Assembly: GCA_913009765.1 (NCBI GenBank)
Contig: CAJVYT010000306.1
Coordinates: 1-5,413 of the forward strand
Length of the DNA stretch: 5,413 bases
Reading direction: 5' to 3'
From: an uncultured candidate division Zixibacteria bacterium
GTDB taxonomy: Bacteria; Zixibacteria; MSB-5A5; GN15; FEB-12
A program made the translations under genes and the position numbers. Shown one piece after another: positions 1-5,413 of this stretch (position 1 is the first letter of the stretch; each line of letters starts with the position of its first letter). A model generated the notes under the pieces. The model made no database searches, had not been told where the DNA came from, and worked only from the letters and a program-made list of their open reading frames with translations.

Positions 1-58
1 AGACGGCATACGAGATATATCAGTGTGACTGGAGTTCAGACGTGTGCTCTTCCGATCT
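1..58 (+). other. Illumina P7/TruSeq indexed adapter remnant (not genomic)
   Basis: Bases 1-16 are the 3' part of the Illumina P7 flow-cell sequence (AGACGGCATACGAGAT). Bases 17-24 are an 8-nt index slot, ATATCAGT, whose reverse complement ACTGATAT agrees with my recollection of TruSeq index 25. Bases 25-58 are the TruSeq read-2 primer, starting GTGACTGGAGTTC and ending GCTCTTCCGATCT. The match runs without a break to base 58, so the true insert begins at 59. These bases should be trimmed. No gene start or regulatory site should be read from them. Confidence 0.98.
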
Positions 59-430
59 GGCATGATTGCAGTACATGATAGTCAAACGGTTATGCTGTAT
101 AATTATGAGTTTCCTCTTTTAGGACTACCCGATATAGAAGCTGAGAACAATGATGTTATTTTCTTAAATCAAAACTATCCCAACCCGTTTAACTTGGAAA
201 CTGTAATATGTTATTCATTACCGCAAAAAACAAAAGTGCAGATTTCAGTGTATAATATTATTGGTCAAAAAATAAATACGCTGATACAAGCTGTACAGGA
301 GGCAGGAAATCATACAGTGAGATGGAATGGAAAAAGTGTCAGCGGAAATATTGTCGCAAGTGGAATTTATTTATATAAGTTAGAAACTGACGATAAAACA
401 GAAACAAAGAAAATGATTCTGCTCAAATAA
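59..430 (+). CDS. C-terminal fragment of a secreted protein with T9SS type A sorting domain (5' partial)
   Basis: This is the last 123 codons of a longer gene whose beginning lies off the contig. The adapter happens to be open in the same frame and offers a false GTG start at base 44, which should be ignored. The ATG at 62 is probably just an internal methionine. From about fragment residue 34 the protein has the classic sorting-domain layout: LNQNYPNPFN (about residues 36-45), a strand with an alternating hydrophobic pattern (VQISVYNIIGQKI), a turn ending in the HTVRWNG block, then SGIYLYKLET and a basic tail ending KKMILLK. In known systems this Ig-like domain directs proteins with a Sec signal peptide through the type IX secretion system to the cell surface or medium, and it is usually removed there. 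The function of the cargo cannot be told, because only about 33 residues before the domain are present. The gene ends in TAA directly against the stop of the opposing gene. FlgD-type Ig domains look similar, so T9SS use is inferred from the motif. Confidence 0.88.
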   Translation, partial: GMIAVHDSQTVMLYNYEFPLLGLPDIEAENNDVIFLNQNYPNPFNLETVICYSLPQKTKVQISVYNIIGQKINTLIQAVQEAGNHTVRWNGKSVSGNIVASGIYLYKLETDDKTETKKMILLK

Positions 431-1525
431 CTATTCTTTTTTATCTTTAATCTCAAGTTCCCGCAAATCTACTTTATAAAATTGTCGTGTGTCTCTTGTA
501 CTATCAACAATAATAGGTAAAGCATTGTCATACTGAAACGGGTTGGTGACAACTGCTTCAACACCTCTGTACGAAGTAGAATAATAAAATGCCGTTAAGA
601 TATGATCCCAACTTTGGGCAACAGCAGGAAGCGGATTATTAGATTTTGCCTCTAAACGAAAAGTGTAAATTCCTTGTGGTTTATAATAAGTCCTCGTTAC
701 AAATATCGGAAAATAATTTGTCCCTGAATTTTGATAACCGGACAAACCGGCGATATTGTAATATGGAAACTGTGTTCCGCCCCCTTCATTCTCATCAATT
801 TGTACTATTGCTGAATTGGCTCCGGTTGTCCCCGATAATAACAGATAACATTTCCCATACAACACAATATAACCATCAGCCGGTGTCTCTATTGTTACGG
901 TCGTAAGATCTATCATTTCACTATTTGTGAGAGTAGTAAGTGAAATATCTATTGATGAGGTAAGCCCGGGTTCATTTAATATCTCTTCTGCATTTACAGA
1001 TGAGTCGGGAAGTATCAACGCTGAGTCTCCAATTTTATGTTGGAGAGTTATATAACTATTACCAAGCAAATCAAAAATTGTCAGGCTGCGATTGTCAGAA
1101 TCTGTTTGGATAGTCTGAAGCCCGATACTGTCATAACCGCTTATTTCAGATGCCGAGAAGGTATAAGCAGATGCACCAAGCCGACTGCGGGGGAGAAGAG
1201 CTTCACCTCCTATCCGAAGTTCAAGAAACAATGTCGGATATTGTTGAAAAAGAGAACTGCTTAAATTATTTGATGAACCAATCTGATATGAAAATAGTCC
1301 ATTTGATGTTTGCACATTCGTATTTTCAGCCCAAACAACTGAACCGCCGACAGAATCGGTGTAGAGTATAAAATCGACAGAATATACCCCATCGGCAGCA
1401 GGAGTACCGTCAATACCCGTAAGCTGACCTTGGTAGCTGATTTGTCTTTCCGAAGCCGTCAGTATAGTATGGCTTACAATAAAACAAAGCAATATGAGTT
1501 CTGTTAAATAACGCTTATTCATCAT
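431..1525 (-). CDS. Hypothetical secreted beta-rich protein with N-terminal signal peptide (SYQGQL-type family)
   Basis: About 364 residues, no recognised enzyme motif. I take the ATG at 1525 as the start (a second ATG follows at 1522). The frame also opens with a TTG at 1570, but that would put 15 polar residues before the signal peptide. No clear Shine-Dalgarno is seen before any of the candidates. The N-terminus MMNKRYLTELILLCFIVSHT has a Lys/Arg start and a hydrophobic core, with likely cleavage around LTA/SER near residue 24. The mature part opens with ISYQGQLTGIDGTPAADG, then a VDFILY strand, SNGLFSYQIGS, and PTLFLELRIGGE followed by PRSRLGASAYTFSA (about residues 113-125). From memory this arrangement is shared by exported proteins of many FCB-group and candidate-phylum bacteria. 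The C-terminal half (about residues 211-320, ETPADGYIVLYG onward) looks like a beta-sandwich resembling phage-fibre or C1q-like tails. There is no C-terminal sorting domain like that of its neighbour. A surface or appendage role is inference only. Confidence 0.8.
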   Translation of the reverse strand: MMNKRYLTELILLCFIVSHTILTASERQISYQGQLTGIDGTPAADGVYSVDFILYTDSVGGSVVWAENTNVQTSNGLFSYQIGSSNNLSSSLFQQYPTLFLELRIGGEALLPRSRLGASAYTFSASEISGYDSIGLQTIQTDSDNRSLTIFDLLGNSYITLQHKIGDSALILPDSSVNAEEILNEPGLTSSIDISLTTLTNSEMIDLTTVTIETPADGYIVLYGKCYLLLSGTTGANSAIVQIDENEGGGTQFPYYNIAGLSGYQNSGTNYFPIFVTRTYYKPQGIYTFRLEAKSNNPLPAVAQSWDHILTAFYYSTSYRGVEAVVTNPFQYDNALPIIVDSTRDTRQFYKVDLRELEIKDKKE

Positions 1526-1713
1526 GTTGTTAGTATCGGCAATATTTAAGTTGTATCTATAATATCTCAATAATTTTTAAATAATGCAAGCAGTTGTGTA
1601 ATAACTGTAATAATTGCGAATAACAGGGTTTGTTTAAACTAATACTTTAAGTGGAAAATATCTCTAAATAAATTGCCAAATCATCATTTGTTGCGTATGT
1701 TCCCGTTCTAAAA
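1526..1713. other. Non-coding spacer, upstream side of the minus-strand gene
   Basis: This AT-rich stretch lies between the secreted-protein gene and the repeat at 1714. It must hold the promoter of the minus-strand gene, but I could not find a convincing -35/-10 pair or the TAnnTTTG motif of Bacteroidota. What is visible is small: a tandem 9-mer GTAATAACT/GTAATAATT at 1598-1615 with one mismatch, a CAGTT-N7-AACTG inverted repeat at 1591-1607, and the 8-nt palindrome GTTTAAAC at 1632-1639. All of these are short enough to be chance in AT-rich DNA. I see no tRNA or small ORF here. Confidence 0.5.
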
Positions 1714-1848
1714 GGTTTGTTGAAAAAGTCTTTATTATGAGTCGAAAGACTAAACTTGAGCAGTCAGGAACCCTTTCCTGACTGATTCGTAGTTAGAAAG
1801 TTCACCAAGTCGGACTGATGATATATTAAAGATCTTTTTCAGCAAACC
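1714..1848. repeat. MITE-like 135-bp element with terminal inverted repeats (copy 1, complete)
   Basis: The left end GGTTTGTTGAAAAAGTCTT (1714-1732) is mirrored at the right end. The reverse complement of 1829-1848 reads GGTTTGCTGAAAAAGATCTT, so the two termini match over about 19 bases with one substitution and one single-base indel. Inside are a perfect 10-bp stem with a 4-nt loop (CAGTCAGGAA at 1761-1770, TTCCTGACTG at 1775-1784) and a small GAAA-capped hairpin AGTCGAAAGACT (1740-1751). The left terminus recurs at 5284. There is no ORF of useful size, so any mobility would depend on a transposase elsewhere. I could not find a clean target-site duplication. The right end lies 48 bases before the gatE start codon. 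Confidence 0.75.
1761..1784. other. Perfect 10-bp hairpin inside repeat copy 1
   Basis: CAGTCAGGAA (1761-1770) pairs perfectly with TTCCTGACTG (1775-1784) across the loop CCCT. No T-tract follows on the plus strand, so it is a poor intrinsic terminator. It is best read as the internal palindrome of the repeat element. Confidence 0.7.
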
Positions 1849-1849
1849 C

Positions 1850-1855
1850 TATGAT
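1850..1855 (+). promoter_or_regulatory. Possible -10 box for gatED (weak)
   Basis: TATGAT matches the sigma-70 -10 consensus in 5 of 6 positions and would start transcription about 35 bases before the gatE ATG. The 17-nt-spaced upstream hexamer TAAAGA (1827-1832) is a poor -35, matching 3 of 6. An alternative -10, TATATT at 1822-1827, lies inside the repeat. In AT-rich DNA either could be chance, and the lineage may use another promoter consensus. The call rests mainly on position. Confidence 0.2.
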
Positions 1856-1883
1856 AGTCGGTTACGATAAAATTTTTGGGTAC

Positions 1884-1889
1884 AGGAAA
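1884..1889 (+). promoter_or_regulatory. Ribosome binding site setting the gatE start
   Basis: AGGAAA contains the AGGA core complementary to the 16S rRNA tail and ends 7 bases before the ATG at 1897. The in-frame TTG at 1876 has no such site upstream, and the later in-frame ATG at 1906 is too far away. This favours 1897 as the start. Confidence 0.65.
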
Positions 1890-1896
1890 TCCAATT

Positions 1897-3867
1897 ATGA
1901 GTGATATGTTTGATGCGGTACAAAATTTTCATGTGACGAAAAAGAAAGTTGAATACATCGATTTCAAATCGGCGACAAATGAAGATTATGCCAAAATTGG
2001 TTTTAAATGCGGGCTTGAAATTCATCAGCAATTAAAAACTGAAAAAAAATTGTTCTGCCGATGCCCTGCTTCAGTTTACAATGATATAGATGAATATGAT
2101 GCTGAGGTTATTCGTCATATGCGTCCGACCTTAAGTGAACTGGGTGAATATGACGGTACTGCTCTCATGGAATTCCGCACACGAAAAAATATTACCTACC
2201 GTTTAAAAAATGAAACGACTTGTACGTATGAAATTGATGATACACCGCCGTTTCATATCAATAACGATGCCTTAAAAATCGCAATCCAAATTTCACTTTT
2301 GGCTAAACAATCTGTCGTTGGTGAATTACATATTATGCGTAAACAATATCTTGATGGTTCAATTCCTGCCGGATTTCAAAGAACCGGTATTATTGGTATT
2401 GAGGGGGAGATACCTTTAAAAAATAAAACTATCCGATTAATCCAACTTTCTATTGAAGAAGATTCTGCCCGCGAAATTTCTGATATCGGACATGAAAGAG
2501 TCTACCGTACCGACCGTTTGGGCATGCCTTTGATAGAAACAGTTACATATCCTGAAATGCTGACTCCAACAGAAGCTGCCGAAGCGTGCCAGTATTTACG
2601 TTTCCTTGTTCGCTCTACCGGTAATGTCTATACAGGTATCGGAGCTGCTCGCCAAGATGTAAATGTCTCTGCCGAGGGTGGCACTCGTGTTGAAATAAAG
2701 GGTGTGGCTCATATCAAATGGATTCCCCTATTGACCCATAATGAAGCGTTCCGACAGGTTGCTCTTTTGAAGATCAGAGAAGAACTGCTCAAAAGAATCA
2801 AACCGTCCGATTGGAAAATGAAAGTTGTCGAACTTGATTATGATAGACTCAAATCATCTGCTCACTATATCCTCAAAGCAAAAGATGAAAACAAAAAACT
2901 GATAGCAGTCAACCTTCCGAATTTCAAAGGTATCCTCTCACATTTTACCCAACCCGGGCAAATGTTCTCAAACGAAATTGCCGACCGTCTTAAAGTGATT
3001 GCCTGTCTTGAACGCCCCAACATGCTTTCATCTGAAATGCCGAGACCGGAATTCTTTTTTGCCGATGGTGACTATATTAAGAAAGCTCTTAAAGCTGGTG
3101 AAAATGATGCCCAAATTATTTTCTGGACTGATGAATATGACCGACAAATTGCGACAGAAACTATTGAAGAACGCTGTCGAATGGCATTTGAGGGTGTTCC
3201 TAACGAAACTCGAAAAGGACTGCCCGACGGCACAACCATCTTTGAAAGAGTTCTGCCGGGAGCAGATAGAATGTATCCCGATACCGATACCGCCCCAATT
3301 CAAATCCCCGAGGAATGGATTGAACAAATCAGACAAACTTTACCGCATGATGTCTCCGATGAGATGAAAACTCTCGCAGAGTGGAAAATTCCTGAATCTG
3401 CATGGATATATATTTTACGAAATAATCTTATGATGATGATTCGACGTATAAATTATGAAACCGATGTTCCCTATAATTTTATTGCGAAGCTCTTCTCCTT
3501 TGATTTACATCATCTTGAGGGACAGTATGCACAATCTGATAATTTTACATATTCCAAAGTTTTGGGGATGTTTAGGTTTATCAAAGAAGAAAATTTACAC
3601 TATGAAATCTCCCGTCTCATGTTAGTTGAGTTGTACCAACATCCAAATATGCGGTTTGATTCTATGTTAGAAGAACTCAAATTCAAACGACGCGATAAAG
3701 AAAAATTGAAATCGTATATTCCATTGTTGTCCGAGAAATTTGACCAAATAAACACCTCAAAAGAATCCGATGCAAAATTTCATTGGATTATGGGACAGAT
3801 ACGACACAAAGCAATTGGCAATATTGCTCTTACCAAATTATCAAAGTTTGTAAAGGAGAGCATCTAA
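1897..3867 (+). CDS. gatE: Glu-tRNA(Gln) amidotransferase subunit E (archaeal-type GatE)
   Basis: GatE binds mischarged Glu-tRNA(Gln) in the cytoplasm, phosphorylates the glutamyl gamma-carboxylate with ATP, and amidates it with ammonia supplied by GatD, giving Gln-tRNA(Gln). Counting from the ATG at 1897 (656 aa), the GatB/GatE cradle is complete: KCGLEIHQQL (about 37-46), KLFCRCP (51-57), MRPTLSELGEYDGTAL (75-90), YEIDDTPPF (111-119), KQYLDGSIPAGFQRT (149-163), IEEDSAREISD (186-196), RTDRLGMPLIETVTYPEM (204-221) and GIGAARQDVNVS (247-258). The stretch from about 344 to 464, closing with PGADRMYPDTDTAP, fits the AspRS-like GAD insertion found in GatE but absent from GatB. A helical region and a YqeY-like tail (IMGQIRHKAIGN, about 631-642) follow. 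About 35 residues precede the motif where archaeal GatE normally begins. The gene is intact and lies 1 nt ahead of gatD. Ordinary GatB is excluded by the GAD-type insertion and the gatD partner. Confidence 0.95.
   Translation: MSDMFDAVQNFHVTKKKVEYIDFKSATNEDYAKIGFKCGLEIHQQLKTEKKLFCRCPASVYNDIDEYDAEVIRHMRPTLSELGEYDGTALMEFRTRKNITYRLKNETTCTYEIDDTPPFHINNDALKIAIQISLLAKQSVVGELHIMRKQYLDGSIPAGFQRTGIIGIEGEIPLKNKTIRLIQLSIEEDSAREISDIGHERVYRTDRLGMPLIETVTYPEMLTPTEAAEACQYLRFLVRSTGNVYTGIGAARQDVNVSAEGGTRVEIKGVAHIKWIPLLTHNEAFRQVALLKIREELLKRIKPSDWKMKVVELDYDRLKSSAHYILKAKDENKKLIAVNLPNFKGILSHFTQPGQMFSNEIADRLKVIACLERPNMLSSEMPRPEFFFADGDYIKKALKAGENDAQIIFWTDEYDRQIATETIEERCRMAFEGVPNETRKGLPDGTTIFERVLPGADRMYPDTDTAPIQIPEEWIEQIRQTLPHDVSDEMKTLAEWKIPESAWIYILRNNLMMMIRRINYETDVPYNFIAKLFSFDLHHLEGQYAQSDNFTYSKVLGMFRFIKEENLHYEISRLMLVELYQHPNMRFDSMLEELKFKRRDKEKLKSYIPLLSEKFDQINTSKESDAKFHWIMGQIRHKAIGNIALTKLSKFVKESI
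3852..3858 (+). promoter_or_regulatory. Ribosome binding site of gatD, inside the gatE 3' end
   Basis: AAAGGAG lies within the last codons of gatE and ends 10 bases before the gatD ATG at 3869. With a 1-nt gap between the gatE stop and the gatD start, this fits co-transcription and coupled translation of the two subunits. Confidence 0.8.
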
Positions 3868-3868
3868 A

Positions 3869-5251
3869 ATGGCTGATTTATTTAAAGGATACAAAGGAAA
3901 AGCTCTCGAAATTCTCAAATCATACAAAATAAGAGTTTGGAGCGATGCCACAGTGCAGACTACTCGTGGTGAATTTAAGGGGATTGTGCTGCCTCGTTCA
4001 GAAAATGATGATGATTTACATATTGTTCTTAAAATGATTACCGGATACAATGTTGGCATCTCAGTCGATACCATTACCGATATGAAAGAAGATGGGTATA
4101 AAGAAGCACACTACAAAATTCCTGAAAAAGAATTCCCATATTCAGAAGAAAAACCAAATGTCAAACTGTTCGGTACCGGCGGTACAATTGCCTCTCGCTT
4201 AGATTACCGTACCGGAGCAGTTATTCCGGCATTCTCTCCGGGGGAACTCTATGGTGCTGTTCCTGAACTTGCTGATATTTGTAATATGACTACCGAAAAA
4301 CTATTTGCAGTATTTTCTGAAAATATGGGTCCGAAACAATATATAACCCTTGCCAAATCTATCGGCAAAGAGATTGAAAAAGGTATCGACGGTATAGTCG
4401 TCGGGCATGGTACCGATACAATGCATCACACTGCAGCAGCCCTTTCGTTTATGGTGCAGGATTCACCGGTTCCGATTGTGATGGTCGGCTCTCAGCGGTC
4501 ATCAGACAGACCGTCATCCGATGCTGCCCTTAACCTTATCCACGCCACCAAAGCAGCCGCCGAGTCCGACATCGCCGAAGTGATGGTGTGTATGTTTGGT
4601 CCAACCTCTGATGAGTACGGACTGCTTCATTCAGGTGTACGAGTTCGCAAAATGCACTCATCCTATCGATCGACTTTTAGAACTATCGGCGACACGCCAA
4701 TAGCTATGATAAGCAAAGATAACATCACTCACATAAAGGATAACTTTAAGTGCCGACGTAAAGATAGGGATGTGAAAATCTATCCGTACTTTGAGGAAAA
4801 AGTTGCCATCGTGTATTATTATCCTAATATGCAGCCTGATATTATCGACTCGCTTATAGACAACGGGTACAAAGGTATTGTCATTGCAGGAACAGGTTTG
4901 GGGCATGTCAATAAATTAATTTATCCTGCTATTGAACGGGCGACAGCTAAAGGTGTTGCTATTTATATGACTGTTCAAACACTGTGGGGATATGTCCACA
5001 TGTTTGTATATGATACCGGGCGCGACCTTATGGCGATGGGGATTATTCCGGCTGAAAACATGCTGCCGGAGGTTGCCTATATCAAACTTGGATGGGCATT
5101 GGGGCAGACTGATAATTTGGAAAAAGTCAAAGAGATTATGCTGAATCCGATTGCTGATGAAATTACCGAACGTGAACCATATAACGGCTATCTGATTTTC
5201 CAAGGCGGCATTCCCGAAATGGAAGCGTATCTCAAGCGAATACATAAATAA
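3869..5251 (+). CDS. gatD: Glu-tRNA(Gln) amidotransferase subunit D (archaeal-type GatD, asparaginase-like)
   Basis: GatD is the ammonia-producing subunit of GatDE. It hydrolyses an amide donor in an L-asparaginase-type active site and passes ammonia to GatE. The 460-aa product starts with a small beta-barrel domain typical of GatD (about residues 20-72, RVWSDATVQTTRGEFKGIVL through DDLHIVLK and GYNVGI), which plain type I/II asparaginases lack. The asparaginase fold follows. GTGGTIASR (102-110) carries the first catalytic Thr at 103. VVGHGTDTMHHTAAAL (177-192) carries the Thr182-Asp183 pair. GVRVRKMHSS (256-265) carries the catalytic Lys261. SQRSSDRPSSDAALNL (208-223) is also characteristic. 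The C-terminal part, with AGTGLGHVN (340-348) and AENMLPEVAYIKLGWALGQT (395-414), matches GatD closely. All catalytic residues expected from the family are present and the length is normal to slightly long. Its position 1 nt after gatE confirms the role. Free asparaginase is the alternative, and is unlikely. Confidence 0.96.
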   Translation: MADLFKGYKGKALEILKSYKIRVWSDATVQTTRGEFKGIVLPRSENDDDLHIVLKMITGYNVGISVDTITDMKEDGYKEAHYKIPEKEFPYSEEKPNVKLFGTGGTIASRLDYRTGAVIPAFSPGELYGAVPELADICNMTTEKLFAVFSENMGPKQYITLAKSIGKEIEKGIDGIVVGHGTDTMHHTAAALSFMVQDSPVPIVMVGSQRSSDRPSSDAALNLIHATKAAAESDIAEVMVCMFGPTSDEYGLLHSGVRVRKMHSSYRSTFRTIGDTPIAMISKDNITHIKDNFKCRRKDRDVKIYPYFEEKVAIVYYYPNMQPDIIDSLIDNGYKGIVIAGTGLGHVNKLIYPAIERATAKGVAIYMTVQTLWGYVHMFVYDTGRDLMAMGIIPAENMLPEVAYIKLGWALGQTDNLEKVKEIMLNPIADEITEREPYNGYLIFQGGIPEMEAYLKRIHK

Positions 5252-5256
5252 AATTA

Positions 5257-5270
5257 TACCCAGCTGGGTA
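5257..5270. promoter_or_regulatory. 14-nt perfect palindrome just after gatD
   Basis: TACCCAGCTGGGTA is a perfect palindrome starting 6 bases past the gatD stop. As RNA it could form only a 5-bp stem with an AGCT loop, and no T-tract follows, so it is not a standard intrinsic terminator. It could be a protein-binding site, part of a weak or factor-assisted terminator, or chance. Confidence 0.35.
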
Positions 5271-5283
5271 GCTCACTCCTTGG

Positions 5284-5413
5284 GGTTTGTTGAAAAACCT
5301 CTAAATTCGGAACATACTTCGACTTCGCTCAGTATGACAAATTGTAAGTTGTTGTCTTTCAAGTCACCCTGAGCGGAGTCGAAGGGTCTTGAAAGACAGG
5401 TTGGACTTTTTCA
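5284..5413. repeat. Second element with the same terminus, right end cut by the window (copy 2, partial)
   Basis: The left end GGTTTGTTGAAAAA (5284-5297) is identical to the first 14 bases of the element at 1714. The last seven bases of the window, TTTTTCA, are the reverse complement of TGAAAAA, so the window stops inside the matching right terminus and about seven more bases (ACAAACC) would be expected. The interior differs from copy 1. It contains a long imperfect inverted repeat: 5315-5338 against 5363-5386, 19 of 24 positions complementary, with the arm cores CTTCGACTTCGCTCAG and CTGAGCGGAGTCGAAG. It also contains the strong hairpin at 5353-5398. No ORF is present. Confidence 0.72.
5353..5398. 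other. Strong hairpin inside repeat copy 2 (possible terminator of gatED)
   Basis: TGTCTTTCAAG (5353-5363) pairs perfectly with CTTGAAAGACA (5388-5398). The stem continues with ACCCT (5366-5370) against AGGGT (5383-5387) after a 2-nt bulge, giving 16 base pairs around a 12-nt loop. A T5 run follows at 5407-5411, 8 bases after the stem. That is further than in a standard intrinsic terminator, so a termination role for the operon is only possible. The structure itself is clear. Confidence 0.6.

Follow-up and report, generated by a model that had tools for sequence, protein, structure and literature searches.

The window (the whole 5,413-nucleotide stretch of DNA analysed here) encodes both subunits of a GatDE amidotransferase on a bacterial contig. 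Judged by sequence, the pair belongs to a second GatDE subfamily (type B) that is distinct from the characterised archaeal enzyme, and most genomes in which it is found also encode GlnRS. Our preferred reading, in which we place about even confidence, is that type-B GatDE is a working Glu-tRNA(Gln) amidotransferase that would act beside GlnRS, as a repair device or as a second route.

The gatE gene occupies 1897..3867 of the + strand (with an alternative TTG start at 1876) and is followed on the same strand, after a spacing of one base, by gatD (3869..5251), which encodes the asparaginase-type amidohydrolase subunit; both frames are intact. Both products match their families at equivalog level: GatE scores 494.9 with NF003107 (cut-off 456) and 419.6 with TIGR00134 (cut-off 319.55), against 135 bits, under the cut-off of 314.8, with the GatB model TIGR00133; GatD scores 515.8 with TIGR02153 (cut-off 324) and also matches PF00710, PF17763 and PF18195. 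The AlphaFold2 model of the window's GatE resembles 2d6f and 1zq1, and the protein keeps the GatE fold, its AspRS-like insertion and its YqeY-like tail. The contig itself is close to Zixiibacteriota. Thus, the claim of a sequence-only reading of this DNA, that an intact gatE and gatD stand on a bacterial contig, is confirmed, as is its identification of a T9SS sorting-domain protein on the same contig: the ORF at 44..430 (+ strand, at the contig edge, and context rather than part of the gatDE system) matches TIGR04183 (49.2; cut-off 23) and PF18962 (38.7; cut-off 27), a T9SS type A sorting domain. The remaining context gene, at 431..1570 on the - strand, encodes an uncharacterised protein with no Pfam match and a match to NF053851 that falls under that model's cut-off; its family occupies the same place in four MAG loci, L001-L004, which share the window's gatE flank in identical gene order. 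This recurrence speaks against a chimeric join, earlier put forward as what might undo the assignment. No tRNA gene was found in the window, and no Rfam family matched the window or 17 loci at gathering score. That gatDE here is an artefact or a relic (contamination, misassembly or a decaying gene) is hardly credible: one carrier bin (G046) does look contaminated, but the frames are open in many MAGs, the order of genes is constant across L001-L004, and GatE and GlnRS share contigs of up to 3.7 Mb.

The presence of GatDE in bacteria is not new by itself. A protein search with GatE gives at least 8000 homologues (120 of them among the matches listed, without subfamily typing), and several carry the GatE name in NCBI. 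A scan of genome contigs yields 49 gatE loci, mostly from Bacteroidales, Aminicenantes, Cloacimonadota and Zixiibacteriota, the others coming from further Bacteroidota, one Calditrichaeota, two records labelled Acidobacteria, one WOR-3, one Chrysiogenales, a Desulfuromonas MAG, a Rhodobacteraceae MAG and two Thermoplasmata archaea. GatE homologues in FCB-type phyla had been anticipated correctly; bacterial GatDE is abundant in databases, with some records already named. An adjoining gatD is missing from five of the Bacteroidales loci and from several archaeal and Zixiibacteriota loci.

The GatE tree of 110 rows, built by a quick method and midpoint-rooted for drawing only, separates 41 canonical archaeal rows (type A, including both solved enzymes, 2d6f and 1zq1) from 69 type-B rows with an SH-aLRT support of 99. 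Type B comprises the window, every other bacterial sequence entered and 13 Thermoplasmatota rows, among which G253 forms a long branch. (Technical notes: the 69 type-B rows are 68 genes, L183 and L224 being the same and L221 and L222 having been taken out as copies of the L186 gene; the ORF filter removed six of the 49 loci, namely L022, L033, L043, L046, L047 and L049; the type-A rows other than the two PDB rows come from one phylum, which makes the archaeal sampling narrow.) The subfamilies also part at a loop of the GatB/GatE catalytic domain, which is RKQYLDG in all 69 type-B rows and RKxV[IV]DG in all 41 type-A rows; in the window the type-B signature lies within RKQYLDGSIPAGFQRT (2338..2385, + strand; residues 155-170 of the ORF from 1876). 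At 18 positions, most of them in the catalytic domain, the majority residue (more than 85% in each) differs between the subfamilies, and 64 alignment columns have an identical residue in more than 95% of type A and type B alike. GatD tells the same story: in a tree of 60 rows, whose deeper joins carry a long-branch warning from the program, the 42 rows of GatD adjoining type-B gatE group as a single clade with support of 100/100. In both trees the window groups apart from the characterised archaeal enzymes, so that the notion of a characterised archaeal GatDE having moved into bacteria is not sustained. The GatE tree does not settle the branching order of bacterial and archaeal type B, and therefore leaves the direction of transfer undecided. 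Two Thermoplasmatota bins (G197, G206) have one type-A and one type-B copy each, with contamination possible.

What GatDE contributes to its carriers is best approached through what else they encode. Of the 49 carrier genomes, 38 have GlnRS and 44 have AsnRS over cut-off, while GatA reaches its cut-off in a single carrier, the apparently contaminated G046; another 24 have sub-threshold GatA matches, none above 231 bits (cut-off 481), which are taken for other amidases. The look-up of gatCAB, glnS and asnS that had been proposed finds, in the window's nearest relatives G001-G004, GlnRS over cut-off in all four and GatA in none. The scarcity of GatA would suit an archaeal GatDE transferred to supply Gln-tRNA in a lineage with neither GlnRS nor GatCAB; the GlnRS of the 38 carriers, nearest relatives included, the placement of the bacterial copies outside the canonical archaeal clade, and the contigs that some carriers have with both GatE and GlnRS make this very improbable. 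The carriers are mostly independent of GatDE for Gln-tRNA, and as the lineage's route to Gln-tRNA, the role earlier ascribed to it, GatDE would be mostly superfluous. Taken as a whole, that earlier interpretation is partly supported. Telling against the preferred reading are the 11 carriers without GlnRS over cut-off (G006, G016, G019, G022, G025, G036, G042, G044, G046, G047 and G049) and 7 of 69 GatE genomes in the phylum considered next. Also weighing against it are that phylum's GlnRS genomes with GatE under its cut-off, the rarity of gene linkage, the gatE loci that lack an adjoining gatD, and the U1 of bacterial tRNA-Gln.

That phylum, to which G001 belongs (its title is Zixiibacteriota; it also holds G004, titled Calditrichaeota), was scanned in 132 genomes, with GatE over cut-off in 69, GlnRS in 92 and GatA in 57. 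GlnRS is present in 62 of the 69 genomes with GatE and in 30 of the 63 without (Fisher p 1.3e-7, with genomes counted alike whatever their shared ancestry or completeness); with fragments counted, the proportions are 74/81 and 24/51, and among only those genomes having GlnRS or GatA the p value is 1.2e-4. Between GatE and GatA the same 132 genomes show no association (p 0.60), which makes genome incompleteness a less likely sole cause of the link between GatE and GlnRS. The GatE genomes divide into 24 with GlnRS and GatA, 38 with GlnRS alone, 4 with GatA alone and 3 with neither; GatA is thus also present in 28 of the 69. G124 (2.6 Mb, nearly one contig) has GatA and GatE, its GatE match being partial (model positions 5-372 of 622), and GlnRS not over cut-off. 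Conversely, 30 genomes have GlnRS over cut-off and GatE not: GlnRS does not require GatDE. GatE and GlnRS share a contig in 9 of the 58 genomes compared (out of 62 having both), including G134 (3.5 Mb) and G161 (3.7 Mb), where binning error, though not misassembly, is ruled out. The G134 contig also encodes GatA, and the GatE model has a GatB-like match on it as well.

According to one review (PMC9499178), GlnRS is missing from every known archaeon. Among Thermoplasmatota, 10 of 13 type-B genomes have GlnRS over cut-off, as against none of 14 in which the best GatE is type A (p 3.4e-5, for a hand-picked rather than random sample: 27 of the phylum's 145 genomes were given to the GlnRS model, the type-B picks being G042, G044 and lower-scoring GatE matches, the type-A picks mostly top-scoring ones). 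The three type-B exceptions are G042 (1.4 Mb), G044 (1.0 Mb) and G249. In a GlnRS tree from which the motif filter removed G009 and G011, the ten archaeal proteins form a single clade (support 100/99), with groupings that recur in the GatE tree: G191 with G277; G182 with G194; and G206, G197, G213, G186 and G232 together. Archaeal type-B GatE is not monophyletic in its own tree, and the histories of GlnRS and GatE accordingly match only partly. A tRNA-Gln gene lies about 1.5 kb or less from glnS in nine of the ten GlnRS-bearing archaea; for G197, only tRNA-Glu was found in the glnS stretch examined. In G186 and G182, genes for a non-discriminating AspRS and for an archaeal LysRS stand in the glnS stretch as well and, with tRNAs of archaeal kind, make bacterial contamination unlikely in these two. 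It is a tentative proposition, somewhat less likely than not, that GlnRS, type-B GatDE, GluRS and tRNA-Gln constitute a set found across domains, in which both the direct and the indirect route are kept for repair or for a division of the isoacceptors; some Thermoplasmatota, as carriers of it, would then be archaea with GlnRS.

Some gene neighbourhoods connect gatE with tRNA-Gln metabolism. In G175, gltX (assigned by motif and alignment, and adjoined by a small protein with no Pfam match), glnS, gatE and gatD lie inside about 10 kb, and the distance from glnS to gatE is as short in G176; gltX is 1.6 kb from gatE in G161 and 2.9 kb in G162, with tRNA-Gln(CUG) after it in both; in G037, glnS is on the gatDE contig (matched by contig number and size). 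Linkage of gatE to glnS is a minority pattern, the two being no more than 3 kb apart in 2 of the 58 genomes compared. Across L001-L049 there is no conserved neighbour besides GatD, other neighbour families being shared only within close lineages, and the only tRNA genes found are those for Leu and Gly (L036) and for Met (L038).

The surroundings of glnS itself suggest a further possibility. Seven Bacteroidota loci and as many archaeal genomes have it near tRNA-Gln(CUG), which, together with the gltX that adjoins tRNA-Gln(CUG) near gatE in G161 and G162, could signify that GatDE is the main source of Gln-tRNA(Gln), or the source for one isoacceptor, with GlnRS playing a minor part or serving the other isoacceptor. 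We think this improbable: glnS also adjoins tRNA-Gln(UUG) in G191, G253 and G277, the linkage patterns conflict over which isoacceptor belongs where, and most of the GlnRS genes are complete and score highly. Alternatively, type-B GatDE might act on something else (a different misacylated tRNA, a specialised tRNA-Gln-like RNA or a non-tRNA carboxylate), leaving GlnRS alone to make Gln-tRNA(Gln). The 18 subfamily-specific positions, concentrated in the catalytic domain, fit such a change, as do coexistence with GlnRS, with GatA and, in two archaeal bins, with a type-A copy, and the odd tRNA-Gln(UUG)-like gene that immediately precedes type-B gatE in G253. Retention of the residues common to both subfamilies argues otherwise, as does the linkage in some genomes to gltX, glnS and tRNA-Gln; we regard another substrate as rather unlikely, yet as a serious competitor of the preferred reading. 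With the shared residues kept and the informative neighbours belonging to tRNA-Gln metabolism, a Glu-tRNA(Gln) amidotransferase is the simplest reading and, since GlnRS is usually present, GatDE is probably a repair device or a second route. As the family's chemistry would have it, GatD would free ammonia from an amide donor, and GatE would activate the glutamate side chain on mischarged tRNA(Gln), its presumed substrate, and amidate it. GlnRS would supply most of the Gln-tRNA(Gln), and residual Glu-tRNA(Gln), made by GluRS (or by GlnRS), would be converted by GatDE as repair or as a parallel supply.

How might type-B GatDE recognise its tRNA? The tRNA-Gln of bacterial carriers (31 distinct rows) has U1-A72 in 27 rows directly and in three more (L149, L165, L171) once U8 sets the register, such corrections having been made by eye; in the L351 row the pair 1-72 went unread by the script. 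The L165 row, with U1, is from G002, a near relative of the window. In type-B archaea, 13 of 15 rows have A1-U72 (9 directly, 4 after register correction), the remaining two being a G1-U72 row from G253 and the odd G253 gene; the type-A rows have A1-U72 in 7 of 7. The Tyr of the type-B loop, which we likened to the GatB Tyr that we take to read U1-A72, was considered as a reader of pair 1-72 and rejected: archaeal type B has RKQYLDG as well, and A1-U72. Canonical GatDE is described as contacting A1:U72 and the D-loop of tRNA-Gln (PMC9499178); with U1 in bacteria, type-B recognition must differ or use other features.

The repair reading also bears on GluRS: a fully discriminating enzyme would yield scant Glu-tRNA(Gln), and would count against it. 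As a test of discrimination, Arg358 of T. thermophilus GluRS was tried and rejected, Arg being found regardless of genome type. In 20 rows (one gene twice), 18 have Arg at this site, one has Tyr and one is gapped; in the phylum of G001 it is Arg in 26 of 26 (three rows shared with the 20-row set), three of these coming from genomes with GatA and with GlnRS not over cut-off. The Arg358 rule is described elsewhere as not general among GluRS (PMC3927822).

Two reviews present GatDE as exclusively archaeal (PMC9499178, PMC8762117), and the first ties the absence of GlnRS from archaea to the co-evolution of tRNA-Gln and GatDE. Neither bacterial GatDE nor archaeal GlnRS is reported in the titles and abstract openings of the literature matches listed, a set with subscription journals mostly outside its scope. 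Type-B GatDE, accompanied by GlnRS in bacteria and some archaea alike, runs counter to the view of GatDE as an archaeal hallmark and to the tie between that co-evolution and the absence of GlnRS from archaea; its carriers stand as natural intermediates between indirect and direct formation of Gln-tRNA. Why, then, is a Glu-tRNA(Gln) amidotransferase kept alongside GlnRS?

GatE is homologous to GatB, and GatCAB and GatDE both amidate misacylated tRNA; GatDE differs from the bacterial GatCAB in its ammonia-releasing subunit, the asparaginase-type GatD in place of GatA. Bdellovibrio, described as having GlnRS, AsnRS and GatCAB (PMC4206432), resembles the type-B carriers in retaining an amidotransferase despite both direct synthetases. 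There, according to the same source, GatCAB is linked with tRNA-dependent formation of Asn by way of a non-discriminating AspRS. For GatDE the amidation described is that of Glu-tRNA(Gln) (PMC9499178), and the explanation by Asn consequently does not transfer directly. With the archaeal GatDE of M. thermautotrophicus (2d6f) and P. abyssi (1zq1), type B has in common the two subunits, their folds, the AspRS-like insertion, the YqeY-like tail and the conserved residues. It differs in its separate GatE and GatD clades, in the loop (RKQYLDG rather than RKxV[IV]DG), in the GlnRS encoded by the same genome and, in bacteria, in a tRNA-Gln that begins with U1 where the archaeal one begins with A1.

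An uncharacterised protein is encoded beside gatDE in the window (431-1570), and the gene is kept in that position in L001-L004, the MAG loci closest to it; the window protein matches a Bdellovibrio fibre-protein domain at a score below the cut-off. Type-B gatE (the subfamily of the bacterial and some Thermoplasmatota copies) has no adjoining gatD in Bacteroidota loci L010, L013, L017, L018 and L028. L046 is probably a mis-binned contig in G046, because that bin, titled Rhodobacteraceae, holds a gatE fragment together with a true gatA.

GluRS, a candidate source of Glu-tRNA(Gln), has an N-terminal extension in G001 (L111) and G002 (L112) that matches the transmembrane family DUF3566 (PF12089; 26.0 and 25.9 bits, respectively, versus a cut-off of 22.2), which suggests that these two enzymes are membrane-anchored. 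The L114 GluRS extension is similar in length, and a Pfam search found no match to it; that of L360 (G092) is longer.

Immediately 5' of type-B gatE in the thermoplasmatote G253 lies a tRNA-Gln(UUG)-like gene (L246:463-538) with C37 and an A1-A72 mismatch; an Rfam search of it returned nothing at gathering score. The tRNA-Gln of the GlnRS-bearing archaea G191, G277 and G182 (L255, L256, L282, L294, L287) apparently has a G73 discriminator. In this the three genomes contrast with the majority of archaeal tRNA-Gln rows compared. It is possibly an adaptation to GlnRS, but the tRNA-Gln of type-A genome G303 (L275) also reads G73.
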